Origin: Archaeoglobus sulfaticallidus PM70-1
Lineage (GTDB): Archaea > Halobacteriota > Archaeoglobi > Archaeoglobales > Archaeoglobaceae
Reading direction: 5' to 3'
Assembly (NCBI RefSeq): GCF_000385565.1
Contig: NC_021169.1
Location: forward strand, 310,001-374,000
DNA: 64,000 nt
Shown one piece after another: positions 1 through 64,000 of this stretch; position 1 is the first letter of the stretch; each line of letters starts with the position of its first letter. The notes under the pieces are model-generated. The model saw only the letters and a list, made by a program, of their open reading frames with translations. It made no database searches and was not told the DNA's origin. Position numbers and translations under genes: made by a program.

Positions 1-275
1 ACAACCTCAAGTTCATCAACAACTGTTTTTTACTTTTCCGATTTTTCAAGTTCAGCCTTTATCAACCTTTATCAATCACCCCAAAGTTTCGATGATTGAT
101 AGTCAGCATAACCAGTCAGCAAACTTCCAGCAAAATTTTTAACCTCAACAAGAATTTAGTAAAAAGGAAAGGGGGGTGGTGGATGGGCAGAATAGTTTTG
201 TCCATCTTCCACCAGGGGGCAATCTATCCTATTACTTATGAATATATAACACTGATCCGGATTATACATTAACTA

Positions 276-1696
<1,421 letters not shown>

Positions 1697-1708
1697 TCAG
1701 ATTACAGA

Positions 1709-1999
1709 TCAGAATTTAAGATACCCGTTCTTCTCAAGCCATTCTACCTGAGGAATCGTGTATCTCCACACAATGTCAGCCCTTGACTTCTGGAAGGGCC
1801 AGGGGACGATTATAACGATGTCTCCTTCCCTGATCCATATCTTCTTCCTCATCTTGCCCGGAATTCTCGCAAGTCTCTCCTCACCATCCTCACACCTAAC
1901 CTTGATGTGGCCTGCTCCGAGCATCGAGTCAACTATCGCGAACATCTCATTTTTGTTCCTATCCGGGAGTCTTACTCTGATTACTCCTTCCTCGCTCAG
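1709..1999 (-). CDS. eif1A: Translation initiation factor aIF1A, with unusual start
   Basis: This is the S1/OB-fold factor that binds the A site of the small subunit during initiation. The motifs RIPGKMRKKIWIREGD and IVPWPFQ are diagnostic. The first ATG in frame is at 1945 and would begin at MFAIVDSMLGAGH, but the codons just upstream read VIRVRLPDRNKNE, the conserved first strand of the aIF1A OB fold. That stretch is open back to a stop near 2018 and contains no ATG, GTG or TTG. The best candidate is CTG at 1999, three bases after GGGGTGAT, which resembles the archaeal Shine-Dalgarno core. I therefore extend the gene to 1999; the conservative call would be 1709-1945. Confidence 0.85.
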   Translation of the reverse strand: MSEEGVIRVRLPDRNKNEMFAIVDSMLGAGHIKVRCEDGEERLARIPGKMRKKIWIREGDIVIIVPWPFQKSRADIVWRYTIPQVEWLEKNGYLKF

Positions 2000-2023
2000 A
2001 CAATCACCCCATAAAGTTGTTAA

Positions 2024-2992
2024 CTAAGTTTGATTTAACTTTTTTCTTGTATTATCAAGGATTTTGTTTAAATAATTTGCTATTGACATTTTTAGATCCA
2101 TCGGATGCAGTTTCCCCTCCATATAATCCTTTCTCAACTCCTCAAAACTCAAGTACTCCACATCCCCGCCAAACCTCTCATCCCTTTCTATAACAACCTT
2201 CTCGAATCTCGGAAAGATGTGGTACTGAGCTATCTGAATTACAGGATTGTTTTCAATCTGCTTTTCTGGGCAGAAAGCTTTCCTTATTTTCCTTCTGACA
2301 TCCTCCTCTGAATCTCTAACCGATATATAGTTTCCTTTTGACGAACTCATCTTCTCTCCATCAAGGCCGAGCAGTATCGGAGTGTGCAGGCATATCGGTG
2401 ATGGATATCCAAGCCTCGGGAGGTTCTCTCTCGCGAGCATGTGTATTTTCCTCTGGTCTATCCCTCCAACAGCCAGATCAACCCTCAGATGGGCTATGTC
2501 CAGAGCCTGCATCAGCGGATAGACCATCTGGGAGACCATCGGATCTTCTTTTCTCCTGCTAACTTCATCCATACTCCTTCTCGCTCTTTTGAGCGTTGTT
2601 ATTCTCGCCATTTTCAAAACATCGAGTATGTAATCTCTCTCAAGCTGAAAATCACTGCCCAGAACGAATTCAACCTTTGATTCCTCAAGCCCGAGGGCTA
2701 TAAAGGCTCTTCTGTTGTACTCCGCGATCTCCCTGATCTCATCGAAGTCTCCCTTCTCATTCAGGTATGCGTGAACATCAGCGAGGAGGACGACTATATC
2801 AATACCTGCATTCTGGAGATCCATCAGCTTGTTTACGGTCATGACATGCCCGAGATGTATCTCTCCGCTTGGCTCATAACCAACATAAGCCCTCAGCTTC
2901 TTACCACTCGATAAAGCTGAAACTAAATCCTCCTCTGTAACGACCTCCTCGAGATTTCTCCTGATGAGATGTAATCTTGATTCAAGATCCAT
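2024..2992 (-). CDS. tyrS: Tyrosyl-tRNA synthetase
   Basis: The 322-residue protein is a class I aminoacyl-tRNA synthetase that charges tRNA-Tyr. The HIGH-type signature is HLGH within PSGEIHLGHVM (about 42-51) and the KMSKS-type loop is KMSSSKGN (about 214-221). YVGYEPSG and the QMVYPLMQALDIAHL segment are typical of archaeal/eukaryotic-type TyrRS. The short length, without a bacterial S4-like tail, also fits the archaeal form. It ends about 25 bases upstream of the probable aIF1A start, so the two may be co-transcribed. The start ATG gives MDLESRLHLI, the expected N-terminal helix. Confidence 0.96.
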   Translation of the reverse strand: MDLESRLHLIRRNLEEVVTEEDLVSALSSGKKLRAYVGYEPSGEIHLGHVMTVNKLMDLQNAGIDIVVLLADVHAYLNEKGDFDEIREIAEYNRRAFIALGLEESKVEFVLGSDFQLERDYILDVLKMARITTLKRARRSMDEVSRRKEDPMVSQMVYPLMQALDIAHLRVDLAVGGIDQRKIHMLARENLPRLGYPSPICLHTPILLGLDGEKMSSSKGNYISVRDSEEDVRRKIRKAFCPEKQIENNPVIQIAQYHIFPRFEKVVIERDERFGGDVEYLSFEELRKDYMEGKLHPMDLKMSIANYLNKILDNTRKKLNQT

Positions 2993-3119
2993 AAGGGTGG
3001 GTTAAGGAGAGGGTTTTTAAAAGTTTTTGAAAGCCCCTGATTTTTACTGATGCGGATCTCAGACAATTCCCGGAACCTCTGGCTTCTGTTTCAAACCGTA
3101 TCTGCCATATTACAGATTA

Positions 3120-3136
3120 ACCAAAATTATTTATCC
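3120..3136 (+). promoter_or_regulatory. BRE/TATA promoter of the amidohydrolase gene
   Basis: The sequence CCAAAATTATTTATCC combines a BRE-like purine run with an A/T-rich TATA element. An archaeal start site about 25 bases downstream would fall close to the ATG at 3159, which suggests a leaderless transcript. This supports using the second in-frame ATG (3159) rather than the one at 3141. Confidence 0.5.
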
Positions 3137-3158
3137 AACCATGCTGAAAACTAACCCC

Positions 3159-4424
3159 ATGTACGATCTGGCGATAAAAGATGGCCTGTGCTACATCAAC
3201 GGAGAGTTCAAAAGGGCCAACATAGGTATAACAGAAAACAGAATCACTTATGTCGGATCAGATAACATACATGGAGAGGTTGAGATAAAAGCCAGAGGCT
3301 CTTTCGTTCTTCCTGGACTTTTCAACGCTCACACTCATCTTGCGATGAGCCTTTTCAGGGGTTTTGCTGAGGATATGCCCCTGCTAGAGTGGCTCAAGAC
3401 CAAGATATGGAAGGTTGAAAGGTTGCTCGAGCCGAAAGATGTTTACTGGGGATCTATGCTTGGTATTGCCGAGATGATAAAAACCGGCACAACATGCTTC
3501 TCCGATCTGTACATCCACATGGACGAGGTTGCCAGAGCGTGTGAGGAAAGCGGGATGAGGGCTGTCCTCTGCTACGGAATGGCAGATAGAGGGAGCGAGG
3601 AAAGAGCTAAGGAAGAGCTGAAGATAGGTGAGAAGTTCATAGAGAGGTGGAATGGTGAGAAAATAAAGGCTGTGTTTGGTCCTCATGCCCCATACACCTG
3701 CTCTCTGGAGTTTTTAAGCCAGATAAGGGAGAGAGCTGACGAGCTGAATGTAGGAATACACATCCATGTTTCCGAGACGAAAGAGGAGGTTGAGAACTTC
3801 ATCAAAGCCAATTCCAAACCACCCGTGGAGAAGCTTGATGAGATCGGATTTTTGAAGGAAGATGTTGTCATAGCCCACGGTATATGGCTTAATGATAAAG
3901 AGATCGATATACTGGCGAAAAGAAAGGTTAGCGTAGCCCACAACCCCGTAAGCAATCTGAAGCTGGCTTCAGGGATCGCCAGGGTTGTTGACATGGTGAA
4001 AGCTGGTGTGAATGTTTGTCTGGGAACCGATGGAGCAGCATCCAACAACACATACAACCTCTTTGAGGAGATCAAGCTGACCTCTCTGCTGCAAAAGATC
4101 AAGCTTATGAAAGCTGATGCTTTGAAGGCAAGAGATGCTCTGGATATGGCCTGTAAGAACGGTTACAGAGCGTATGGCATTGATGGAGGGGAGATTAAGG
4201 AGGGAAAGCTTGCAGACATAATAATTCTTGACTCGAAAAGGCTGAACTTCATCCCAGCATACAATCCAGTTTACAGCATAGTGTATTCCACTACTGGCTG
4301 CGAGGTGACCCATACAATAGTCGACGGGAAGATTCTGATGGAGGATAAAGAGCTGCTAACAGTCGATGAGGACAGGATCAGAGATAAGGTTGAGAAGATA
4401 ATAGAGAAATTTGCCACAATCTGA
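3159..4424 (+). CDS. Adenosine-derivative deaminase of the amidohydrolase family (MtaD/DadD-like)
   Basis: This is a metal-dependent amidohydrolase of about 421 residues in the S-adenosylhomocysteine / methylthioadenosine / 5'-deoxyadenosine deaminase family. The metal ligands are visible in NAHTHLAMSLFRG, IHIHVSETKEE, VIAHGIWL and LGTDGAASNN, with PHAPYTCS contributing to the substrate pocket. Such enzymes deaminate the adenine ring of SAM by-products. In methanogens the homologue recycles 5'-deoxyadenosine left by radical SAM enzymes, and the substrate here is inferred by analogy. The start is placed at 3159 because of promoter spacing. It stands alone and is followed by a transposase relic. 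Confidence 0.9.
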   Translation: MYDLAIKDGLCYINGEFKRANIGITENRITYVGSDNIHGEVEIKARGSFVLPGLFNAHTHLAMSLFRGFAEDMPLLEWLKTKIWKVERLLEPKDVYWGSMLGIAEMIKTGTTCFSDLYIHMDEVARACEESGMRAVLCYGMADRGSEERAKEELKIGEKFIERWNGEKIKAVFGPHAPYTCSLEFLSQIRERADELNVGIHIHVSETKEEVENFIKANSKPPVEKLDEIGFLKEDVVIAHGIWLNDKEIDILAKRKVSVAHNPVSNLKLASGIARVVDMVKAGVNVCLGTDGAASNNTYNLFEEIKLTSLLQKIKLMKADALKARDALDMACKNGYRAYGIDGGEIKEGKLADIIILDSKRLNFIPAYNPVYSIVYSTTGCEVTHTIVDGKILMEDKELLTVDEDRIRDKVEKIIEKFATI

Positions 4425-4850
4425 TTTGGACATAACTCAAACTAATCAAGAATTCACTAATCCACTTCCTTGCGAAACTCAAACTCTTGCTAAACCGGTT
4501 AAAACAACTCTCAATAATCCTTTTCAACTCATCCAAAGTTTTTATCATCAGAGGAGACGGCTCTCGCTTTATGCTTTTATTTGCCCAGTAAGATCTAAAG
4601 TTATCCAGAATGACGATAATGGATTTATCTGGATTCTTCCCTTATCTTTTCCAGAAATTCGCTTGATGAAAGGTCAAGGTTTCTCGTATCCCGAGTATGT
4701 TGTGAGGCATCAAGAAAATGTTGAGATCGTGACAGCACCTGTTGAAACACACAATTTCCTTGTGGCAAGAAAATCTGAATTTGTCATCGAAGATCAGCTT
4801 TCTCGAGTTGTCGATTATCACGAACTCCCCTGCACGCAGAGAAATATATA
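4425..4850 (-). pseudogene. Degenerate IS630-type transposase remnant
   Basis: Reverse-strand translation gives disconnected but recognisable fragments. EFVIIDNSRKLIFDDKF comes first (near 4760-4825). Next is IIVILDNFRSYWANKSIKRE (near 4562-4620), which resembles the LDNFRSH block of IS630-like DDE transposases. Last is ESCFNRFSKSLSFARKWISEFLIS (near 4445-4515), which resembles the usual C-terminal block. Stops and frame changes separate the pieces, so it cannot encode an active enzyme. Family assignment rests on motif resemblance only. A 146-codon plus-strand frame over the same DNA is a chance opening. Confidence 0.6.
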
Positions 4851-4874
4851 ATCTTATCCTGTATTATACCCAAA

Positions 4875-5723
4875 TCACAGCAGAGGATACATTTTAAGCG
4901 TGTTGTCATAAAGCGTAAGAATCCCTGATCCACCTATCCCGACCGGGTCGCTCTCCAGCTCAACATCTTTCAGAACATCTCCGTTTTCAGACATCACCAC
5001 GACTCTCTTTCCCGCAATAGCGTAAACTCTGCCGTTGCAGTACAACTGCTTAATCTCACAATCAAAGTTTTTATGCCAAAGCTCTTTCCCGTTGCTCGAG
5101 AACATGTAAACTCTGTTTCCAGAACTAGTGATGATGCCTGTTTCGGTAATTTTGACATCTGTAACCTGTGCAGTAATGCTGAACCTCTCTCTGCCATCGA
5201 GTTCAAATACATACAGTTTCTTATCAGTCCCAACCGCAAGACATCTATTAGCTGCTATTGCCCTTACCGTGCCATCCACTCTCTTCTGAAACATCCTCTC
5301 TCTTTTAAAAGTGTAAACGTAGATATATTCGCCAATAAACTCTGTCCCAACTGCCACGAAGTTGTCACCTATGCCAACTGCCGTGACATCTTCAGGCCTC
5401 CATCCCAGACTCGCAATGGTGGCAAACTGATGCTCCCAGAGCAGTTTTCCGGTCTTCGTAAACAGGTATATTTTTCCGTCCATAAAGTTTGTTCCTGCTG
5501 CAATCATTGGACCCTTAGCATCGAGTGCCGTTATCGACACATCTGAGAACGGATCTCTATAGAAAGTTGTAGTCATTCTTTTCTTCCAGATAATTTTTCC
5601 CGTGTTGGTGTTTAGGCAGTACAGGCTGCTTCCTGAACTGAAAACCAGGTAATCCTCATCGAAGGAAACGTTTTCAACTTCACTGTCAGGCCTGTAACTC
5701 CAGAGACTCTTCATGGTAACCAC
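4875..5723 (-). CDS. Cytoplasmic PQQ-like/WD-type beta-propeller protein
   Basis: The 282-residue protein is built of repeated blades such as YCLNTNTGKIIWKKR, YLFTKTGKLLWEHQ, YVFELDGRERFS and YMFSSNGKELWHKN. This G-[KR]-x-[LI]-W pattern is typical of PQQ-like propellers, as in BamB. No signal peptide or membrane helix is visible, so unlike BamB it should be cytoplasmic, probably as a scaffold or sensor. It lies 40 bases downstream of the 488-residue UPF0324 transporter on the same strand and could share its transcript. The biochemical function is unknown. Confidence 0.75.
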   Translation of the reverse strand: MVTMKSLWSYRPDSEVENVSFDEDYLVFSSGSSLYCLNTNTGKIIWKKRMTTTFYRDPFSDVSITALDAKGPMIAAGTNFMDGKIYLFTKTGKLLWEHQFATIASLGWRPEDVTAVGIGDNFVAVGTEFIGEYIYVYTFKRERMFQKRVDGTVRAIAANRCLAVGTDKKLYVFELDGRERFSITAQVTDVKITETGIITSSGNRVYMFSSNGKELWHKNFDCEIKQLYCNGRVYAIAGKRVVVMSENGDVLKDVELESDPVGIGGSGILTLYDNTLKMYPLL

Positions 5724-5762
5724 TCAGGCAAATTAAAATAATAAAAAATTTAGGTGGGGTTT

Positions 5763-7229
5763 TTAAAGGCCTCCCCATCCCTGGGTTGCCCAGTATGTAC
5801 CGAGCACGAATATCGACATCAGTGCTCCGAGTATGGCGTTCACTATTGCTCCAGATGAGAATGCGATCCATGGCTTGGAACCTGCTGCAGTCAACTCTCT
5901 GAATCTCGTTGTCAGACCGATGCTGAAGAATGTGAATATGAATGTCCATGTTCTCATAGTCTTGATCGGACCTACGAGCAACGGCTTCATGTGCTGCAAG
6001 TACTCTGAAAGCGGAACTCCTGCCGTGAGTATAGAGATAAACAGCGAGGCTGCGAAGAATCCAAGAACGAACTTGGGGAATCTCCACCAGATCTCCTTCG
6101 CTGATGGTTTGGTTCCGGTTTCCTCAACCTCCCACCTTGTCGTTGCTATAATTGCCATAACGAATGCCCACAGTCCAATCCAGATGTCTCTGCCGATGAC
6201 CTTCATCAGCGTAAATGTACGAACCGCTATGTCGTCAATGTCAACACCCACTGCCTTTGCCTCCGCTATAACCTGCGCTACAGTCTTACCCGTTCCGAAC
6301 ACAATTGCGTCTGGTGGTAGGTTTGCAAACATGCTACCGTATGCGGCAGCCGCTGCGAATCCTGCAGCGTCAGCGAATTCAGATGTGCCTACCCACGCTC
6401 CGGCAACACCCGGATGCAGAACAAGTGCTTTGCTTATCAGAGGTATAGCGAATATCATGATTATTGCCCAGACAATGACCGTCGTTATACCCATTGCCAC
6501 GTGCTCTTTTTTAGCCCTTACTGCTGCAGCCATTGCAATCGATGCTGAAACACCGCAAACAGCTCCTCCAGCACCGAGAACAGAGGCAAAACGCCTGTCC
6601 ATTCCAAGCACTTTCGTACCAACGAAGTAGATCGTCAGGAATGTTGACACCGCTATAATTGTGGCCTGTATAAATGCTACTGGTCCAGCGTAGAGTATCA
6701 GTGTAAACGGCAGTGTTGCACCGAGCATGACTATTCCTGTTTTTATGTAATACTCAACTCTGAAACCTGCGTCCATCCATTTTGGCAGTTTTATCGTGTT
6801 GCTTATCAGCAATCCGACAAGAAGCGCAAACAGTGGTGCTTCCAAGTTGTAGTGGTGGGCCGTCTCGTTTGCTGAGAACACTGCTATTAATACTGATGCT
6901 ATGTATACGAATACAAACGATGGTACGAATTCACTCGGCTTGAATCCAAGGAGCTTGCTGCTACCCGTGAACATTGCCAGCCAGAACAAGAAGTTTGCAA
7001 GGTACCATCCTGCATTGGTAGCAAAGTGTTCTGCGAGTTTTGCATAGCCTTCAGGGGTAAAGCTCCATTTTGGTGGATATACTGCAAGCGGTTTCAGCGT
7101 TGAGCCACTGAAGTACAGTGCCGTTGCCAGCAGTATCACAATAAATGCCATCCACACTGCCCACCAGTCCTCTGTTTTCCATAGTGTCTTTACACCTCTA
7201 ACAACCTCTACATGTTCACTATCCGACAA
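5763..7229 (-). CDS. UPF0324 family putative sulfate exporter (long form)
   Basis: The 488-residue integral membrane protein has about ten or more hydrophobic segments. It matches the UPF0324/YeiH (putative sulfate exporter, PSE) family through GLLISNTIKLPKWMDAG, ETGIVMLGATLPF-like segments, GAGGAVCGVSASIAMAAAV and FFSIGLTTRFREL. It is longer than typical members (about 320-350) because of an N-terminal extension with two extra helices and a central insertion (about residues 270-330). A paralogue of normal size lies at 9540-10499 and a PAS/winged-helix regulator lies between them. Sulfate or another sulfur anion is the likely substrate by family annotation; no biochemical proof can be drawn from sequence. 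Confidence 0.88.
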   Translation of the reverse strand: MSDSEHVEVVRGVKTLWKTEDWWAVWMAFIVILLATALYFSGSTLKPLAVYPPKWSFTPEGYAKLAEHFATNAGWYLANFLFWLAMFTGSSKLLGFKPSEFVPSFVFVYIASVLIAVFSANETAHHYNLEAPLFALLVGLLISNTIKLPKWMDAGFRVEYYIKTGIVMLGATLPFTLILYAGPVAFIQATIIAVSTFLTIYFVGTKVLGMDRRFASVLGAGGAVCGVSASIAMAAAVRAKKEHVAMGITTVIVWAIIMIFAIPLISKALVLHPGVAGAWVGTSEFADAAGFAAAAAYGSMFANLPPDAIVFGTGKTVAQVIAEAKAVGVDIDDIAVRTFTLMKVIGRDIWIGLWAFVMAIIATTRWEVEETGTKPSAKEIWWRFPKFVLGFFAASLFISILTAGVPLSEYLQHMKPLLVGPIKTMRTWTFIFTFFSIGLTTRFRELTAAGSKPWIAFSSGAIVNAILGALMSIFVLGTYWATQGWGGL

Positions 7230-7300
7230 GTTTCTGCCACCTCCGTAGAGTTTGTTTTACGGAAACAGCATATGTCGGAGACAAGGTACATATCGATGTT

Positions 7301-7322
7301 GTCAAGAAAGTGGTCAAAAGTG
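7301..7322. promoter_or_regulatory. Tandem direct repeat upstream of the UPF0324 gene
   Basis: GTCAAGAAAGTG is followed immediately by GTCAAAAGTG, a near-perfect tandem repeat about 75-95 bases upstream of the transporter start at 7229. A GACAA/TTGTC inverted pair lies next to it (7280-7303). This placement fits an operator or activator site, perhaps for the winged-helix regulator encoded just upstream. Function is inferred from position only. Confidence 0.3.
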
Positions 7323-7326
7323 TCAG

Positions 7327-9543
7327 CTAAGGTTGCACAATATTGTCTTCAGACAAATAAAAAAATTCTTTACCTTTTTCTGTAACCTCTACTACTTTTA
7401 TCCTGCCATCCCTGAGGACTTTTAATAGTCCTTTTTCCTCGAGATATCTTATTCGCTTTTTGGCTGTGTTTCTTGCAATATTGAACTTGGCCATGATGTC
7501 CCTGACCGGGGGTCTTTCTCCAACCCTATTTCGCATGTAAACGTATCTGAATATCTCGTAAACTTCCGAGGGGATGTCATGATGTTTTGGTTTGACACTG
7601 CTGCATTCTTTTCTTAGGAGTTTTATTTGCCTCTCATCCAGAATGTCAGGATCAAGTGTGAGCAACACAATTCCTTTCTTGAGGAGATAGAAGGCTTCCT
7701 TTAACCTTTGAATGAATCTAAATGTTTCGTCAAATCCGTTCTTCAGAATGATATAATCCAGCTCCAAGAGTACTGCATTATTCCAGTTTGGAAGATTCAT
7801 AATTGTAGCCTCAATTTCAGAGATATCCGGTGACAATGTGTTTTTACCCTTTTTCTCAGAGAGCCAGAAATGCGTTGAGTTGTTCTCTACTTTTAATTCA
7901 TCAGGAAGTTTTCTTGTTATTATTGTCCCAGAGTAACCACATTTGACCAGATCATTGAACACTTCCAGAGCAAGATCCGGAGCAGACTCTTTTATCAGGT
8001 AAACTTTACCCCTATCAACGTCAAATTTCAAAATTCTCTTTAGCATTCCCTCTTCTGCCTTAATCTTCCAGGATATATCCCTTGTAATTACCGAAAAACC
8101 AGCGGGTTTACCCTCTTCGTCCAGTATAGGAGATACCGTCAGGTCCACATCAATTATTTCGCCATCCTTAGTCAGCCTTCTCGTTTCATAAGATATGTAC
8201 CTGACACCTTTTTTTATTTTCTGAATAAGGAACGATGTCTCGTTTTTGATTTCATCCGGCAACAATACATCTGCAGGCATTCCGAGGGCTTCTTTTTTTG
8301 TCCAGCCAAACAGTTTCTCTGCAGTCTTGTTCCAGCTCGTAATAACACCATCTAGATTAACGGAATATATTGCGTCGTTAGAGTTCTCCAGAATGTTTGC
8401 AAGGTACTCGAGTTCCTTCTGCGACTTTAACAACTCCTGTGTTTTTTCTTCTAACTGCCTATAAGCCCTTTTGAGTTCCTCTTCAGCCTCCTTACGCTTG
8501 GTAATATCCCTCATTATCGCAACGAATCCCATGTGCTCTCCATTTGAATCGTAAATTGTTGTTAGAGTCTGATCCACAAGTATCCTTCTGCCGTCTTTCG
8601 TTATTCTTACAGTCTCGATATCTCTGGCATAACCCTCGAAAATTGCTTTCTTGAAGTTTACTCTGCATGAATCCCAGTTTTCCTCTGGCATAAGAGTTGC
8701 CAGAGGCTTGCCAATAACTTCAGATTCCTTGTATCCAAACATCATCTCTGCACCTTTATTCCAAGATACGATGCGACTGTCGAGGTCCAGAGAAACTATG
8801 GCATCAACAGTATGATCTGTGATGCTCGCCAAGTATGCCAGTTTCTCCTCAGCATGCTTTCTTGCAGTTATGTCTCTGCTGACACCCCTGTAACCACGCA
8901 GGTTTCCCTTTTCATCAAAGAATGGTCTGCCGCACGTTTCAAGTATTACATGGCTACCATCCTTTCGCATGAACACGTTCTCTAAGCCACAGAACGGAAT
9001 TTTATCTCTTTTTATTACTTCGAACTCTTCTACAGCCTTCTTTCTCTCATCCTCTGGCATAAAGTCAAAGGGTTTTTTGCCTACGACTTCCTCAGGTTCG
9101 TATCCAAGAATATCCCTGACCTTGGGGCTTGAATAAGTGTAAACGAAGTTCTCGTCAACCTCAAAAACCCAGTCGTTCACATCTTCTATGAGACTCCTGT
9201 ACTTATCCTCACTCTTTTTCAGCATGTCCTTTTGCTTCGTCAGCACATCTACCATGTAGTTAAACGCTTTCGCAAGGTCTTCAAGCTCATCACCCGTATT
9301 TACCTCTATATAAGCGCTTTCTCCGCGCATAATGTTTTCAAATCCGTTTCTGAGTCTCTCCAGAGGTTCTGTTATGCTCCCTGCAACGAAAAAAGATATT
9401 CCAAGAATTATTATGAACATGTAACTGTAATAGACATATATCAATCCAGATGGTTCGTTAGAGGTAACTGTGAACAGGGCAAGAGAGAGCAACGCAAAGA
9501 AGAGCGCGATTGCAACTAATTTAAAGAAAATAGGCAACCTCAC
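7327..9543 (-). CDS. Membrane-bound PAS/DUF835 sensor with winged-helix DNA-binding tail
   Basis: The protein has about 738 residues. Two transmembrane helices separated by a very short loop (about 5-55) are followed by a HAMP segment (ITEPLERLRNGFENI). Three PAS domains follow (about 125-240, 250-370, 385-500), each with a D-I-[TS]-x-[RKW] exit. A DUF835 domain covers about 510-640, and the C-terminal winged helix (about 655-725) contains PPVRDIMAKFNIARNTAKKRIRYLEE. There is no histidine kinase or receiver domain, so this looks like a one-component membrane-tethered regulator. The start is GTG at 9543, overlapping the TGA of the upstream UPF0324 gene. Likely targets are the flanking transporters; that is inference. 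Confidence 0.85.
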   Translation of the reverse strand: MRLPIFFKLVAIALFFALLSLALFTVTSNEPSGLIYVYYSYMFIIILGISFFVAGSITEPLERLRNGFENIMRGESAYIEVNTGDELEDLAKAFNYMVDVLTKQKDMLKKSEDKYRSLIEDVNDWVFEVDENFVYTYSSPKVRDILGYEPEEVVGKKPFDFMPEDERKKAVEEFEVIKRDKIPFCGLENVFMRKDGSHVILETCGRPFFDEKGNLRGYRGVSRDITARKHAEEKLAYLASITDHTVDAIVSLDLDSRIVSWNKGAEMMFGYKESEVIGKPLATLMPEENWDSCRVNFKKAIFEGYARDIETVRITKDGRRILVDQTLTTIYDSNGEHMGFVAIMRDITKRKEAEEELKRAYRQLEEKTQELLKSQKELEYLANILENSNDAIYSVNLDGVITSWNKTAEKLFGWTKKEALGMPADVLLPDEIKNETSFLIQKIKKGVRYISYETRRLTKDGEIIDVDLTVSPILDEEGKPAGFSVITRDISWKIKAEEGMLKRILKFDVDRGKVYLIKESAPDLALEVFNDLVKCGYSGTIITRKLPDELKVENNSTHFWLSEKKGKNTLSPDISEIEATIMNLPNWNNAVLLELDYIILKNGFDETFRFIQRLKEAFYLLKKGIVLLTLDPDILDERQIKLLRKECSSVKPKHHDIPSEVYEIFRYVYMRNRVGERPPVRDIMAKFNIARNTAKKRIRYLEEKGLLKVLRDGRIKVVEVTEKGKEFFYLSEDNIVQP

Positions 9544-10499
9544 AGCAACCACCCCATTACTACCAAGAATATAGCCAGTGAGGCAAACCACCCGCCATAA
9601 GCAGCAATCAGAGGGCTGAGATGAACTCTCTGGATGTCTCTTATGTTAACTGAGAGACCAATAGATGCCAGCGTAATTGAAAAAGCTATTGTAGAGAGTG
9701 GCTCTATCACCCTTACAATTTCAGGTGTTAATACGAAACTGGATAGAAATGCTACAATGAGGAACGCCACAACATACCATGGAACGTAAAATCTGTTCTC
9801 CGCATAGATGAAAGAAATCAAAAGAGTGGCTACAGAAATCAGTGCAATGCGTATACCCTTAACGGCCAGACCCTCCTGCATAACATAATTTCCAAACGGT
9901 AATGATGCTATTTCTACAAGGCTGGTCTGATGAAGGGTGGCTCCGCTTAAAATTGCATAGCATTCCGGAGACAGTCCCAAGTGGTAACCCAGAAACGGAT
10001 AGAGTATGGCCCCAGTTAGTCCAACCACAGTTATCACGATAATCGCCGCAGAAAATTCCTCTTTCCTTGGCTTAACAATTGAAGAGACTATCGTTATGGC
10101 AGATACACCACATATGGCTGTGCCACATGCCAGCAACAACGAGAGTTTTTCACTTACTCTGAACGTTTTTGCAAAGAGAAAAACTGCAGTACCCATGAGC
10201 AAGGTTGAAAAAATTGTCAAGACTATGACCTGGGTCGGAAAATCGCTTGGATATGGGATTTTGATTTTTGCACCATACAGCACGATTCCAAGTGGGAGTG
10301 TTACAGCGAGAGATTCTTCTGCGAGATACCTTATTTTTGAACTATTCAGGAAACTTCCAATAGTTATCCCAAATATCAGAGCCAGAAAAAGCGCATCCAG
10401 AGCAGGATAGAAACTACTCACGAAATAAGACACAATCCCGGGAATCGTAATCATCATTGCGCCAAACATTTTACATTCTGAAAGCTTTTTTCCAACCAT
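9540..10499 (-). CDS. UPF0324 family putative sulfate exporter
   Basis: The 319-residue membrane protein of the YeiH/UPF0324 family has about nine to ten predicted helices. Family motifs include SLAVTLPLGIVLYGAKI, LLLACGTAICGVSAITIVSS and SITLASIGLSVNIRDI. Length is normal for the family, unlike the 488-residue paralogue at 5763-7229. Its stop codon overlaps the start of the PAS/winged-helix regulator, so transporter and regulator should be made together. Both paralogues plus a TauE/SafE protein elsewhere in the window suggest heavy traffic of sulfur oxyanions. Substrate is inferred from family naming. Confidence 0.88.
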   Translation of the reverse strand: MVGKKLSECKMFGAMMITIPGIVSYFVSSFYPALDALFLALIFGITIGSFLNSSKIRYLAEESLAVTLPLGIVLYGAKIKIPYPSDFPTQVIVLTIFSTLLMGTAVFLFAKTFRVSEKLSLLLACGTAICGVSAITIVSSIVKPRKEEFSAAIIVITVVGLTGAILYPFLGYHLGLSPECYAILSGATLHQTSLVEIASLPFGNYVMQEGLAVKGIRIALISVATLLISFIYAENRFYVPWYVVAFLIVAFLSSFVLTPEIVRVIEPLSTIAFSITLASIGLSVNIRDIQRVHLSPLIAAYGGWFASLAIFLVVMGWLL

Positions 10500-10867
10500 C
10501 AGACATCCTCCAGCAGTTTATATGCCAGCTATCTTAAACCAAACCTGCCCTTTTTCGATTTCTAAATAAAAATTGCGGTGCGAGAGGTGCAAGTTAATAT
10601 GCGGGCAATCCACAAGTTGAAACATAGATACCTTAATAAAGTAGAGAAGTACGAACAACACGAGTGTTGTAGTCAGAACGCTGGGGTAAATGAATATCAA
10701 GAGTCCAAGGCGTTATCAGGAAACCTATACCTGAGTACAATGTTGAGTACAGGTCTCACCAACAAGAGAGCTAAGGCTGAGAGTATCTCCCCCACGATAT
10801 CCCTATAATTTTATCTTTTCTCTGCTCGCAAGATCGCTCGCAAGGGATCTTGCGATCGAGGGGTGAT
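10500..10867. other. Gene-free stretch with hairpin at a stop codon
   Basis: I see no convincing gene here. Near the right edge, GCAAGATC (10828-10835) and GATCTTGC (10846-10853) form an inverted repeat. It is followed by GAGGGGTGATTCAC, which runs into the stop codon of the next minus-strand gene. The structure could terminate transcription of the 10868-11200 gene, or be the worn end of an IS605-type element, whose ends often read like the reverse complement GTGAATCACCCC. A plus-strand opening of 76 codons at 10578-10808 has no recognisable content. Confidence 0.4.
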
Positions 10868-11200
10868 TCACTCTATTCTTTCTATTGCATCCTCGATGAA
10901 CTCAACGATCCTCTTAACAACCTCCCCGTCGATGTCTTCTGGCTGCTTTCCAACTGACTCCATTACATCCTTCCTCTTATTGTTTAGTTGGGTAACAACA
11001 AAAACCTTGAGCAGATCGAGATTTTTCTTCGCATCAACCTCAGCAATTTCGTTTTTTCTGTATTTCTCATAAACATTCTTTACATCATCGATAAACATCT
11101 TTTCAATTTTTGCCTCGCTAATTAGCTGATCTGCCATCTTCTGATCCTTATTTACCAAAAATTCCCTCAGCCTATCGAGATAAGAGTTTATGTACTCCAT
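10868..11200 (-). CDS. Small alpha-helical conserved-type protein, unknown function
   Basis: A charged, strongly helical protein of about 110 residues (MEYINSYLDRLREFLVNKDQ... to DAIERIE). It has heptad-like leucine/isoleucine spacing that suggests a small helical bundle or coiled coil. No catalytic or metal-binding motif is visible. The second ATG (11200) is preferred, though an ATG at 11206 is also possible. It is separated by 50 bases from the ABC transporter genes upstream and could be the last gene of that transcript. I do not recognise the family. Confidence 0.65.
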   Translation of the reverse strand: MEYINSYLDRLREFLVNKDQKMADQLISEAKIEKMFIDDVKNVYEKYRKNEIAEVDAKKNLDLLKVFVVTQLNNKRKDVMESVGKQPEDIDGEVVKRIVEFIEDAIERIE

Positions 11201-11251
11201 GAACAAGCTTCACCGTTCGTATTTAAAGAGTTTTTTATCTTTAATTTATCT

Positions 11252-11956
11252 TTAAGCTATCAAAAGACGCATTAGCTCCTTTCGGTATTCGTTGAATCTC
11301 TGATCCGTCCTGTTTCTTGGCCTCTTTAGGTCTATGAAAACCTCTCCAGCAACTCTGGATGGTTTTCGCGATAGAACTACAACCTTATCTGCAAGAAATA
11401 CCGCCTCCTCTATCGAGTGTGTCACAAAAAGGATTGTAACCCTGTTCTCCATCCATATCCTCAGCAACTCCATTTGCATCTTAGCCCTCGTTAACTCATC
11501 CAGTGACGCAAACGGCTCATCCATCAGCAGTATTTCAGGATTGATAACTAAAGCTCTGGCAATCCCGATCCTCTGCCTCATCCCTCCAGACAAATGCTTG
11601 GGGTAGTAGCTCTCGTATCCTTTAAGACCAACCATCTCAAGAGCCTTCAAAGCCCTTTCTGCATCTTCAATTCCTCTGAGTTCTAGCGGGAAGGTCACAT
11701 TTTCAAGTGCTGTCCTCCATGGAATTAGCCGGTCATCCTGGAAGACAAAGCCTATCTTCTCCCTGTCTATTTCTCTCCCCCTATACTTAATCGTCCCCTC
11801 AAAGCTCTCAAGCCCGGCTATTATTCTCAAAAGGGTTGTCTTACCGCAACCGCTCTCGCCCAGTATGCAGACGAATGAGCCTTCTTCAGCTTTGAATCTT
11901 ATCCTATCAATTACCTTCTTTCCGTTGAAGCTCTTGCTGACATCCACCTCGAGCAC
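11252..11956 (-). CDS. ABC transporter ATP-binding protein, nitrate/sulfonate/taurine type
   Basis: An ATPase of about 234 residues with Walker [13 protein letters not shown]-loop FVFQDDRLIPWRT, signature LSGGMRQRIGIARAL, Walker B ILLMDEPFASLD and switch histidine in FVTHSIEEA. The RLIPWRT variant after the Q-loop is typical of the SsuB/TauB/NrtD class. GTG at 11956 is the better start because GGAGGT lies seven bases upstream and the product begins MLEVDVSKSF; an upstream GTG at 11971 would overlap the permease stop. It energises uptake with the permease and binding protein encoded just upstream. The exact substrate is not determinable. Confidence 0.92.
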   Translation of the reverse strand: MLEVDVSKSFNGKKVIDRIRFKAEEGSFVCILGESGCGKTTLLRIIAGLESFEGTIKYRGREIDREKIGFVFQDDRLIPWRTALENVTFPLELRGIEDAERALKALEMVGLKGYESYYPKHLSGGMRQRIGIARALVINPEILLMDEPFASLDELTRAKMQMELLRIWMENRVTILFVTHSIEEAVFLADKVVVLSRKPSRVAGEVFIDLKRPRNRTDQRFNEYRKELMRLLIA

Positions 11957-11961
11957 CGGAA

Positions 11962-12750
11962 CTACCTCCACCTCAGAAGCTTACTCTCAACCCTAACAAC
12001 CAGAGTGCTCATGAGATATCCAATTATACCTATTGCGAGCATTCCGCTCAGTATCTCCTCAGTCCTCCCGCCTACCTCGTACATTACCATGATGAAATAT
12101 CCAAGCCCCGAACCTGAGGTTGCGAGCATCTCGGCAGCGACTATCGTCATCCATCCAACTCCCAGACCGATTCTTATCCCGGAGAGCATTCCGGGAATTG
12201 AGGAAGGTATTACTATCTTCTTCAGAATCTCAGAATCGCTGGCGTTGAAGGCTTTTGCCATCTCAATTAGGTTTCTGTCGGTGGATCTTGCAAATTCCCT
12301 TACAGATAGCAGGCATGGGAAGAAAGCTCCAACGAACACGATGAAAATCTGTGCCGTCTGAACAGGGTTTGAGAAAGATGCAAATAATATGTAGCTCAGA
12401 GGTATCCATGCGAGGGGTGGTATCGGCCTGAATATTTCCGTGAATGTTGAAAGAAACTCATCAATGCCACGGTTCCATCCCATGACTATTCCAAGAGGTA
12501 TGGCGATCATGAAGGCTATCGAGCTTCCTGCGATGACCCTCATGAGGCTGAAGGCTGAATGCTCGATCAGGTTTTTGCCCAGTACCGGCTCTGGATATAT
12601 CAGCAGAAAGATGAACTTTTTGAGAACTGAATGAGGGTAGGGAACCATCACTCCAGCTATCACTATGAGATACCAGAGGAATATGAAAGTTAGAAATGCC
12701 GCAATCCTGTTTCTCATATCACTCCATATCATCCATTTATAATTCATCAT
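11962..12750 (-). CDS. ABC transporter permease, nitrate/sulfonate/taurine type
   Basis: A membrane protein of about 262 residues with roughly six helices and the BPD_transp_1 fold of SsuC/TauC/NrtB permeases. GIVMGWNRGIDEFLSTFTEIFRPIPPLAWIPL is the family hallmark region (given in part), and the EAA loop appears as EMAKAFNASDSEILKKIVIPSSIPGMLSGIRIGLGVGW (given in part). It starts at ATG 12750, directly after the binding-protein stop codon, and ends five bases before the preferred ATPase start. The operon order is therefore binding protein, permease, ATPase, all on the minus strand. Confidence 0.92.
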   Translation of the reverse strand: MMNYKWMIWSDMRNRIAAFLTFIFLWYLIVIAGVMVPYPHSVLKKFIFLLIYPEPVLGKNLIEHSAFSLMRVIAGSSIAFMIAIPLGIVMGWNRGIDEFLSTFTEIFRPIPPLAWIPLSYILFASFSNPVQTAQIFIVFVGAFFPCLLSVREFARSTDRNLIEMAKAFNASDSEILKKIVIPSSIPGMLSGIRIGLGVGWMTIVAAEMLATSGSGLGYFIMVMYEVGGRTEEILSGMLAIGIIGYLMSTLVVRVESKLLRWR

Positions 12751-13728
12751 TCACTTCGATACAACTTTCAGACCATGCTCCTCAGCCACGATCCTCAGCA
12801 GAAAGTCCTGAACTGTCCCATAACCTGGAATCGCTATCTTCCTCCCCTTCAGATCCTCTACCGAGTTTATGTAGTCCTGAACGACTATTGCACTACCCTC
12901 ATTGTTCGCTCCTGCTACTATCCTTATTTTCGTGTTATCATTTATTCTCTTCAGGGTTGCCGGGGCTCCGCCAAGATATGCAACATCGATCTCGTTAACC
13001 CTGAACGCATCCATGACAGCTACTCCATTTTTGTACTGCTTAAGCTCATATCTCAACCCGGTCTGATCGAGATAACCCTCCTTTACGGCTATGTAAAGGG
13101 CAAGCTGATGCAGATCAGCTGTAAGATATCCAATTCTGATGTGTTCACTGGTTCTGGGAGTCTGATTCATCTCAACCATCTTCATCGCTTCCTCATAGAC
13201 ATCTTTCCTGAGAAAGTTCGAGAAGAATTCATCTTCATTCTCAAACCCGATTGTGTTAACATCCCTGACAAGTCCCTTATCCCTCAAAAACTTGAAGTAC
13301 TTCCTGAACGCTTTCTCATCAGGATATGTTGTAAATTTGATGTTCTTCAAGGCATTCTCCACAACGTCCCTTTCAAGCCCGGTAAACTCGGATGCGTATT
13401 CTACGACTTTCTCTCTGTTTTCAGGGTTTTTTATGAAGCTGGTAGCCTTGATGTGGGCCCATACAACAGCATTCAAAGCTGACTCGTTTATATCTCCGCT
13501 AGCCACAACACAGCAGGGGTGGTTACTCCATATCTCATGTGATGTCAGCAATACCTTCCCATATTTTGCACCTTTTGAAACGAAAGGTTCCCATGCAACA
13601 TAACCATCTATCTGCTTCAGCTTGAACTGCTCAACCATATCCGGAGGAGAGAGTCTGACAACATAGATCGCATTCTGCGTGCATCCGATGAATAGCAGAG
13701 CGATAAACAGTACAGCGATCTTTTTCAT
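12751..13728 (-). CDS. ABC substrate-binding lipoprotein, circularly permuted (nitrate/sulfonate type)
   Basis: About 325 residues starting MKKIAVLFIALLFIGC, a lipoprotein signal with a cysteine lipobox. Right after it comes VVRLSPPDMVEQFKLKQIDG, then YVAWEPFVSKG and IWSNHPCCVV, which in SsuA/NrtA/TauA-like proteins form the second half. The family's first half comes last: IRIGYLTADLHQLALYIAVKEG, KNGVAVMDAF, VAYLGGAPATLK and LKGRKIAIPGYGTVQDFLLR, ending EEHGLKVVSK. The C-terminal end would join naturally to the sequence after the signal peptide, so the fold looks complete but circularly permuted. The downstream permease and ATPase are intact. An upstream in-frame ATG at 13800 would bury the signal peptide and is rejected. 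Confidence 0.88.
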   Translation of the reverse strand: MKKIAVLFIALLFIGCTQNAIYVVRLSPPDMVEQFKLKQIDGYVAWEPFVSKGAKYGKVLLTSHEIWSNHPCCVVASGDINESALNAVVWAHIKATSFIKNPENREKVVEYASEFTGLERDVVENALKNIKFTTYPDEKAFRKYFKFLRDKGLVRDVNTIGFENEDEFFSNFLRKDVYEEAMKMVEMNQTPRTSEHIRIGYLTADLHQLALYIAVKEGYLDQTGLRYELKQYKNGVAVMDAFRVNEIDVAYLGGAPATLKRINDNTKIRIVAGANNEGSAIVVQDYINSVEDLKGRKIAIPGYGTVQDFLLRIVAEEHGLKVVSK

Positions 13729-13794
13729 GTGTGATGCTCTTGAAAAATGTTGAAAAACCTTTCTATTAATCTTTCCACAAAGACAAAAATTTAG

Positions 13795-13837
13795 ATACAT
13801 CTGGAAAAATTTATGTTCTTAAAAATACATCTAGAAA
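13795..13837. promoter_or_regulatory. 13-bp direct repeats between divergent genes (putative operator)
   Basis: ATACATCTGGAAA (13795-13807) and ATACATCTAGAAA (13825-13837) differ at one base and are 30 bases apart, about three helical turns. They sit in the short gap between the permuted binding protein and the divergently transcribed HTH regulator, with the second copy ending just before the regulator's ATG at 13840. This arrangement is typical of an operator for an autoregulated local repressor. Binding is inferred. Confidence 0.5.
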
Positions 13838-13839
13838 GT

Positions 13840-14319
13840 ATGATTGATAAACTTGTAAACGCACTCATTAAGGGAGATGAAGCGTTCAGCAGAGAGCTTG
13901 AAAGAGTCATACACGAATCGGGAATGGATCTGAAGCACTTTTCAGAGATCTGCGGTGTTCCATATCCAACGCTGTACAAGATAGTCAGAGGAGAGAGAAA
14001 ACCCACAGCAACCACACTCCGAAAGATACTCAGAGCTTTCAAGAGGGATGAAGAGTTCATAGCGATAATAGCAACCAGATACATCCTCGAGGAGAGCAGT
14101 CTAGCAAAAAAATTTCCGAATGTCAGGACTTACTCTGCCAACAACTTCGAAGAGGCAATAGTCAATGCAGTCAGGGCCGAAAAGGAGGGTGCAAGGGCGA
14201 TAATAGTCGCTCCTATACTTAGCTCAACAATTGAAAAAATTGTGGATGTTCCCGTGTTCACGATGAGGCCAAAATATAGCTTGATAAAGGCTGTTGAGGA
14301 TGCGATGAAAAGGATTTAG
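13840..14319 (+). CDS. XRE-type HTH transcriptional regulator with archaeal C-terminal domain
   Basis: About 159 residues. The N-terminal helix-turn-helix is FSEICGVPYPTLYKIVRGERKPTATTLRKI (given in part), a Cro/C1-like fold with a long lead-in helix. The C-terminal half (about 85-155; EAIVNAVRAEKEGARAIIVA) resembles an alpha/beta sensory domain. It is divergently transcribed from the nitrate/sulfonate-type ABC operon and shares an intergenic region with two 13-bp repeats, so it probably controls that operon and itself. ATG at 13840 is chosen; an in-frame ATG at 13813 would add ten residues that overlap the repeat and probable promoter. Confidence 0.85.
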   Translation: MIDKLVNALIKGDEAFSRELERVIHESGMDLKHFSEICGVPYPTLYKIVRGERKPTATTLRKILRAFKRDEEFIAIIATRYILEESSLAKKFPNVRTYSANNFEEAIVNAVRAEKEGARAIIVAPILSSTIEKIVDVPVFTMRPKYSLIKAVEDAMKRI

Positions 14320-15594
14320 ACATTAATTAGATCTCTATTAGCTATACAGCTAAGATTATATTTATCTCCCGCATATAGGTATGAGCAGTCCGGAGATGCT
14401 TACATTGCAACTTCATTGCTATTAAACACAGCGTAAATCTATTTCCGTAATACTCAATTCGGCTTTAGAGTACAATAACTTTCTCCTTTTGTGCTTTTTA
14501 ACTGACGAGCATTTTCCCCGATACACCCAGTAAATAGAGTACATTCTACTACTCTCTAAAATGGAAAGATTAAGTTATAAAACACCAAATATGGTAGATA
14601 CAGAAAGAGCTGAACAATTTTGAGGTAGTGGAGAAGTTGATTGTTCATGTGAAAGGAAGCTTCCAACCATACACTAATACTCCTGCTCTGGCATTTTCCT
14701 CAGTATTTCTCATATGTGTTTCGAGTTCTATGAATTATTCCACGAAAAGGACATATAACTACTTTTCGGGTAATTGTTCAACGAAAACGGAGTTACTGCA
14801 AAACTGAGACATTTTTCTCCAATCTTTTACAAAACCTGGTCAAAGAAACTCTCTCATACACTTTTTCAATCCTAGGAAAGTATTATTGACAACAATGTAA
14901 AATTAAGTTGTCAGAAGTGTTATATAGTGTGCCATCCTGTTAGAGGCCTTGAGTAACTGACGGAATTTACTTGAGGAATAACTGAGGGTGGATTAGCCAT
15001 CCATTGTCAAAACCGTATTGACGACGCCTCTCACCTGGCTGTTTTTCAATTAGAGGTTTGAGGAGGACTGAGAGTAAAAAAGAACCTGAGGTTCGTTGAT
15101 TCAATTTCTATATCCACTTTTCCAACCTTTATATGCTCCTTTTATCACAAATTTTCTTTAAATAGTCATCCGGTTGGATTTTTCAATAGAAAGGAATTGA
15201 CAAAGTGAGACGAGTTGCCAAAAAGAGTTGTTGCAAAAATAAGCCGAAGCATGAAATGAAGCAGTTATAGAGCAGCCCAATGAGCGAGCTTCGGAGGCTT
15301 CAGTGAAAAAACCCCGTAAGAGGTGATGTTGGTGTTGAAGATTGGAAGATTTTGGTTTGTTAGTGTTTGTCTTAGCGCATCGGTTTGAGCGTCTCAGTTA
15401 ATGTTCTGGATAACGTATGCGAGGATAAGTACCTGAAGTCAAAAAAAACTGTGGTTTTAAATTTTGGTGATGTAACAACGTGGTGTAACAGCAAATTTTT
15501 AAAGTTTTAATCCTCTGCACCAGCCAACTCGAAACGGCGACACCAACAAACAGACCCCACAAGCTTTAAGTAAAATCCAGATCTAATACCAATC
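14320..15594. other. Decayed 1.27-kb region without intact genes
   Basis: No frame of convincing coding character is present on either strand. Short runs such as NNFEVVEKLIVHVKGSFQPY (near 14610-14670) read like gene debris broken by stops and frame changes, but I cannot name the parent. The segment 15057-15097 carries the same sequence ending as the small gene at 33397-33697 (GAGGAGGACTGAGAGT ... CCTGAGGTTCGTTGA), indicating a relic of a paralogue. The MEMO gene promoter probably lies in the last 60 bases. Confidence 0.5.
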
Positions 15595-16380
15595 ATGAGG
15601 AGGAGTGTTGTAGCGGGGCTTTTTTACCCCTCAGATTCTGAATCCCTGAAAGCTCAGATTGCGGAATACACATCAAAAAATCCTGATGATTCCGTCATTG
15701 CATGTGTTTCACCTCATGCGGGTTATATGTACTCGGGAAGGGTAGCTGGAAGGGTTCATTCCCTTCTGCCCGATGTTGAAACATATGTGATTATCGGCCC
15801 GAACCATACAGGGTATGGATCCCCCATCGCTGTATCGGTCGATGAGTGGGAGACCCCTCTCGGTGTTGTTGAGGTTGATGTGGAGTTCGTAAAAGCGATG
15901 CCCCACAGAATCATAGACATCGATGAGATAGCCCACAGAGAGGAACACTCCATTGAAGTTCAGGTTCCGTTTCTGCAGTATCTGCATAAGGACTTCAAGA
16001 TAGTTCCAATATGTGTGGGAATGCAGGACGATGAGACTGCATACGAGATCGCTCAGGAGATAATAGCTGCGAAGGAGAAACTTGGAAGAGAGGTGGTTGT
16101 GATAGCCTCAAGCGATATGCACCACTATCTGCCAGATGAGAGGTGCAGACGACTTGATGAAGAGGTTATAAAAGCTATAGAGGAAATGGATGTGAGAAAG
16201 TATTTCTCGACAATATGCCGGCTTCAGGCAAGCGTTTGTGGATATGGTGTTATAGCCGTTGCAATGAACTTTGCGAGGCATTACAATGCCAAGGCTAATT
16301 TGGTGGCGTATGCCACGAGCGGTGAGGTGGCAAACAGGTCTAATGTCGTTGGCTATGCCGGGATAGTTTTTAATGTCTAA
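15595..16380 (+). CDS. MEMO1 family protein (AmmeMemoRadiSam system protein B)
   Basis: The 261-residue protein has the full set of MEMO/aromatic-ring dioxygenase-like motifs: RSVVAGLFYPSD at the N-terminus, SPHAGYMYSGRVAG, IIGPNHTGYG, EEHSIEVQVPFLQ, and VVIASSDMHHYLP. Archaeal MEMO proteins are often encoded near AmmeMemoRadiSam radical SAM and AMMECR1 genes; none of those is seen intact next to it here. The histidines HAGY, NHT and DMHHY would form a metal-like site as in class III extradiol dioxygenases, although the family's activity is uncertain. Confidence 0.93.
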   Translation: MRRSVVAGLFYPSDSESLKAQIAEYTSKNPDDSVIACVSPHAGYMYSGRVAGRVHSLLPDVETYVIIGPNHTGYGSPIAVSVDEWETPLGVVEVDVEFVKAMPHRIIDIDEIAHREEHSIEVQVPFLQYLHKDFKIVPICVGMQDDETAYEIAQEIIAAKEKLGREVVVIASSDMHHYLPDERCRRLDEEVIKAIEEMDVRKYFSTICRLQASVCGYGVIAVAMNFARHYNAKANLVAYATSGEVANRSNVVGYAGIVFNV

Positions 16381-16506
16381 TTCACATCGACAGGATACCG
16401 GCTTTAATTTTTCCCCTCAGAGATTACATAAAAGCCTCATTTAACTGAGTCAATCCTAACCCATACATTTCCAAACTTTTAAAAATTCCCCCGCAGAGAG
16501 GAGGAC

Positions 16507-17469
16507 ATGGATAAGTTCCTGGGAATCGACATCGGAGGAGCAAATCTGAAATATTCCGATCCAGAAGGAAATGGAGAGGTTATATACTTCCCTATGTGGA
16601 AAAAACATGCTGAACTGAAGAAGAAACTCATTGAGATTAAGGGGTTCACAAGTCCTGATGCTGCCGGAGTTGTGATCACTGCGGAACTGTCTGATGCCTT
16701 CAGATCGAAGGCTGAAGGAATTGAGATAATTTCCGGCATTTGCAGAGATGTCTTCGATGAAGTTTACTTTCTGGATGTTAACGGCAACTTGAAAAAGGAA
16801 ATAGACGATCCTGAGCTGTTCTCTGCAAGCAACTGGGTTGCCTCAACCCTATTTTTAAAGAAAACCTATGATAACTTCCTTTTTGTCGATATTGGCTCAA
16901 CAACCACCGATTTGATCCCTGCTAAGGAAGAAATCCTCGCAAACAGGACAGACTTTCTCAGGATGAAAGAGTTTGAGCTGATATACTTTGGAGTGTTGAG
17001 GACTCCGGTATCGTTTATAATGCCCTTTTACTCAGGCTTCAGAGTTTCTTCCGAGTTCTTCTCTATAACTGCAGACATATTCCTCGTCTGCGGTGACATA
17101 AAAGAAAAGGATTACACGGTTGAGACTCCAGACGGGAGAGGAAAGAGCTTGCATGAATGCATGCAGAGGATTTCGAGGGTTTTCTGTGCAGATTTGGATG
17201 AGGTAGGCAAGGACTTTATCAGGAATTTTGCAGCTTCATGCAGGGAAAAAATGATCTCTGAGGTGAAGGAGGCTATTGAAAGACATGTGAGCAGATACAG
17301 CCTTGACAGGATCATAGCGTGTGGTATTGGAGAATTTCTGATACGAGAGGCTTTTGAAAGGCTGGATTATGATTTGGAATACATATCACTTAAGGAGAAA
17401 TACGGTGAGAGCTCCGACTTCTTCCCAGCCTTTGCGATGGCAAATCTTGTAAAAGAGATGAGAGAATGA
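16507..17469 (+). CDS. mfnF: MfnF: methanofuran biosynthesis, tyramine-furan coupling enzyme
   Basis: The 320-residue protein of the hydantoinase/ASKHA-like family corresponds to MfnF, which joins gamma-glutamyltyramine with the aminomethylfuran phosphate unit to make the methanofuran core. The N-terminal GIDIGGANLKYSD and the central FVDIGSTTTDLIP are the two phosphate-binding DIG motifs of this ATPase-like fold. A good Shine-Dalgarno (AGGAGG) precedes the ATG at 16507. It overlaps mfnE by four bases, and mfnE acts just before it in the pathway. Archaeoglobales use methanofuran in the archaeal Wood-Ljungdahl route, so presence here fits. Confidence 0.9.
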   Translation: MDKFLGIDIGGANLKYSDPEGNGEVIYFPMWKKHAELKKKLIEIKGFTSPDAAGVVITAELSDAFRSKAEGIEIISGICRDVFDEVYFLDVNGNLKKEIDDPELFSASNWVASTLFLKKTYDNFLFVDIGSTTTDLIPAKEEILANRTDFLRMKEFELIYFGVLRTPVSFIMPFYSGFRVSSEFFSITADIFLVCGDIKEKDYTVETPDGRGKSLHECMQRISRVFCADLDEVGKDFIRNFAASCREKMISEVKEAIERHVSRYSLDRIIACGIGEFLIREAFERLDYDLEYISLKEKYGESSDFFPAFAMANLVKEMRE

Positions 17470-18083
17470 TCGTCGTGAAGCTTGGTGGTAGCGTAAAGAA
17501 CAACTGGAAAACCCTGACAGATACTCTAATTTCAGTGTGGAGAGTTAAGGGAGAAAGCATCCTGATCATAACGGGTGGAGGGGAACTGGCAGATATTGTG
17601 AGGAAAATGAATGTTGATGACGAGAACTCTCACTGGATGGCAATAGCCTGCATGGAGATAAACAGTTACCATCTCCTGTCAATGTCTCCTGAGCTGAAAA
17701 AGATCGCTGTGAAAAGCGTTGACGAGATGAGCTTCGAGGGGGTTGGCGTTCTGCTGCCATACATGCTGATGATCAGCAAAGATCCTTTACCGCATTCATG
17801 GTCCGTAACTTCTGACTCAATAGCAATATGGGTCGCTGGAGAGCTAAATGCTGAAAAGATGATCAAAATCACAGATGTCGATGGGATATACAGGGATGGT
17901 ATTCTGATCAATGAAATAAGGGCTGAAGAGTTAAACTTTAAAACATGTCTGGATGAGTACTCTCCAAAGCTGATAGGGCATTACGGTATCGATGTCTTTA
18001 TCTGCAATGGCAACAAACCTGAGAGGGTAAAAGATTATATATTGAGAGATAAGCCTTTTGGAACACTCATAAAAGGGAGGTAA
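17466..18083 (+). CDS. mfnE: MfnE: aminomethylfuran phosphate kinase
   Basis: The 205-residue member of the amino acid kinase superfamily has the N-terminal VVKLGGSVKNNW, the central ILIITGGGELAD and the nucleotide-binding MIKITDVDGIYRDG. In methanogens MfnE phosphorylates (5-aminomethyl-3-furyl)methyl phosphate to the diphosphate used by MfnF. The ATG overlaps the TGA of mfnF (ATGA), indicating translational coupling. A small zinc-ribbon gene follows six bases after the stop codon, suggesting a longer transcript reaching aEF-1beta. Confidence 0.9.
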   Translation: MIVVKLGGSVKNNWKTLTDTLISVWRVKGESILIITGGGELADIVRKMNVDDENSHWMAIACMEINSYHLLSMSPELKKIAVKSVDEMSFEGVGVLLPYMLMISKDPLPHSWSVTSDSIAIWVAGELNAEKMIKITDVDGIYRDGILINEIRAEELNFKTCLDEYSPKLIGHYGIDVFICNGNKPERVKDYILRDKPFGTLIKGR

Positions 18084-18088
18084 TTGTC

Positions 18089-18250
18089 ATGGAAGTTCAC
18101 AAATGTATATCATGTGGGGAGAACCTGATAGGAATGAACTACGTGAAGTTCCCGTGTCCTAACTGTAATGAGAGTATATATCGCTGTAAGAGGTGTAGAA
18201 AGCTCGCAAATCTGTATAAATGCCCATCATGTGGATTTGTTGGGCCATAA
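18089..18250 (+). CDS. Small zinc-ribbon protein (DUF/HVO_2753-like)
   Basis: A 53-residue protein with four CxxC pairs: CISCGE, CPNCNE, CKRCRK and CPSCGF. Eight cysteines could bind two zinc ions. GGGAGG upstream serves as ribosome site. Archaeal proteins of this class are commonly encoded directly before elongation factor 1-beta, as here (24-base gap), and often end with GFVGP-like sequence. A role in translation or RNA binding is inferred from that linkage; no direct function is known to me. Confidence 0.85.
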   Translation: MEVHKCISCGENLIGMNYVKFPCPNCNESIYRCKRCRKLANLYKCPSCGFVGP

Positions 18251-18274
18251 ATCATAAACCAAGGAGGGAGTCAT

Positions 18275-18541
18275 ATGGGCGATGTTGTAATGAAAATCAA
18301 GGTAATGCCAGCAGATGTTAATGTGGATCTCGAAAAGATCTACTCGGAGATAGAGAAAATCAAAAGCGAGAAAATAAGCCTGAGAGATAAGAAGATCCAG
18401 CCCATCGCGTTCGGCCTTAAAGCTCTGTTGCTTATGGCCGTAATGCCTGATGAGGGATCTATTGGAGATGAGTTCGTAGAAGCTATCAAAAAAATTGAGG
18501 GTGTTGAGAGCGTAGAGATCGAATCTGTGGAGCTTCTCTAA
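18275..18541 (+). CDS. ef1b: Elongation factor 1-beta (aEF-1B)
   Basis: The 88-residue protein corresponds to the C-terminal nucleotide-exchange domain of eukaryotic EF-1beta. It recharges aEF-1alpha with GTP. The pattern VVMKIKVMPADVNVDLEKI, IQPIAFGLKALLLMAVMPDEG and VESVEIESVELL is characteristic. The length is normal for archaea. AGGAGGGAGT precedes the ATG as a strong ribosome site. It is the last gene of the mfnF-mfnE-zinc ribbon group. Confidence 0.96.
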   Translation: MGDVVMKIKVMPADVNVDLEKIYSEIEKIKSEKISLRDKKIQPIAFGLKALLLMAVMPDEGSIGDEFVEAIKKIEGVESVEIESVELL

Positions 18542-18585
18542 ATTCTCTACCCTATTATTTATAAATAATGAAGATTAATAACTAA

Positions 18586-19455
18586 TTAGCCAAAGTTCGT
18601 CTGGAACGCTATTACCTGGTCTATCAGGGTTATCTCTTCTTTTTCATCATGCACAGAAACGATGCCTTTAGCGTTCAGCCTGACCTCTGTTCTCTCACCA
18701 TTCTTCAGATGGCTGATCCACCACTCTGTGAGCTTGTTGTTATCTATCTTCGTTATGAACTCGACCTTTGTTTTGCCACCTACTTCTTGCAAGATATTGC
18801 TCTCTCCCTCCCCAACCTTTATGCCGTTCATCTCTATTGTATAGCTTATCTTCTCCAGCATAACCTTCAGGTTGCTCTCGATCTCGGCTGTCGCGATTAT
18901 CTCGGTGTAGTCCTTCGTGACCTCCCCCCATCTCGTATCCAGTGACAGGATCCTCACCTTTATGCCATTGAATCTTATCTCTTCCGGTTTGTCCAGCTTA
19001 AATCCTGAAAGGATGTTGGTCTCGACTGTTCTCGTTAGCTTGATCGGGTACTTGAATTCCGTCACCTTCAAATCGAATACGAGATCTCCCTCGAAGAGCA
19101 TCGTTGATTTCTCTCCGTTTTTGATGTGGCTTACCCACCACTCAGGGATTTTGGAGTTGTCTATCTTCGTTGATAGCTCTATGGTTGATTCGGTGTTTGC
19201 AGCTATCTCTGATTTCAATGCTGAGCCATGACCCATCTCTATGGAGTTCATGTAAATCTTGGTCTCAACATCCTTCAGCGGGATGGGTACTGGATTGGGA
19301 TTGTAAACCTTGATGTTGGTTATGACCTCAGAGTAATCCTCATGGATCCCACCCCAGTGATTTTCAATGCTCCTGATCTCCGGCTTTCCAAGCTTCACCT
19401 GACTGCATCCGGCGATTATGAAACCGATTATAATCAAAACTGCCAGCTTTTTCAT
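18586..19455 (-). CDS. Lipoprotein with two LEA14/WHy-type domains
   Basis: The 289-residue protein begins with a lipoprotein signal ending FIIAGCSQ. Two similar domains follow (about 25-150 and 155-285). Each contains a stretch like NHWGGIHEDYSEVITNIKVYNPNP or DTRWGEVTKDYTEIIATAEI, then IEMNGIKVGEGES and ISHLKNGE. This matches the LEA type 2/WHy fold, known from plant desiccation proteins and common as surface lipoproteins in Archaea. It is convergent with aEF-1beta and transcribed away from mre11. A structural or stress role outside the membrane is inferred. Confidence 0.82.
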   Translation of the reverse strand: MKKLAVLIIIGFIIAGCSQVKLGKPEIRSIENHWGGIHEDYSEVITNIKVYNPNPVPIPLKDVETKIYMNSIEMGHGSALKSEIAANTESTIELSTKIDNSKIPEWWVSHIKNGEKSTMLFEGDLVFDLKVTEFKYPIKLTRTVETNILSGFKLDKPEEIRFNGIKVRILSLDTRWGEVTKDYTEIIATAEIESNLKVMLEKISYTIEMNGIKVGEGESNILQEVGGKTKVEFITKIDNNKLTEWWISHLKNGERTEVRLNAKGIVSVHDEKEEITLIDQVIAFQTNFG

Positions 19456-19553
19456 AATTTATGGTAGCGAATAATACTATTAAAAATTTGGCTTGAGAAG
19501 AACTTAATAAATTGACCGAAAGCATAATATGAAATTTCAGGAAAGATTAAGAT

Positions 19554-20843
19554 GTGATTAAATTCGCCCATCTTGCAGATGTTCATGTTGGCAACAGGCA
19601 GTACGGCAGTTATGAAAGGCAGATGGATTTTGCTCAGGCTTTTTTAAATGCGATAAAGTTTTGCGTTTCTGAAAAGGTAGATTTCATCATCATTTCCGGA
19701 GATCTATTCCACAAAAAATCCGAAATCGATCCGCTGACATTACTTCAGGTTAAGAAGGTGCTTGAGATACCAAAAAAAGCTGAAATACCCGTTATCGCTG
19801 TGGAAGGAAACCATGACTCCACATACTTCAGAGAGAACTACACGTGGCTGGACTATCTTGCTGGAAGTGATCTGCTGATAAACCTCAAGCCCAGTTTCGA
19901 TGACGGGCTTGTTGTTGAGGAATGGGATGGGGAAGGTGCATACATAGATCTAGATGGGGTAAGAATATACGGAATGAAGTACTACGGCTCCCTTACTGAG
20001 AGGATACTGGATGAATATGCGAAAAAAATTAAAAGATCAGGATTCACGATATTCGTCTCGCACATAGGTGTTGAGGGGTATGTCAAGAACATGTATGGAT
20101 GTATAGGCTCATCCAAGCTTCACAGGCTGAGGGGCAGGGTTGACTACATAGCACTGGGTCATGTTCACAAGGCTTTTGTTGAGGATGACTTCATTTTCAA
20201 TCCTGGAAGCCTTGAGATATGTGACATATCGGAGGTTGATTACGACAGGGGGGTTTTCATCGTTGAGTTCGATGGAGAGGTCAGATACAGCCTGAGAAAC
20301 GAGTTCTACAAACCAAGAGATTTTCTGATTGCAAAGTATCGATTCAAGGATAGAAGCTTCGATGATTTCTCGAAATTTTTGAGAGAGAGAGCCAGGAATC
20401 TGAACAGGCCTGTTGTTGATCTCACGATTGATGTTGAAAGGGAGATGAGGCTCAAGATTAACGAGGAAGAGGTAAGGAAGATTGTTGAGAGAGCCTGCAA
20501 CCCGCTGCTCACAAGAATCCACTGGAATGTTGGTGGTTACTTTACTCCAATCAACCTAGATGGAGAAGCGAGAGAGAGTATTGAGAAGTCCGTGATAAAA
20601 CAGCTTCTCGAAAACTATAGCTATGGAGACATATCCAGCGAGGTTCTTGATTTGAAGAGGATATTCAACTCTTCCTTCAATCTGAAGATGGTCGACAGGA
20701 TGGTTGAGGACATTCTGTTTGAGTCCGGAAAGGATGATGAAAAGGATTATGAAAGTAAAATCGAAGATGACAGTAAAAACGAGGATTCCGAAGAGGATTC
20801 TGAAGTCTGGGACTGGAGGAGTGCTGTCAGCAAAGGAAAATAG
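19554..20843 (+). CDS. mre11: DNA double-strand break repair nuclease Mre11
   Basis: The 429-residue protein has the five phosphoesterase motifs of Mre11: LADVHVG (D-x-H), SGDLFHK (G-D-x-x-x), VEGNHDS (G-N-H-D), VSHIGVEG and LGHVHKAF (G-H-x-H). It binds two manganese ions and trims DNA ends together with Rad50. The C-terminus (about 385-425) is rich in acidic residues, and the Rad50-binding region lies before it. The start is GTG at 19554. It leads the operon mre11-rad50-nurA-unknown-herA, with a 12-base gap to rad50. Confidence 0.95.
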   Translation: MIKFAHLADVHVGNRQYGSYERQMDFAQAFLNAIKFCVSEKVDFIIISGDLFHKKSEIDPLTLLQVKKVLEIPKKAEIPVIAVEGNHDSTYFRENYTWLDYLAGSDLLINLKPSFDDGLVVEEWDGEGAYIDLDGVRIYGMKYYGSLTERILDEYAKKIKRSGFTIFVSHIGVEGYVKNMYGCIGSSKLHRLRGRVDYIALGHVHKAFVEDDFIFNPGSLEICDISEVDYDRGVFIVEFDGEVRYSLRNEFYKPRDFLIAKYRFKDRSFDDFSKFLRERARNLNRPVVDLTIDVEREMRLKINEEEVRKIVERACNPLLTRIHWNVGGYFTPINLDGEARESIEKSVIKQLLENYSYGDISSEVLDLKRIFNSSFNLKMVDRMVEDILFESGKDDEKDYESKIEDDSKNEDSEEDSEVWDWRSAVSKGK

Positions 20844-20855
20844 CAGGGTGTAAAT

Positions 20856-23510
20856 ATGATACGGGAGGTTGTGCTTGAGAACATCAAGAGCTACGAGTTT
20901 GAGAGGATCGAGTTCAGCGAAGGATTGAATGCGATAATTGGTGAGAACGGTGCTGGAAAGACAACGATTCTTGAAGCGATAGGCTTCGCACTTTTCGACT
21001 CAATAGCATACAAGATATCCGATTTTCTGAGGAGGGGAGCGAAAAAGGGGCTCGTTAGAGTTAGATTCACCTCGCTCGATGGCAGGGATTACGAGGTTGT
21101 AAGAAAAATAACAGAAAGCGGAACATCGGAATACTACATAAACGATCTCGAAGCGGGCAGGGTTGCTGAAGGGAAAGACGTTCTCGAGTTCATAAAGTTA
21201 GCCTTCGGGATAGATGGCGACCAAAAAACCTTCTTTGAGAATGCTATAGGAGTTTTACAGGGAAAGATGACCTCTCAATTCCTTGAATCTCCAAGCGTGA
21301 GGAACAGGATATTCTCTCCGATAATCGGGGTTGAAAGCTACAAGAAAGCGTATGAAAGAAGCAGAGAGTACGAGAACTTCCTATCAGATAAAATTCACGA
21401 TGGTGAGAAGAAGATCATCTCTCTCAAGAAAGATGTTGAGCTGAAGAGTAGCGTTGAGCAGGATCTCAAAAAGCTTAAAGCTAAGAAAGATTCTCTGATC
21501 AAAAAGAAAAAGATAATTCTAAAAGAGCTGAATGCTCTGAAGAAAAAACATGATGAGCTTTCTGAGATAAAAGATAAGATTGATGATTTAAAGCAAAAAA
21601 TCTCCAGAAAACAGGACAAACTGAGCTCTGAGAAAGAGGATCTCTCCAAGCTCAAGCAGGAATTAAGTAAAATCCTTGAGATAGAAAAGAAAACTAAAGA
21701 GTTGGAGGCGTCATATAGGGAATACCTCGACCTTGAGAATAGGTTAGAGGAACTTGACGCTGAAGAGAGAGATCTGTCGAAAAAGTTGGATGAGCTTTCT
21801 GAGGTTTCAGTGGAAATCGAGAAGCTGAAAACTCAGATAAGTTCGACAAAAAAAGCTCTAAAAGAGATAGAAGAAAAAGAGAAGGAAATTGATGGGATCA
21901 AAGAAGATGCGAGAAGAGAGGAGGTGTTGCTGAAAGAGATTTCAGCAATAGAGTTGCTATCTGTGGAGAGAGATCAGCTGAAAAAGAGGCTCAGGGATAT
22001 CACCAAGGACATCGAACAGAAATCCATCAAGCTGGAAGAGCTTAAGAGAAGAGAAGAGAAGTTCAGAGAGGCTATGGAGAAACTGGAAAAGCTCTCAAAC
22101 ATTGAGGAAAAGTATGAAAAACTTCTAAAGCTCTCGGTCAGGCTTTCTGAAGACAGGAAATCCATTATCGAGAACATAAAAGCTGTCAAAACAAATCTAT
22201 GCCCCATTCTGGATGAAAAGTGTGATAGAATACATCAGAAGATAGATGATCTGGAGAGAAAGTTAAGGGTTGTTGAGGAGAGGCTTGAGGAAGTTGACAA
22301 AAAAATGAACGCAGCAAAAAAAGCCGTAGAGGTGAAGAACAGACTTGAGAGTGCAATATCAAAATTGAAGGCTGAACTGAAGCAGAAAGAGGAGATCGAA
22401 AATGAGATAAAAGAAAAAATAAAGACCAGAAATGAGATTGAGAGTAGAACAAAGGAGATCGACTCCAAACTTGAGCAAAAGGAGAATATAATTCAGGAGT
22501 TCGAGAGAGTTAAGGGGAGCCTTGAGAGATTGAAGATACTTGAATCCGAGATTGGCAAAAAATCTGATCTGATCGAGGAGCTAAAAAATCTGGAGAACAG
22601 GCTTGAGCATCTAAACAGTATTGCAAAGGATCTAGAGCCATCTAAATCGAAGTACACAAGTGTAAAAGAGGAGATCGAGAAGATCGCGAAAAGACTGAAG
22701 ATTTTGAGGCCAGCATACGATAGCTACCTCTCATTAGCCCCTCAAATCAAGAAAAAGGATGAGCTAAAAAACAGGATTTCCGAACTTGAAGGAGGAATTA
22801 ACAGGCTAAAACAGGAAATCGTGTCCATGGAAGTTCAGCTAAAATCTCTCGAAGAGAAATTCAACAGTGAGGAGTTCGAGAGCCTATCTCAGAAGATGCT
22901 TGAAATCATGAGCGAGAAGGGGAAGGTTGAGGGGGAGATTAAAGGTGTGAGCGAGAGCATAGAGAAGCTGGAGTCCAGCTTGGCCGAGCTTAAGGAGAGA
23001 GAAAAGGAGTATTTGAGACTTAAAGATGAGATGGACAGGTTGAAAAGAAAGCTCGAGTTTATCAGGGCATTGAGAGAGATCTTCAATCTTGCAGTGCCTG
23101 AAATAACGAAAGCTTATGTCTCTGCAGTATCTGAGATAGCGAACAGGTTCTTCTGTGAGCTTATGGATGACTACAATTGGGAAATTGAGTGGACAGAGGA
23201 TTTCGGAATCAAAGCAAGGTACAGAGGAAGGGAGATAAGCTTTGCACAGATGAGCGGTGGAGAGCAGATGTGTGCTGCGATAGCGATAAGGCTTGCCCTG
23301 ATGACGGTTCTCTCGAACATGAAGGTTGCCTTTTTCGATGAACCAACCCAGAATATGGACGAGGTCAGAAGAAAGAACCTTGCCATACAGCTTTCAAAAA
23401 TAAAGGGATTCAGGCAGATATTCGTGATAACCCATGACGATACCTTTGAGGAAATGGTCGAGAACGCGATAAAAATCGTTAAGGAGAATGGTATCTCCAG
23501 AGTTGTGTGA
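20856..23510 (+). CDS. rad50: DNA double-strand break repair ATPase Rad50
   Basis: The 884-residue protein has the N-terminal Walker A GENGAGKTTILEAIGF, a long coiled coil (about 170-720), then the signature MSGGEQMCAAIAIRLAL and Walker B VAFFDEPTQNMD with D-loop and switch histidine in ITHDD. The middle of the coil (about residue 448) should hold the zinc hook, normally CxxC. Here the only candidate is CPILDEKC, with six residues between cysteines; the rest of the coil has no CxxC. The hook still may dimerise by a modified geometry. Length is typical. It ends eight bases before nurA. Confidence 0.95.
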   Translation: MIREVVLENIKSYEFERIEFSEGLNAIIGENGAGKTTILEAIGFALFDSIAYKISDFLRRGAKKGLVRVRFTSLDGRDYEVVRKITESGTSEYYINDLEAGRVAEGKDVLEFIKLAFGIDGDQKTFFENAIGVLQGKMTSQFLESPSVRNRIFSPIIGVESYKKAYERSREYENFLSDKIHDGEKKIISLKKDVELKSSVEQDLKKLKAKKDSLIKKKKIILKELNALKKKHDELSEIKDKIDDLKQKISRKQDKLSSEKEDLSKLKQELSKILEIEKKTKELEASYREYLDLENRLEELDAEERDLSKKLDELSEVSVEIEKLKTQISSTKKALKEIEEKEKEIDGIKEDARREEVLLKEISAIELLSVERDQLKKRLRDITKDIEQKSIKLEELKRREEKFREAMEKLEKLSNIEEKYEKLLKLSVRLSEDRKSIIENIKAVKTNLCPILDEKCDRIHQKIDDLERKLRVVEERLEEVDKKMNAAKKAVEVKNRLESAISKLKAELKQKEEIENEIKEKIKTRNEIESRTKEIDSKLEQKENIIQEFERVKGSLERLKILESEIGKKSDLIEELKNLENRLEHLNSIAKDLEPSKSKYTSVKEEIEKIAKRLKILRPAYDSYLSLAPQIKKKDELKNRISELEGGINRLKQEIVSMEVQLKSLEEKFNSEEFESLSQKMLEIMSEKGKVEGEIKGVSESIEKLESSLAELKEREKEYLRLKDEMDRLKRKLEFIRALREIFNLAVPEITKAYVSAVSEIANRFFCELMDDYNWEIEWTEDFGIKARYRGREISFAQMSGGEQMCAAIAIRLALMTVLSNMKVAFFDEPTQNMDEVRRKNLAIQLSKIKGFRQIFVITHDDTFEEMVENAIKIVKENGISRVV

Positions 23511-23517
23511 TGATCAT

Positions 23518-24393
23518 ATGCCGTTTGACAGGGTTCTGAACTCAAGGGTTATTGAAACGGTTTACGAAGTGAAGAGGTTTCTGGACAGCGAGTCCTATGA
23601 AGATGTAAAGCCTGAAATCGAGAGACTCAGAGTGGAGGTTGACTCAGAGAACTGGAAGTTCGAGGTTCTCAGGGATGTGAGGGTTGTTGGGGTTGACGGC
23701 AGCCAGCTCAGATACCTCAAGGAGTTCGGAGTGCCGTTCGGTGCCGTACAGGTTGCCAAACTGATTCTTATTCACGGGAAAGGGGAATACCGAGTAGACT
23801 ACAGAACGAAGTGGGTGGAGAGTGATAAGAGCCTGGATCTCGAGAGGTTTGAGCTTGAGCTAAAAACGATGCTTGAGGAGCTTGAGAGCGATATTCTGTT
23901 CTTCGATGGCAGCTTTTCAGTTTCCTTTGCAAACCAGTACAGAAAGGATATAAGGGACAGATACTTCCAGCTCATAAGCGAGTTCCTGGAGAAGAGCAAA
24001 AACAGGGCTTTTGTTGTCGGTTTCATTGACAGAAGCTACTCGAAAGACTTATTCAGACCATACGATAGCTTTATCCTCAAAAACTATCTGAGGAACTTTG
24101 AGTACACAGAGCCAATGCCCTGTACGGAATTGAATGATGTTTTCTTCTCGTACCTCAAGATTGGAAACTCTGTAGTGAGGGTCGAGTTCCCGAAGTGGAT
24201 GGCTGGAATGCATGATGTGTTCATGAGATATGTTGTCGCTGAATGTCTGCTCGGCAGCACCAGACAGTATCCGTATGTGCTCGAGAGGGCTCACATGTAC
24301 GCTGTAATCAGTGAGAGGGAGAGGGAGATAATCGGCAAGATGATTGGAAGGGAGATATCATATAAGTGGATGGCAAAGTATCTCAGAAGGTGA
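23518..24393 (+). CDS. nurA: NurA 5'-3' nuclease
   Basis: The protein has about 291 residues and includes VVGVDGSQLRYL, the NurA catalytic motif with the key aspartate, plus LFFDGSFS and VVGFIDRSYS, which carry further metal ligands of this RNase H-like nuclease. NurA works with the HerA helicase and Mre11-Rad50 to make 3' single-stranded ends for RadA. ATG at 23518 follows the rad50 stop by seven bases; an earlier in-frame ATG at 23488 lies inside rad50 and is unlikely. Position in the operon is typical except for the unknown gene that separates it from herA. Confidence 0.93.
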   Translation: MPFDRVLNSRVIETVYEVKRFLDSESYEDVKPEIERLRVEVDSENWKFEVLRDVRVVGVDGSQLRYLKEFGVPFGAVQVAKLILIHGKGEYRVDYRTKWVESDKSLDLERFELELKTMLEELESDILFFDGSFSVSFANQYRKDIRDRYFQLISEFLEKSKNRAFVVGFIDRSYSKDLFRPYDSFILKNYLRNFEYTEPMPCTELNDVFFSYLKIGNSVVRVEFPKWMAGMHDVFMRYVVAECLLGSTRQYPYVLERAHMYAVISEREREIIGKMIGREISYKWMAKYLRR

Positions 24394-24397
24394 GTTT

Positions 24398-24868
24398 ATG
24401 AAGGTTATCAGGATCCTGAGTCAGGACGAGTTTGAGATCGATGGAGATCTGAAAGAGGGAGATGTTGTCAGGGTTGGAGATTGCTATGCGATTGTCATAA
24501 AGATCTATCACGAAGAGTCTGAGCTTTTGAGGTATCTTCACAATGAAGGCGAGATCAGGAGTTATCTTCCCGACATCAATCTTGGTAGAAGGATAGCGAG
24601 GTGTCTTTCCATAAAGAAGGATTTTGTGCCAGAGATAGGTGCTGATGCTGAGATAGTTGATGATTCCGAGCTTAAAAAAGCTCATCTGGTGGATGGGGAG
24701 TTCTCCATGCCATATCTTGTTCAGATGATGAGGAAATGCAGAGACAGAATGTGGATAGTCAGGGACTATCTGGAGAGGCTGATGAGAGCGATTCCCGAGG
24801 AGAGGGATGTTATCGAGATCATAAAGTCGGAAGTGGAGTACAGCATGCTCAGGGATGTGGAGGTTTGA
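24398..24868 (+). CDS. Unknown protein inserted between nurA and herA
   Basis: A protein of about 156 residues (MKVIRILSQDEFEIDGDLKE...). The first 50 residues look like a small beta barrel (FEIDGDLKEGDVVRVGDCYAI, given in part), similar in style to the HAS-barrel at the start of HerA. The rest is helical and charged. I recognise no catalytic motif. The start is four bases after the nurA stop and the gene ends 26 bases before herA, so it is co-expressed with the end-resection machinery. A role as an adaptor for HerA-NurA is inference only. Confidence 0.75.
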   Translation: MKVIRILSQDEFEIDGDLKEGDVVRVGDCYAIVIKIYHEESELLRYLHNEGEIRSYLPDINLGRRIARCLSIKKDFVPEIGADAEIVDDSELKKAHLVDGEFSMPYLVQMMRKCRDRMWIVRDYLERLMRAIPEERDVIEIIKSEVEYSMLRDVEV

Positions 24869-24894
24869 GGGTGGGAATTAAGAGGTGACCTGAT

Positions 24895-26457
24895 ATGAAG
24901 GCGATAGGTCTCGTCAAGTCCGGAGAGGGTTTGGAGTTCAAATTCGTAACTCCGGATGACAAGCTAAGAAACGGTGAGTTCGTTTACTACATCTACAACG
25001 ATAGGAAGGTTATCTGCAGGGTTGTGAAGAAGTCTCCTCTCAGGCTGTATCCCGACATATACCTCTCAAAGCCGAGCATCGATCCTGAAAGGATAATAAA
25101 GATTATGGGAATAAATAAAACTGAGTTTGAGCTTTTCGAGGTTACCGCGAGCATTATCGGCTACTACGACAGAAATCTGGGATTCGTTAATCCTCGAGTT
25201 ATCCCGAAACCCGGTCAGAAGGTTTATCTTGCTGAGGAAGAGGTCATCTCTGAAACACTTTTCAAAAAAAAGCTGGGTGAGGTTGGATCGATACACATCG
25301 GCTACCTGCTGAATAGAGATGATGACGTTCCCGCCGTGCTTGAGACATCATCAATAGTAAGCGAGCACATGTGCATTCTCGCCTCAACCGGGAGTGGAAA
25401 GAGCTATCTTGCTGGAGTGCTGGTTGAAGAGCTTTTAAAGCCCCACAATTCCGCTTCAGTGTTAATACTTGATCCACATGGAGAGTACCACACGCTTAAG
25501 GAGATTGAGGGGCTTGATGAATTCAGAGATGAAGGATACTCGGCAAGGGTAAAGATACTCGAGAAGGATGAGATCAAGATCAGGCTTTCCGAGCTGGAAT
25601 ACGATGAACTGCTGAACATCCTGCCGAACCTCACCGACAAGATGGAGGCTATTCTCAACTCCGTTTACAGGGAGCTTGAAGGGACGAAGTTCACATCCAA
25701 CGATCTAATCGATGCGATACAGCGGAGAGCAGAAGATGAGAGGGATGTTACTGCAAGGGCACTATCCTGGAGAATAAGAAGATACATCGAGAATGTTGAG
25801 ATAATAGATGACTACATTCACATATCCCTCAAAGACATCCTGAGGCCAGGAATGGCGACGGTAATTCAGATGTCAGATATGGGAGACCTTGATCAGCAGC
25901 TTTTGACCTCAGTAATCCTGAAGAGGATTCTGAATGCCAGAATAAATGCCGAAAAAGGTCTGAGCGGGGAGAAAATAGAGTATCCAGTTTTTGTTATCGT
26001 TGAGGAGGCACACAGGTTCGCCTCCAGAGACTCCAAGAGCTTTGAGGTTCTAAAAACAATACTGTCAGAGGGTAGAAAGTTCGGTGTGGGAGTTTGCCTG
26101 ATCAGCCAGAGACCCTCGAAAATTGATTCTGACATACTGAGCCAGTGCATGACCCAGATCATTATGAGGATCGTCAATCCAGCAGATCAGGACAACATCA
26201 GGGACTCTGTTGAGAGCATAGGAAAGGATCTGATAAGTGAGCTTCCAGGACTGACAAAGGGTCAGGCACTTGTTGCAGGAGTTGCTCTCAACACACCCGT
26301 GCTGATCAGGGCGAGAAAGAGGCTAACATCTCATGGAGGTGCGAGCAAGAACGCTCCGGAGATCTGGAGGAGATACAGCCAAGGCCATGGTTACAGCGAA
26401 AAGACTGAAGAGATAAGAATTCCGGCAAAACAGAGGAGACTCTTCTGGGAGGAATGA
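24895..26457 (+). CDS. herA: HerA hexameric DNA helicase/translocase
   Basis: The 520-residue FtsK/HerA-class ATPase has an N-terminal HAS barrel (about 1-110), then Walker A ASTGSGKSYLAGVL, Walker B VFVIVEEAHRFA and the arginine/sensor segment ISQRPSKIDSDILSQC. It pumps DNA through a hexameric ring and stimulates NurA. GAGGTGA precedes the ATG at 24895. It ends the repair operon; the next gene converges from the other strand only two bases later. Confidence 0.94.
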   Translation: MKAIGLVKSGEGLEFKFVTPDDKLRNGEFVYYIYNDRKVICRVVKKSPLRLYPDIYLSKPSIDPERIIKIMGINKTEFELFEVTASIIGYYDRNLGFVNPRVIPKPGQKVYLAEEEVISETLFKKKLGEVGSIHIGYLLNRDDDVPAVLETSSIVSEHMCILASTGSGKSYLAGVLVEELLKPHNSASVLILDPHGEYHTLKEIEGLDEFRDEGYSARVKILEKDEIKIRLSELEYDELLNILPNLTDKMEAILNSVYRELEGTKFTSNDLIDAIQRRAEDERDVTARALSWRIRRYIENVEIIDDYIHISLKDILRPGMATVIQMSDMGDLDQQLLTSVILKRILNARINAEKGLSGEKIEYPVFVIVEEAHRFASRDSKSFEVLKTILSEGRKFGVGVCLISQRPSKIDSDILSQCMTQIIMRIVNPADQDNIRDSVESIGKDLISELPGLTKGQALVAGVALNTPVLIRARKRLTSHGGASKNAPEIWRRYSQGHGYSEKTEEIRIPAKQRRLFWEE

Positions 26458-26459
26458 CC

Positions 26460-27587
26460 TTATTCATACCTCAAAGCTTCTATCGGCTCGAGATTCGATG
26501 CCTTCCATGCCGGGTAGAATCCACTGATAACCGCTGTGATCATACCAAAGAAGATTCCCTTGGCAATTGCAAAGAATGTTGATGGAACGAACAGATACTC
26601 CACTGTGTGAAGCATTCCGGCCTCTATCAGGAATCCCGCAAAGATGCTCAGGATCCCGCCAATAACACTTCCGATTGCTCCAAGAATTAACGCCTCATAA
26701 AGGAAAACTCTCATAATCGTCTGTCTGCTAGCTCCAACAGCCCTCATAACCCCGATCTCTCTGGTTCTCTCGATGGTTGATATGAGCATTATGTTCAGGA
26801 TGCTGACTCCCGCTACAAGCAGGGAGATTCCCGCTATTGCCAGCAAAAAGAGGTTGATCTGGTTGAAGGCTTCGGTTATCCTCTCAATTATGGTTTTCAT
26901 CTCGAAAACTCTGACCTTGGTTTCCCTGGAGTTTATAAGCTTATCTACCGCATCCTTCAGCTCTTCTATGTTCTCTATCTTTTCAACCCTAACGATTACC
27001 ATCGAATAATCTTTCTCGTTGAATAAGTTCTCAAAATCCTTCTCTGATATGAATATCGCGTTGTTTGGATTTATATCAAATCTGGCTCCCTCCTCCTCCA
27101 GTATCCCGGAGACTCTGAAGACTTCTCCCTCGATCGACAGTTTGACTCCAACCCTCAGATTGAGTTTCTCTGCAAGGTAGTTACCAACAACACAGCTACC
27201 TGAGAGCTTTATCGATCCCTTTTCAGCCTTGAACATCTCCTCTATGTCTTTCCTGCCCATCCCGTAAATGGTGGTGTAGGTCTTCTTGTTCTTGTACTGC
27301 ACAACCCCAGACTTCATTTTTATCGGAGTCACGCTTTCCAGGAATGTCAGCTTCTCAATTTTCTTGACCGAATCTCTGTCTATCTTCGTGTAGCCGTGAG
27401 TGTAGGATGGGGTGATTATAACCTCGTTCGCAACATCCTGAAAGTTTTTGAGAACCGAGAGCTTCAGCCCCTCTCCAAAAATGCCTATCGATGCTATCGC
27501 CATAACACCGATCACAATCCCTATGATGGCCAGAACGCTTCTGACCCTCGTTCTCATCAGGTTTCTCTTGGCGAGTTCGAAGTACAT
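26460..27587 (-). CDS. MacB/FtsX-type ABC transporter permease
   Basis: The 375-residue protein has one N-terminal helix (SVLAIIGIVIGVMAIASIG), a large extracellular MacB-PCD domain (about 45-235), and three C-terminal helices with ERTREIGVMRAVGASRQTI between them. The last ends FYPAWKASNLEPIEALRYE. This is the LolC/MacB topology, which pushes substrates outside the membrane by mechanotransmission rather than forming a transport pore. The ATPase and an extracellular Ig-like protein lie upstream on the same strand, so the three probably form one exporter-like complex with unknown cargo. Confidence 0.92.
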   Translation of the reverse strand: MYFELAKRNLMRTRVRSVLAIIGIVIGVMAIASIGIFGEGLKLSVLKNFQDVANEVIITPSYTHGYTKIDRDSVKKIEKLTFLESVTPIKMKSGVVQYKNKKTYTTIYGMGRKDIEEMFKAEKGSIKLSGSCVVGNYLAEKLNLRVGVKLSIEGEVFRVSGILEEEGARFDINPNNAIFISEKDFENLFNEKDYSMVIVRVEKIENIEELKDAVDKLINSRETKVRVFEMKTIIERITEAFNQINLFLLAIAGISLLVAGVSILNIMLISTIERTREIGVMRAVGASRQTIMRVFLYEALILGAIGSVIGGILSIFAGFLIEAGMLHTVEYLFVPSTFFAIAKGIFFGMITAVISGFYPAWKASNLEPIEALRYE

Positions 27588-27595
27588 GCGATCAC

Positions 27596-28264
27596 CTATC
27601 CTACGATGCTTCCATCCAGTATTCTGACGGTTTTGTTCGCATACTCTGCAATGGACGGATCGTGGGTTACGATTATCAGCGTAACTCCCCTCTCATTTAG
27701 CTCTGACAGGATCTGCATTATTTTCTCCCCGCTTTTTGTGTCGAGGTTTCCTGTCGGTTCATCGCAGAGCAGTATCTCAGGGTTGTTCGCCAGTGCCCTC
27801 GCAATAGCAACCCTCTGCTGCTGCCCACCGCTCATCTCATTTGGCTTCCGCTTTGCTTCCTTTTCCAGTCCAACGAGGTTGAGAAGTTCAAAAGCCTTTT
27901 TTTCCCTCTCTCGCTTACTTATGCCCTTGAAAATCATGGGTAGCTCGACATTCTCTATCGCTGTAAGGGTTGGTATCAGGTTGTACTGCTGAAAAACGAA
28001 TCCCACCGTATCCCGCCTCAGCCTTGTGAGGGTATCGTCATCAAGACCCGAGGTTTCAACACCGTTTATGATAACCTTGCCTTTTGTTGGCTTGTCAAGA
28101 CAGCCTATCATGTTGAGCAGGGTTGACTTTCCGCTTCCAGACGGCCCCATTATAGCTATGAACTCTCCCCTCTTTACCTCCATCGATACTCCATTCAGGG
28201 CGTAAACTTCCTCTCCACCAATTTTGTAGATTTTATAGACATCTATTAGCTCTATAACCTTCAT
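27596..28264 (-). CDS. MacB/LolD-type ABC transporter ATPase
   Basis: The 222-residue ATPase has Walker A GPSGSGKSTLLNMIGCLD, Q-loop VFQQYNLIPTLTA, signature MSGGQQQRVAIARALA, Walker B LLCDEPTGNLD and switch histidine VTHDPSIA. The EVYALNGVSMEVKRGE opening and PTGNLD are typical of the LolD/MacB class. It sits between the extracellular protein (four-base gap) and the FtsX-type permease (eight-base gap). It powers that permease. Confidence 0.95.
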   Translation of the reverse strand: MKVIELIDVYKIYKIGGEEVYALNGVSMEVKRGEFIAIMGPSGSGKSTLLNMIGCLDKPTKGKVIINGVETSGLDDDTLTRLRRDTVGFVFQQYNLIPTLTAIENVELPMIFKGISKREREKKAFELLNLVGLEKEAKRKPNEMSGGQQQRVAIARALANNPEILLCDEPTGNLDTKSGEKIMQILSELNERGVTLIIVTHDPSIAEYANKTVRILDGSIVG

Positions 28265-28267
28265 ATT

Positions 28268-29620
28268 CTATCGATTTCTCTTCTTCCATGCATTTATCAC
28301 CGCTATCGCTATAAATGCGATAACCACTACAGCAGCAATAACAGCATACGGAAAACCCTCTTTGCTTTCCACTTTCACAGCATTGATTTTAGCCTCGAAA
28401 GGTCGCTCAAGCTCGAACTTCTGCCCTATGCCATTTGACCAGAGTACCCTAACAACACCCTTCTCTGCATTAATCCTAAATTCGAATGTGTAAAAGTCCC
28501 CGGATTCAAGCTTTCCAACAAAGAAATCCTTTGTATCGTTTCCAGCCACAACCTCGATCACAACATCGCTGACATCACTTCTGCCCCCATTGGTTATGTC
28601 CCCAGTCACCTTCAAGCCACCATCGAGTTCCCTCTCGACTTCCAGATTGCTTATCCCAACAGCCTTCTCGTCTAAGGCCCTGACAGTAATGCGCTTTGAG
28701 ATCGAATAGCTATTCCCGAGATCGTCATCGAATGTTATCGAGAAGGTTATCTCATTCTCTCCAGCTTTTGAAGGTGAGAACCTGTATGTCAGAATCGCAG
28801 TTTGCTTTGGCTCCAGAATTGCCAGCTCCTTAACCTCCCTGTACGAGTCCGAGGTGGCTGTGGCAACTATCCGGTAGATTGTATCCTCTCTCAAATTGGT
28901 TAGCTTCAGAGTGATGGGTGTCACATCCCCTATCGCCAGAACGGAATAGTTCGCTTCCGGATAGACAAAAACTCCCTTGCTTTCCTTGTAATCAACATTA
29001 ACCGTCTGGACTATTTCGTGATAGTTCCTGCCATTGTAGAATGATATCCTGAACTTGAGCGGTTTTGCTTCCTTAGCCAGGAACTTGAAGGAACCATCGA
29101 TTGTGCTGCTTTCAGAGTAAAGGGCTGAGGGTTCAGCCTCAAATAGCGGCTGAATCTTTATCTTCCTGATGTCTATATAACTCTCAACTGTGATTCCAAT
29201 TTCGTTTACCTCATTCAGCATGATTTTTGTCTTCTTGAGGATTATGGAGGGATATTTGTCCAAGACAACAACATTGAAGATCTGCTTTTTTGTCGTATTT
29301 CCAACAATCGTCATCTCAACCTTGTATGTTCCCGCCTTCTTGGCTTTAATCGTTATTGGAAGCTCATAGCTGCTCCCTCTGCTTATCTCTCCAATACCCA
29401 AAACGAGTTTTGGATTTATTTCGAGATCTGAATCAAAAGATATCAGGCTGATCTTTTCATCGGTGGTTGCGTAAAGCGTTATCTTGCAATCAGCTACATC
29501 TCCGGGAAGCAGGATCTCAGGATTGATCTCCACCTTCGTAACCTCAATAGCTCCAGTTTTTGAAATCAGCATCAGCGATAATATTAAAATGCCGAGAGCA
29601 ATGGATCTAATAAATCTCAT
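28268..29620 (-). CDS. Membrane-anchored extracellular protein with Ig-like/CARDB repeats
   Basis: The 450-residue protein has an N-terminal signal peptide (IALGILILSLMLISKTGA) and a C-terminal helix (FPYAVIAAVVVIAFIAIAVI) followed by a basic tail KKRNR, so it is anchored with its bulk outside. The middle holds about four beta-sandwich units; phrases such as LEPKQTAILTYRFSPSKAGE and GDITNGGRSDVSDVVIEVV are typical of COG1361/CARDB domains. It is the first gene of the operon with the LolD/MacB-type ABC pair, a common archaeal arrangement. It may deliver or receive the substrate. Confidence 0.8.
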   Translation of the reverse strand: MRFIRSIALGILILSLMLISKTGAIEVTKVEINPEILLPGDVADCKITLYATTDEKISLISFDSDLEINPKLVLGIGEISRGSSYELPITIKAKKAGTYKVEMTIVGNTTKKQIFNVVVLDKYPSIILKKTKIMLNEVNEIGITVESYIDIRKIKIQPLFEAEPSALYSESSTIDGSFKFLAKEAKPLKFRISFYNGRNYHEIVQTVNVDYKESKGVFVYPEANYSVLAIGDVTPITLKLTNLREDTIYRIVATATSDSYREVKELAILEPKQTAILTYRFSPSKAGENEITFSITFDDDLGNSYSISKRITVRALDEKAVGISNLEVERELDGGLKVTGDITNGGRSDVSDVVIEVVAGNDTKDFFVGKLESGDFYTFEFRINAEKGVVRVLWSNGIGQKFELERPFEAKINAVKVESKEGFPYAVIAAVVVIAFIAIAVINAWKKRNR

Positions 29621-29715
29621 AACCTGAAATGATTAGCTAAATATAAAAATTTTTTGAGTTAAATTTTTTATGTAGTTTTCAAATTATTTTCCTGTATTAG
29701 ATTTCTTTTAAGACT

Positions 29716-30126
29716 CTACAGCCTTCTGTCTTTGGGAACGAAGTTGATTATTTTTCCATTCCTGAGCTTTCCACAGCCGATAAAATAGGAGCCATACTTC
29801 AGAATGACATAACCCTCTGAGACATCAGTCTGGTTAATCTCGATAGCTTCTCCCCTCATCCATCTTAGTGCCTTCTCCTCATCAACCTCAACAACATTTT
29901 TCTTCGCCACTTTTCCAACAATGAAAGACCCTTCCATGGATAGTCTTAGGCCATCTTTCTCAATTGTTGCAAAGTACAGTCCCTTTGACACCGCTCTAAC
30001 TCCAAGGTTCCCGCATGAATACGCATAGATCCTCCTCTTGCCCCTCTCGTAGAAGCTCAGGTTTAATGTCACACCCCATCTCTCTTTCAGTGCTTCGTTA
30101 ATTTTTCTACCAATCTCGCTTTCCAT
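29716..30126 (-). CDS. PUA-like RNA-binding partner of the m5C methyltransferase
   Basis: A protein of about 136 residues whose C-terminal half (GEAIEINQTDVSEGYVILKYGSYFIGCGKLRNGKIINFVPKDRRL, given in part) looks like the PUA-type domain that closes many NOL1/NOP2/Sun RNA methyltransferases. ATG at 30126 lies one base after the stop of the methyltransferase gene, so the two are translationally linked. In bacteria and some archaea this module is part of the methyltransferase; here it is a separate polypeptide. Binding to rRNA or tRNA together with the enzyme is inferred. An upstream in-frame ATG at 30174 is inside the methyltransferase gene and rejected. Confidence 0.75.
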   Translation of the reverse strand: MESEIGRKINEALKERWGVTLNLSFYERGKRRIYAYSCGNLGVRAVSKGLYFATIEKDGLRLSMEGSFIVGKVAKKNVVEVDEEKALRWMRGEAIEINQTDVSEGYVILKYGSYFIGCGKLRNGKIINFVPKDRRL

Positions 30127-30127
30127 G

Positions 30128-31066
30128 TCAACCCTCCTTGACAATTTTCGCAACAAAAAATCCTTCCGTATCATTATCCTGCGGGTGTATCCTCAGACAG
30201 TGCTTTACGCTATCATCGAACTCAACACCATCAAACTCCCTGAAGCATCTGGTTCTCTTCACCGGCAGATCTATTTTTTCCACCCTCGCAGAAGTTGTTT
30301 TCAGCAGGCTGTCAATCACAGCCTCGTTCTCCTCAGGATCAAGTGTGCAAGTGGAGTAAACAAGAACTCCACCTTCCTTCAAAGCTTTATACGCAGACCT
30401 GATCAGCTGTTTCTGAAGTCTTGATAAAGCGATAACATCCCTCTGTTTCCAGATCTTGAGATACTTAAAGTTCTTTCTGATCATCCCGACATTACTGCAC
30501 GGTGCATCAAGCAAAACTCGATCAAATGTGTTCTCAAACCTACCAAAAGCCCTGCCATCCATCATCGTAACGATCGCATTAGTCACACCGCACTTCTGGA
30601 TGTTGGAGATCAGGATGTTGACCCTTGAGAACTTGACATCGTTGGCTATAATACAACCGGTATTTTCCATGTAGCTCGCTATCTGCGTTGTCTTCCCTCC
30701 CGGAGAGGCTGCCATATCCAGAACCATCATTCCCTGCCTGACATCGAGAACCACTGGAGGGATCATGGAACTTGCTTCCTGTGAGAATATTAGGCCGAGC
30801 TGATGTTCCATTGTCTTCGTTATTTCCATCTCACCTTCAATCTCACCTTCAACGAAAAAGCCTTCTCTGCACCAAGGAACCCGTTCAAGCCTGAAGTTCC
30901 TTTTCAGGTTATTTACTACCACATCAACATCAGCCTTTAAGGTGTTGACCCTGATGCTCTTTCTCAGGGGCTTTAGCATGTAATCGATAAACTCATCGGA
31001 TGAATCTATGAGGGAGTATCTTTCAAAAAACTCCGGATTCAATTTGAATACATTATCCTGAACCAT
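30128..31066 (-). CDS. NOL1/NOP2/Sun family RNA m5C methyltransferase
   Basis: The 312-residue SAM-dependent enzyme has the SAM-binding LDMAASPGGKTTQIASYM, the DAPCSNVGMIRKN motif and the catalytic VYSTCTLDPEENE. The two cysteines in DAPCS and STCTL are the pair used for cytosine-C5 methylation. It carries a short N-terminal recognition region (about 1-90). It lacks a fused PUA domain, which seems to be supplied by the downstream gene. Substrate could be tRNA or rRNA; sequence alone does not decide. Confidence 0.92.
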   Translation of the reverse strand: MVQDNVFKLNPEFFERYSLIDSSDEFIDYMLKPLRKSIRVNTLKADVDVVVNNLKRNFRLERVPWCREGFFVEGEIEGEMEITKTMEHQLGLIFSQEASSMIPPVVLDVRQGMMVLDMAASPGGKTTQIASYMENTGCIIANDVKFSRVNILISNIQKCGVTNAIVTMMDGRAFGRFENTFDRVLLDAPCSNVGMIRKNFKYLKIWKQRDVIALSRLQKQLIRSAYKALKEGGVLVYSTCTLDPEENEAVIDSLLKTTSARVEKIDLPVKRTRCFREFDGVEFDDSVKHCLRIHPQDNDTEGFFVAKIVKEG

Positions 31067-31175
31067 GGTAGAGTTTAAGCTGACATGATTTTAATAGTCT
31101 GTGGCCCATTAGCTAATAGATTAGCTAAAAAACTCCTAGTGGCCTTCCGCCAAGAGTTGCTCAACTACCCCAAAC

Positions 31176-31886
31176 CTAATCAAAAGCATCCTCCAGCTCT
31201 TCTCCGCTGAAAACCGGTCCTTCTACACAAACTCTCGATCCATCCTTCAGCACACATGTTCCACAAACCCCAATGCCGCACTTCATGTAACTTTCCAAGG
31301 AAAATTCTGCCTTGCTCAGCAGATTCCTTTCCTTCAGAATCCTATATGCCGCAATCAACATACCTTCCGGCCCGCAGATGTATATCTTGTCGAACCCTTC
31401 AAGATCCTTGCCTCTCATTAGATCGATTACAGTTCCCTCATATCCTTCCGATCCATCTTCGGTTGAGAGTTCAACACTTTCGAATCGATCCTTCCATATC
31501 AGATCTGCAGAGGTTTTGCCTCCAAATATCACATGGACTTCCGCACCAAGGTTTTTAAGGTAATCATGGAGGTAGTAAAGCGGTGCCGAGCCTATACCCC
31601 CTGCCACAAGCAGAGCCTTTCCATTAGTTGGTGTAAATGGCTTCCCAAAAGGCCCTCTTATGCCTACTAGCTCTCCAGTTCTTATCCTCACAAGAGCTTC
31701 AGTAGTCGTTCCAACAGCCTTAACAGTCACAGAGTACGGAGAGGAGAGGCTCAGCGGGATCTCTTCATAGTCAAAAAGGTTCAGCATTACGAACTGCCCT
31801 GGATACGACCTGAGCTTTGAATTGAAGAATATCGTTGATACCGTTTCTGAATGCTTTATTATCTTGTCAACCTTCAAGCTGAACAT
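31176..31886 (-). CDS. pyrK: Dihydroorotate dehydrogenase electron transfer subunit PyrK
   Basis: The 236-residue ferredoxin-reductase-type protein has FAD binding RSYPGQFVMLNLF-like and GELVGIRGPFGKPF segments, NAD binding LLVAGGIGSAPLYYL, and a C-terminal [2Fe-2S] site with cysteines in KCGIGVCGTCVL and SRVCVEGPVF. With PyrD it forms the NAD-linked class 1B dihydroorotate dehydrogenase of pyrimidine synthesis. It lies 10 bases downstream of pyrD. All expected cysteines are present. Confidence 0.93.
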   Translation of the reverse strand: MFSLKVDKIIKHSETVSTIFFNSKLRSYPGQFVMLNLFDYEEIPLSLSSPYSVTVKAVGTTTEALVRIRTGELVGIRGPFGKPFTPTNGKALLVAGGIGSAPLYYLHDYLKNLGAEVHVIFGGKTSADLIWKDRFESVELSTEDGSEGYEGTVIDLMRGKDLEGFDKIYICGPEGMLIAAYRILKERNLLSKAEFSLESYMKCGIGVCGTCVLKDGSRVCVEGPVFSGEELEDAFD

Positions 31887-31896
31887 TCAACCACCT

Positions 31897-32781
31897 TCAT
31901 TTTTTATGAGCCAGCCCGATAATTTCCTCAAGCCGAATCTTTTCCTTCCTCGCATATGCCTTGAGGCTCTCCTTCAGGCTGTAGAATATCCTGTAGCTGT
32001 AGAAGAATGCCGAGCCTATCTGAACAGCACTCGCTCCAGCGAGCATGAACTCCACAACATCCTTCCAGCTTGTAGCCCCACCGGATGCGATTATCGGGAT
32101 GTCAAGCTCCTCATAAAGATCCCACACAACCTTCATTGCAACTGGTTTAACAGCCTCCCCACTGTATCCACCACTGACATTGGACAGGATGGGTTTTTTA
32201 GATCCGATATCTATCGCCATTCCCTTAAGGGTGTTTATAGCAACAACACCATCCACTCCAGCCTCCTCAGCAGACTTGGCAACCTCGATATAGCTGGAGA
32301 AAGCAGATATCTTGGCAAAAATCGGCCTCGATGTCTCTTTTTTCAGTCTCCTTACGATATCCCCAACCAGTTCTGGATCGTTTCCAACCGTTAAGCCGAG
32401 ACCTTTAACATGAGGACAGCTCAGATTCAGCTCAAACGCATCCGCCATGTCGAAATATCTGGCAATTTCCACAAATTCGTCGGGATTTGATGCGAAGAGG
32501 CTGACTATAAGCTTAGCATCACCTCGATAATTTTCCAGCTCTAAAGCGAACTTTTCAGCTCCGGGAGAGGATAAACCCACGGCATTGAGTAAGCCATGGG
32601 GAGTGTTGACCACAACAGGATTTCTGTAACCCTCTCTTTCCTCAATCCCTACACTTTTCGCCACCAAAGCCCCAGCATGCTCGGATAGCCGGTTAAGGGA
32701 AGAAGAATAACTGCCAAGAATTCCACTCGCCAGAATGAGTGGATTTTGTAGAGTTAGCGATGAGATCTGAACTTCAAGCAT
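31897..32781 (-). CDS. pyrD: Dihydroorotate dehydrogenase catalytic subunit PyrD (class 1B)
   Basis: About 294 residues with FMN-barrel motifs: NPLILASGILG, ALVAKSVGIEERE, VVVNTPHGLLNAVGL, FELNLSCPHVKGLG, KISAF, GVVAINTLKGMAID, GGYSGEAVKPVAMK and IIASGGATSWKDV. It oxidises dihydroorotate to orotate and passes electrons to PyrK. The ATG at 32781 (MLEVQISSL) is preferred because TTATATAA lies about 20 bases upstream and would give a leaderless message; an in-frame ATG at 32838 falls upstream of this promoter. Confidence 0.94.
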   Translation of the reverse strand: MLEVQISSLTLQNPLILASGILGSYSSSLNRLSEHAGALVAKSVGIEEREGYRNPVVVNTPHGLLNAVGLSSPGAEKFALELENYRGDAKLIVSLFASNPDEFVEIARYFDMADAFELNLSCPHVKGLGLTVGNDPELVGDIVRRLKKETSRPIFAKISAFSSYIEVAKSAEEAGVDGVVAINTLKGMAIDIGSKKPILSNVSGGYSGEAVKPVAMKVVWDLYEELDIPIIASGGATSWKDVVEFMLAGASAVQIGSAFFYSYRIFYSLKESLKAYARKEKIRLEEIIGLAHKK

Positions 32782-32964
32782 GCTAAAATGTGGCTTGGGG
32801 TTTATATAACCTTTACTTAGAGGTGTATGATATTCCATAGGTAATGATTGTTACATGCCGTTAACACAGATCGTATCGAATTTGATAAAATTAATTATTC
32901 TAACAAAATTAAAAAAATTTAAATGTTTCAAGTTATTATTGTCATGACTATTTGAACTAAAAAC

Positions 32965-33370
32965 TTGGGATACAGAATTTCCCGAACTTGGTTTCCTCTC
33001 AGCCCTAGAAGTGTTCATGTTGATGTTACATCGAGGTGTCCGCTTGAGTGCAGCTACTGCTACACTACTCGGAGAAACGAGATGAGCAAAAAGGAGTTTC
33101 TGAGGCTGATCTCAATAATCTCAAGCATGGAGGTGGAGAAACCGCTGTACAGGAAAGATTTCTTTGAGATTGCGAAGTTTGCTGAAGACTGCGGTCTTGT
33201 CGTAAACCTAACAACAAACGGCTTTCTGGTGAATGAGATATCTAAAAACTACAGCAAACTCAGCATGTTCAGCCAGATCAACATATCGCTCGACTCTATA
33301 AGCAGAGAGGGATACACGAAGATCAGAGAGTATGATGGGTTTGAGAATGCCATGAAACTACAAAATGTTC
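32965..33370 (+). pseudogene. Truncated radical SAM protein gene
   Basis: The sequence opens with a good radical SAM start, HVDVTSRCPLECSYCYTTRR, which carries the CxxxCxxC cluster motif. After about 20 more residues it jumps from SSMEV to EKPLYRKDFFEIAKFAEDCG, the part that normally follows the GGEP SAM-binding motif. GGEP itself is gone, so an internal deletion is likely. After INISLDS the reading frame runs out near FENAMKLQN and continues into unrelated sequence. Only the first third of the usual length remains, so activity is very unlikely. A TATA-like AAAAATTTAAATG lies upstream (near 32910). Confidence 0.75.
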
Positions 33371-33396
33371 TTATATTTCCACCAATCTCTCTCGAT

Positions 33397-33697
33397 TATG
33401 AGCGAAGAGGGAGAACTAAAAATTAGAATGCCTGATGGAAGGATCGTTTCTGCAAAAAAGATGAATTTCAAACCAGTAAGAGAAGAATGGAATGAATATG
33501 AGCTAGAAGATGGCTCAAAGCTATATGTTAAGCTTGTATTGGTAGATGTTGTCAGGCTTGACGATTTCAGTCCAATAGGTGAACCCATATACCAAATAGT
33601 ATCACAGAACTTGGTCAAGGTTAAAGCATCCAAAGAGGCTCTGGAGGATGTTTTGAGGAGGACTGAGAGTAGAAGGGGTGGTCCTGAGGTTCGTTGA
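33397..33697 (+). CDS. Small conserved-looking protein, unknown
   Basis: A 99-residue acidic protein (MSEEGELKIRMPDGRIVSAKK...). It appears to be a single beta-rich domain with a helical C-terminus. Phrases such as ELEDGSKLYVKLVLVDVVRLDD and GEPIYQIVSQNLVKVKAS look like genuine coding sequence. I do not recognise the family. It follows a broken radical SAM gene and ends 14 bases before an IS605-like end. A relic with the same last codons lies at 15057-15097. Confidence 0.65.
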
Positions 33698-33710
33698 AAA
33701 AGATAAGGGA

Positions 33711-33945
33711 GATGTGAACTACCCCCCTGCTCACGCAAGGAGCTTCCTGCTTCTATCACCGAACTACCATCATCGGTAGCTCTTTCAGCCGACCTAGGCA
33801 GAGGTTCGGTGTCCACAGGCGTAACTTCGGGCTGTCCCAGCCCTAGGCTACCTTGCGGTAGCAAGGAAATATACGGTAGAGAAGATATAAATAATTTGCG
33901 GGCTATCATCCCCTCCCTTGCGGAAAGGGGACTTCCCGCCCGCAT
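33711..33945 (-). mobile_element. Solo IS605-type element end (tnpB-less, possible omega-RNA relic)
   Basis: On the minus strand the segment ends GGGGGGTAGTTCAC, a terminus typical of archaeal IS200/IS605 right ends. Short hairpins are present: CTACC/GGTAG (33769-33780 region) and GCTACC/GGTAGC around 33848-33863. CCCC/GGGG within GCGGGC/GCCCGC lies at 33899-33944. One frame reads VTPVDTEPLPRSAERATDDG then SSVIEAGSSLREQG, resembling the C-terminal tail of TnpB. No complete tnpA or tnpB is present. It may be a non-autonomous derivative or a deletion relic. Identification is by pattern memory, not search. Confidence 0.55.
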
Positions 33946-34342
33946 TAGTTAAAAACATCAAAATGGTTTTGAAGTATCTAGAGTTTAGGGTCCTTCTCAA
34001 GCTAACTCTAAGCCAACCTATGCAACACCCTTGATATCGTCGTGGTAGAAGATTGCGAAGAAGAAGTTGTCGTAGATGATTCTATCCGTAATTACGATAT
34101 CGTGTTTTTCCAGTTCTTGTCTTCTCTCTTCTCCTGCTCTTTGAACACTTCAAGCTGGAATCCCTCGCAACCTCCGAAATGCTTTCAAGCCACTCTCTGA
34201 GTCTTTCTTGATTCAAACTCTGTTCATTCAGTATGGGTCTTCCAGTTCCCAAATCCAGCATGGACTAATTGGAAAGAGAAGAGCTTATAGCTTTACACGC
34301 CACTCTAAAAGTTATGGTAGGGATTAGAACTCGAAAAAAGGA
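33946..34342 (-). pseudogene. Decayed coding sequence of unknown origin
   Basis: Minus-strand reading gives MLDLGTGRPILNEQSLNQER and LREWLESISEVARD near 34180-34265. After frame changes, DIVITDRIIYDNFFFAIFYHDD appears near 34025-34110 (given in part). The fragments look like one former gene interrupted by frameshifts. I cannot assign the parent family. It lies between the IS605-like end and tRNA-Phe. Confidence 0.35.
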
Positions 34343-34416
34343 TGCCCGGAGCCGGATTTGAACCGGCGACTATGCGGTCTTCAGCCGCACGCTCTCCCAG
34401 GCTGAGCTACCCGGGC
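34343..34416 (-). tRNA. tRNA-Phe (GAA)
   Basis: The minus-strand sequence folds into a cloverleaf. Acceptor GCCCGGG pairs with TCCGGGC (one G-T), the D arm is AGCTCAGCCTGGGAGAGC, the anticodon loop is CTGAAGA with anticodon GAA, and the T arm is CCGGTTCAAATCCGG. Discriminator base is A and CCA is not encoded. No intron is visible. Confidence 0.95.
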
Positions 34417-34781
34417 ATGTTCGTACATATTCCAATTGTGCTTTTAAGGTTTTCTGTTGAGTTTAACATTGTTAATTTTGGCATTTAAAAATATCTATTA
34501 GTTGTTCAAGACCTCAAAGTCATAACCTATTCAACAAAATTGAAAAATACATATGGAACTGGAGACACCAGTTACAGTCATTCCCACTTCTATGTCGCTA
34601 GCGCCTTCAAACCTGAAATGAGGAAGGCTACTGCGCCAACGCAAGAAAGATCAATCCACCAACTGATTAAATTATTATTTAATGAAAGAAATAATTTATC
34701 CCCGGCAAGGACGACAAGACCGCCATAAAACCTAGAATTTCTGTTTTACTTGTTGCAGCACCCCCCACAAAAGAATTTAAA
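34417..34781. other. Spacer between two tRNA genes
   Basis: No supported gene. A 62-codon plus-strand opening at 34540-34728 has no recognisable content and is probably chance. The segment is A/T-rich near both tRNA 5' regions, as expected for promoters. Confidence 0.4.
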
Positions 34782-34854
34782 TGGGCTCGCCCGGATTCGA
34801 ACCGGGGACCTCCTGCGTGTGAGGCAGGCGTCATAACCACTAGACTACGAGCCC
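34782..34854 (-). tRNA. tRNA-Val (CAC)
   Basis: The minus-strand sequence forms a cloverleaf with acceptor GGGCTCG/CGAGCCC, D arm GTCTAGTGGTTATGAC, anticodon stem CCTGC/GCAGG with loop CTCACAC and anticodon CAC, and T arm CCCGGTTCGAATCCGGG. Discriminator is A; CCA is not encoded. No intron. Confidence 0.95.
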
Positions 34855-34918
34855 CCAGATTACCTACTAACCAAAAATATTTGAATATTTTGGTAACTTT
34901 AACTTCCAGCACTCTACA

Positions 34919-36160
34919 TTAAACCAAACCAAAATCTTCCATCACAACCTTGGCCACCTCAATTCCAGACCTTATGCTCCCGTTCATGCTCCTCTCCGGA
35001 TAGTTGTGCCTTGATGTCATCCCTGCCACATAAAATCCCTTAACCCTTGTTCTGTAATCCGTTATCTTCCGCAAATAACCCTTCTCATATATAGGCCCGC
35101 TGAATCTGGCTTTAAACACCCTGATCCAGTTTATTGACTCGCTACCAATGCCAAACCTCTCAAGCTCTTTCATGTACAGCTTCTCAAGTTTATCGTTAGA
35201 TGTGTTGAACAATTGCCCCTCAGGAGTTGAGTAGCTTGCGAGATATATTACATGCTCGCCATAGTCCTCAAAATCCATAAAGTTCGTGTGCTCTATTATC
35301 GCTCCAAAAATACTCGGATTCTTCAGGTTTATCCAGTAAATATCCTCTGTTATCCCCTCTTCAGCCCCGATCAGCGCACATACGGAACTCTGGTACTTAG
35401 TCTCAGGAAGTCCAGCAGCCCTTCTAAGCTCTCTATCGAGTGCTGGAAGCGGGGCAGTGTATACCACCGCATCGAACCTCTCACCCATTACAGCGAATTT
35501 CTCTCCGGCCTTCGCTATTGCAGCCTTGGAGAAAGCTATGTCTACACCCTCAGCTAACCTCTCAACAAGCTGCTGAAATCCTCCCTTAAGATATCCCAGC
35601 TCCTCACCGCTATACCTCCTGTTGCTCCTTATTGATACCCTTGCCAGAAGCCATGCATAACTCACTCTCTCATAATTCTCCCCGAACTTGCTCTTCAGAA
35701 GGGGGAGGAAGAAATCATTGAGTAGCTCGTCTCCAAGCTCGTCCCTTATTCCTTCCACCACCCCAACATCATCAAAATCTATGAAATTTCTCTTCTTGGC
35801 TCTGAGTGTAAACCTCGCAAGCCTTACTTTATCCATTAGCCTCATATATGGGTATCTGAGTATCTCAAAAGGTGTGTTCAGCGGATATATTCTGCCATCA
35901 ACAGCAACACCCGTCCTCGCAATCCTCCAGACAAGTTTTCCTGAGAGCCTGAGATCACGAATAAGCTCAATCAGATGTTCATCATTTCTAAAGCAGTGAT
36001 GGTAGAACTTCTCTATCCAGTATCCCCTCTCTGAGTTGTAGTATGAGGACAAAAGCCCTCCGGCGCTCTCGCTCTCGAAAACCTTCACATCCGCATACTC
36101 GCCAAGCAGCCTTGCACATGTGAGTCCAGTAAGTCCGGCACCGATTACAGCAACCCTCAT
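34919..36160 (-). CDS. FAD-dependent oxidoreductase (amine oxidase/protoporphyrinogen oxidase-like)
   Basis: The 413-residue flavoprotein opens with the FAD dinucleotide fold VAVIGAGLTGLTCARLL followed by the acidic end FESE and the GG doublet region ESAGGLLSSYY. The C-terminal VKGFYVAGMTSRHNYPERSMNGSI is the second FAD-contact motif. This architecture is shared by protoporphyrinogen oxidase, phytoene desaturase and UDP-galactopyranose mutase-like enzymes. The segment YLKGGFQQLVERLA is typical of the amine oxidase superfamily. Its ATG overlaps the argJ stop (ATGA). Substrate is unknown; family members annotated as protoporphyrinogen oxidase in archaea are rarely confirmed. Confidence 0.85.
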   Translation of the reverse strand: MRVAVIGAGLTGLTCARLLGEYADVKVFESESAGGLLSSYYNSERGYWIEKFYHHCFRNDEHLIELIRDLRLSGKLVWRIARTGVAVDGRIYPLNTPFEILRYPYMRLMDKVRLARFTLRAKKRNFIDFDDVGVVEGIRDELGDELLNDFFLPLLKSKFGENYERVSYAWLLARVSIRSNRRYSGEELGYLKGGFQQLVERLAEGVDIAFSKAAIAKAGEKFAVMGERFDAVVYTAPLPALDRELRRAAGLPETKYQSSVCALIGAEEGITEDIYWINLKNPSIFGAIIEHTNFMDFEDYGEHVIYLASYSTPEGQLFNTSNDKLEKLYMKELERFGIGSESINWIRVFKARFSGPIYEKGYLRKITDYRTRVKGFYVAGMTSRHNYPERSMNGSIRSGIEVAKVVMEDFGLV

Positions 36161-37320
36161 GTTGTGTATTCCGCATTTAGTTTCACATAGTCGTATGTCA
36201 GGTCACAGCCTATCGCATACCCATAGCCATCTCCCAGCTTCAGCCTGACAGCAATCCTGAAGTCGTCATTCTTTCTCATGAACTCCTCCGCTTCACTTTC
36301 TCTGCCTGTCTGCTTACCTTCATCGAGCAGTGCTATGGATTCATCATCATTCTCGAAAATCAGGGTTATATCCTCTGATATGTCCACCCCGGCATAGCCA
36401 AGGGCAGCTATTATCCTTCCCCAGTTTGGATCGCATCCAAATACTGCCGTCTTTACCAGCAAAGAGCTTGCAACAGATTTTGCGAGGTTGAAGGCATCTT
36501 CATCACTCTTCGCCCCATGAACATGCACTTCAAAGACCTTTGTAGCTCCCTCTCCATCCCTGACTATCATCTTTGCGAGGTTGAAGCAGACCTCCTTCAA
36601 AGCAAGCTTGAAGGTCTCTTCATCCACCTCCACCTCATCAGTTGAGATCAGGAGAACTGTATCATTCGTGGATGTATCTCCATCAACGGTCATCACATTG
36701 AACGATCTATCTACGGCATATCCCAAGCAGTCATACAGGTTCTCAACCTTTGCGTTCGTGAATATGAATGCAAGCATCGTTGCCATATTGGGAGCTATCA
36801 TCCCCGCTCCCTTGGCAACTCCAGCAACAATACAATCACCGAACTTAACTGCAAACTCCTTTGGGTAGCGATCAGTCGTCATTATCGATTTTGCAAACTC
36901 TTCCGCAGACTTTCTGGATGCTGATAGCCTGCTATACACCTCATCAACCTTTTTTTCTATCCATTCCATATCGAGCTGCCTGCCTATAACTCCAGTGGAA
37001 CAGACCGCAACCTTCTCTGCATCACAGCCAATCTTCTCCGCAAGCAATTCTGCCATCCTCTTCGCGTTTTTAATTCCCTCCTCTCCAGTATAGGCATTGG
37101 CATTCCCGCTGTTTACGATTATACCCTCAACCCATCCATTCTTTATGTGTTCAGATGTGACCATAACCGGTGCAGCTTTTATCCTGTTCTCGGTAAAAAC
37201 CCCAGCAACCCTACCTCTGCACTTAACAATCCCAAGGCCGTTCTTTCCCTCCTTCACACCATAACACTCAAGTCCGGTTATGGCATTGATTGAGTCGTTC
37301 AACCTCAAAATCTCCACCAT
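36157..37320 (-). CDS. argJ: ArgJ, glutamate N-acetyltransferase (ornithine acetyltransferase)
   Basis: The 387-residue enzyme moves acetyl groups from N-acetylornithine to glutamate in arginine synthesis. The self-cleavage site is in GVAKGAGMIAPNMATMLAFI, where cleavage before the Thr gives alpha and beta chains with threonine as nucleophile. Oxyanion-hole residues are in VCSTGVIGRQL, and the C-terminus has FGCDPNWGRIIAALGYAG. Length is normal. The gene overlaps the downstream FAD oxidoreductase gene by four bases. Confidence 0.95.
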   Translation of the reverse strand: MVEILRLNDSINAITGLECYGVKEGKNGLGIVKCRGRVAGVFTENRIKAAPVMVTSEHIKNGWVEGIIVNSGNANAYTGEEGIKNAKRMAELLAEKIGCDAEKVAVCSTGVIGRQLDMEWIEKKVDEVYSRLSASRKSAEEFAKSIMTTDRYPKEFAVKFGDCIVAGVAKGAGMIAPNMATMLAFIFTNAKVENLYDCLGYAVDRSFNVMTVDGDTSTNDTVLLISTDEVEVDEETFKLALKEVCFNLAKMIVRDGEGATKVFEVHVHGAKSDEDAFNLAKSVASSLLVKTAVFGCDPNWGRIIAALGYAGVDISEDITLIFENDDESIALLDEGKQTGRESEAEEFMRKNDDFRIAVRLKLGDGYGYAIGCDLTYDYVKLNAEYTT

Positions 37321-37421
37321 CCCTGAAACCTCTGCCCATCGCTATAAATTTTTATTGTGGATTTTATTTGAGTTCATCATCTAGGGGCAAAGATTTAAGA
37401 GATCAACCCAAGTCTCCAAAG

Positions 37422-37964
37422 ATGATGTCGGAGATATTCATCCCGTACATTTCATTCCAACTGAGGACTGGAAAAAGACTCTGGGTGGATGCTTACTTCT
37501 CTGCAAAGCTTGACGAGAGGTTCAGGATTGCGGGACTTATAAGGGAGAGTGTTGAGAGAAGCTATGTAAATAGTGCTCTCAAACTCGATGCAATCCTTAG
37601 CAAGGATGAACTTGCCAGAACATTTTCCGAAATCCTGACTGAGGTTGAGAGGAAGCTCAAGCTTGTCAAAATAGAAAGAGGGAAAAGATTCGGAAGATGG
37701 TCTTTTTTCCGAACCCTCTTTCTGCCTTTTGGCCACTCAAAAAACCTCAGTCAGGATGAGAGGTTATCCAAAATGCAAATAGAACTGATGCAGTCAGCGG
37801 AGATTCTAAGGGCTGTGTCAGATTGCACCGTACTAGGAGACACAGGATATATCTCAATCAAAATTAAGGATGGCCTGCCAGAGGATAAGATCTACAGAAG
37901 GCTGTATGAGCTGGATGAGGGTTTCAGAAAGGAATTTGATGAAGTTAGTAAGAAATTTCAGTAA
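37422..37964 (+). CDS. Unknown protein, about 180 residues
   Basis: The product begins MMSEIFIPYISFQLRTGKRLWVD and is predicted mainly helical, with a basic middle (KIERGKRFGRWSFFR) and a C-terminal GDTGYISIKIKDGLPEDKIYRRLYELDEG segment (given in part). I do not recognise the family. The methionines at 37422 or 37425 are the likely starts; an upstream extension in frame overlaps the divergent argJ promoter. It converges with oppF, overlapping its end by seven bases. Confidence 0.65.
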   Translation: MMSEIFIPYISFQLRTGKRLWVDAYFSAKLDERFRIAGLIRESVERSYVNSALKLDAILSKDELARTFSEILTEVERKLKLVKIERGKRFGRWSFFRTLFLPFGHSKNLSQDERLSKMQIELMQSAEILRAVSDCTVLGDTGYISIKIKDGLPEDKIYRRLYELDEGFRKEFDEVSKKFQ

Positions 37965-38926
37965 AGCCAACAGGCAACAAACCTATCGCTATCCACCTTT
38001 TTAAGCTCTGGTTCCTTTTCCCTGCAAATATCCTTCGCATACTGACATCTCGGATTGAACCTGCAGCCTTCTGGTGGGTTTATTGGACTGGGTGGTTCTC
38101 CAATAACCTTTATTCTCTCCTTCTTTTTCTCAATATCCGGATCGGGAATTGGAATTGCTGAGAACAGAGCCTTTGTGTATGGATGCAAAGGCTCTTCAAA
38201 TATGCTCTCAGAGTTACCAACCTCAGCAAGCTTACCGAGATACATCACCCCAATCCTGTGACTCATGTACTTCACAATGGCAAGATCGTGGCTTATGAAT
38301 AAGTATGTCAGCTTGTACTCATCCTGAATGTCTTTCAGCGTATTCAGTATGTTCGCCTGAACAGAGACGTCCAAAGCCGAAGTCGGTTCATCCAGCACAA
38401 CAAACTCTGGCTTTAAAGATAGAATCCTTGCCATCGCAATCCTTTGCCTCTGACCACCACTGAACTCGTGAGGGTAACGATAGAGATGGCTCTCGTTCAG
38501 TCCAACCCTCTCAAGCAGATCGATGACGAAAGCCTCGGGATCATCCACCTCAATGCCGTGATGCCTGACCGGCTCCATCACGATCTGAAAAACCGTCTGC
38601 CTTGGATTAAGGGACGAATACGGATCCTGAAACATTATCTGAGCTTTTCTCCTGAACCGGTTGATGTCCTTCTTGCTGAATTTCATTATGTCCTTTCCTT
38701 CAAAAAGGATCTGACCGTCTGTTGGTTCAATAAGCCTGAGAATCGTTCTTCCAACTGTTGTCTTTCCACATCCGCTTTCTCCAACCAAACCGAAAGTCTC
38801 TCCCCTGAGTATCTCAAAAGATACTCCATCGACAGCCTTAACATAGCCTTTCGTGAAGAACAGACCCTTTACAGGGAAGTATTTTTTGAGGTTCCTTACC
38901 TGAAGGATGTACTTCGTGCTTTGCAT
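37958..38926 (-). CDS. oppF: Oligopeptide/dipeptide ABC transporter ATPase (OppF/DppF)
   Basis: An ATPase of about 322 residues with Walker [17 protein letters not shown]-loop [14 protein letters not shown], signature [15 protein letters not shown], Walker [12 protein letters not shown] and switch SHDLAIV. The C-terminal oligopeptide-transporter extension [17 protein letters not shown] with cysteines is present, as in proteins that carry a [4Fe-4S]-like cysteine set. Start 38926 is chosen because GGTGAT lies four bases upstream; GTG at 38935 overlaps the oppD stop. It is the last gene of the operon. Confidence 0.94.
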
Positions 38927-38931
38927 CCAGA

Positions 38932-39912
38932 TCACCCGACATTATGGCATGCAACAAAGTGCCCATCTTCCAGCTCAACAAGCTCTGGAGTTTTCTCTCT
39001 GCATATACTGGAAGCCAGAGGGCATCTCGGACTGAACCTGCAGCCTTCTGGTGGGTTTATCAGGCTGGGCACAGTTCCGGGAATAGTTTCCAGCCTTTCG
39101 ATTTTAACAAGCGGGTTTGGAACCGCCCTGAGCAACCCCTGAGTGTATGGGTGGAGAGGTTTTTTGAATATCGCATACACATCTCCAAGCTCAACGATTT
39201 TCCCCGCATACATCACTCCAACTCTATCAGCCATGCCTGCAACCACACCCATATCGTGGGTTATGAGTATCACAGTCGCCCCGTATCTTTCCTTCATATC
39301 CTTTATCAGATCAAGGATCTGTGTCTGAACCGTAACATCCAAAGCTGTGGTTGGCTCATCAGCAATCAGCAACTTCGGGTTGTTTGATATCCCTATGCCA
39401 ATCGTGGCCCTCTGCTTCATCCCCCCACTCATTTCATGGGGGTAATTGCTCACCCTCTTCTCGGGATCGGGCATCAAAACCGTTCTCAGTATCTCAACCG
39501 CCTTCTTTATCCCATCCTTCAAGTTTTCAACCCTCTTGTGAACATACAATGCTTCCGATATCTGATAACCTATCGTATATAACGGATCTAGGGATGATTG
39601 AGGATCTTGAAATATGTATGCGATTTCGCTACCCCTTATCTTTCGTATTTCCTCCTCAGAGAGCTTTAAAAGATCCACTCTCCCCTTATCGGATGTATAA
39701 TAAACCTCCCCACCAACAATCCTGCCGGGAGATTCGATGAGCTGGGTTAAAGCCCTTGCAGTAACACTTTTACCGCAACCCGTTTCACCAACGAGGGCGA
39801 ATGTTTCTCCCATATATACATCAAACGAGACTTTCTCAATCGCCTTGACTATCCCGGCATAGGTGTAAAAGTGTACTGTCAGATCCCTTACCTCGAGCAC
39901 CTTGCTCTTCAT
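38932..39912 (-). CDS. oppD: Oligopeptide/dipeptide ABC transporter ATPase (OppD/DppD)
   Basis: The 326-residue ATPase has Walker A GETGCGKSVTARALTQL, Q-loop IFQDPQSSLDP, signature MSGGMKQRATIGIGI, Walker B LLIADEPTTALD and switch THDMGVVAGM. The tail [18 protein letters not shown] carries the family's cysteines. It works as a heterodimer with OppF under the OppB/OppC pore. The start overlaps the oppC stop by four bases. Confidence 0.95.
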   Translation of the reverse strand: MKSKVLEVRDLTVHFYTYAGIVKAIEKVSFDVYMGETFALVGETGCGKSVTARALTQLIESPGRIVGGEVYYTSDKGRVDLLKLSEEEIRKIRGSEIAYIFQDPQSSLDPLYTIGYQISEALYVHKRVENLKDGIKKAVEILRTVLMPDPEKRVSNYPHEMSGGMKQRATIGIGISNNPKLLIADEPTTALDVTVQTQILDLIKDMKERYGATVILITHDMGVVAGMADRVGVMYAGKIVELGDVYAIFKKPLHPYTQGLLRAVPNPLVKIERLETIPGTVPSLINPPEGCRFSPRCPLASSICREKTPELVELEDGHFVACHNVG

Positions 39913-41063
39913 TCCTGTTCACCCTTTTTCTTCTTTACCTTAAACTCGATGCTCCTTCTCAGTTTTGGATCCAGAACATCTCTGAGCGAGTCTCCAAGCA
40001 GGTTCCATCCGAGAACATCTAACAGCACAATTAAGCCCGGAAAGACTATGAGCCACCACGCCTTCGGGAAGAACTGAGAGCCGTCGTAAACTATTCTTCC
40101 CCAGTCCGCTATGGGTGGTGTTGCTCCAAGCCCGAGGAAGCTCAGTCCAGCTTCGGTCAGAACAACGCTGCCAAAGTCAAGTGTGATGTAAACGAGGATT
40201 GGCCCGATAATGTTGGGGAGTATGTGTCTTGCCATGATCGTGGTGGATGATAGCCCAATAGCCTTTGCTGATTCTACATACAACACCTCTCTCTCTGTTA
40301 GAGTTGAACCTCTCGTAATCCTCGCATATCCTGGCCACCAGACAACAGCCATAGCGATCATAACTGCGAGAAGTCTTCCAAGATTTCCAGCTTCTCTCGT
40401 ATCGAGAGCAAAAAGCCAGAGAAGGATTTGCTGCAGTAGTGGGCTGCTGTCTATCAGACCGGTTATCCTTTCAGGCAGGACTGCTGCAAAGGCTATTGCA
40501 AGTATGAGCGGTGGAAAGGCGAGAAACATATCGGTTATACGCATTATAATCTCATCAACTTTCCCGCCAAAATATCCAGCAACAAGTCCAAGAATTATCC
40601 CCAGCGGAACTCCGAGAAGTATAACTATAATCGATATGACCAGCGAGGTTCTAGCCCCCTGAAGCAGAAGGCTTACAAGATCCCTGCCAAAGTGATCCGC
40701 TCCAAGCGGGAAGAACTCTCCGGGCGGAGAGAGATATGTTCTACCATTTTCGAATATCGGGAAATAATTATACTTATAGGGAGCGAGATAAGGACCGAAT
40801 ATTCCAAGTAAAACGAACATTGTAACCAAAAAAAGTCCTATTATCCCCGGTGGAGATCTGTTGAGGGCATAAAACATCAACTTCCACTCTGCAATTCTCG
40901 AACGATTTTTTTCTCTCCAGTCCTTCCTCACAAGAGATATTATGGACACTACCACCTCAATGAAGAGATCGGAGATTCTGTCAAGTATGCTCCTCTGATA
41001 TTCCTCCTCTTTTTGTGTTTCCTGTATCTCCCGACTCTCCTGCATCGAACCTCCCCTCAGCAT
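39909..41063 (-). CDS. oppC: Oligopeptide/dipeptide ABC transporter permease (OppC/DppC)
   Basis: The 384-residue membrane protein has about six helices. An unusually long, Glu/Gln-rich cytoplasmic N-terminus (about 1-70) precedes the first helix GIIGLFLVTMFVLLGIFGPYLAP. The EAA coupling segment is YVESAKAIGLSSTTIMARHILPN, followed by AGLSFLGLGATPPIADWG, typical of DppC. It overlaps oppD. Confidence 0.94.
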   Translation of the reverse strand: MLRGGSMQESREIQETQKEEEYQRSILDRISDLFIEVVVSIISLVRKDWREKNRSRIAEWKLMFYALNRSPPGIIGLFLVTMFVLLGIFGPYLAPYKYNYFPIFENGRTYLSPPGEFFPLGADHFGRDLVSLLLQGARTSLVISIIVILLGVPLGIILGLVAGYFGGKVDEIIMRITDMFLAFPPLILAIAFAAVLPERITGLIDSSPLLQQILLWLFALDTREAGNLGRLLAVMIAMAVVWWPGYARITRGSTLTEREVLYVESAKAIGLSSTTIMARHILPNIIGPILVYITLDFGSVVLTEAGLSFLGLGATPPIADWGRIVYDGSQFFPKAWWLIVFPGLIVLLDVLGWNLLGDSLRDVLDPKLRRSIEFKVKKKKGEQE

Positions 41064-41069
41064 CTAACT

Positions 41070-42071
41070 CTAGTATCTAACTCTTGGATCGACTACCGCG
41101 TAGAAGATATCAACTATTAGGTTCGCAATTACATAAACAAGAGCGAATACGAATGTCACCGCAACGATTGCTGGAAAGTCAAGTGTACGGATTGAAAATA
41201 TGGCGTAAAGCCCTATCCCCGGTAAGCCGAATACAGTTTCCGTTATCGGTGCACCACTTAGCAGTCCACCAAACTGCAAACCAAGAACGGTCATGATCGG
41301 CACCAAGGAATTCTTCATCGCATGCCTGTATATCCCCAACTTGGGCACTCCCTTAGCCTTCAGAAATTCTATGTAATCCCCTCCCATAGCCTCAAGGAAG
41401 GAGTTTCTGACGAATCTTGCCACAACTCCAGCACCCATAAATCCCAAAACGAATCCGGGAAGCCAGAATCTTGCAACATGCTGTCTGAACAGCTCAAAAT
41501 CACCATTCAGCAACGCATCTATCACGGGAACATGGGTTATAGCAACCTCTGGAGACGGAGGAACTCCTGCGAGGTTGATGATCCTGAAGTTGACAAAGAA
41601 TATGTATATCAGAATGTAACCGAGCCAGAAAACGGGTGTTGATACACCTATAAGGGCAAAAATTCTGACGAAGGTATCAATGGCACTATCCCTTTTCAGA
41701 GCGGAGATAAGGCCGAGGGGTATGCCAATTAAAAGAACGAAAAAGTAGGCAAACAGGGCAAGCTGAAATGTAACAGGGAATCTTTTACCCACATCATCCA
41801 TAACGGGATTCGATGTTCTGGGGTCTATTATCTCATTTTTTAATAATCCAGAAATGAGAAATATATATTGGTCATACCATGGATCATCCATATGATATTT
41901 CTCTTTAATTATCTCGATTGCTTTCTGGCTTGCTTTCTCTCCTCCAGCCCATGCTCTTGCTGGATCTGCCGGGATCAGGTAGGCTATTGCAAAAACTATC
42001 AGGGTGATACCGATTATCGTTGGGATGAATGTTAGCATTCGCCTTATCAGGAACTTCTTTAGCTCCGCCAC
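41070..42071 (-). CDS. oppB: Oligopeptide/dipeptide ABC transporter permease (OppB/DppB)
   Basis: The 333-residue membrane protein starts with FLIRRMLTFIPTIIGITLIVFA, the standard OppB opening helix, and contains the EAA-type loop YIEFLKAKGVPKLGIYRHAMKN and GAPITETVFGLPGIG. It pairs with OppC to form the pore. oppC starts six bases after its stop. A 252-base A/T-rich gap separates it from the binding-protein gene and might hold a terminator or processing site, which would let binding protein be made in excess. Confidence 0.94.
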   Translation of the reverse strand: MAELKKFLIRRMLTFIPTIIGITLIVFAIAYLIPADPARAWAGGEKASQKAIEIIKEKYHMDDPWYDQYIFLISGLLKNEIIDPRTSNPVMDDVGKRFPVTFQLALFAYFFVLLIGIPLGLISALKRDSAIDTFVRIFALIGVSTPVFWLGYILIYIFFVNFRIINLAGVPPSPEVAITHVPVIDALLNGDFELFRQHVARFWLPGFVLGFMGAGVVARFVRNSFLEAMGGDYIEFLKAKGVPKLGIYRHAMKNSLVPIMTVLGLQFGGLLSGAPITETVFGLPGIGLYAIFSIRTLDFPAIVAVTFVFALVYVIANLIVDIFYAVVDPRVRY

Positions 42072-42323
42072 AGACTCACCCCGGAGTGTAAAAGTGTAAT
42101 TGGTTTAAATATGTTTCTGGAGATCGTTTTTCTAAAATTTATTATAATAAAACCAAATAACTAATTTTAGGCTTCTTTTAGCCTCTAACAACATTCAATC
42201 TGACCTTATCCAGAGAGAAACCGATAACTTATCCGAAGGATCGCAGATTAAGAATTAAGCCTATGCTAAACCTAAACGAAGCAAGAGATAAACTAAAATA
42301 ACTAAAAATAAAATAGAAAAAAA

Positions 42324-44423
42324 TTATTCTACTGCAACATTAACTTCCTTGAATTCCGTTGCTCCATAGTAAAGTGGACCAACCCAGTTGTCGGTGTCGA
42401 GGTAGTCAGGCACCCATCCGATTGTGTAGTAGTCATACTGTCCGTGTTCACCCTTGCTGAGATACACCGGCCATTCGAGACTGCTCACAGTGCACTTGAA
42501 CCCAAGCTGGCTCCAGGTGTTCTGCAGCAGAGCTGAAATCTTCTCTCTAGCTGAGTTACCCGCGTTGTATGTGATCTCTATCGTGTACTTCGATGGATCA
42601 ATTCCTGACTCTTCGATGAGCTTCTTGGCTTTTGCCATGTTGAACTCGTATTTCTCAATGCCATATTCGGTATATCCGGGCCAGCCAATCGGGATTGCTG
42701 CGTAGTTCCTCTCAAGGTTACCTGAATATACCTGTTCGATTATCTGATCATAAGGCACGGCATAGGCCAGAGCCTGCCTGACCTTCGGGTTGTTGAATGG
42801 TTCCTTGTAGGTGTTGAAGACTCCGTATGTAATCGTGGGCTCAAGCAGATCGGTCTGCACAACCGAGTTGAATCCCTGGAATGTCAGACCCTTGACATCA
42901 TCAATTCTCTCAGGTGGTGCAACAACGAAGTCAACCGTGCCTGTCTGGAACAGGTTAATTCTGGAGACTGCATCATTGTTGATTATCCATATAACCGTCT
43001 CATGCTTGGCCTTTGTTCCATCAGAGTACATCTCATCCCAGAGCGACTTGCCCCAGTAGTACGGGTTCATCTTCGCAACGATGTAGCTGTTCTCCTCGTA
43101 CTCTGCTATGTAATATGGCCCAGTGCAGACGGGCTTCTGATGCATGAGCTGATGGGTTGCATCCTCCTTGCCCTCGCTGACATAAGCGTTCCAGACAGAT
43201 GGATCCTTTCCATTCTGAGATGCTGCCAAAGCCTCCTCATACTTGTCTCCAAGCAGGTACTCCATTGGCAGTATTGACAGAAACGGATCTGTTATAACTC
43301 CAAGAATTGGAGCGTAGGGTTGTGGAAGGACAAGCTTGTAAACTCCAGCAGTGCTGCCACTGTATCCAAACATCTTAAGCAATTCATCCATCGACTTGAC
43401 TTCTCCGGATTTTCCTTCATACTCCGCGTAGATTCCTCCTTTCGCAAGAACCTCCTTGAACTCATCCTCTGTCATTGCTATTGACTTGTTAAGATCTGTG
43501 AAATCGAGCATCCAGCTAACGCTGTGTCCGATTCTGTGTACTCTCCAGAAGCTGAATGCAACATCAGTTGCGTCTATCGGATAAGTCTTGTCATTCCATG
43601 GATCGTATGCTACAACACCACCTCTTATGACGAAATACCATTCAGTACCATCAGCATTGTGAGCCCATGCTACAGCCAGATCGGGTGAGACTTTCTCGGT
43701 TTCCTCTTTCCAGTATGTGACTAGGGTGTCTCCAACCTGATGCCAGATCTCCCATCCAAATGTTTCATAGGTCGTTGCAGGATCGAATGACTCCGGCCAT
43801 CCGATGGTACCGATTACAAGTGTGCTCGGGTCGTTCTTGTAGTCCTTGATTCCTATGTCAACTGTCGGAGCGTTCGGATTCTCCCATATCAGGTCGTATC
43901 TCTCGGTGAATGTTGGATGGTAGTATCTGCCTTCAACCCAGTCCCAGTATGTCCTCATCATCTTGTTCTGTCCAAAGACTACTAACGGAACTTCTTTGTT
44001 GGCTATTATGTACATTGCCTTGAACAACTCGGTCCTTACATCCGGATTCGTCTCAAACCTAGCTGCCTTGACAAGAGCGTCAAAGTCCGTATTCCTCCAG
44101 AAAGCAGGGTTTATCGCTCCGAATCCCTGCCCTTCATCCATTAGCTTCTCAATCGGCTTTGTGTTTTCTTCATCGACAACATAGCTCACCCTGATAACTT
44201 TCTTTCCTGATGGTACTTCAACGGTCTCGACCTTTCCTTTCTCTCCAACCACGACCACAGAGGTATCGGTTTCAATAACGGTGGCTGGCTGCGTAGGTGT
44301 TGGTGCTGGTGTTTCAGCAACCGTTGGTGTTGGTGTAGCCTCTGGTTTTTCCTGCTGTGCACAACCTGCGAATGTAACTGCAAGGATTCCTACCATCAAT
44401 ATATATAGCCATACTTTCCTCAT
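42324..44423 (-). CDS. oppA: Oligopeptide-binding lipoprotein, circularly permuted (SBP_bac_5 family)
   Basis: 699 residues with lipoprotein signal MRKVWLYILMVGILAVTFAGC and a Thr/Pro-rich linker. Residues about 95-185 (INPAFWRNTDFDALVKAAR, MYIIANKEVPLVVFGQ, YYHPTFTERYDLIWE) match what is normally the end of DppA/OppA proteins. Only then comes the usual beginning, TLVIGTIGWPESFDPATTYE, with PDLAVAWAHNADGTEWYFVI following. The protein stops at GWVPDYLDTDNWVGPLYYGA plus a short tail, where a normal protein would go on to the part found at the front. The domain appears complete but circularly permuted. It precedes oppBCDF on the same strand. Confidence 0.9.
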   Translation of the reverse strand: MRKVWLYILMVGILAVTFAGCAQQEKPEATPTPTVAETPAPTPTQPATVIETDTSVVVVGEKGKVETVEVPSGKKVIRVSYVVDEENTKPIEKLMDEGQGFGAINPAFWRNTDFDALVKAARFETNPDVRTELFKAMYIIANKEVPLVVFGQNKMMRTYWDWVEGRYYHPTFTERYDLIWENPNAPTVDIGIKDYKNDPSTLVIGTIGWPESFDPATTYETFGWEIWHQVGDTLVTYWKEETEKVSPDLAVAWAHNADGTEWYFVIRGGVVAYDPWNDKTYPIDATDVAFSFWRVHRIGHSVSWMLDFTDLNKSIAMTEDEFKEVLAKGGIYAEYEGKSGEVKSMDELLKMFGYSGSTAGVYKLVLPQPYAPILGVITDPFLSILPMEYLLGDKYEEALAASQNGKDPSVWNAYVSEGKEDATHQLMHQKPVCTGPYYIAEYEENSYIVAKMNPYYWGKSLWDEMYSDGTKAKHETVIWIINNDAVSRINLFQTGTVDFVVAPPERIDDVKGLTFQGFNSVVQTDLLEPTITYGVFNTYKEPFNNPKVRQALAYAVPYDQIIEQVYSGNLERNYAAIPIGWPGYTEYGIEKYEFNMAKAKKLIEESGIDPSKYTIEITYNAGNSAREKISALLQNTWSQLGFKCTVSSLEWPVYLSKGEHGQYDYYTIGWVPDYLDTDNWVGPLYYGATEFKEVNVAVE

Positions 44424-44530
44424 TATAACCCCCCAGAATTTTTTTCAAGGTATGTTCGTTTCCACATTTAAATATCTTTTTAACACCCATTGACATCAAA
44501 TTGACATCAAATCAGATAATCCTCAAAACC

Positions 44531-45234
44531 TCAGGTAATCATACAATCGACCCTCTTCCGGTAGTAACCGATAGTCTCTCTAATGAATCTCTCATCTAGC
44601 TTTCCACGAAATGTCTCAACCTCAAAAACTCTTTTTTGTGGCTTCAATTTCGATTTATCGAATCCCATATCAACCTTCAGCTTCAGTTTCTCCCTGTAGA
44701 TTTTCTCACCTTTTCTTTTTAGCTCATCTGGCTTGATATGAGTTCCCAATATATCCCTCTCGCAAAGTGCAGACCACAAGGCTTGAGAGCATCTGCTTCC
44801 AGCACTCCTCAGCTATCAGATGTCAACAACTTCCTGAGGTGTGTAGTCCCTAACTTTCTGATCCATGCTGAATCCTGCCCCACGAGATGGCTGTGCCTCA
44901 GCCCAATCAGATAACCTGCCCGTATGGTATCCGGGCATCTCATTCCCACCAAAAGCCACGCGAATTCCTTTCCTCCATATTTACTCGAGACTTGCTCAAC
45001 TCCCATTGCAAGATACCTGTGGAACTTGCTCGGCTGCCATAGATGTAGTCCATAGAGATATGCATCAACATTACCAAGCTCCAGCTTCAACAGAGTGTCT
45101 CCTTCATTCAGAATTCCTCGGTTAAAAGCCTCCGTAGCCCATACCAGATATACTCCAGTCCATACCTTTCAACCCTGTGTATAGCCTGAGCAGTCCACCT
45201 CTGTTACCAATGCCCAGCATCGGTCCAAGAGCTC
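44531..45234 (-). pseudogene. Aldehyde:ferredoxin oxidoreductase pseudogene (C-terminal remnant)
   Basis: Minus-strand fragments match the last third of tungsten aldehyde:ferredoxin oxidoreductases in order: GLEYIWYGLRRLLTEEF (near 45120-45170), KLELGNVDAYLYGL and EQVSSKYGGKEFAWLLVGM, then YLIGLRHSHLVG, then ECWKQMLSSLVVC and GTHIKPDELKRKGEKIYREK with FEVETFRGKLDE. Several frameshifts break the gene, and the N-terminal two-thirds with the pterin-binding part is gone. It is joined to the start of a ferredoxin gene. Confidence 0.75.
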
Positions 45235-45324
45235 CGGATTTTTAGCAAACTTTCTCGAGCAGGCGTACACGCATAACCCGCATCCAACACACTTCTCGAT
45301 GTCCTTAACCGCCAGACACTTCAT
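45235..45324 (-). pseudogene. Truncated ferredoxin gene associated with AOR
   Basis: The sequence starts MKCLAVKDIEKCVGCGLCVYACSRKFA, an AOR-partner ferredoxin opening with one CxxCxxCxxxC cluster motif. It then runs directly into unrelated or AOR-derived codons (KNPELLD...). The remaining clusters are missing, so a deletion has removed the rest of this gene and the front of the AOR gene. Its ATG lies 19 bases inside the end of the DHH gene, which suggests the original operon order DHH-ferredoxin-AOR. Confidence 0.7.
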
Positions 45325-46528
45325 TCTCCACCAGCCTCTCAAAAGCTTCAATGAATTCCTCCTCCTTGCCCCCATCAACAATAGTTGCCGCAGCAATCTT
45401 ATGAGTTGCATCGGCAAAGGCTCCAACAATTTCACTGGCTTTCGGCACGAGATAGTCCAGTCCCGGAGCTTCCCCTTTGAAAATTTTTCTTTCAAGGGGT
45501 GTCGGAACCCTTCCGCTCATCTTGACGACATTCCAGTCTATCTCACCCAGATCGGGAACCACCTTCGGCATGCTCTGGAAGCCTATGAGGTACTTGCTGT
45601 CATCAACAAATGTCATGTCTTTTATCAGCTCACAGAACTCTCCAACAACCTTAACCCCCATCGGAGAGAATGAGTCCCCAATATGAAACCACTGAACATG
45701 TTTCTCCTGCTTCAAATTGGTTTTCAGGAATTCAACCATCTTTTCAAATTTCTCTTCCCTTATCCTTTCCAGTCTTTTTACAATCTCCATCGTAGCACCG
45801 TTGAAACCTTCAAAGCAGGCCTTAAGTCCCAACTGATAGCCTTTCTCCTCATAACCAACAGCGCCAAGAGTCGTTAGACGTTCTGCCACCACATCAGCAT
45901 ACTCTCCAAAAAAGTCGATATAGTACCTCTCCTTCATCCCATCAATCATAATCTTAACCTGTTTCATGCGCATCGCCTCATTTAACGCGAATCTATCGAA
46001 CCCCAGAACGCCACCGTACCTGTCATGGTAGTCCCCAACGCTCCCGACCACTGCGAGATAGGCACATTTCTCCGCCTCATCACCTGCAATAGCACGGAAG
46101 AATATGTAGTTGAGCGTTGAAGCTGAAACGAAGATGTCACCAGATATGCCTGAAAGCTCTGGATTTAGAACGAAAACGCTATCGCTCTCTATCTCTTTTG
46201 CTGGATGATGGTCAATTATAATTACCTTCCCCCTGCCAGCATTTATTCTGTCGATGGCTTCTGCGGCCAAGCCTGCAAGATCTGTGTATATTATTATTCC
46301 ATCTCTGTCAGCGTGAATTATCTCAATGATATCAGGGTTGACTTTCTCTATGCAGATTAGTTCAGTCTTCAACCCAAAATATTCGCAAACCCTTGAAAGT
46401 ATGGCTGATGAGCATATACCATCCGCATCGTTGTGATAAACTATAGTTGCCTGCTTTTCAGCATCCTTCAAAATGCCCGCTACACAATCCACCCATTCAA
46501 AAAATTCCTTATTGAGATATTCCTCCAT
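45305..46528 (-). CDS. DHH/RecJ-like phosphoesterase
   Basis: About 407 residues of the DHH superfamily, with VYHNDADGICSSAIL (motif with metal-binding D-x-D), IIYTDLAGLAAEAID, VIIIDHHPAKE (the DHH motif) and VVGSVGDYHDR. The C-terminal part (about 310-400, DHHA1-like) has GRVPTPLERKIF and AAATIVDGGKEEEFIEAFERLVENE (given in part). The archaeal family includes RecJ-like/GAN nucleases and nanoRNases; the exact activity cannot be told. ATG at 46528 is chosen, as an upstream ATG at 46579 would overlap the RHH gene. Confidence 0.88.
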   Translation of the reverse strand: MEEYLNKEFFEWVDCVAGILKDAEKQATIVYHNDADGICSSAILSRVCEYFGLKTELICIEKVNPDIIEIIHADRDGIIIYTDLAGLAAEAIDRINAGRGKVIIIDHHPAKEIESDSVFVLNPELSGISGDIFVSASTLNYIFFRAIAGDEAEKCAYLAVVGSVGDYHDRYGGVLGFDRFALNEAMRMKQVKIMIDGMKERYYIDFFGEYADVVAERLTTLGAVGYEEKGYQLGLKACFEGFNGATMEIVKRLERIREEKFEKMVEFLKTNLKQEKHVQWFHIGDSFSPMGVKVVGEFCELIKDMTFVDDSKYLIGFQSMPKVVPDLGEIDWNVVKMSGRVPTPLERKIFKGEAPGLDYLVPKASEIVGAFADATHKIAAATIVDGGKEEEFIEAFERLVENEVSGG

Positions 46529-46568
46529 GACTAATGTTAATGATTTAACAAAATAAAAGTTTTGGGCT

Positions 46569-47111
46569 TCAGTTTTCAACGATTATCAGCTTTCGGTAAT
46601 AGTCCTTTATCTCCGTATTTAGCTTCATCGCATCAAAGACCCCTCTAAGAAAGACTTCCAGTATTTTCTGCTCGCTTTTAGCTGACAAAACCAGCGTGTA
46701 AGTTTTATCAGAGTTTACCTTGAGCCTGAACCAGTTTTCATACTCCATGTACTTCAGAATCTCCTCAACCGTCCTCAACCCTCTCTCCCTATACTGAATC
46801 CCGTGTTCAAAACCAACTTTCCTTACAATCTCAAAAAATTCTTCCTTCTTTTTCTCATCTATTATCTCAAGAATTGCGGACCAGATTTCTATATCGACTA
46901 TAACATGCTCTCTACACGACAAAAGCTCAGAATAAACCAGAGCATTTTCAAGAGACTCGAGATTTCCATTTCTGGACAATTTCGACAAAATTCTTATGGA
47001 GTTTCTCACTACCTCGCTCATCGACTTCTGTTCCTTCTTAACTATGTCCTCAAGCACCTTGTAAGTGTAATTATCCACAGCAATTGACAGGCGCCTCGTT
47101 TTTAGAGACAT
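46569..47111 (-). CDS. Ribbon-helix-helix transcriptional regulator with sensory domain
   Basis: The 180-residue protein has an N-terminal ribbon-helix-helix motif (RRLSIAVDNYTYKVLEDIVKKEQKSMSEVVRNSI, given in part). A larger C-terminal domain (about 60-180, including GFEHGIQYRERGLRTVEEIL and FLRGVFDAMKLNTEI) resembles the ligand-binding parts seen in archaeal RHH regulators. It is directly upstream of the DHH gene and the broken ferredoxin/AOR, so it may have regulated that operon. The ligand is unknown. Confidence 0.8.
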   Translation of the reverse strand: MSLKTRRLSIAVDNYTYKVLEDIVKKEQKSMSEVVRNSIRILSKLSRNGNLESLENALVYSELLSCREHVIVDIEIWSAILEIIDEKKKEEFFEIVRKVGFEHGIQYRERGLRTVEEILKYMEYENWFRLKVNSDKTYTLVLSAKSEQKILEVFLRGVFDAMKLNTEIKDYYRKLIIVEN

Positions 47112-47255
47112 TAATCAATGTTAGTTTAATAGCATAAAAACTTTATTGTCAAACTAACAAAAATTAAAATTTATGGATATGTAATATCGAAAACTAAATA
47201 TTATAGCCAGACGAGTTAAAAATAGGAGATTTTGAATAATTAGCGAATAATCTAT

Positions 47256-47558
47256 TCACTCCTCCGGTAGATACACCCTGTTAGAGCTGATCCTTACATC
47301 CTCCTCCAGCCCGTATTTCTCAACAAAATATTTCCACATCTCAGCATCGCTTTTTTTCATATCATCTAGCGCAGCAAATATGAAGTCCCTTATGCTCGAC
47401 TGAAGCTCTACAAGAATGTACCTTTCCTTGCTTTCCGAGTCCTTATACCCCCTGTACTCAGCATACTCTTCGATGAACCTCATCCAACGCCTTGGGATAT
47501 AAACCTTAATCCAGTATCCCTCCTCATGAGATAAAAGCTGTTCACAACCTAAGTTCAT
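47256..47558 (-). CDS. Small unknown protein with RHH-like context
   Basis: About 100 residues (MNLGCEQLLSHEEGYWIKVYIPRRWMRFIEEYAEYRGY..., given in part). The start at 47558 is supported by GGAGGGG eight bases upstream; GTG codons slightly earlier overlap that site. The middle part RWMRFIEEYAEYRGYKDSES could be a DNA-binding ribbon-helix-helix variant, but I am not sure. No recognised family. Confidence 0.6.
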   Translation of the reverse strand: MNLGCEQLLSHEEGYWIKVYIPRRWMRFIEEYAEYRGYKDSESKERYILVELQSSIRDFIFAALDDMKKSDAEMWKYFVEKYGLEEDVRISSNRVYLPEE

Positions 47559-47721
47559 GCCCACCACCCCTCCTTTTCACATACATTAATTCAATTTATT
47601 CAATGTTGTTCAAAAGTATGTAATTTTAATACTATTTATCCTTTGCGATTTAATTATAAACATTTAATAATCAAAAATATCAAATGACTTAAATGATCGA
47701 GTTTTAAGACAATTAAAAGAG

Positions 47722-47907
47722 TTAAACAGGGTTGTAGATTCCGTTCGGATCCCTCAGATACATCCTCTCCAGATGCTCCAATGTGGGTTCATTAATTGGT
47801 TCGAAAATGTTAACAGTGTCCAACGGCTCCATAAAGTCTGCCAGAGCCTCCCAGTCAACTAGGCTCTTTATAAGCGAGGTTACCTTATTATTAATGTTTA
47901 CTAACAT
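47722..47907 (-). CDS. Small hypothetical protein, 61 residues
   Basis: A short acidic protein (MLVNINNKVTSLIKSLVDWE...). It has a plausible promoter-rich A/T region upstream, and GGGGTGGATTAA lies before the ATG as a possible ribosome site. The amino acid composition is reasonable but no motif is recognised. Could be genuine or chance. Confidence 0.4.
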   Translation of the reverse strand: MLVNINNKVTSLIKSLVDWEALADFMEPLDTVNIFEPINEPTLEHLERMYLRDPNGIYNPV

Positions 47908-48017
47908 TTAATCCACCCCACTAAATTACACTACCAAGTAGTGAATGATAATATTTAAGAGTTTCTAAAACTACATTGATGCAAAAGAGTTTTTAATTAT
48001 AAAATCAAATTAACATC

Positions 48018-48494
48018 ATGGCTTCAGTTGAGATAGTTTATTGGGACGACAGAATTAATGGGAGCCTCAAAAGCGATAAGATAAATGTTGAGCCATACGG
48101 ATTTCAGCTCAGCCCAATTGCCGAATGGAGAATTCTCATTTCAGCAGAAGATAAGGAAGTTGAAGAAAGTAAGGTTTGTGCTATCGATGTTGAGCCGATA
48201 GATGTTCCGGAGAATGCGATAGTTTCCCCTCTTCCAATAATGAGGCACGCTCTCGGTGTTCTGCTGGATGTATATGTTCCCGGAAAGTTGAAAAAGGTTG
48301 AGGAGAGTAAGAAGATAACCCAAGCGATCTTCCTTCCAGTAATGAGTGGAAAAATACGAAAAGGCGAGCTAATTGGAGTTATAAACATAAGATATGTTAA
48401 AACCAGTACACTCAACAAGATCTCCAAAATGCTATCAGAATGGGCTGAAAAGGCCAAATGGGCTGAAGATATCGGTGGAATAAGATGGGAGTAA
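48018..48494 (+). CDS. DUF22 family protein
   Basis: The 158-residue protein is related to the DUF22 family known from Archaeoglobus. Shared features with the 49066-49548 protein are an N-terminal beta strand followed by YGFQLSPIAEWRILISAE, then LPIMRHALGVLLDVYVPGKLKKVEE, and AIFLPVMSGKIRKGELIGVINI. No signal or membrane segment. Function unknown. An IS605-like end begins immediately after its stop codon. Confidence 0.75.
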   Translation: MASVEIVYWDDRINGSLKSDKINVEPYGFQLSPIAEWRILISAEDKEVEESKVCAIDVEPIDVPENAIVSPLPIMRHALGVLLDVYVPGKLKKVEESKKITQAIFLPVMSGKIRKGELIGVINIRYVKTSTLNKISKMLSEWAEKAKWAEDIGGIRWE

Positions 48495-48730
48495 CGTGAC
48501 CTCCTCTCTCCATTGAAATGGAGAGTATCCTCCAGCACGGCTGGAGTTTAACCCCAGGAGAGAGGTTGTGTTCAGGGTCTCTTCAACCCCATCATCCACT
48601 CTTCGGACCGGGTCACAGCGGCCCCCGCAGGTCGATCCTGCCTTTGGATGCAGGCGTGTATGTAAGGACAAATATACGTTTCATCGTGTATCTTGTGGAA
48701 GTCGCGGGGATTAGCGACGAAAGGAGAACC
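48495..48730 (-). mobile_element. Solo IS605-type right end with omega-RNA-like hairpins
   Basis: Read on the minus strand the segment ends with hairpins followed by GAGGAGGTCAC, a typical IS605 right terminus. Perfect hairpins are CTCTCCAT/ATGGAGAG (48506-48525) and CTCCAGC/GCTGGAG (48530-48546). A GGTCGATCCTGCC / GGATGCAGGC segment (48631-48655) may be a third. Sequences like CCGCTGTGACCCGGTCCGAAG and GGGGTTGAAGAGACC resemble the conserved 3' end of tnpB transcripts that give omega-RNA. No tnpB or tnpA is found next to it. It sits exactly after a DUF22 stop codon. Identity is from pattern memory. Confidence 0.6.
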
Positions 48731-48761
48731 TAAAACAACTCAGAATAAAATAATTAGATAA

Positions 48762-48905
48762 TTATTTCTTCCATAAATAGGGCCAGTCCGACTTTACGAA
48801 CACTTCTGGGTCTATTGAGATTGCTTGATCGATCTTCTTGAGTAGCCTTATTACTTTACTCAAGTATCCTTCTCTGGATACCACAGCCTGCATAACTTTC
48901 ACCGC
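48762..48905 (-). pseudogene. C-terminal relic of a DUF22 paralogue
   Basis: Minus-strand translation gives VKVMQAVVSREGYLSKVIRL then LKKIDQAISIDPEVFVKSDW and PYLWKK followed by a stop. This matches the last residues of the intact DUF22 gene at 49066-49548, and the final 65 bases (48762-48826 versus 49066-49130) differ at a single position. Upstream of this the two diverge. The N-terminal part is missing. Confidence 0.75.
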
Positions 48906-49065
48906 TAAATCATATGTGCATTTATTATATTAATCTTGTTATGATATTTTATTGGGTAGCACTATCGGAGATTGGAAGTTAGAGAAGTGTATTCAATGTT
49001 AGTGAGTTGAATGATATTTGTTGCTTAATAAATGATACACAGCATAATCTATATTACAAAAAAGG

Positions 49066-49548
49066 TTATTTCTTCCATAGATAGGGCCAGTCCGACTTTA
49101 CGAACACTTCTGGGTCTATTGAGATTGCTTTATCAACTTCACGAAGCTTTTCAACTATAGCCTCTTTGGCCTCCTTTTTCACTGTTGTAACAACACCCAC
49201 TCCAATAAGCGAACCCTTTAAGATCTTTCCATCCGCTATTGGATAGAAAACAACATATTTAACCCTCGATGGCACATCAATCCTTTCAGGCTTTCCGTCC
49301 TCCACCACAGCAACAAGAGTTCCCAAGGCATGCCTGTATCTGTCAAGGAGAGTCAGCCTCTCGTTTCCAGAGATTTTGAATTCCTGAACTTTTATCACTT
49401 TAACACGATTTGCTTTGACTTCCACATCCTCATCGGCTACAATATTAACGAAGTACGCTACAGGCCCGAGAAAATAGCCTGCTTCCTCAACATTGGCCTT
49501 CTCGTAAACGACCTCTGAATCTTTTCGGTAAGAAATTGTTACTTCCAT
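49066..49548 (-). CDS. DUF22 family protein
   Basis: The 160-residue protein (MEVTISYRKDSEVVYEKAN...) shares the DUF22 layout with the 48018 gene: EAGYFLGPVAYFVNIVADE, then LDRYRHALGTLVAVVEDGK, then YVVFYPIADGKILKGSLIGVGVV. Its last 65 bases are duplicated at 48762-48826. No catalytic residues recognised; function unknown. It is transcribed on its own, with the TauE/SafE gene upstream reading in the same direction. Confidence 0.78.
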   Translation of the reverse strand: MEVTISYRKDSEVVYEKANVEEAGYFLGPVAYFVNIVADEDVEVKANRVKVIKVQEFKISGNERLTLLDRYRHALGTLVAVVEDGKPERIDVPSRVKYVVFYPIADGKILKGSLIGVGVVTTVKKEAKEAIVEKLREVDKAISIDPEVFVKSDWPYLWKK

Positions 49549-49610
49549 AAATATATATTAGAACCTAACTATATAAAAGTTTTGAGAGAAAATAAAAAAG
49601 AAATAGAAGT

Positions 49611-51038
49611 TTAAACCTCAGTTTTTACGCCTTTTACGCTTGCAGCCCAGCTCCTCAAGCCATCATAACCTTCGGTTGCTATCCTCTTCGCCACCTCATC
49701 CTTCAAAGCTGTGATGTTTATTAGATCCAAGAAGTTGTGAGCAAAACTACCATGTACAATAGACCAGTAAATTGCCAGTGCAATGACTCCCAGCGTGTAG
49801 GCTATCGCACCGAAAGTTCCCATGTGCGGGATCTGTGTGATGAAGTAAGGCCATGCATTTGGATCTCTGAACAGGAAGTAGTAGTTAATTCCTGTCAGGA
49901 TTCCGAATATTATCATTCTCTTAACAAGCCCACCAGTTTTATGTTCCGCTTTAGCTACTGCCCTCTCAAGCAAGCCCATCTTCGATAGCTCTTTCCTAAC
50001 ATTCAACATCGGAACAATCACTATTGGAGTAACTGACACCATTGCTACAATCATAATTGGAAATACAAGTGAGTTGAAAGTTTCCACCAATCCGGGATCA
50101 AGCGATAGCCATCCGAGTTCTACAAGATATCCCGGTACTGCAAACGCTCTGCTAACAGTAACGAGGAGCATCACAACAGCCATTGCAAGCTTGATATAGT
50201 ACTGCCTAACATAAGTCGTTCCCACAGCACCAATCTGCACACCGATTAGTGAGGTGGCGAGAATCAAAGTCGTGAGCCTGAAATCAACTGCTCCAAGCAG
50301 GTAAGCCCATGTGAATGTTCCTGTTGAGCCCATAACGAATGCTATTCCAAGCTCGGTTCCACTCGCAACCGCACTTGATGCCCCAATCACATAGATCATC
50401 GATGGAACTCCAATAAATCCACCTACTGCAATTGTTGCTGCAAGGAATCCGGTGGCAAAACCCAGAGGGATGGTTAGCCAGAGCGACTGAGTTCTGCCAG
50501 CGACATCGAACTTGATCATTGGTGGTATCCTGAATTTCTTCTCAAGCTTCTTTGCAAATTCTGGTTCCGTGTCTTCAATACCGTATTTCTTAGCCTTAAA
50601 AACGTCTCTTATCAGTAGAGCAGCAACTGATGGTAAGACTATCAAGAATGCGATAGTTACATACAAGTTCGTTCCTGTAGGGCCTAGCTGCTCAAGTATA
50701 TACTTCTGAACCTGAATTCCAACCTGAACACCCAATATGGCTGAGAAAGCCATCAATATTGCAAGTTTAACGTCAAGATGCCCAACTTTTTTCCTTCTCC
50801 AAGCTCCTATCATTGCCTTGGGGAACTTGTGGCACATGTTCGATGCTACTGCTATAGGTCCAGGCACGCCAATGGACATCATTCCGGGTGTGAGCACAAA
50901 GGCTCCACCACTTCCAATGAACCCACTAAGCATACCTCCAAAAAATCCGAGAGCTAGCAGAAACAAAGCTTCGTTGACCCCGATATGTATGAACATATCG
51001 GGGGTCATTGCTGAGCCCCCTTCAGCAAAACCACCCAT
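49611..51038 (-). CDS. TauE/SafE family sulfite/sulfur anion exporter
   Basis: The 475-residue membrane protein has about ten helices. The two repeats of the TauE/SafE fold are seen as GFFGGMLSGFIGSGGAFVLTP and GFATGFLAATIAVGGFIGVP, each with the Gly-rich pattern. A cytosolic loop (about 150-185) and a C-terminal extension with two more helices make it longer than most members. Family members export sulfite, sulfoacetate or other organosulfur anions. Together with the two UPF0324 transporters it points to intense sulfur-anion transport in this organism. Confidence 0.88.
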   Translation of the reverse strand: MGGFAEGGSAMTPDMFIHIGVNEALFLLALGFFGGMLSGFIGSGGAFVLTPGMMSIGVPGPIAVASNMCHKFPKAMIGAWRRKKVGHLDVKLAILMAFSAILGVQVGIQVQKYILEQLGPTGTNLYVTIAFLIVLPSVAALLIRDVFKAKKYGIEDTEPEFAKKLEKKFRIPPMIKFDVAGRTQSLWLTIPLGFATGFLAATIAVGGFIGVPSMIYVIGASSAVASGTELGIAFVMGSTGTFTWAYLLGAVDFRLTTLILATSLIGVQIGAVGTTYVRQYYIKLAMAVVMLLVTVSRAFAVPGYLVELGWLSLDPGLVETFNSLVFPIMIVAMVSVTPIVIVPMLNVRKELSKMGLLERAVAKAEHKTGGLVKRMIIFGILTGINYYFLFRDPNAWPYFITQIPHMGTFGAIAYTLGVIALAIYWSIVHGSFAHNFLDLINITALKDEVAKRIATEGYDGLRSWAASVKGVKTEV

Positions 51039-52220
51039 TCAATATTCACCCCCATTATGAAACATTTTTATTAACGCAAACTCAAATTGGAAATCCCCTC
51101 TCTAACCTTCCAACCCCCCTTAAACCTTCCTTATTATTCATTACTTTTTCATAATTTGTTTTAACGGGATTTCCACTTTCTACAGTATATATCAAAACTA
51201 GATGAAAATAAAGGTTTTTGTGAAGGTTTGCTTTTTTTTAAGATAATTCACTAATTTTTATGTTTTTTTATGGTTGTTTAATGTCAAACACTACCAGTTA
51301 CTCTACAACTATAAATTCGAAAAGGGGCGGAAATTACTGGAATGCCGGACAGGAGACTTATTCAAGGAATTTCAATTTATAAATGGACTCTAAAGATTAG
51401 AATAGAATGTATGGTCTAACATACTCCATTAAAGAATGTACTAAAGAACATAGATGCGGTTTCAGAGTGTAAAGGTTTTTCAATAAGCGCAGCAACACGG
51501 AACCTTAATCTATAACGATTAATCAACCCCACCCCCTTTATTTCCTGTGGAACTTTGCTGTAGTGCAATGGCTGTCAGCAATTAGAGAATAAATGAGTTG
51601 CAAACAAATACAGACCATAACTCTTCCAACCCTATGATGAGAGTAACATCAAAATCTATTCGCCAAGAAAATAATATAAAGAAATAGGAGAGATTACAGA
51701 ACTAAAACAACCAAAAAGGAAACGGAAGAGTACTGAATGCCTATGAGAAATGCAGGATTAGCCTATAACACTGGAAAGATTGATAGAAATATACCACGGC
51801 ATTCATATTCCCACAGCACAACAGTCAAACTCCAATATGATGCTAAAACCCCCGTTAAATTCTATCTGGATACTCGAGGGATTTTTACGAACTTTCAATA
51901 AAATGAACAGTACGAGTACTGCTAAACCCACAACTTCTTCCGATACGAATGTCAGAGTCAAAGATAGTGCATATCCTGAGATATCCTCAAAAGATAGTCT
52001 GCAAAGGATAAATGTTCAAGGTTTTATTGCTTTTTACATGTCCCATTTCCTCAAAAACATATCCTCACAATAGCCCATCTTTTTACTTCACTTCTTCATT
52101 GCTTGTGTTCTCGGTAATTTCTGACATTTATGATAAAAAGCCAAGTTTTTCCATATTTTCCATTAATCTCAGCTAAATGCTAGATTGTAAAGATGAAATT
52201 ATAACTAATTTTAGGTTAGC
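51039..52220. other. 1.2-kb region without intact genes
   Basis: Stop-rich in all frames. Scraps such as RMYGLTYSIKECTKEHRCGF (51405-51465) and TTVKLQYDAKTPVKFYLDTR (51820-51880) look like decayed coding DNA, possibly transposase, but cannot be assigned. A 97-codon opening at 51780-52073 has no recognisable sequence. The TauE/SafE promoter is in the first hundred bases. Confidence 0.45.
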
Positions 52221-52235
52221 CGAAAAATTTAAATG
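52221..52235 (+). promoter_or_regulatory. TATA-type promoter of the DUF5320/NifX/Mrp operon
   Basis: CGAAAAATTTAAATG has a BRE/TATA-like A/T core. A start site about 25 bases on (near 52255) would leave a short leader containing GGAGGTGAT, the full complement of the 16S 3' end, before the TTG start at 52290. Confidence 0.45.
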
Positions 52236-52289
52236 TCTTGGAATTGGAAAGATATGATGGTAAAATCACTCTAACAGGAGGTGATGAGT

Positions 52290-52511
52290 TTGCCAAGGCA
52301 TTGCAGGGGGTGGAGATGGTGGTACAAAGCTACTGGTAAGCCTGGATGGATGAGAGGGGATTACAGATGTTTCGGATATCTAAGATACAGAGGTTTAAGA
52401 TACCAAGATGAATTCAGAGACGATCTGGATGTGCTTGAGAGAATCAAAAGAAATCTGGAATTAGAACTTGAGGATATTAGAAGAAGAATTGATGAGCTGA
52501 GAAGGAGATAA
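52290..52511 (+). CDS. DUF5320 domain protein
   Basis: A 73-residue protein beginning [20 protein letters not shown] and ending in a coiled coil ([25 protein letters not shown], given in part), the typical layout of DUF5320 proteins. The start is TTG at 52290: GGAGGTGAT (52278-52286) lies just upstream at the right distance, while GTG and ATG at 52281-52284 are inside that site. It leads a cluster of NifX-like proteins and Mrp-type ATPases, the usual genomic company of DUF5320. Confidence 0.8.
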
Positions 52512-52571
52512 AGAGAACGGCAAAGAGAAATAAAAGGGGAGAAGTAGAGAGTTAAAAATGGAGGTATAGAC

Positions 52572-52919
52572 ATGAGAATTTGTGTACCAAGCTATAATGG
52601 TGGCTTGGATGACTATGTCTGCGACCACTTCGGCAAGGCTGAAACTTTCACAATATACGACACCGAAAGCAAGGAAGTAGAGGTCATCAGAAACACGAGT
52701 GAGCATTTTGGTGGTTTTGGAAGGCCACCTGAACTTATCAGAGCTAAAAATGTTGATGTTGTTATATGCGGTGGAATGGGCGCTAAAGCTATAGCGTTGT
52801 TCAAGAGCTATGGAATAAAGGTGTTCATGGGAGCTTCTGGTAAAGTAAAGGATGCGATAGATCAGTTTCTCGCTGGAGAACTTCGTGAGGCCGATGTGAG
52901 TATGGGATGTATACACTGA
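52572..52919 (+). CDS. NifX/NifB-type iron-molybdenum cofactor-binding domain protein
   Basis: A 115-residue single-domain protein of the dinitrogenase iron-molybdenum cofactor family (the MTH1175-like group). Visible features are RICVPSYNGGLDDYVCDHFGKAETFTIYD (given in part), VDVVICGGMGAKAIALFKSYGIKVF and a final cysteine in DVSMGCIH. No nitrogenase genes are near, so a general Fe-S or metallocluster carrier function is more likely. GGAGGTAT precedes the ATG. Confidence 0.88.
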   Translation: MRICVPSYNGGLDDYVCDHFGKAETFTIYDTESKEVEVIRNTSEHFGGFGRPPELIRAKNVDVVICGGMGAKAIALFKSYGIKVFMGASGKVKDAIDQFLAGELREADVSMGCIH

Positions 52920-52948
52920 GTATTGGGCGTGTGGTGAGTGTGATTTAA

Positions 52949-53374
52949 ATGAAAATTGCTGCAACAACCTCAAAAGGTGGTCTGGAAGATAATGTAACCC
53001 CTCAGTTTGGGAGAACTGAGAAATTCACAATTGTTGATTTTGATAAAGAAATGAAAGAAATTAAGGCTGTAGAGGTTGTCGATAACAAGGCAAAGTCTCA
53101 ACCCAGCGGTGCTGGAATAGCAGCATCGCAGCTTATAATCGACCTTGGAGTTGAGATTTTACTTACTGGCAAGATAGGACCAAAAGCCATGAAAGTTCTG
53201 AAATCTGCTGGTGTGAAGGTATACAATGCTGAAGGAATGAATGTTAAGTATGCAGTCGATGCTTTCACAAAAGGAGAACTTGAGGAAATAAAGACTGGCA
53301 GTATGGGACCCAAACAGGGCAAAGCTGGAAGAGGTGGAAGAGGAGGCAAGGGAAGAAGTGGAGGATGGAACTGA
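52949..53374 (+). CDS. NifX/NifB-type cofactor-binding protein with Gly-rich tail
   Basis: The 141-residue paralogue of the preceding gene begins KIAATTSKGGLEDNVTPQFGRTEKFTIVD (given in part) and contains GVEILLTGKIGPKAMKVLKSAGVKVY. The C-terminus is a low-complexity Gly/Lys/Arg tail (GKAGRGGRGGKGRSGGWN). It is flanked by the other NifX-like gene and the Mrp-type ATPases. Probably binds an iron-sulfur cluster or cofactor precursor; partner unknown. Confidence 0.88.
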   Translation: MKIAATTSKGGLEDNVTPQFGRTEKFTIVDFDKEMKEIKAVEVVDNKAKSQPSGAGIAASQLIIDLGVEILLTGKIGPKAMKVLKSAGVKVYNAEGMNVKYAVDAFTKGELEEIKTGSMGPKQGKAGRGGRGGKGRSGGWN

Positions 53375-53375
53375 C

Positions 53376-53627
53376 ATGGAACTCATCCTCCATTTAAGCA
53401 ATCGCTGCATAGAGACGGAAGCTAAAAAAAGGTACGAAGAGTTAGTTAGGGACTTGCTTAAAGAGGATAACACAGAGAAAGAGAAAGAACTCGAGCTATT
53501 GGTAGAGTTCCTGAAAAAAGCCAACTTCAGCAGGTTAAGAAAAATGGGATTCGATGGAAATAAAGAGGTCAGAGTGAGAATCAGAAAAGCTGGAGAGGAT
53601 TTTGTTGTCGAGGAGATCGACTTATGA
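53376..53627 (+). CDS. Small unknown protein of the Mrp/NifX cluster
   Basis: The product is about 83 residues (MELILHLSNRCIETEAKKRYEELV..., given in part), helical and charged, with one cysteine. The ATG is one base after the stop of the preceding gene and the end overlaps the next ATPase gene (ATGA), so it is tightly coupled. I do not know the family. An earlier in-frame ATG at 53334 lies inside the previous gene. Confidence 0.7.
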   Translation: MELILHLSNRCIETEAKKRYEELVRDLLKEDNTEKEKELELLVEFLKKANFSRLRKMGFDGNKEVRVRIRKAGEDFVVEEIDL

Positions 53628-54412
53628 GGATAGCCGTTGCTTCAGGTAAGGGTGGAACGGGAAAAACAACAGTTTCGGTGAATTTAGCGTTTTTCAACTC
53701 AGTTGATTTATTCGATCTGGATGTTGAGGAGCCCAATGACCATATTTTTATTAAAGGTAATAAGAAAGAAAACTTAGTTTTCCGTAAGGTTCCTGAGGTA
53801 AATGATTGCTGCAATGGATGTGGTGTTTGCAGAGATGTCTGTCAGTTCTCTGCGATATATGTCATAGATAGAGCTTATCCGATCCCGGAGCTTTGCCATA
53901 GTTGTGGGGCTTGCAGCTATCTCTGCCCGGAGAAAGCAATAAAAGAGGTTGACTACCAGACAGGAAAGGTTGTAACGGTAGAAGGGGATATCAAGTTAAC
54001 CTATGGTGAGCTTACAGTTGGAGAAGCTTCACCTGTTTTTCTGATAAAACATGTCAAGCAATTAATGGGCAAAAATGCGATTATAGATTCACCCCCCGGC
54101 ACCACATGTCCGATGGTTGAGAGTGTGATTGATTCAGATTATGTTATTCTTGTTGCTGAACCAACACCATTCAGCTTGCACGATCTCAAGATTGCTGTGA
54201 ACGTCGTTTCCGATCTAAATCTCGATTTTGGAGTTTTAATAAACAAGTATGGTTTGCCCTTCGATGGTGTTGAGAAGTACTGCAAATCCGAGGGTATCGA
54301 AATCATCGGAAAAATACCCTTCAGTGCTGAGATCGCGAAAAAGTACTCTAAGGGGAAATTGATAGATGATATGAGGGATTTCTTTATTGAACTGTATGGA
54401 ATTCTGGGGTGA
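53624..54412 (+). CDS. MinD/Mrp-type P-loop ATPase with inserted ferredoxin domain
   Basis: The 262-residue protein has the deviant Walker A ASGKGGTGKTTVSVNLAF, then an inserted 2x[4Fe-4S] ferredoxin (CCNGCGVCRDVCQF and CHSCGACSYLCPEKA, about 62-115), then IIDSPPGTTCPM and later MinD-type motifs. Such proteins act as Fe-S cluster carriers or assemble metalloclusters. It is encoded in a pair with the next gene; likely a heterodimer. Confidence 0.9.
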   Translation: MRIAVASGKGGTGKTTVSVNLAFFNSVDLFDLDVEEPNDHIFIKGNKKENLVFRKVPEVNDCCNGCGVCRDVCQFSAIYVIDRAYPIPELCHSCGACSYLCPEKAIKEVDYQTGKVVTVEGDIKLTYGELTVGEASPVFLIKHVKQLMGKNAIIDSPPGTTCPMVESVIDSDYVILVAEPTPFSLHDLKIAVNVVSDLNLDFGVLINKYGLPFDGVEKYCKSEGIEIIGKIPFSAEIAKKYSKGKLIDDMRDFFIELYGILG

Positions 54413-54416
54413 TCTG

Positions 54417-55307
54417 ATGTCTTCAATTTCGAATCCCGAGTCAGCAAATTCAGAGCCAAAACAGATTGCGATAATCAGTGGAAAGGGTGGAACGGGGAAG
54501 ACGACCTTCTCCGCATTGATACACAGCATTGAAGGTTGTGTAATTGCAGATTGTGATGTAGATGCTCCGAACCTTCACATACTCCTAAATCCGGAGATTT
54601 TGGAAGTTGAGGAATATTATGCAAGCAAGAAAGCCAGAATACTGCAGGATAAATGCTCCTCATGTGGATTGTGTTATGAAGTGTGTAGATTCAATGCGAT
54701 TTTCGATAATCCATATACAGTCAACGATAAAAGATGTGAAGGTTGTGGATTTTGCTACAGTGCATGTCCGGAAAAAGCTATTGTGATGGAAACTGTGAAA
54801 ACGGGAGAGATATACAAATCCAAAACGAGATATGGTCACTTCGTTCACGCTTTACTGAAAGCCGGGGAGGAGAATACGGGGAGGCTTGTTACAGAAGTTA
54901 GGCAAAGGGCAAAGAAGATCGCTGAGGATATGAACTTTGAGTTTGTCATTGTGGATGCACCTCCAGGAGTTGGATGCCCTGTGATGGCATCACTTACCGA
55001 TGTAGACGTTGCAATAGTAATTTCAGAGCCTACACTCTCGGGTTTGAATGATTTGAAGAGAATTCTCGATCTTTGCGATCACTTCGGGGTTAAGGCCTTT
55101 GTTACCGTGAACAAATATGACTTAAATGAGTCGATGGCTTTGAAAATTAGAGATTATTGTGAGAGTAGGGAAGTGGAGTTTTTAGGGTTCATTCCTTTTG
55201 ATAAAGATTTAATTGAGCAAGTTTCAAATCTAAAATATCCGTTTGATGGTACAGCCGCAGAAAAGATGTCTGAGTGCTGGAAAACTGTCAGGGGAAGGTT
55301 GTTGTAG
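54417..55307 (+). CDS. MinD/Mrp-type P-loop ATPase with inserted ferredoxin domain
   Basis: About 296 residues, with Walker A ISGKGGTGKTTFSALIH, inserted ferredoxin cysteines CSSCGLCYEVCRF and CEGCGFCYSACPEKA, and VDAPPGVGCPVMASL. Paralogue of the preceding gene, four bases apart. The ATG at 54417 is chosen because the earlier in-frame ATG overlaps the previous gene. The two ATPases, two NifX-like proteins and DUF5320 probably form one cofactor-handling operon. Confidence 0.9.
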   Translation: MSSISNPESANSEPKQIAIISGKGGTGKTTFSALIHSIEGCVIADCDVDAPNLHILLNPEILEVEEYYASKKARILQDKCSSCGLCYEVCRFNAIFDNPYTVNDKRCEGCGFCYSACPEKAIVMETVKTGEIYKSKTRYGHFVHALLKAGEENTGRLVTEVRQRAKKIAEDMNFEFVIVDAPPGVGCPVMASLTDVDVAIVISEPTLSGLNDLKRILDLCDHFGVKAFVTVNKYDLNESMALKIRDYCESREVEFLGFIPFDKDLIEQVSNLKYPFDGTAAEKMSECWKTVRGRLL

Positions 55308-55399
55308 GACATTTGCTCTCACGATGTTTTGAGAGACTTCAGCTACCCTTTGCAAACACCTTCTTTCTCCTTAAACCTCCAACCGTGTAAGTTTGCTAG

Positions 55400-56180
55400 A
55401 AGAAGTATTAGAGTGTCACGTTAGCATAGACGGATTTTGCAACAGAACTCTTCGTAAATCGATGTATTTTGTCCATAAAGAGTTCACATTTCCCTAATTT
55501 AAACAAATCTTCTACTTCTGATCTTTCAGCTTTAAGCTCATCTTCTCTCTTCAAATAATCGATGAGTATTTTTACGGGTTTTTGAGGAAGATTATTTATT
55601 TAATTTTATTTTCGATGAAATAAGTCAGAGGGGTTGAGATCATGCTTAATAACTTGCTCAAGCTCATGTTTTCCTTCAACAAGATTACTGGAACTACCTT
55701 TTTAAAGCAACATTCGTGATAATAGCAAAATTCCCTGTCAACCATCATAACTGCTCCTGCTTTTAGTAGCCCTTTCCTTTTAAGATTATCTAGGATATCC
55801 TCGAACATCTGACAACCGCTAGTATTTGCAGGATAGATTAAAAACAACAAAAGCTTTTTGTCTTGCAATCCGTAGCAATGCAAGTTTGGATGTCCAAAAA
55901 GAACTTGCTGTTGAATCCTCCCATTTCCTGTGTTTCTGTTTGCTCAGGTCCCTGTAGCATCATCCACTTATTAGCCCTTCTTTTAGGAATTTTTTTCTTC
56001 AGTTTAACTGTGAAGGAGTGGATTTCTAATATCTAAAACTTCTAATTTAATAGCTTTCTCGATTCTCTCCTTTTCTTTAACTCTCCAACGAAGTAAGACA
56101 ACTTTTTAGCATGGTAACAGCTTCATCAACAGGAACAATTCTATTTCTGGATAGAGCTTCCTTTACTTCTTTTTCTCAAG
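55400..56180 (-). pseudogene. Degenerate DDE transposase (IS4-like)
   Basis: Minus-strand pieces in order are RIVPVDEAVTMLKSCLTSLE (near 56090-56150), HPNLHCYGLQDKKLLLFLIY and PANTSGCQMFEDILDNLKRK with AVMMVDREFCYYHECCFKKV (55600-55885), then ELKAERSEVEDLFKLGK and HRFTKSSVAKSVYANVTL (near 55425-55540). The VDR-x-F pattern is the second catalytic aspartate region. Frameshifts divide the pieces. No terminal inverted repeats were found by eye. Confidence 0.65.
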
Positions 56181-56975
56181 CTTCTTGACAATTTTTCTTG
56201 AGATCTACTTTGTATCTCCAAATTCAACTATGGTTTTTCACTCCAATCACAGATTGATGTCTTGTAATTATTGACTTTGTGACGGGAGTTAAAAAGAGAC
56301 CCTGAATTTTTTCTTCTTTTTTAAGAGGGTTTATGACTTCTTAAGTCTGTAGTTGTAAATTCTAACAGAGATATGAGGTTGCTTGTCTCTCTCAAGGGAG
56401 TCCAAGGAGGAAGTATAATAAAGCTGCTAATGTTTTGTTCTGTAATGACAAATACTGTAATAACAAAGGTGGAAGTTTCAAAGGAGTGAGCATTAACTCC
56501 ACCCAACATGAATTGGCTAAACATCGAAATATCCTGCAATAACCCTTACGATCGAGCTCTTCTGCTAGCAAAGTGCTTTACAACTTCGTAAACTTTCTGC
56601 TTATGAGTCTGATTTTATGTTTTAGTATAAATAGTTTTGATCAGGACAATACTCTCAACGGTAGTAAGGCAACAAATCTAAAACCTTATCTAGGTATATG
56701 GTTTCCACAGGAAATAAAGGGGTGGGAGGAATCGTTAAAAATTAAAAATCGTTAAAATTAAAGCTAACCACTTTGCAAAGGAATTTGAAAGCACCAAAAT
56801 CTGTGAAGAGCAGGCTCGGTTCAGCATAGCATGAGAGGTAACCAAACCCTCCAGTAGTCACAGTTGCACAGCATACTGTAGCGGTATGTGATCATATGTG
56901 CTAGGACAACAGATTTCCTTTTTAAAGACCTAAAAAATTTAAAAAAGAGTTTTACCATGGTTTATAGCCTATGGC
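56181..56975. other. Gene-poor debris next to the transposase relic
   Basis: No intact gene. Short openings at 56321-56539 (minus) and 56573-56755 (plus) lack recognisable content. Plus-strand sequence near 56430-56545 reads CFCNDKYCNNKGGSFKGVSI in a mixed frame and may be further transposon debris. The end of the region holds the terminator side of the NEW3-domain gene. Confidence 0.4.
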
Positions 56976-58658
56976 TCATCTCCGTCCGAACTTTCTGAAT
57001 ATCACCACAAGCAGCACTACAGCACTCAGGATTACTATGCCACCTATTATCCATGAGAAACTCTTCTCCCTTACAACGACCTTGATCTCCTCAGTTTCCT
57101 CTAACTGATCTGACTTTATTTTGAGCTTAAGCTTGTACTCGCTTGGAATCGTGTTGGGTGGGATCTTAGCCTGAATATTTATGGGCAGAAAGTCTCCGGC
57201 TTTCAGGGCAGGAGAGGATGAAGGATCAACATTTACCTTCCAACCCTCAGGAGCATCTACTGAGATCTCTATGTTTGTTATATCTGCTCCTATACCTGTG
57301 TTTCTTAGAAGCCCTTGATATTTAACCTCCGCTCCCGGCTCGGAGATTATCAGATATCTGCCTCCAACAGGTTCGAAATATACTCTGTACTCTCCTTTCA
57401 GGTTTAGAGTTAGATTTTTCGTTGCAGAGCAGTAACCCTCGACATGTACAGTAAGATTGTAGGTACCGACTTTTGCTCTTGGAGGAACGATAACTTCCAG
57501 ATAGACATCCTTTGATTCCCCTCCCTTAATGAAAACTTCTGAAATACTCTCTGGAGAATCTGCACTCTCTTTGAATCTGGCATAGAAGTTCTCTGGCAGT
57601 CCGGAAACAGATAGTGTATATGTTCCGTCAGCGTAGCCTATGTTTTCTATTTTAAGCCTGAACATCGGATTTTCATATCCAATTATTGATGTTATTTTTG
57701 GATTGCTGACTGAGATCTCAACAAAGTATGCTTTCTTCTCCAAAAGCACGGACTTCTCAATCTCCTTACCGGCTTTTATTTCAACATCGACCTCTTTATC
57801 GTAATATCCATCTTTACTGATTTTGACTTTGTACGATCCATCAGGAACCTCTATCAGTGCGGAACCATCTCCTGATGTGTAGAAGGTCTCGTTGTTGATC
57901 TTCACTTCAGCGTTGGTGACGGGTTTTCCATCCTTATCTGATACTTTCAGTATCAGCACACCGTTCTCGCCCTTGTGGGTCTTTGTTATTTCGATATTCA
58001 GGGTGATTGATTGCTTGCCGAGAATGGGCTTTACGGCATATTCTCCAACATCAGCAGAGCTATCACTTTCAACCCTGAAATAGATCGTTCTGGTTTCTTT
58101 TGGGCCAAGAACTATTTTGTAAACCTGATTATCTCCATAGAAGAATCTGCACTCCCATTTTTCTGGAACCTTGCAGCTAAGATCAACAGGATAGTATGCA
58201 TTCAGTCTGTTCTCGACATTTAACGGGAAGGAAACCTCATCTCCCGCTTCAACTTTTATGCCTGTAATCGATGAGGTTATTCTGAGAGGCTTTTCGACAT
58301 TCACTATGTTGATCTCAAGCCTCTCCTGCCCTCCAGCAGAGACCCAGATGTTGTATATGCCCTCATTTAAATCATCTGGCACATCCACTTCGAACTGGAC
58401 GGTTATGGAGGAATACGGGCTCAGAGAGATTTCCTTTACCTCAACACCATTTACGAGAAACCTCCCGTTAAATCCTGAAGGTGCATTATATGAAAGCATA
58501 TAGTCTCTTGTGCTCTCTCCATCGTTTCGGATAGTTAGATCAAAGGTTACTGTCTGCCCGGGAATTGCATTTATGCTCTTAATCGATGTTTGAAGCGAAC
58601 CAACTGTCAGCAGAGCCAATATCAAAACTCCCACAAACAGGTACTTCTTTTTGGTCAT
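56976..58658 (-). CDS. Membrane-anchored surface protein with NEW3 and PEGA-like domains
   Basis: 560 residues with an N-terminal signal peptide (YLFVGVLILALLTVGSL) and a C-terminal helix (WIIGGIVILSAVVLLVVIF) followed by a basic end. Beta-sandwich NEW3/COG1470 units lie at about 20-220 and 310-535. Between them (about 230-310) is a carboxypeptidase-regulatory-like segment, GKPVTNAEVKINNETFYTSG then DGSYKVKISKDGYYDKEVDV. It overlaps the ABC-2 permease gene by four bases, so it is expressed with that transporter. Extracellular assistance to the exporter is inferred. Confidence 0.82.
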   Translation of the reverse strand: MTKKKYLFVGVLILALLTVGSLQTSIKSINAIPGQTVTFDLTIRNDGESTRDYMLSYNAPSGFNGRFLVNGVEVKEISLSPYSSITVQFEVDVPDDLNEGIYNIWVSAGGQERLEINIVNVEKPLRITSSITGIKVEAGDEVSFPLNVENRLNAYYPVDLSCKVPEKWECRFFYGDNQVYKIVLGPKETRTIYFRVESDSSADVGEYAVKPILGKQSITLNIEITKTHKGENGVLILKVSDKDGKPVTNAEVKINNETFYTSGDGSALIEVPDGSYKVKISKDGYYDKEVDVEIKAGKEIEKSVLLEKKAYFVEISVSNPKITSIIGYENPMFRLKIENIGYADGTYTLSVSGLPENFYARFKESADSPESISEVFIKGGESKDVYLEVIVPPRAKVGTYNLTVHVEGYCSATKNLTLNLKGEYRVYFEPVGGRYLIISEPGAEVKYQGLLRNTGIGADITNIEISVDAPEGWKVNVDPSSSPALKAGDFLPINIQAKIPPNTIPSEYKLKLKIKSDQLEETEEIKVVVREKSFSWIIGGIVILSAVVLLVVIFRKFGRR

Positions 58659-59572
58659 GTTATCTCACTCCTTAAGAACCTGATATAGCTTAAAGTGAAC
58701 ATGACTACTGGCAGAACAACAAAGCCGACGAAATTCTTTGTTACATCTTCACTCTCAAAAAACATGTTACTTTCTGATATTTTTGATATAAGCTTCATAT
58801 AATTCATTCCGGGAGAGAAGATCTCGAATAGCTCACTGATAGCTCTCTTCTTTTTGTAGTACTCGTTTAAAATCCTCTCTCGCTCCTCCATTTTTCTCTG
58901 AATTTCCTCATACTTTGCTTTGTCATCTCCAACCCTGATGGGAACCTCATGGGTATAAACATCTGGAGGTGGACCCACGATGTAGTTTGAGACGATCGAG
59001 CCTATGAACGGTATCACGAAGGATAGGACTATAAAAATGGCAATGGCTTTGACAAGTGAACTTCCAGAGTTTTTTGAGGTTGTTGAGGTTAGCAGGCTGA
59101 TCGAGAAGAATGTGAAGATGTATGCTATTGTCAGCAAAGCGAACTTTACTATCGCTATCATATCATCTATCGTTGGAGTAAATCCTTTGATCAGCACGAT
59201 TCCTAATCCAATTACAGTGTTGAGAAAAACAACCAGTGTTATAGCCATCAAAGCTCCCAGAGCCTTTCCGTTGATTATCTGATCTCTGTAAACTGGATGG
59301 GATAGCAGGGTCTTGAGTGAGCCGCCCTCCCTCTCCTTTGAGATCAGGTCGAATCCCATGGCAAGGCCGAGCAGAGATCCGAAAGATGATAGGCCGATCG
59401 TACCACTGAATCCAAAAAATTCCATTACCGATATTCTTGTGGCTCTGTAGTCTCCAATCCCCTGGAGGAAAGAGAATACTGTAAGGAGCAGTATTATTGC
59501 CAGAAACATTAGAAATCTCTTGCTCGTTATGTGATCCACGAACTCTTTTTTCGCCACCGTAACAACACTCAC
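58655..59572 (-). CDS. ABC-2 type transporter permease
   Basis: A 305-residue permease with about six helices: FLMFLAIILLLTVFSFLQ, then FGSLLGLAMGFDLISKEREGGSLKTLLSHPVYRDQIINGKALGAL (given in part), FLNTVIGLGIVLI and IAIFIVLSFVIPFIGSIVSNYI (given in part). A charged extracellular or cytoplasmic loop (about 205-260) holds many Glu/Lys/Arg. KEREGGSLKTLLSHPVYR is the hallmark coupling region of ABC-2/NatB-like permeases. It overlaps the ATPase gene (TGA/ATG) and is followed by the NEW3 protein gene. Confidence 0.88.
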   Translation of the reverse strand: MSVVTVAKKEFVDHITSKRFLMFLAIILLLTVFSFLQGIGDYRATRISVMEFFGFSGTIGLSSFGSLLGLAMGFDLISKEREGGSLKTLLSHPVYRDQIINGKALGALMAITLVVFLNTVIGLGIVLIKGFTPTIDDMIAIVKFALLTIAYIFTFFSISLLTSTTSKNSGSSLVKAIAIFIVLSFVIPFIGSIVSNYIVGPPPDVYTHEVPIRVGDDKAKYEEIQRKMEERERILNEYYKKKRAISELFEIFSPGMNYMKLISKISESNMFFESEDVTKNFVGFVVLPVVMFTLSYIRFLRSEIT

Positions 59573-60465
59573 GCCTCTCCCTCCACAAGGCTAAGGTAGA
59601 TCTCCTCGAGATTTTGCTCCTCAAGATGGAGTTCTTTTATTAGGTAACCCTCCTCAAAAAGCTTTTTTGAGATCTCAGTTCTGCAATCTCTATCAGAAAT
59701 TATCCAGAATCTGTCATTTTCAGCTTTAACTTCCCCAAAATCCTCGAATATGGAAGGATCGGGCTTTGGATCAGCCTCAACCAGGATCCTCACATTATCC
59801 TTGCCGAGTTCATCGATCCTGCCTTTGGCAATTAGCCTGCCTTTCGAGATTATTCCGACAACCTCGCAGACCTCTTTAACTTCCGATAGAATGTGGGATG
59901 AGAAGAATATTGTCTTTCCTTCCTTCTTTTTCATCTTTATTATCTTCCTGAAATCTGCGGAACCCTTCGGATCGAGACCGGATGTCGGCTCATCAAGAAA
60001 TATAACTTCGGGATCGTTCAGGAGGGCGTTGGCCATTCCTAGCCTCTGCTTCATACCCTTGCTGAACTCTCCAACCTTTTTGTCCGCAGAATCCGCAAGG
60101 CCAACAAGCTCAAGCAAGTCATCGATCTCCTTGAGAGCCTCGTTTTTCGGAATTTTGTAGAATTCTGAAAAGTACAGCAGGTTTTGTCGGGCAGTCATGT
60201 TATCGTAGAATCCCACTCTTTCTGGCAAATACCCGCAGATTTTCTTAACTTCAAAGGGATTTCTCACAACATCTATACCGGATATCTCAACTCTGCCAGA
60301 GGTTGGCTGGAGCATGCCCATTAGTATGTTTATCGTTGTGGTCTTTCCAGCACCATTCGGGCCTAAAAATCCGAAAACCTCGTTATCATCAATTTCCAGA
60401 TTTAAATTATCGAGAGCTTTAAATTTGCCAAAAATTTTTGTTAGGTTTTGGATAACTATCATCAT
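59569..60465 (-). CDS. ABC-2 type transporter ATPase
   Basis: The 298-residue ATPase has Walker A GPNGAGKTTTINILMGM, a Q-loop region around ICGYLPERVGFYDNMTARQN, signature FSKGMKQRLGMANALL, Walker B EVIFLDEPTSGLDPKG and switch SSHILSEVKEV. The C-terminal extension (about 220-298) is typical of NatA/CcmA-type ATPases. First gene of a three-gene exporter operon (ATPase, permease, surface protein). Cargo unknown. Confidence 0.94.
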   Translation of the reverse strand: MMIVIQNLTKIFGKFKALDNLNLEIDDNEVFGFLGPNGAGKTTTINILMGMLQPTSGRVEISGIDVVRNPFEVKKICGYLPERVGFYDNMTARQNLLYFSEFYKIPKNEALKEIDDLLELVGLADSADKKVGEFSKGMKQRLGMANALLNDPEVIFLDEPTSGLDPKGSADFRKIIKMKKKEGKTIFFSSHILSEVKEVCEVVGIISKGRLIAKGRIDELGKDNVRILVEADPKPDPSIFEDFGEVKAENDRFWIISDRDCRTEISKKLFEEGYLIKELHLEEQNLEEIYLSLVEGEA

Positions 60466-60695
60466 GACTTGAGCAATACATCTAAATTTAAAAATTTTGT
60501 TTTTGTCCTATTTTATCAATTCTATCTTATTATTTTATACATTCAAAAAGACTGAAAATGAGAGGATGTTAAAATTGAAAGTATTTTGCGGCAAGTGCAT
60601 TATAAAAAATTGATTATGTTCGGGATATCAAGAAATAGTTAATTTTATTAATGGTTATAGGTTAAAGCAGAACAAACCTGAACAGGAGAGATGTT

Positions 60696-61697
60696 ATGAT
60701 CGAAACGCTGTTCATCGTCACACTGCTCGTATCAATATATATGGCCTGGAACATAGGCGCCAATGACGCTGCGAACTCGATGGCAACATCTTACGGAAGT
60801 GGAGCTTTAACGCTGAGGCAGATAATAATCATCGCTGGAATTCTGGAATTTTCTGGAGCTTTTCTGTTCGGTAGCAGGGTAACGAAGACTGTTGGAAAGG
60901 GTATAGTTCCAATAGAGCATCTTGATCCCACAATAGTTACGATTGGTGCTTTATCGGCCATTCTGTCTGCGGGGCTCTGGATAACGATCGCGACATACTA
61001 TCATCTTCCTGTGTCAACATCTCACTCAATTGTTGGTGCTATGCTTGGATTTGGCTTTGCCGCGGTTGCAGAGGATCTGATACCTCTTGAGAGCATCAAG
61101 TGGGGAGTTCTGTATAAAATAGCTTTGAGCTGGGTTGTATCTCCTCTTACTGGAGCTTTACTGGCTTTTATAATATTCTCTCTTATAAGGATTTTCATTT
61201 TGTCTAATATGGATGTTGATAAGGTTGAAGGTGTTTTCAGGTATCTTCAGGTTTTAACCGCATGCTATGTCGCTTTTGCTCATGGTAGCAACGATGTTGC
61301 CAATGCTGTTGGGCCCATATCGGCGACCTTTGGCTTCTCAGAAACACCTTCATGGATTTTGGCTCTTGGAGGCTTGGGTATAGCCATCGGAGTTGCTACA
61401 TGGGGTTACAGGGTTATCGAGACGGTTGGAAAGAGAATAACTGAGTTAACTCCTACAAGAGGTTTTTCAGCGGAATTCGCAACCGCAACTACGGTTCTGT
61501 CAGCCTCATACTTCGGAATGCCGATCTCCACGACCCATACTCTTGTGGGGAGCGTTCTGGGAGTTGGATTTGCTGGAGGATTGGCAAGTGTTGACATAAG
61601 TGTGGTTAAAAGAATTATATACTCTTGGGTACTAACAATTCCAGCAGCAGCAACCCTCACGATAACGATATATACGCTAATGGTGGTGTTCATATGA
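60696..61697 (+). CDS. pit: PiT family inorganic phosphate permease
   Basis: The 333-residue membrane protein has about ten helices and both family signatures: [20 protein letters not shown] at the start and [20 protein letters not shown] in the second half, plus [14 protein letters not shown] and [14 protein letters not shown]. PiT proteins take up phosphate as metal complexes or with cations, or sulfate in some cases. Overlaps the DUF47 gene by four bases. GGAGAGATGT precedes the ATG. Confidence 0.95.
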
Positions 61698-62374
61698 GGT
61701 TCATAAGATCTATCACCGATGTGTTTGGATACTCACCCTTTAAGACGATTCACAAGCACAGTGAGTACTGTGTTGTAGCGATCGATCATTTGCTCGATCA
61801 GTTTGAAGCCTTTGTAATGGGAGATATGGCTTCCGTCGAGAAAATTGAAATGGAGATAGACACGCTCGAGCATGAGGCAGATAAGCTGAAAGCTGAAGTC
61901 AGAACTCATGTTACGAAATCCCTGAGACTTCCGGTCGATAGACAGGACCTTCTGACATTTTTGGCATTTCAGGACGAGATAATTAACTATACGGAGCATG
62001 TCTGCCACATGTTCACATACAAGATCGTGGAGAACATGGATAAGGATGTGGAGAAGAAGCTGAGAAATCTGCTCTACAAGCTCAACGAAATCGTTTGCCT
62101 GTATGAAGAGATGATCGATGACATGCTGGAATGGATCGCGAGGTCGCTCAGCAAAAAGGAGATCGGGGGGATACTTGAAAAGGTTGACAAAATTGAAAAA
62201 ACAGAGCATGAGTGTGATAAAGTGCAAATAGCTCTGCACAAGAAGCTTTTCAACAGCGATATGGAGTTTCTTGACATAATTCTGCTCAGGAACATAGTGA
62301 TACACCTCGGAGAGATAGCCAACAGCACGGCAAGAGCCTCAGATTCGTTGAGGACGATGGTTCTCGGAAGATAG
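61694..62374 (+). CDS. DUF47/PhoU-like partner of the phosphate permease
   Basis: About 226 residues, all helical (PhoU-like fold), beginning [20 protein letters not shown]. Acidic motifs [15 protein letters not shown] and [15 protein letters not shown] (E-x-x-x-D type) are the metal-binding repeats of DUF47. The gene is coupled to pit by an ATGA overlap. DUF47 proteins regulate Pit transporters in several species; this role is inferred. An ATG upstream within pit is rejected. Confidence 0.92.
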
Positions 62375-62457
62375 TTAAATGATTTTGAATTTTTTATCGT
62401 TATAATAAAAAGTTTTATAACTCTTTATTTTTTGGATTTGAACGGGGAGGAATCTAT

Positions 62458-63693
62458 ATGGAGTACGAGAAAGTTAAGCCACCAGAACAGGGAGAAAAAA
62501 TTGAGTACGAGGACGGAAAGCTCAAGGTTCCAGATAATCCGATTATACCTTATTTCGAGGGAGATGGAATTGGAAAGGATGTTGTTCCCGCAGCTATAAT
62601 GGTTCTGGATGAAGCTGCGAAACTTTATGGCAAAGAAATTTCATGGTTTAAGGTTTATGCTGGAGAGGATGCTTACAGGCTTTACGGGAAGTACCTGCCG
62701 GATGATACGATAAATGCGATAAGGGAGTTCAGGGTTGCTTTGAAAGGACCGCTGACAACTCCCGTGGGCGGAGGATTCAGGAGCCTGAATGTAACGATAA
62801 GACAGATGCTCGACCTGTATGCGAATGTAAGGCCAATCTACTATCTGAACGGCGTTCCAAGTCCGATAAGACATCCTGAGAAGGTTGATATGGTCATCTT
62901 CAGGGAGAACACGGAGGATGTCTATTCCGGTGTGGAGTGGCCTAGAGGAAGTGAGGGAGCACTCAAGGTTATAAAATTTCTGGCTGATGAGCTTGGAGTG
63001 AATATAAGGGAGGATTCTGGAATAGGAATAAAGCCGATAAGTGAGTTCGCAACCAAAAGGCTCGTGAGGATGGCGATACAGTATGCAATAGACAACAATA
63101 GAGAGAGCGTTACCTTGGTTCATAAGGGAAATATAATGAAGTACACCGAGGGAGCCTTCAGGGACTGGGGCTATGAGGTGGCAAGAGAGGAATTTGGGGA
63201 TGTAACGATAACAGAAACAGAGCTGTGGGAGAATTATGGCGGTGAGGCTAAGGGCAAGATCGTGATAAAAGACAGAATAGCGGACAACATGTTCCAGCAA
63301 ATCCTTACAAGAACAGACGAGTACGATGTGCTTGCGATGCCGAATCTCAATGGAGATTACATGAGCGATGCAGCCGCTGCGATGGTTGGAGGACTTGGCA
63401 TAGCTCCGGGATCCAACATAGGTGATGGAATCGGTGTTTTTGAGCCAATACATGGATCCGCTCCGAAGTATGCGGGACAGAACAAAGTTAATCCAACTGC
63501 TGAAATCCTCACAGGAGCTTTGATGTTCGAGTACCTCGGATGGAAGGAAGCGAGTGAGATGATCAAAAAGGCTGTGGAAAAAACTATTCAGAGCGGTATC
63601 GTGACTTACGACATTCACAGGCACATTGGAGGCAACCTCGTTGGAACGAGGGAATTCGCTGCGGAGGTTGTGAAGAACCTTCAGAACCTTTAA
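62458..63693 (+). CDS. icd: Isocitrate dehydrogenase (NADP-type)
   Basis: The 411-residue enzyme of the decarboxylating dehydrogenase family has [67 protein letters not shown], and [22 protein letters not shown] followed by [14 protein letters not shown] and PTAEILTGA. The serine/arginine set in [12 protein letters not shown] and FREN matches isocitrate binding. It oxidises isocitrate to 2-oxoglutarate. GGGGAGGAA is a good ribosome site. It is monocistronic as far as seen, beginning 83 bases after the DUF47 gene. Confidence 0.96.
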
Positions 63694-64000
63694 ATTCTTA
63701 TTTTGGTTTTTGTTTGCTTGCTGAGTTTTGTTTTATCTACCGCTTCACGCGCTATCTATTATAAGATTCATAAACTTGACTTTTGAAAGAGCTGAAAGAA
63801 AGATATGGGATGGAATGAGGACAATCTGAACATCCTCGCTGAGTCTGGAAGCAATGGGCATTCTTCGAATTGGAAGTAGAGGACATCTAAACTGAAGAGC
63901 TTGGGGATTAAAAAGAAGGTTTGTCTCTTGAGTAATTCATGAAAGACATTAAGAACAGTTCGGAGTTTATTGAAAGGGGCTCACACATCTGGAAAGAGAT
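63694..64000. other. Terminal stretch without a supported gene
   Basis: The last 307 bases hold the icd terminator side (T-rich, TTATTTTGGTTTTTGTTTG) and no convincing coding frame. Plus-strand fragments such as MGWNEDNLNILAESGSNGHSS (from about 63805, given in part) may be the beginning of a decayed transposon-like gene that continues beyond the window. Confidence 0.35.

Follow-up and report, generated by a model that had tools for sequence, protein, structure and literature searches.

Circular permutation of a family-5 substrate-binding lipoprotein encoded with oppBCDF in archaea

Upstream of oppBCDF in the window (the whole 64-kb stretch of DNA that was analysed) lies permA, a gene for a substrate-binding protein (SBP) of the OppA/DppA type, in which the original prediction placed the usual C-terminal block near the N-terminus and read the arrangement as a circular permutation. 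The question raised by this locus is whether the chain is rotated or carries an added copy of one block, and, if it is rotated, how the new order arose and what it does to the protein.

Gene, operon and segment order of permA

The permA open reading frame (ORF) is exactly 42324-44423 on the minus strand, starts with ATG and encodes 699 residues without interruption. The family-5 profile PF00496 scores 210.7 bits against a curated cut-off of 32.4, with profile positions 1-364 aligned to residues 244-688, which places the protein among the family-5 (cluster C) SBPs. The features of the locus are as follows.

42324..44423, minus strand: permA, circularly permuted family-5 (OppA/DppA-type) substrate-binding lipoprotein, 699 aa (ORF; PF00496; orthologues)
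44361..44423, minus strand: signal peptide and lipobox, residues 1-21 (VTFAGC), predicted lipid anchor Cys21 (7 orthologues; signal match)
44286..44360, minus strand: Thr/Pro-rich linker, residues 22-46 (length varies by species; pLDDT <50 to residue 44)
44112..44285, minus strand: family-specific beta segment, residues 47-104, containing the new termini (698/47) (no hhalign match)
43878..44111, minus strand: canonical SBP C-terminal block, now near the N-terminus, residues 105-182 (hhalign; DppA 458-530)
43830..43877, minus strand: join of old C-terminus to old N-terminus, residues 183-198 (profile alignments)
42330..43829, minus strand: canonical SBP N-terminal and middle blocks, residues 199-698, in canonical order (PF00496; hhalign)
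43023..43028, minus strand: site matching the chain ends of layout II (see below), residues 466/467, in a loop between H459-465 and E476-481
41070..42071, minus strand: oppB permease (PF00528 and PF19300)
39909..41063, minus strand: oppC permease (PF00528 and OppC_N)
38932..39912, minus strand: oppD ATPase (ABC_tran and oligo_HPY)
37958..38935, minus strand: oppF ATPase (ABC_tran and oligo_HPY)

The oppBCDF set is complete, as predicted, since all four ORFs are intact with their Pfam domains, and permA, upstream of them, is thus encoded together with OppB, OppC, OppD and OppF. The chain begins with the signal peptide (residues 1-21, lipobox FAGC) and the Thr/Pro linker (residues 22-46) that had been recognised in front of the permuted part; A19-G20-C21 is invariant across seven permA orthologues, and the signal matches the lipoprotein type. 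Two neighbouring features were also recorded. A protein of approximately 195-225 residues that matches no Pfam family is encoded convergently to oppF in the window (37290-37964, plus strand) and in the loci L124 (12208-12795) and L216 (1141-1728); its presence beside oppF in both Archaeoglobus and Thermococcus loci looks like that of a conserved neighbour. Elsewhere in the window, two ORFs of approximately 160 residues with similar sequences (48018-48494, plus strand; 49066-49548, minus strand) lie approximately 570 bases apart on opposite strands.

A phmmer comparison with the structure of Yersinia DppA (5f1q) aligns permA in three pieces in rotated order: residues 200-295 with 29-125, 422-685 with 198-448 and 105-177 with 458-530 of DppA, the last being weak by itself (11 bits). 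A full-length profile built from canonical family-5 proteins, mostly of the same archaeal family as the window genome, likewise finds the C-terminal block (profile 457-528) first, followed by 39-156 and 200-446. The score of this block on single sequences is low (11-17 bits), and a profile-profile comparison (hhalign) was therefore used. Residues 105-180 of the permA family (aligned 107-177) match canonical 452-522 with a probability of 97.3 and an E-value of 1.8e-11, whereas residues 198-687 as a whole correspond to canonical 39-444, through 198-307 (39-142), a further block matching 155-185 in order, 430-540 (193-289), 542-619 (294-373) and 614-687 (370-444). Residues 48-104 have no canonical counterpart in the hhalign comparison and are an insert specific to the permA family; the strands predicted at this insert are E47-51, E55-61, E75-83 and E691-698.

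These block matches indicate that the order in permA is rotated, that each block occurs once and that the extra family segment holds the chain ends. The C-terminal block comes first and the N-terminal block after it, and the swapped parts together cover the whole domain; judged by its alignments, permA is a homologue of the family-5 SBPs that does not share their canonical order. The motifs from which the rotation had been read lie where they were placed: FDALVKAAR starts at residue 114, YDLIWE ends at residue 181, and the typical opening TLVIGTIGWPESFDPATTYE follows the relocated block from residue 201. The dimensions given at the same time need revision. The relocated block was said to extend over residues 95-185 or so, but the homologous block comprises only approximately 75 residues (105-180); the rotation was put at approximately 90 residues, but because the family insert holds the new ends, approximately 150 residues (47-198) stand ahead of the old N-terminus. 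The protein was also said to end at GWVPDYLDTDNW, the DxDNW motif, which is indeed found at residues 669-680, with 19 residues still to follow before the stop.

The short stretch behind this motif also bears on a partial duplication, in which an extra C-terminal block would have been added in front while the C-terminus kept its own copy, an intermediate expected under the duplication model of permutation (PMC3320104). The original prediction had named such a second copy as the observation that would speak against it. Since permA stops 19 residues past the DxDNW motif, and no second copy of any block is present in the protein, in the 64-kb window or in the genome, partial duplication is rejected for permA and is left with a negligible probability; the rearranged relatives described below likewise carry each block once. 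The comparisons by phmmer, canonical profile and profile-profile alignment, which are equivalent to the proposed dot plot, thus all give a rotated order with every block present once.

Layouts among the relatives and number of permutation events

Each of the other five genomes of the genus encodes a full-length orthologue with the same layout (84-88% identity), as does one genome of another genus (78%); at the loci inspected, the gene precedes oppBCDF. A scan of the genomes of 84,980 species with a seven-sequence alignment as the query identifies 33 permA-type relatives, mostly in metagenome bins, whose records are named Archaeoglobus, Thermococcus, Thermococcaceae, Staphylothermus, Desulfurococcales, Thermoproteota or Thermoplasmata. 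Within the Thermococcus class, whole-genome searches find the family in approximately half of 115 genomes (by table count, 56 have the window layout and three a different one), and within the phylum of the Desulfurococcales bin that carries L134, in approximately one tenth of 398 genomes.

The 99 family proteins, from several archaeal phyla, were mapped by HMM coverage onto permA numbering. Layout I, the window type with ends at approximately 698/47, is found in 62 proteins, and layout II, with ends at approximately 466/467, in 31; layouts III (L133, approximately 516/517) and IV (L147, approximately 613) are represented by one protein each, and the four proteins cut by contig ends (L135, L140, L149, L151) were left unscored. 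None of the 99 has the canonical order. The two pieces of layouts II-IV are complementary and together cover the domain about once: L132 consists of 466-698 followed by 48-466, and L133 of 516-698 followed by 48-517. Each layout has its own stop and, before the new start, its own signal peptide or membrane anchor, mostly with a Thr/Pro/Ser linker. In the loci with enough flanking sequence, oppB is adjacent or near and mostly co-directional. Departures from the arrangement in the window were noted in L233 (6973-9201) and L234 (2154-4475), where layout-I SBP genes are divergent from oppB, and in L142 (8053-10720; similarly in L143-L145), where a beta-propeller gene (PF09826) and a small helix-turn-helix-like gene, both on the opposite strand, lie between the layout-II SBP gene and oppB.

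Many of these relatives come from metagenome bins, so a misassembly, a frameshift or a fusion of neighbouring ORFs has to be weighed. However, permA is one uninterrupted ORF in a single-contig genome of 2.08 Mb, the same segment order recurs in 62 proteins, many of them from single-contig assemblies or very long contigs, and every layout comes with a stop and a signal or anchor of its own. An artefact is rejected on account of this conservation in independent genomes and is given next to no weight; the search for orthologues with the same order had been proposed with the prediction and bears it out.

The layouts differ between close relatives. After un-rotation, L132 (ends 466/467) is 82% identical to L124 (ends 698/47), and the layout-II Thermococci proteins L132, L216 and L217 are 82-83% identical to this layout-I Thermococcus protein; the alignment score of L132 against permA is 1742 in linear and 2657 in rotated form. 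All proteins were un-rotated into one alignment, from which a maximum-likelihood tree of 57 representatives and 200 bootstrap trees were calculated. The gene tree requires at least six layout changes, with five gains or losses of layout I and four of layout II, and a single origin of layout I or of layout II is found in none of the 200 bootstrap trees. The layout-II representative L132 sits among layout-I Thermococcus proteins, L134 (layout II) adjoins nine layout-I proteins, and L133 (layout III) is nested among layout I. With outgroups, whose branches are long, the minimum rises to nine changes. The family-5 SBP of these archaeal transporters has therefore been circularly permuted repeatedly, and the cut has moved several times among relatives.

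A mixed tree might also result from a few ancient permutations followed by gene conversion between co-existing layouts. The genome G556 does carry two layouts, and the family moves horizontally, a window-type operon being present in a genome of another genus whose congeners carry another operon. When the two blocks are treed separately, each tree still requires a minimum of six changes and L132 remains among the Thermococcus layout-I proteins, which argues against conversion and makes this scenario improbable; horizontal transfer alone does not matter, since the changes are counted on the gene tree. A still slimmer chance is given to fission and fusion, a recognised route (PMC3320104) in which two separate half-proteins would be re-fused in the other order: several repeats at different sites would be needed, in the intact family loci, we noticed no pair of genes split at a permutation site, and the split matches among relatives, judged from search tables, looked like contig ends or broken genes. 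For repeated permutation, in-frame tandem duplication would be the most likely origin of the new layouts, with subsequent trimming at both ends while signal and linker were retained or reacquired. Tandem duplication with trimming is an accepted model of circular permutation (PMC3320104); the duplicated intermediates that it predicts were not seen among the 99 family proteins.

Predicted fold, proposed function and known systems

The AlphaFold2 model of layout I (51 sequences; mean pLDDT 89.6, pTM 0.85) is one compact SBP fold in which only residues 1-44 are disordered, in agreement with the closed fold that the prediction had proposed to look for. Its best PDB matches in Foldseek are DppA, OppA, GbpA and HbpA (E-values to 2.5e-23; DppA approximately 1e-22), with a TM-score to the target of up to 0.68, a score from which the relocated block is left out because Foldseek aligns in chain order only. 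On this prediction, the permA chain would close into the usual two-lobed cluster C fold. The layout II model (31 sequences; pLDDT 86.6, pTM 0.85) also retrieves family-5 proteins. Compared by secondary-structure elements along the alignment rather than by superposed coordinates, all 44 aligned elements are of the same type in layout II and in un-rotated layout I, with one extra helix unmatched. In the permA model, the cut sites 466/467, 516/517 and approximately 613 fall in loops or at the edges of elements and site 698 at the end of a family-insert strand; on the predicted secondary structure, the new ends thus lie in loops and the old ends are joined.

The segment order, the single blocks, the conservation across genera and phyla, the linkage to the operon and the several cut sites observed for the family are best explained jointly if permA is a circularly permuted substrate-capturing lipoprotein of an OppBCDF-type ABC importer (probability approximately 0.9). 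In this reading, the old C-terminal block is joined to the old N-terminus, new ends have opened inside the family-specific insert, and the new N-terminus stands behind the lipobox signal and the Thr/Pro linker. Since the cuts lie in loops and a link between the old ends is feasible, permA presumably still acts as a Venus-flytrap binding protein that passes its ligand to OppBC, and what changes would mainly be the point at which the domain is tethered. Operon linkage, predicted fold and predicted lipid anchor speak for permA as the importer's extracellular receptor. The family need not transport peptides: in L227 (4241-8131), a GH3 beta-glucosidase is encoded directly upstream of a layout-II SBP, with both in one open frame that spans a run of N, and this neighbourhood suggests a beta-glucoside (sugar) transporter in that species. 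P. furiosus CbtA (cellobiose) was considered as a possible characterised orthologue.

The canonical family-5/cluster C SBPs (OppA, DppA, NikA, SapA; PF00496) share with permA the profile, the predicted fold and the oppBCDF operon, whereas permA differs in its rotated order and in the family insert of approximately 60 residues at 47-104. Permuted SBPs are already known in other binding-protein clusters. TpMglB-2 (Tp0684) of Treponema pallidum is a naturally permuted tethered SBP, proposed as 'Type Ic / Cluster Bc', which as a lipoprotein still binds glucose and changes conformation (PMC4990184). It has the cluster B sugar-binding fold in a single described layout; permA does not match its sequence, and all sequence matches and Foldseek matches listed for permA are cluster C family-5 proteins, so that permA does not belong to cluster Bc. 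The glycine-betaine- and molybdate-binding proteins, of other SBP clusters, also show a circularly permuted relationship, but it was found by structure at less than 24% identity (PMC2395249), whereas the permuted pairs here are up to 82-86% identical. DNA methyltransferases, as cited in PMC3320104, form a family with permuted motif orders and documented intermediates; they are enzymes, whereas the permA family consists of binding proteins. In the open-licence literature, no report of circular permutation in family-5 or archaeal SBPs is found. What is new is the family itself, its breadth across archaeal phyla and the repeated shifts of the cut in one orthologous operon gene at high identity.

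The authors of the TpMglB-2 study considered the permutation a possible adaptation to tethering (PMC4990184). The permA family and related proteins are also predicted to be tethered, by a lipid, an N-terminal helix or a PGF-CTERM tail, which by analogy would fit this idea, and a moved tether point may be useful in proteins that need to stay anchored. A broader proposal, that the chain ends of archaeal OppA-type proteins are evolutionarily mobile and that permutation is a standing process, favoured because a moved tether with its Thr/Pro linker alters how the lobes are presented to the permease, is offered tentatively and is rather doubtful.

Most natural circular permutations on record are ancient and separate distant homologues, which makes their origin and relevance hard to study. 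One operon family with four layouts provides material for studying how permutations arise: proteins on either side of a layout switch are still 82-86% identical, which allows a direct comparison of parent, product and breakpoint as well as tests of the permuted pairs in culturable hyperthermophiles. There are also consequences for annotation: in linear profile searches, permuted proteins score like incomplete or damaged family-5 members, and they escape rules built on a single domain order.

Other permuted family-5 proteins

A further, independent permutation is found in at least one operon type besides that of permA. The proteins termed type C (L051, L052 and L054 in the genomes G122, G131 and G172, one of which measures 2,178,400 bp) are encoded by open frames of 539-542 residues in three genomes of one genus of the same archaeal family, and their best relatives are canonical. 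In L052, residues 215-539 correspond to 39-363 (86% identity) and 49-211 to 363-525 (83%) of the canonical protein L013 from a congeneric genome, with the signal peptide kept in front of the permuted blocks; in the DNA of the stretch compared, the alignment is confined to the two blocks (79-80%). By these alignments, type C is a clean and independent permutation of a canonical protein 83-86% identical to it. PDB sequence searches with the type-C protein and with the layout-I profile named canonical-type family-5 proteins, none of them a close relative. Remnants of a pre-permutation gene were sought in the window and around the Archaeoglobus type-C gene, and none were found there. The type-C gene is divergent from oppB, whereas its canonical relative in other genera of the family precedes oppBCDF and shares its direction, the oppBCDF genes there being 67-86% identical to the set of the type-C genome. 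The difference in orientation raises two in-place inversions as a lead for the origin of type C, although such inversions leave the signal peptide unexplained.

The type B protein (L033, 8730-10496, in G017), encoded at the 3' end of oppBCDF, has a signal peptide, a PGF-CTERM tail and the type-C cut site and, by its sequence, is clearly permuted. Type D (L093, 7296-9665, and L094, L095 and L096; 789-796 aa with PGF-CTERM, in four genomes of one genus) is a divergent family-5 protein encoded upstream of its own oppBCDF, in which canonical 233-405 comes first, followed by weak matches to 90-132 and 193-212; type D is probably permuted too, its ends lying close to canonical position 225. At the flanking genes where the congeners L093, L095 and L096 carry the type-D operon, L035 (G018) carries a window-type operon, an apparent replacement of the whole operon. 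Additionally, L097 (contig C218 of G293) contains an 804-residue frame that runs from the contig edge, places the C-part of a family-5 protein ahead of the N-part and carries a dockerin-like tail, an arrangement that fits both a permutation and a two-domain fusion.
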